Source: Deltaproteobacteria bacterium RIFOXYA12_FULL_61_11
GTDB taxonomy: Bacteria > Bdellovibrionota_F > JAHFAK01 > YA12-FULL-61-11
Assembly (NCBI GenBank): GCA_001799195.1
Contig: MGSU01000117.1
Span: 1-11,040 of the forward strand
Direction of reading: 5' to 3'
DNA length: 11,040 nucleotides
Below, one piece after another: positions 1 to 11,040 of this stretch (the stretch's first letter is position 1; every line of letters starts with the position of its first letter). The notes below the pieces were generated by a model. It did no database searches and was not told where the DNA came from. It worked only from the letters and a program-made list of their open reading frames with translations. Both the position numbers and the translations under genes were made by a program.

Positions 1-1114
1 CGAACGGACAGTCGAGGTCGCCGATGCCGAGGGTGCTGCCGATCACCGAGAGCCCGTCATCACCAGGCAGACCCTGAAGACCGAGGGCGCCGGTGGCACC
101 GGTCTCGCCTATCAGACCCTGTGGGCCGAGGGCTCCGGTGGCTCCGGTCTCGCCTGTCAGACCCTGCGGGCCGATGGCGCCGGTAGCACCGGTCTCGCCC
201 ATCAGACCCTGAAGACCGATGGCACCGGTAGCACCGGTTTCGCCAATCAGACCCTGAGGGCCGATGGCACCGGTAGCTCCGGTTTCGCCCATCAGGCCCT
301 GAAGACCGATGGCACCGGTAGCTCCGGTTTCGCCCATCAGGCCCTGAAGACCGATGGCACCGGTAGCTCCGGTCTCGCCTGCCAGACCCTGAGGGCCGAT
401 GGCGCCGGTAGCACCGATTTTGCCCATCAGACCCTGAAGGCCGATGGCGCCTGTGGCACCGGTTTCGCCTGTCAGACCCTGAGGGCCGATGGCGCCGGTA
501 GCACCGGTTTCGCCGAGCAGACCTTGCGGGCCGATGGCGCCGGTAGCTCCGGTCTCGCCCATCAGACCCTGTGGGCCGAGGGCTCCGGTGGTGCCGGTCT
601 CGCCCATCAGACCCTGAAAGCCCATGGCGCCAATGGCGCCGGTCTCGCCCTGCGGACCAGCAGTTCCCGTCAAGCCGTCAACGCCCGTCAAGCCGGGCTC
701 GCCGTTGCAGACGTAATCGACTCCGGTCGCGGAGGTATAAGCGACGCCGCCATTGGCGCAGTTATCCCCTGGAGCTTCGATGGTGCTGGCGACGGACTCA
801 CCGTCCGCACCGGCAGGACCGGTTAGGCCGGTGGGTCCGACCGTCCCCGGTGCGTCGGTGTTGGTATCCGTATCCCCGTCCGTGTCACCGTTGGTGTCGG
901 AATTCGTGTCCGTGTCGGAGCTATCGCTGTTCCCATAGCCGGACTCCCCATATGGCTGTCCGCACGCGGACCAGATCGGGTCACAGGTGGGGTTAGAGCT
1001 CGCAGCCGTGTTGGAGTTTCCTCCGTCCGAAACGCCAAGCTCAATGAGTGACTGTTCGCATGCGGACAGCATGATGAACGCCAGGAATAGCCCACTGAAT
1101 TTGATGGTTTTCAT
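1..1114 (-). CDS. Collagen-like repeat lipoprotein (C-terminus beyond window)
   Basis: This is a probable surface-anchored collagen-like protein. Reading starts at ATG 1114 and stays open for 371 codons to the left edge, so the C-terminus is missing. The N-terminus is a lipoprotein signal peptide with lipobox LSAC (Cys19). An Asp/Thr/Asn-rich linker follows (about residues 65-88, DTD and DTN repeats). A short Gly-X-Y run (90-106) leads into a Cys-containing module with NCANGG (118-123) and YVCNG (134-138). A long Gly-X-Y tract covers about 139-357, built from a repeated 15-residue unit of the type GETGATGAIGPQGLM. The last visible residues, GDLDCPF, look like the start of another Cys module. 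Glu/Thr-rich triplets with few prolines fit a bacterial collagen that folds without hydroxyproline. An SD-like GGGAG lies 9 nt upstream of the start. Lipoprotein and collagen calls are firm; the biological role (adhesion, surface filament) is unknown. Confidence 0.85.
   Translation of the reverse strand, partial: MKTIKFSGLFLAFIMLSACEQSLIELGVSDGGNSNTAASSNPTCDPIWSACGQPYGESGYGNSDSSDTDTNSDTNGDTDGDTDTNTDAPGTVGPTGLTGPAGADGESVASTIEAPGDNCANGGVAYTSATGVDYVCNGEPGLTGVDGLTGTAGPQGETGAIGAMGFQGLMGETGTTGALGPQGLMGETGATGAIGPQGLLGETGATGAIGPQGLTGETGATGAIGLQGLMGKIGATGAIGPQGLAGETGATGAIGLQGLMGETGATGAIGLQGLMGETGATGAIGPQGLIGETGATGAIGLQGLMGETGATGAIGPQGLTGETGATGALGPQGLIGETGATGALGLQGLPGDDGLSVIGSTLGIGDLDCPF
65..660 (-). 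repeat. 45-bp tandem minisatellite encoding collagen triplets
   Basis: About 13 tandem copies of a 45-bp unit lie inside the collagen-like gene. The core cagaccctg recurs every 45 bp, near 110, 155, 200, 245 and so on up to about 605. Each unit encodes five Gly-X-Y triplets. Copies differ by a few substitutions, mostly Pro/Leu, Ile/Leu and Met/Thr/Ile/Ala/Leu swaps at X or Y positions. One unit near 412-424 carries GKIG where the others carry GETG. Frame and glycine spacing hold throughout, so selection acts on the protein while copy number could change by slippage or recombination. Confidence 0.9.
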
Positions 1115-1418
1115 GAGTACTTGCTCCCGTCATCGACGATGATCGTCATCAGGGTTCTCCGCGCATTGAGTTCTTGCTGTGAGTTTCTTCATGCAGCATT
1201 TAGCTCAAATTGTGCAGCTTTTAGGCCACAGGTAAAAACAGTACATCATCAATAAGTTATATTGTTTTCAAGCTAGAAGGGCCGGGGTATTCAATCAAAG
1301 TGATAGAGGTTTTCGTTCATTATTATCGATTAAGGATGCCATTACTGGAGGCAAGTCGAATAGGTCGTTCAAAATGAAGAGTATGCAATCATTCTGATGT
1401 CTGGCCCCGCGTCGGACT
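1115..1418. other. AT-rich intergenic leader of the collagen-like gene
   Basis: About 300 bp without a convincing gene on either strand. It separates the helical lipoprotein gene from the collagen-like gene, both on the minus strand, so it probably holds the collagen gene promoter. AT-rich stretches at 1195-1270 and 1310-1345 are candidate promoter DNA, but I see no well-spaced pair of -35 and -10 hexamers. The SD-like GGGAG is at 1124-1128. A short perfect palindrome lies just upstream of it. No clear terminator with a U-tract is visible for the gene ending at 1419. Confidence 0.5.
1135..1147. promoter_or_regulatory. Short palindrome in collagen gene leader
   Basis: GACGAT-G-ATCGTC is a perfect 6-bp inverted repeat around one central base. 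It sits within overlapping smaller dyads (1131-1150), a few bases upstream of the collagen gene SD. It could be an operator half-site pair or an mRNA hairpin that limits ribosome access. With arms this short it may also be chance. Confidence 0.25.
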
Positions 1419-2474
1419 TCAGACTTCGTCCTGGTCCTTGAAGGCCTCGAGGGCCGCTCCCCATGCCCTCATTTTTTCTGCGGCCTGCTCGGCCTTGGTC
1501 ACCGCAGCGGCGAAATCCTGGTCGGACCCCGTTCTCACCGCATCGCGGAACAGGTCGAGGCTGTCCTGGTTCAAGTCAGACCATTCGGACAGCAGGGCAT
1601 GCAGCGCCTTCATCTCGGTGGTCAAGGGAGCGAGCTCGGTGAGGCGCCGATCGATCGAGTCGAGCTGAGGCACGAGTTGTTCGAGTAGGAAGGTGCGCCG
1701 CTCTTCGCTCTCCTCTATTTCTTTGAACGCTTGTTGCGACTCCGCGAAATGTTGGAGCAGGGGGGTGAGCACGGTCAGGTGCAACAGGAAATAGTCGCGA
1801 TCGTGACGGGAGAGCGTGGCCTCGTAGCCCTTCGGACATCCTCCGGATTGGTCGCATATGGCCAGGAGGTCCTCACCCCATCGGTGCAGGGCCAGCACGG
1901 CCTTCCGCCTGGCTTCGGTCAGGTCCGAAGGCTCGCCGGCCTGGTTCGCGACGAGCCAATCTTTGTGGTACTTGCAACCGGCGATGTACCACTGGTGCAA
2001 GTCGGCGAGGCGTTGCTCGGTGGGAGAGACTTGTACCAGGGCCGTCAGGAGGTCGTCGTGCAGGGCAAGAGCGGCCTGTTGTTGTTCGGCAGTGAGTTCG
2101 TCGCTGGCTTGCCGGCGAGCCGTCGCGGCGGCTCGATCCGCGGTGAAGACCTCACTCAGGTCGCCGAGGTAGGCCGTGAGCGCCGCGGGAGGCACTGGCG
2201 GTACACTCGGAACCGGGGTTGGTACGGGGTCTGTGGGCTGGATGGGGCTTTCGGTCTGCCCGGAGGTGTTCAAGTCCTCCACGGGGGTTTCGATAGTCGT
2301 CCCTGACGAAGCCCCATCGGAACCCGCAGGCAAGGCCGTCGCCCGGTCTTGGTCGGGTTCGTCGGGAACCTCAGCGCTCGGGTCGTCGGAGGTGTCGGCC
2401 TCCACCTTTCCCCCGCTGCCCCCGCACCCCGCCAGGGCGATCCCCAAGACGAGAACAAGCCACCACCGTACCAT
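1419..2474 (-). CDS. Helical lipoprotein of unknown function
   Basis: A 351-residue predicted lipoprotein that I do not recognise. I start it at ATG 2474, not the longer GTG at 2540, because GGAGG sits 5 nt upstream of that ATG and the protein then begins directly with a signal peptide, MVRWWLVLVLGIALAGC, with lipobox LAGC and Cys17. Residues 18 to about 95 form a Gly/Ser, acidic and proline-rich linker ending in VPTPVPSVPPVPP. The rest is strongly helical and rich in Ala, Leu, Glu and Gln, with probable coiled-coil stretches. It has three further cysteines (in IAGCKYHKDW, LLAICDQ and GGCPKGY) that could form disulfides outside the cytoplasm. Its GC-rich codon use matches the collagen-like gene downstream and contrasts with the AT-rich gene upstream. 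It is probably anchored to a membrane facing the periplasm or surface. No function can be assigned. Confidence 0.75.
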   Translation of the reverse strand: MVRWWLVLVLGIALAGCGGSGGKVEADTSDDPSAEVPDEPDQDRATALPAGSDGASSGTTIETPVEDLNTSGQTESPIQPTDPVPTPVPSVPPVPPAALTAYLGDLSEVFTADRAAATARRQASDELTAEQQQAALALHDDLLTALVQVSPTEQRLADLHQWYIAGCKYHKDWLVANQAGEPSDLTEARRKAVLALHRWGEDLLAICDQSGGCPKGYEATLSRHDRDYFLLHLTVLTPLLQHFAESQQAFKEIEESEERRTFLLEQLVPQLDSIDRRLTELAPLTTEMKALHALLSEWSDLNQDSLDLFRDAVRTGSDQDFAAAVTKAEQAAEKMRAWGAALEAFKDQDEV

Positions 2475-2623
2475 ACCGACCTCCGCAATCCCTTCGTCCC
2501 CTGCAGTGTACCCCCGGCACGTCGATTGTACAAAGGACACATTCCCAGCGCCATCCGAACCATTCCCAATCCCGGGTCGGACTTCGAAGCACGTGGGTAG
2601 TCCAGTTGCTCAGTTTTGCACTA
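2475..2623. other. Intergenic boundary between AT-rich operon and GC-rich lipoprotein gene
   Basis: Roughly 150 bp between two minus-strand genes. Composition changes here from AT-rich (right) to GC-rich (left). No strong terminator hairpin with a U-tract is seen for the upstream operon; the best dyad is a 5-bp stem with a long loop (GGACT/AGTCC, about 2578-2604). An in-frame GTG at 2540 could extend the downstream gene by 22 codons but would bury its signal peptide. Confidence 0.4.
2480..2484 (-). promoter_or_regulatory. Ribosome binding site fixing start at 2474
   Basis: GGAGG on the minus strand with 5 nt to ATG 2474. It supports the shorter start, which places the lipoprotein signal peptide at the N-terminus. 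Confidence 0.7.
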
Positions 2624-4918
2624 CTACTCTTCTGGTAAATAGTCTGCTACGAAAACATCTGCCTTGTAACAAGCCATCCCTGTCTTTGTCCGTGTCGCCT
2701 TCAACTCTCCACTTTTGCCATCAAAAAAATTAACAGTGGGCGAACACCAATCATTTAATTTACAATCATCATCCTTCGGTTTGGGCATCACTAAATACCC
2801 ATTGGGTAGATTGCTGATAGACTTTACTTTGTCGAGTTTTGAAATAACACTAAAGGTATTTTTATTCTTGTCATACAGGTAAACTCCCTGGGTTGCAGTT
2901 AATAGAAGTTTGTCAGGATTATTGAAAAAAGCAGAAAGATCATGGCCATTGTCGGTGCCACTATAGGGCGAAAAGGATTTCCTCAGCTTCTCAGAAAGAG
3001 TAGGTTTTTCTCTGGTTCCTTCAACTTTATAGGCCAGCAAGTCGTCTTGCGCTAATACCCAAAGCCTTTCCCTAACAGGGTCCCATACAACACCATGTGG
3101 AGCCGTAAGAGTTATTTCTAAGGGAGCGCTGGTATCGGATTTGGTATTGTAAATTCTTAGCCAGTTGCCATGCGTGGCTACTATGGCGACATTTCCATTT
3201 TCAAGAAGTTCAATTGCATGAGGATAGGCACCCGCGCCCACATTCCGAGCCCATAGCTTTTGGCCCTTTGTTCCTCCCTTGTACCTGGCAATAATAGCCA
3301 TTTGGCCACCGACTGCTACGATTACCTGGGTCGAACCTGTCCAGACAGTACTATTGCGCAATTTCACATCCATGGGGTCACCTTGGGGGGCGCCATTAGT
3401 CCAATTGTCTATTTCTTTTTTGTTCTCGTTATCAAACCCTAGTTTTTCCTCGGGAGCCCATTCCCATTTCAGCGCATTTGCATTATTCCAATCGGATGCA
3501 TTTGCATCATACACTTCAATCTTATTGGAAGCGTTGTTGGTACAGGCAATCAGGCAATTTTCTGGATTTTTGCAAAAATCGTTTACGTCAGATAGCTTTA
3601 CGCTAAAAACATTCTTGTCCTTCGTTCCTGTAAGACTCCAAAAGTTATCGGATGTCGGGGAATAATGAAGGTTCTGTGCTGTTTCCAATGCCCAGTGGTA
3701 ATCATTTTCCAATTTAGATGTGGTTTTTCGGAATAAATAATAATAACGTTTTCCCGCTACGAGTTTCTTTCCTGTAAACCAATATTTGTGGACACCATTT
3801 ATAATACGGGAAAACCCTCCTTGGATATCATTTTGATTTATAACATACCCTTCATAAGGTAAGAATGTTTTTGTGTTGGCATCCACTTGGAGCTTATTTG
3901 TGGCTACATCCAGTTTCCAGCGAAACACGCGCCCCTTCGGTGAACCCTCTTTCCACTCGCCAGTGATAAAACTTGGCGGGGTAGTGCTGCTGTCTAAGGA
4001 CATCCATGAAAATCTTATTGGCGAATCTTTAGCGCCAGCGTCATTGGAGATACCGTATACGTATTTGTTAACCTGGGGAATAATATACTTGAAGTCATAA
4101 GCAAACGCTTTTTCGCCAACAATGCCAATGTTACTGTCATGGCCGGACGAGGTGGTATCTGCTTCCATCATTGCCTTAATGTCAAATACCCGAAATCCCG
4201 AATTAGTATCGACGACATACAGGTAATTACCCACCCAGGAAATTCCTCCAGCATTGATTGGTACACTCTTGAAATTAGGATTTCCATTGGTATCTGTATA
4301 GGGCTCAACAAGGAGGGTGTGTCTGTATTTGATGTGGTCCATATCCGTTACATCAATAAACGTAATTCTCACTCCTCTGTCATCCTCCGCTTCCCATCCA
4401 CACTCCCCACCGTGCCAGCTGACCACCAACAGCTTTCGTCCCGTGCTGGTCGTTCCTGGTTTTGGATAAGCATCGGCAGTCCCAGTGAGTCCTTGAGGTC
4501 TCCAGCAGGAAGCTGTATCATCAGAGTCAAAGTTAAAGCCGATGTGGAATATGGACAGTGGGTTGTTGCTCGGTGGATTTAATGATGAAATCTTTTTTCC
4601 ATCATGGTTTGAATCTGCCAAAATATCTTCAAGCGATTTTTTCTGTATATTAGATTTTGTTTTAAGCTCCTCAATGAGGCTATTCTGCTCATCCCACGTG
4701 GCCTCATCTTTATAGGTGAAGGAGTTATCAATAGTAACAGCCGCCATCGCTTTTCCTTCATTGGAATTTTCTGGTGGTGTCGGTTCTACATCATTATTTA
4801 CCGCGGCATCGAGTTGTAGTGGGTCGTTGTTATTTTCGCTATCTCCGCAACCGAAACTCATTTGAAACACTAGCAGTAAAGAAGCAACTCCAGAAAAATG
4901 CATTTTACTCGAGAACAT
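2624..4918 (-). CDS. Two-module propeller-like lipoprotein (DUF6528 C-terminal)
   Basis: A 764-residue predicted lipoprotein and the second gene of an operon. The signal peptide ends in a non-canonical lipobox, SFGC (Cys24). A low-complexity Asn/Asp/Pro-rich tether covers about 25-55, with seven Asn at 29-31, 41, 42, 51 and 53. Residues about 120-450 resemble a module of uncharacterised secreted actinobacterial proteins (DTASCWRPQGLTGTADA, GVRITFIDV, GNYLYVVDTNSGFRVFD, FSWMSLD). Residues about 454-732 match DUF6528, a probable beta-propeller family: IEVYDANASDW, KWEWAP, GAYPHAIELLENGNVAIV, APHGVVWDPVRERLWVL, NGHDL, KVKSIS. No catalytic motif is visible, so binding or scaffolding is more likely than enzymatic activity. 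GGAG lies 5 nt before the start and its SD abuts the stop codon of the peptidase gene upstream, so the two are probably co-transcribed and may be coupled. Codon use is AT-rich. The family matches are from memory of motifs, not a search. Confidence 0.8.
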   Translation of the reverse strand: MFSSKMHFSGVASLLLVFQMSFGCGDSENNNDPLQLDAAVNNDVEPTPPENSNEGKAMAAVTIDNSFTYKDEATWDEQNSLIEELKTKSNIQKKSLEDILADSNHDGKKISSLNPPSNNPLSIFHIGFNFDSDDTASCWRPQGLTGTADAYPKPGTTSTGRKLLVVSWHGGECGWEAEDDRGVRITFIDVTDMDHIKYRHTLLVEPYTDTNGNPNFKSVPINAGGISWVGNYLYVVDTNSGFRVFDIKAMMEADTTSSGHDSNIGIVGEKAFAYDFKYIIPQVNKYVYGISNDAGAKDSPIRFSWMSLDSSTTPPSFITGEWKEGSPKGRVFRWKLDVATNKLQVDANTKTFLPYEGYVINQNDIQGGFSRIINGVHKYWFTGKKLVAGKRYYYLFRKTTSKLENDYHWALETAQNLHYSPTSDNFWSLTGTKDKNVFSVKLSDVNDFCKNPENCLIACTNNASNKIEVYDANASDWNNANALKWEWAPEEKLGFDNENKKEIDNWTNGAPQGDPMDVKLRNSTVWTGSTQVIVAVGGQMAIIARYKGGTKGQKLWARNVGAGAYPHAIELLENGNVAIVATHGNWLRIYNTKSDTSAPLEITLTAPHGVVWDPVRERLWVLAQDDLLAYKVEGTREKPTLSEKLRKSFSPYSGTDNGHDLSAFFNNPDKLLLTATQGVYLYDKNKNTFSVISKLDKVKSISNLPNGYLVMPKPKDDDCKLNDWCSPTVNFFDGKSGELKATRTKTGMACYKADVFVADYLPEE

Positions 4919-4923
4919 AATTT

Positions 4924-4928
4924 CTCCT
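4924..4928 (-). promoter_or_regulatory. Ribosome binding site abutting upstream stop codon
   Basis: AGGAG, 5 nt before ATG 4918, lies directly beside the TAA (4929-4931) of the peptidase gene. A ribosome ending the first gene would be positioned at the second, which supports linked expression of the pair. Confidence 0.65.
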
Positions 4929-7016
4929 TTAAGGGGTAATAAATTCGCGCAGGTTAATTGCTTTTAAATCACCAAAGGCCTGATTATTAAATACGCTCAC
5001 ATGGGAGCCATTTACTTGGAGATAAAGCTTCTCGTAAAGCTCATTCAGCGACATATCGGGTTTGGATTCCATCATAGTAACCATGGAATAAGCAAATTTA
5101 TCGGTGAGCCAGGCATCCAGTTCATGGCTATAATTATCCGCTAGAGAGTTCTCCCAGGGATTTGCACCCGCAAATAAAATAACACCCGGCGCATTCAGGT
5201 TCTCACCCATGATTCCGCCAAAACAAGTTTCAACTTCAATGAACATCCGTCGATACATTTTATTGTCGTACATCGTATTTAGAGTTTCCGTAAAATCTTG
5301 CGGATCAAGAATGGATTGATTGAAATCGGCACCATTGGCCTCGCCATGGCCCACAATGAAAAATAAGATATTATCGCTTTCTTTGGATTTCAGTACCTTA
5401 GACAAATAGTCGCTGCTTTTTCCCGAAAGAATATCGTACAGATCTTGCGGCGCTAGGTTGATGGGATTGTAGTCGACCTCGACATTTTGGTACAGATTGG
5501 GGCCGCCCACACTATTATAAATTTCTCCGGGTTTAGGGTTTAATTGATTATTAGCAAGATCATCGTTAATCATTAAAATAATTTTATCGTCGGTAAGACC
5601 ATTTTTTTTCAAACGTGAATACACAGCCAAGGCATCGGCTTGATGACGATAGTTGTCCCAATCCGTCGAGGTGGAGAGGATAATGGCCCACAAGCCCGTT
5701 TTTGCTGGAGGATTGAAAACGGTTCCAGTACTGGATAGATCCTGTTTTTTTCCCTGAGACGCGATGGTATTAAAGATGGAGAGATCCGATGAAATAGTGC
5801 CAGCCTTATTGTAGCCCGAATAAATAAACTCCTGACAAATATATTGATGACCAATAATTTTCCAAAGGCAATAGGTCGACGACGTGACGTCCGTCTGCTT
5901 TTGGGAATCAAAATCAAGGGGTCCAGTGGCGCCGGTAATGTCGGGCTCTTCACCCTTTTGTAAAAGCGTGAGGGTTTCACGGACACCGTCGGCATCCCAG
6001 ATTGTTTTTTCCCCTCTTCCGGAAACAACCTTAATCATCGCGTCCGCAAGGTCTTCGCCTCCTTTTCCATCAGAACGTTGTAACCCATAAGCTATCAATA
6101 GAACGGCGTCGTAGAGATTTGCGGCATACGCATAATCGGAAAAAGGATCTATGCCGAATTTTTTGATATAGGCATAACCAAAACCGCTGAGAGGATCAAA
6201 TGTGAGTCCAATGCCCTCGATGTTTTCAGCGTCAGCCCCAAGCGTGGCAGGAATAGAATTAATCACGCCACCGTCGGTAAAAAGTAGTTTTGTATTTCCC
6301 CTAAGCTTTTTCATGTACTTGATCATGCAGATTGCCGTATTGAAATCGGAAGGTGCAGCGAACAGAACCTCTGGGTTGCCTAAAAGAGCCTCGACCATGG
6401 AGTCTTCGCAACTTGTTTTGCTCTGGTCGTATCGCACAATACCTGTTGGCTTTATGCTCAGTTCAGTCGTAAAAAAACCGAACCAGTCAAAAAAAGTCGC
6501 TCCATAAGAGTCGTCAGAGACAATGAGTGCTGCTGTGTGAAAATTTTTCTGGCTTGCGGTAAGCAGCAAACTCCGCATCTGGGCAATGTCCGACTCGACG
6601 GTGCGCCAGATGAATTTTTTTCCGGCAAAGGCTCTGAAAATATCTGCTGATGTGGCCGCTGGACTTATCAATACCTTTTTCTTTTTGATAAAATCTGGAG
6701 CAATGTTGAACATGATCGAAGAGCTGTCAGGTCCAATGACCGCCACAATTGAAGGATCATCAAGCAACCTTTGGGCAGCAGCTTTAGCATCTTCTTTGCC
6801 GAGATCAGCATAGACAAATTCGATGTTTTTTCCGTTAATCCCTCCAGCAGCGTCGATATTTTCTTGCGCCCATGTCAAAGAATTTTGCCAGCCTGATCCA
6901 GTAGAGTTCTCGCTAGACATGTATAAAATGACACCGATTTTAATGGCTTCTCGTTCGTCAGGTTGGCAGCCGAATAGCAGCGCGGTAAAAAGAATTGCAG
7001 CGCAAAACAATGGCAT
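4929..7016 (-). CDS. Lipoprotein fusing periplasmic binding domain to legumain-like (C13) peptidase
   Basis: A 695-residue predicted lipoprotein with two domains. The signal peptide ends in lipobox LFGC (Cys17). Residues about 25-400 are a type 1 periplasmic binding domain of the branched-chain amino acid class (IKIGVILYMS, NIDAAGGINGK, AVIGPDSSS, VLISPAATSAD, SDDSYGATF). Residues about 440-695 are a legumain-like C13 caspase-fold peptidase, with motifs WAIILSTSTDWDNYRHQAD, IILMINDDLANNQLNPKPG, FFIVGHGE and FIEVETCFGGIM. The catalytic pair is His557 and Cys598, 41 residues apart as in human legumain (His148/Cys189). Asn455 matches legumain Asn42. Arg457, Glu596 and Asp639 match the S1 pocket residues Arg44, Glu187 and Asp231, so cleavage after Asn is inferred. 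The C-terminal autoinhibitory domain of animal legumain is absent, and the N-terminal sensor may replace its control. ATG 7016 has no clear SD and no basic n-region. An in-frame extension upstream encodes Lys/Arg residues but lacks an ATG, GTG or TTG. Confidence 0.88.
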   Translation of the reverse strand: MPLFCAAILFTALLFGCQPDEREAIKIGVILYMSSENSTGSGWQNSLTWAQENIDAAGGINGKNIEFVYADLGKEDAKAAAQRLLDDPSIVAVIGPDSSSIMFNIAPDFIKKKKVLISPAATSADIFRAFAGKKFIWRTVESDIAQMRSLLLTASQKNFHTAALIVSDDSYGATFFDWFGFFTTELSIKPTGIVRYDQSKTSCEDSMVEALLGNPEVLFAAPSDFNTAICMIKYMKKLRGNTKLLFTDGGVINSIPATLGADAENIEGIGLTFDPLSGFGYAYIKKFGIDPFSDYAYAANLYDAVLLIAYGLQRSDGKGGEDLADAMIKVVSGRGEKTIWDADGVRETLTLLQKGEEPDITGATGPLDFDSQKQTDVTSSTYCLWKIIGHQYICQEFIYSGYNKAGTISSDLSIFNTIASQGKKQDLSSTGTVFNPPAKTGLWAIILSTSTDWDNYRHQADALAVYSRLKKNGLTDDKIILMINDDLANNQLNPKPGEIYNSVGGPNLYQNVEVDYNPINLAPQDLYDILSGKSSDYLSKVLKSKESDNILFFIVGHGEANGADFNQSILDPQDFTETLNTMYDNKMYRRMFIEVETCFGGIMGENLNAPGVILFAGANPWENSLADNYSHELDAWLTDKFAYSMVTMMESKPDMSLNELYEKLYLQVNGSHVSVFNNQAFGDLKAINLREFITP

Positions 7017-7082
7017 TAAGAAAAGCGGTTTACTTATTGATCTGTGGTAAATGGTTTTTTTCCAATAAAAAACAGGAACATA

Positions 7083-7111
7083 ACTTTACCTTGTTTGAAC
7101 TCGCCCGTAAA
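7083..7111 (-). promoter_or_regulatory. Weak candidate sigma70-type promoter of peptidase operon
   Basis: On the minus strand TTTACG (7106-7111) is followed 17 nt later by TAAAGT (7083-7088). Each hexamer matches the consensus at four of six bases with ideal spacing, about 65 bp upstream of the peptidase start. An AT-rich tract just upstream (7112-7130) could act as an UP-like element. Bacterial promoters of this strength are common by chance. Confidence 0.22.
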
Positions 7112-7353
7112 GATATATTTTCGAATTAAGTGGGGGTACGCGGGTGTCGAACGGAACCTCCTATCTCCTGTTAACCCCAGATCAAAATCGCTGTTAACCA
7201 GAGAAAGTGGCTCTCAGGCCATTCTCGGCTCTTTGAACCCCAGCGAGGAAGGTCCTGGTGCGTCTTCTTTCCGGGGTAGCGCTGCTTTGCTTGTCGTTAA
7301 ATCGACCCGATGGTACCCTTGCCGGCATGAAGAGGGTGGTGGTGAGGACTGCG

Positions 7354-7380
7354 TGTGGGTACTGTGGGTACTGTGGGTAC
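7354..7380. repeat. Three tandem copies of a 9-bp unit
   Basis: tgtgggtac occurs three times in exact tandem (7354-7362, 7363-7371, 7372-7380). On the minus strand, in one frame, it would read as repeated Val-Pro-Thr, but no convincing gene runs through it. It is a small slippage-prone microsatellite. Confidence 0.9.
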
Positions 7381-7401
7381 TGCGTGGAAGCCGAGTCCGG
7401 C

Positions 7402-7423
7402 TTTTGATTCTATTTTGATTCTA
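7402..7423. repeat. Perfect 11-bp tandem duplication
   Basis: ttttgattcta is present twice back to back (7402-7412 and 7413-7423). It marks the return from GC-rich to AT-rich DNA just before the small membrane ORF. Confidence 0.9.
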
Positions 7424-7480
7424 ATTCCAGGTATGGGGCCCATAGAATAATGAATAATTCGATTTGTAATAACGAAAACA

Positions 7481-7735
7481 ATGAAAAAGATGAATGCAAA
7501 CAGAAATAAAAATGAGGGGTCACCTATTGCATTCTGTGTGACTTCCCATGCAATTACTTTTATCATGTGCGCAATTTTTTCGTCAATGCAACTATGGTTA
7601 TTTGTAGGTCTTATCGAAATTTATAATTTAACCCAGAGTAGTTATTCAATAATAATTATTTTGCTTATATTCATTTTATCGGGATGTATGTATATTAAAT
7701 TATTACCAATCATTAAAAATACATTAAGAAAGTGA
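7481..7735 (+). CDS. Small two-helix membrane protein, hypothetical
   Basis: An 84-residue ORF that I do not recognise. It has a basic, Asn-rich N-terminus and then two hydrophobic stretches, about residues 24-47 (ITFIMCAIFSSMQLWLFVGL) and 54-76 (SIIIILLIFILSGCMYIKLL). It ends in the basic tail IKNTLRK. This pattern fits a small inner-membrane protein with both ends in the cytoplasm. Third codon positions are mostly A or T, like the central operon and unlike the right flank. No SD is visible before ATG 7481 or the internal ATG 7490. An overlapping minus-strand ORF (7297-7566) also has one hydrophobic segment, which weakens the case. It stands alone on the plus strand beside the transposase fragment and may be a decayed passenger of the acquired block. 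Confidence 0.4.
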   Translation: MKKMNANRNKNEGSPIAFCVTSHAITFIMCAIFSSMQLWLFVGLIEIYNLTQSSYSIIIILLIFILSGCMYIKLLPIIKNTLRK

Positions 7736-7903
7736 AAAAAGAGAAGATCACAACTCCATGCCGGAATGGCCTGGGTTGGGGGTGGACCCAAATAACTCAT
7801 CGGAGCCTCTTTCAAACCTTGTAAAATCGTCATAAAAAGTTAAAATAACAATATAGTTAAATCAATTATGACAAGGTGATCGGCGATGACTGTGTTTCGC
7901 GAT

Positions 7904-7918
7904 AACGTACCGTACGTT
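7904..7918. repeat. 15-bp palindrome upstream of transposase fragment
   Basis: AACGTAC-C-GTACGTT is a perfect inverted repeat with 7-bp arms. Short TTTCGC direct repeats lie on either side (7895-7900 and 7917-7922). It is about 80 bp upstream of the transposase-like start and lies where composition turns GC-rich, so it may belong to the terminal region of the insertion sequence. No matching right-end copy is seen in the window. Confidence 0.5.
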
Positions 7919-7996
7919 TCGCACAATTGAGGAGCCCGTCTCCGACTGGTACACAGTACGTTGGCACCAACAGTAGACCAAGAGGGAGGACGGGCC

Positions 7997-8077
7997 ATGG
8001 AGGAGGATAGCGCAGTCGTGACGATCAATGAAGCAAAAATTCGGGAGCATCTGGGAAAGTTAGTGCGGGGATCGGTA
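7997..8077 (+). pseudogene. Truncated N-terminus of an IS256-family-type transposase
   Basis: ATG 7997 is preceded by a strong SD, GGGAGG (7984-7989, 7 nt spacing). It begins a protein whose first 27 residues, including VVTINEAKIREHLGKLVRGS, resemble the start of mutator/IS256-type transposases, where this helix leads into an EETLN-like motif. Here the match stops at codon 27. The downstream sequence has no transposase features (no DDE core), so only the 5' end survives. The reading frame continues by chance to a TGA at 8258-8260, which overlaps the ATG of the next gene by one base. The family call rests on motif memory over a short stretch and could be wrong. The good SD and abrupt loss of similarity favour a deletion or recombination scar. 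Confidence 0.45.
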
Positions 8078-8246
8078 GTGAAAGAGCCCGGTGGTGGAAA
8101 TCTCTTCGATGGGATCTGGCGAGGGCCGGGTCTTGGTAACATGCCCCGGCTATTCTCCACGGCTTCCTTCCCGATAGGTCTTGCATTCCTCCTTTCCCGA
8201 GGGCTATGGTTGCCGTTGTGCTCGGTTCGGCCGAGAAAGGGTGTCT

Positions 8247-8251
8247 GGAGG
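8247..8251 (+). promoter_or_regulatory. Ribosome binding site fixing YqgE start at 8260
   Basis: GGAGG with 8 nt to ATG 8260. It favours this start over the upstream in-frame ATG at 8206, which would add 18 residues not typical of the family. Confidence 0.7.
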
Positions 8252-8259
8252 AAACGCTG

Positions 8260-8850
8260 ATGCTCGAAAATGCCTTCCAAAGCCTGCGCGGCCACCTGAT
8301 CATCGCCATGCCCTCGCTCGAGGACGAGAACTTCCAGCGCACCGTCGTGCTGCTCGCGGAGCACACTCCCGAAGGCGCCTTCGGGGTGATCGTCAATCGG
8401 CCGCTCCACCTCAAGCTCAAGGACCTCTTCCAAAACCAACACCAGGGGTTCGCCATCACGGACGTGGTCTGGTTCGGTGGGCCGGTCGAGCCCCAACGCG
8501 GCCTCTTCCTCCATAATATCCCCTTGGTTCCGATGAGGAACCCCATCACGCTCGAGAACGACCTCTACATCTGCGGCAACCTCGATTCTGTCGAGTATAT
8601 TGCCAACCTGCGGGGAAAGGGGCTCGACCAGGACCAGCACTTCCGCTTCTTCCTCGGGTACTCCGGCTGGGCACCGGGGCAGCTCGAACACGAGTTGCGC
8701 CAGTCCAGTTGGTTGCATTGCAAGGCCACCCGGTCCCTGATTCTCGAAACCACCCCCGAAGACCTCTGGGAGACCGCCATTCGCTCCCTTGGCGTTGCCC
8801 CGGAATCGCTGGTCGACGATCAAGGTTCCGGCGGCCGCGTCCTGCATTGA
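8260..8850 (+). CDS. YqgE/AlgH family protein (UPF0301, DUF179)
   Basis: A 196-residue protein of the widespread YqgE/AlgH family, normally about 185-190 residues, so it is full length. The N-terminus SLRGHLIIAMPSLEDENFQR followed by TVVLLAEHTPEGAFGVIVNR is the family signature. Later motifs are VWFGGPVEPQRGLFLHN and FFLGYSGWAPGQLEHELRQ. The biochemical role of the family is unsettled; AlgH was named from alginate regulation in Pseudomonas. There is no signal peptide, so it is probably cytoplasmic. ATG 8260 has GGAGG 8 nt upstream and overlaps the stop of the reading frame begun by the transposase fragment (TGATG), so transcription or translation could enter from there. A weak TTGCAT (8181) and CTATGG (8204) pair is the only promoter-like sequence nearby. 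The next gene starts 11 bp downstream. Confidence 0.93.
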   Translation: MLENAFQSLRGHLIIAMPSLEDENFQRTVVLLAEHTPEGAFGVIVNRPLHLKLKDLFQNQHQGFAITDVVWFGGPVEPQRGLFLHNIPLVPMRNPITLENDLYICGNLDSVEYIANLRGKGLDQDQHFRFFLGYSGWAPGQLEHELRQSSWLHCKATRSLILETTPEDLWETAIRSLGVAPESLVDDQGSGGRVLH

Positions 8851-8861
8851 GGTGCCCAGTG

Positions 8862-9377
8862 GTGCGCTCCGCCGTTCCCCTCCTGCTGCTCGGGTTCCTA
8901 CTCGTGCCCGGGACCGGGAACACTGCTCTGCTCCTCTCTTCCGATCAACTCGCGCTGCTCGCTCCGCTGTCCGAAGACGAGCTCGAGCCGCGGTCCTATC
9001 CCGAGGCCTCCCGATCACGCTCTCGGAGCCGGGACCGCGGGGACACGCTCGATGCTACCGCAACCCCGGACCCCATGACGGCCCTGTTGTGGGGGCTCGC
9101 CCCGCTCAACGGCGCAGGGTCCCTGTATGTTGGCAGGCCGGGGCTCGGTTACACCCTGCTCGGTATCCAGGGAGGGGGCCTCCTGCTCGGTCTGGGCCTG
9201 ATCGTGGCCAGCCGCAATAACGGCGATCGCGTCGGTCCCTATTCGGACATCGTCACCGAGGACGACTTCATCCTGGCCCTCGGTGGCCTGAGCGTGATCG
9301 CCACGACCTTTCTCGCGACCTACCTGGTCGACGCGATCGCCACGCTCATGTGGGTATCGCAACACCGCGCCCGATGA
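8862..9377 (+). CDS. Small exported or membrane protein of unknown function
   Basis: A 171-residue protein that I do not recognise. I start it at GTG 8862, 11 bp after the YqgE stop, because GAGG lies 9 nt upstream and the protein then opens with a hydrophobic signal-like segment (VRSAVPLLLLGFLLVPGTGN). An acidic, then Arg/Ser-rich stretch follows (SRSRSRSRDRGD). Two hydrophobic segments come next: one begins PMTALLWGLAPLNGAGSLYV and runs through GYTLLGIQGGGLLLGLGLIV, the other is FILALGGLSVIATTFLATYL. The GAGSLYVGRPGLGY motif recalls the Gly-rich Gly-x-x-Tyr-x-Gly loop of small TM2-type membrane proteins; this is a weak resemblance. The short spacing makes co-transcription with YqgE likely. 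The GC-rich codon use matches its neighbours. Confidence 0.7.
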   Translation: MRSAVPLLLLGFLLVPGTGNTALLLSSDQLALLAPLSEDELEPRSYPEASRSRSRSRDRGDTLDATATPDPMTALLWGLAPLNGAGSLYVGRPGLGYTLLGIQGGGLLLGLGLIVASRNNGDRVGPYSDIVTEDDFILALGGLSVIATTFLATYLVDAIATLMWVSQHRAR

Positions 9378-9527
9378 TACGGGTTTGCTGCTGGCGACAA
9401 CTCTGCAGGAAGTGCGACCCGCACCGAGCTCGAAACACAATATTCAAGAGTAACAGTTTATTGGAAATGCCCGTTGCGAAGGTCTCCGGGTCCGGCGCTT
9501 GCACGACCAACCCATGCAAACATGACC

Positions 9528-9532
9528 GGAGG
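9528..9532 (+). promoter_or_regulatory. Ribosome binding site for GTG start at 9541
   Basis: GGAGG with 8 nt to GTG 9541. It selects a start that gives a lipoprotein signal peptide. The preceding 163-bp gap shows no clear terminator. Confidence 0.75.
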
Positions 9533-9540
9533 GTAGTTCG

Positions 9541-11040
9541 GTGAGGAAAATTTCCGCCAGGTTCGCTCTTGTTCTCCTCTGCTTCGGTGGATGCAAGGCC
9601 ATCGAGGTCACTCCGGATGAACCCGTGGCCGTGCCCTGGAAAGAGGCCGAGGCCGTCTTGGCCGAGGAACAGGAGGACGACTTCACCGGGGCCTATGCGG
9701 GGCGCGAGGCCAAGGCTCTCCTACTCTCGGTCGACCAGACCTTCTTGCCCTATGCACTGACCCATCAGAATGTCCTCGCCATGGGAGAGCTTGCGCTCGA
9801 GCAGACACTTACCATCGACGATCCCGGCGTGCCGTGCATCGAATCGCTGACCATCTCCGGCCTGCGCGTTATTGGCTTTGCCCCAGAGCACGTCACTTTC
9901 ACCTTCGCACCGAACCAGGGTAGGTTGTTGGTCACGGTTGCGCCGCCCAGTGGGCAGGACCTGCGGGTACGCGGACGTATCACCTGGCAGAACGGCTGTA
10001 CCTTGGACGACGTTGGCAAAGTCCTCGGCGACGCGGTCGATACCGCTGCGGTTGTCGACCAGGTCCTGGCCGCGGTCCTCGGCGGCGCCGCACCGTCCAT
10101 CACCGGGGTGGCCCAGGACGTACTCGGCTTGATCGACATCTTTGCCGACATTTTCGGCGTCGACCTGGCGGCTCCCTCCCTGGCCGCGCTGAACATCTTC
10201 GACCCTGCACAGTTCGGTTCGCTCGATCAGGTCTTCGGCGTATCGGAAGACAGTTTGACTCAACTCGCGGCCAGCCTCGGGAAAATGACCCTCGAGCATT
10301 TCCTCGGCCACGACCTGTTCCACCTCGACACCGATTTCGAGATCGTCCTCGAGAAGCTCCAGGTGGTCGTCCCCCTCGCACCCGGGGTGCGCCAGGAGGC
10401 CGATACCGGCTTGTTGGAGCTGACCGTACCGGCCGAGGACCTCTCGTTCTCCTTCTCCCCGGCCATCGCCAAGTTCGGCAAGCTCCCGGCTTCTGTGCTG
10501 CAGGTCATCCTCGAGCTGATCTTCCCGCAGGAACTTATCGATTCCATGGTGCAACGCTTCGAACAACCCGCCGCCGAGCTGCTCTCTGCCTATCTCCGCA
10601 AGGCTCTAGCCGATCAACTCGGTTATCTCCGCGGCGACCTCTCGGCCCATCACTTCGATACCCTCTTCGATGCCGCGGAGAGCCTCGGAGCAGGTCTGAT
10701 TCAGGGGCCTAGTATCGATCGAGCGGGTCTGACCTATCGCTTCGACTTCACCACTGCGGAAGTGCGGCAACAGAGCCTGTTCTTCACCCTCGGAGGTTTG
10801 ATCGCCTCGCAGACCATTGCCCCCTGCCTCCAGGATGAACCGCGCTTCGCGGACGTCTCGGCCCTCAATCTCCCTCTTCCCGACCTCGAACCCGGCACCT
10901 CCCAACTCGAGCTCGCCCTCTCCTCCAACGTGGTCAACCAGGCCCTCTATGCCCTGACCAGGGCAGGCCTGTTCTGTAGGACCATGGACCTCGACGCCGA
11001 GGGTTTGGTCGTACTCGGGGATCAGATGCTAGGGCTCTTG
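9541..11040 (+). CDS. Large lipoprotein, possibly lipid-binding fold (C-terminus beyond window)
   Basis: The frame is open from GTG 9541 to the right edge (500 codons), so the gene is partial. It starts with a short basic signal peptide (VRKISARFALVLLCFGGC) and a probable lipobox at Cys18 (FGGC). An acidic stretch follows (about 35-48). The body alternates beta-rich segments (LTISGLRVIGFAPEHVTFTF, LLVTVAPPSGQDLRVRGRIT) and long Leu/Ala-rich amphipathic helices (150-260, 320-380). The segment ELALSSNVVNQALYALTRAG near residues 460-480 resembles the pattern of bacterial BPI/TULIP-like lipid-binding lipoproteins. That is an inference from hydrophobic pattern only; no lipid-binding residues can be named. 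Five Cys lie beyond the signal region or at it (18, 99, 152, 429, 480), which could form disulfides outside the cytoplasm. Codon use is GC-rich. The gene probably belongs to the same transcription unit as YqgE or has its own promoter in the 163-bp gap. Confidence 0.7.
   Translation, partial: MRKISARFALVLLCFGGCKAIEVTPDEPVAVPWKEAEAVLAEEQEDDFTGAYAGREAKALLLSVDQTFLPYALTHQNVLAMGELALEQTLTIDDPGVPCIESLTISGLRVIGFAPEHVTFTFAPNQGRLLVTVAPPSGQDLRVRGRITWQNGCTLDDVGKVLGDAVDTAAVVDQVLAAVLGGAAPSITGVAQDVLGLIDIFADIFGVDLAAPSLAALNIFDPAQFGSLDQVFGVSEDSLTQLAASLGKMTLEHFLGHDLFHLDTDFEIVLEKLQVVVPLAPGVRQEADTGLLELTVPAEDLSFSFSPAIAKFGKLPASVLQVILELIFPQELIDSMVQRFEQPAAELLSAYLRKALADQLGYLRGDLSAHHFDTLFDAAESLGAGLIQGPSIDRAGLTYRFDFTTAEVRQQSLFFTLGGLIASQTIAPCLQDEPRFADVSALNLPLPDLEPGTSQLELALSSNVVNQALYALTRAGLFCRTMDLDAEGLVVLGDQMLGLL

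Follow-up and report, generated by a model that had tools for sequence, protein, structure and literature searches.

A bacterial lipoprotein predicted to join a ligand-binding flytrap domain to a legumain-type C13 peptidase domain

The legumain family (asparaginyl endopeptidase; MEROPS C13, PF01650) is known mostly from animals and plants. Studies of legumain deal with the lysosomal, plant and parasite enzymes, which are controlled by pH and by a C-terminal prodomain. Plant PALs and GPI transamidase join proteins to another amine. The S1 pocket of legumain consists of Arg44, His45, Ser216 and Asp231 (clan CD review, PMC4357240). Clan CD also offers precedents for ligand activation and for self-inhibition, and one of its proteases, the MARTX CPD (family C80), is switched by a small molecule (PMC4357240). 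The protein described here may work like the MARTX CPD in being switched by a small molecule, but the MARTX CPD belongs to another family, and its ligand binds the protease domain itself rather than a fused flytrap domain. The initial annotation of the present locus stated that its author knew of no described sensor-protease of such a build. Our own search of the open-licence literature likewise turned up no account of a bacterial legumain carrying a periplasmic binding domain, and the build is apparently undescribed. The gene itself is not new to the databases, a Plesiocystis sequence having long been public.

The window, i.e., the whole 11,040-nt stretch of DNA analysed, contains the fusion gene whose features are collected in Table 1. 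In the 695-residue product, Pfam placed Peripla_BP_6 at residues 25–328 (E 6.8e-23) and Peptidase_C13 (PF01650) at residues 443–684 (E 3.1e-51). The latter match is near full-length, and its score of 175 bits, against a curated cut-off of 22.8, is far above chance. These matches and a structure model bore out the first reading of the protein as a binding domain followed by a C13 domain. An artefactual or chimeric ORF was ruled out, as the full fusion recurs in other genomes at 31–60% identity. The model was built with AlphaFold2 from an alignment of eight natural fusion members, and it reached a pLDDT of 83 and a pTM of 0.78, scores that say nothing about how the two domains are placed relative to each other.

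Table 1. Positions in the window of the fusion gene, its predicted parts and the gene downstream
Feature	Position	Strand	Basis
PBP-C13 fusion lipoprotein, 695 aa	4929..7016	-	ORF with ATG start, Pfam, PDB alignment, model
Predicted lipoprotein signal peptide, lipobox LFG-Cys17, residues 1-17	6966..7016	-	sequence; Cys aligned in 22/22 members keeping the N-terminus
Type I periplasmic-binding (Venus-flytrap) domain, residues 23-411	5784..6950	-	Pfam, model, alignment
Putative ligand residues Ser99, Thr122, Asp248	binding domain	-	alignment with pocket positions
Legumain-type C13 peptidase domain, residues 439-695	4932..5702	-	Pfam, PDB alignment, model
Downstream lipoprotein, 764 aa, DUF6528/LVIVD-type match	2624..4918	-	Pfam; AGGAGA ribosome-binding site

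The fusion protein is predicted to be a lipoprotein. A lipobox is recognisable in most members of the fusion family, and the lipoprotein assignment made initially is supported, its weak point being an n-region that has no basic residue if read from the ATG at 7016. No clear ribosome-binding site was found before that ATG. The true start may be a non-standard codon, for instance ATT, located slightly upstream. The frame is open upstream of the ATG (7017–7085, minus strand), where it encodes basic residues (HRSISKPLFL), and it contains no ATG, GTG or TTG.

Alignment of the C13 domain with human legumain gave the pairs Asn455/42, Arg457/44, His458/45, His557/148, Glu596/187, Cys598/189, Ser624/216 and Asp639/231. 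The catalytic Asn-His-Cys set (N455, H557, C598) is complete, as is the S1 set of the clan CD review (R457, H458, S624, D639), and E596 is the equivalent of Glu187. The spacing between His and Cys is 41 in the window protein and in human legumain alike. The initial annotation had named the same three catalytic residues, had listed Arg457, Glu596 and Asp639 as S1 residues and had reported the spacing; the alignment confirmed each of these and added His458 and Ser624 to the S1 list. When the PDB sequences were searched, the C-terminal half matched legumain first (E 8e-38), GPI transamidase next, and then plant legumains and ligases. In the model, the C13 domain matches the caspase/haemoglobinase fold, residues 439–695 superposing on residues 26–286 of human legumain with Z 35 and an rmsd of 1.9 Å over 254 aligned residues at 31% identity (VIA-align 2). 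This superposition agrees with the annotation's pairing of His557 with Cys598 in one active site, and the Pfam match agrees with its assignment of residues 440–695 to a peptidase. The legumain fold, the active site and the predicted Asn/Asp specificity appear well supported, with several independent tests of sequence and model behind them.

The catalytic subunit of GPI transamidase (GPI8/PIG-K) is likewise a membrane-linked member of the C13 family, with Z 33.8 to the model, but its sequence score is below that of legumain (148 vs 196 bits) and it is without a binding domain. The fusion protein might be a transpeptidase or ligase whose C13 domain joins surface proteins at Asx to another amine, with the binding domain selecting the acceptor or the protein. 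The PALs and GPI transamidase do have the same fold (Z 33), and a lipoprotein anchor would put the enzyme where such anchoring happens. However, the closest match in both sequence and fold is the animal hydrolase legumain, and Gly556, which precedes the catalytic His, takes the place of human Asp147; we regard the ligase role as decidedly improbable. Compared with legumain, the fusion protein lacks two C-terminal parts of prolegumain, its activation peptide and its LSAM domain, the chain stopping where the legumain peptidase domain ends. It has instead an N-terminal ligand-binding domain, and it is bacterial and carries a predicted lipid anchor.

The N-terminal half matched branched-chain amino-acid binding proteins in the PDB sequence search, and both the two-lobed flytrap fold and a PF13458 match are present there. 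Model residues 23–395 fit 4mlc (Z 33.5) and the Leu complex 4q6b (Z about 33), and residues 23–411 fit the flytraps of the GABA-B receptor with Z 34 (VIA-align 2). The modelled flytrap fold is shared as a whole with the branched-chain amino acid binding proteins (PF13458; 4mlc/4q6b, LivK, LivJ), and the putative pocket positions align with theirs, but here the flytrap is joined to a protease, and no transporter genes were found beside the fusion gene. The three putative ligand residues align with positions that bind the alpha-amino and carboxylate groups in type I amino-acid binding proteins, Ser99 and Thr122 with positions that hold the amino acid in LivJ-type proteins. At the position aligned with Asp248, the Anabaena binding protein has Asp in the sequence group of 4nv3, its N280D mutant, and Asn in 4obb, its complex with a 3-methyl-2-keto acid; the letter that differs between the two is presumably residue 280. 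The comparison points to an alpha-amino ligand, and an alpha-amino acid or a close relative can fairly be considered the most likely ligand of the window protein. Asp248 is kept in 22 of the 23 aligned members. Ligands may differ across the family, since Ser99 is conserved in only 17 members and Thr122 in only 20. A further pair of residues, Cys203 and Cys230, is present in 20 of the 23 members, and both are lost in the other three. Joint presence and loss of this kind fits an extracytoplasmic disulfide, which the two residues probably form.

GTDB genome contigs were scanned with the window protein as the sole query, which yielded seven full-length relatives, and whole-genome searches added further members. 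At least 25 fusion genes were seen, with hosts mostly among Myxococcota and other former Deltaproteobacteria; 23 were aligned, and the remaining two, assessed through their motifs and HMM matches, carry the same motifs. In Myxococcota, the phylum of Plesiocystis pacifica (whose cultured strain SIR-1 carries the fusion at L009), there were 17 fusion genes in 12 of 377 genomes, and every near-full-length C13 match of at least 60 bits was a fusion. Fusions were also present in three of 395 genomes sampled from the phylum of locus L008 and in three of 195 from the phylum of locus L005. Of 386 genomes taken as relatives of the one that contains the window, none but that genome itself gave a fusion. 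In the sampled genomes, then, legumain-type C13 proteins are rare in bacteria, as had been proposed initially, and occur with the binding domain wherever sampled. Three more Myxococcota C13 matches (80–96 bits) span the second half of the profile alone. The two of these that can be read cleanly, at L112 (3761–5188, minus strand) and L114 (5212–7041, minus strand), have Ser in place of Glu two residues before the Cys, and they form a distinct bacterial C13 group, marked by a motif of the SSC/SAC-SGG type and by an N-terminal half that is hydrophobic. L112, L114 and L119 have PF01650 and the His/Cys pair in common with the fusion, but they lack the NYRH motif and the binding domain, and SSC/SAC replaces E-x-C at the catalytic Cys.

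Residues N455, Y456, R457, H458, H557, E596 and S624 are invariant in all 23 aligned members. C598 and D639 are each kept in 22, C598 being lost in L098 and D639 being replaced by Asn in L007. A pseudoenzyme was ruled out for the window copy, the Cys being lost in L098 alone. In L098 (217–2160, minus strand) an internal deletion removes the catalytic Cys region and leaves NYRH and the His; the gene adjoins an intact Bmp gene, its host genome has two further intact fusion copies, and its product is possibly a pseudoprotease. The two profile matches are separated by 30–41 residues in 20 of the 23 members and by 53 at most. After the C13 domain there are 0 to 19 residues in all 23, which leaves no room for an LSAM. 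Patristic distances for the two domains correlate (r 0.75, Mantel p 5e-4): the domains have evolved together, although an old, vertically inherited fusion alone would give such a correlation too, and the near-constant linker tells more about geometry than the tree correlation does.

We propose, giving the proposal an even chance, that the fusion is a lipid-anchored, extracytoplasmic, Asn/Asp-specific legumain-type cysteine protease controlled by its ligand-binding flytrap domain. The flytrap would bind a small molecule, for which an alpha-amino acid or close relative is the likeliest candidate, and closure of the flytrap would be relayed to the protease through the short linker of near-constant length. 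The binding domain would stand in for the inhibitory domain at the C-terminus by which eukaryotic legumain is controlled. The substrates would likely be other surface or periplasmic proteins, and the neighbouring lipoproteins are candidate partners or substrates. Computation supports the two domains, the legumain fold, the full active site and S1 pocket, export, a conserved fusion and the lack of an LSAM; the amino-acid ligand, the gating and the substrate we infer, the gating from the architecture. Several features add to the plausibility of a gating of the protease by ligand binding, as proposed initially: conservation of the fusion, a linker that hardly varies in length, the missing C-terminal inhibitory domain, the amino-acid-type pocket residues and, in some loci, a co-expressed second binding protein.

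That second protein is a Bmp/PnrA-type lipoprotein, whose gene lies directly upstream of the fusion in seven loci (L003, L004, L005, L007, L098, L142 and a second copy in the window's own genome). In L003, L004, L005 and the own-genome copy the two genes overlap by 4 bp, start and stop sharing ATGA. The upstream position in seven loci suggests a joint action of the Bmp lipoprotein and the fusion's binding domain, in that subgroup at least. The two might sense as a heterodimer, in the manner of the two GABA-B receptor flytraps, and the protease would then deliver the pair's output. The overlaps favour such pairing, as do a further Bmp gene beside a PBP fragment (G005:C415) and the fit of the modelled binding domain to GABA-B flytraps. 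A fold match to GABA-B is no proof of dimerisation, however, and most fusion loci, the window's included, have no adjacent Bmp gene; heterodimer sensing seems unlikely to us. In the genome of L140 an NtrC-like sigma-54 response regulator is encoded (4688–6310, plus strand) just upstream of the Bmp/PBP-C13 pair.

Control by the flytrap also has to be weighed against another use of the binding domain, in which it would hold the substrate peptide or capture an amino acid or peptide product without any switching, the whole serving surface protein digestion. The flytrap has the fold of binding proteins that serve ABC transporters, and a TonB-dependent receptor (L100) and an S41 protease (L097) are among the neighbours of the fusion. 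Many host lineages include predatory or degradative members. On the other side, no ABC permease or ATPase gene was found among the window genes (Pfam) or the scanned neighbours of fusion loci, and strict Asx specificity fits processing more than bulk digestion. Scavenging or recruitment of this kind is, we think, somewhat unlikely. Beside the fusion gene, L007 (1–4695) and L110 (1–5358) encode large lipoproteins that are related, have a CLDLDGN-type start, match a GON domain weakly and are possible partners or substrates of the fusion protein.

In the window itself, the gene for the 764-residue lipoprotein begins 10 bp past the fusion gene and is co-oriented with it. The product is probably a beta propeller; a single-sequence structure model gave a pLDDT of 32 and no usable fold. 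A propeller as universal partner was ruled out, since it adjoins the fusion only in this genome's two copies, and distant homologues in two other genomes (G003 and G359) are located away from the fusion gene. The second copy is spread over two contigs, C38 stopping within the first 150 codons and C185 starting near residue 193, and the contig break probably divides one gene. On C38 the Bmp gene precedes it; on C185 a propeller homologue, its frame apparently broken, follows it. Positions 3000–8000 of the window, which contain the fusion gene and its propeller neighbour, have 42–45% GC between flanks of 55–67%, and the second copy has 63%. The fusion of L008 is 60% identical to the window copy, and the two group together in all trees. 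Judging by the low-GC stretch, as against the second copy, and by the grouping with L008, the window copy probably arrived by horizontal transfer from a source nearer to L008.

Scans for promoters and terminators gave nothing above shuffled expectation, and Rfam gave no RNA element match in the window. No PADLOC match spoke for a role in anti-phage defence, and no match in plasmids for a plasmid-borne location. Elsewhere in the window, a lipoprotein-like ORF (2–1114, minus strand) runs beyond the window edge and contains a 45-bp repeat in 13 copies (68–650) that gives rise to a collagen-like Gly-X-Y stretch, and an AlgH/YqgE family protein (DUF179) is encoded at 8206–8850 (plus strand).

In its widest form, the proposal would make these proteins a counterpart of class C receptors with proteolysis as the output. 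Paired surface flytrap lipoproteins would respond to an amino acid by switching a legumain-type protease, which would cut or join surface proteins at Asn, and the eukaryotic legumain/GPI8 peptidase might have originated close to the deltaproteobacterial lineage. We offer this as speculation with a low chance of being right. More generally, small molecules may switch a legumain-type protease in some bacteria. A bacterial set with the full Asn pocket, and with a binding domain in place of the prodomain, would represent a different control of the same enzyme, and the fusion could provide a ligand-switchable, Asn-specific protease tool. The set of bacterial fusions also bears on where eukaryotic legumain came from.
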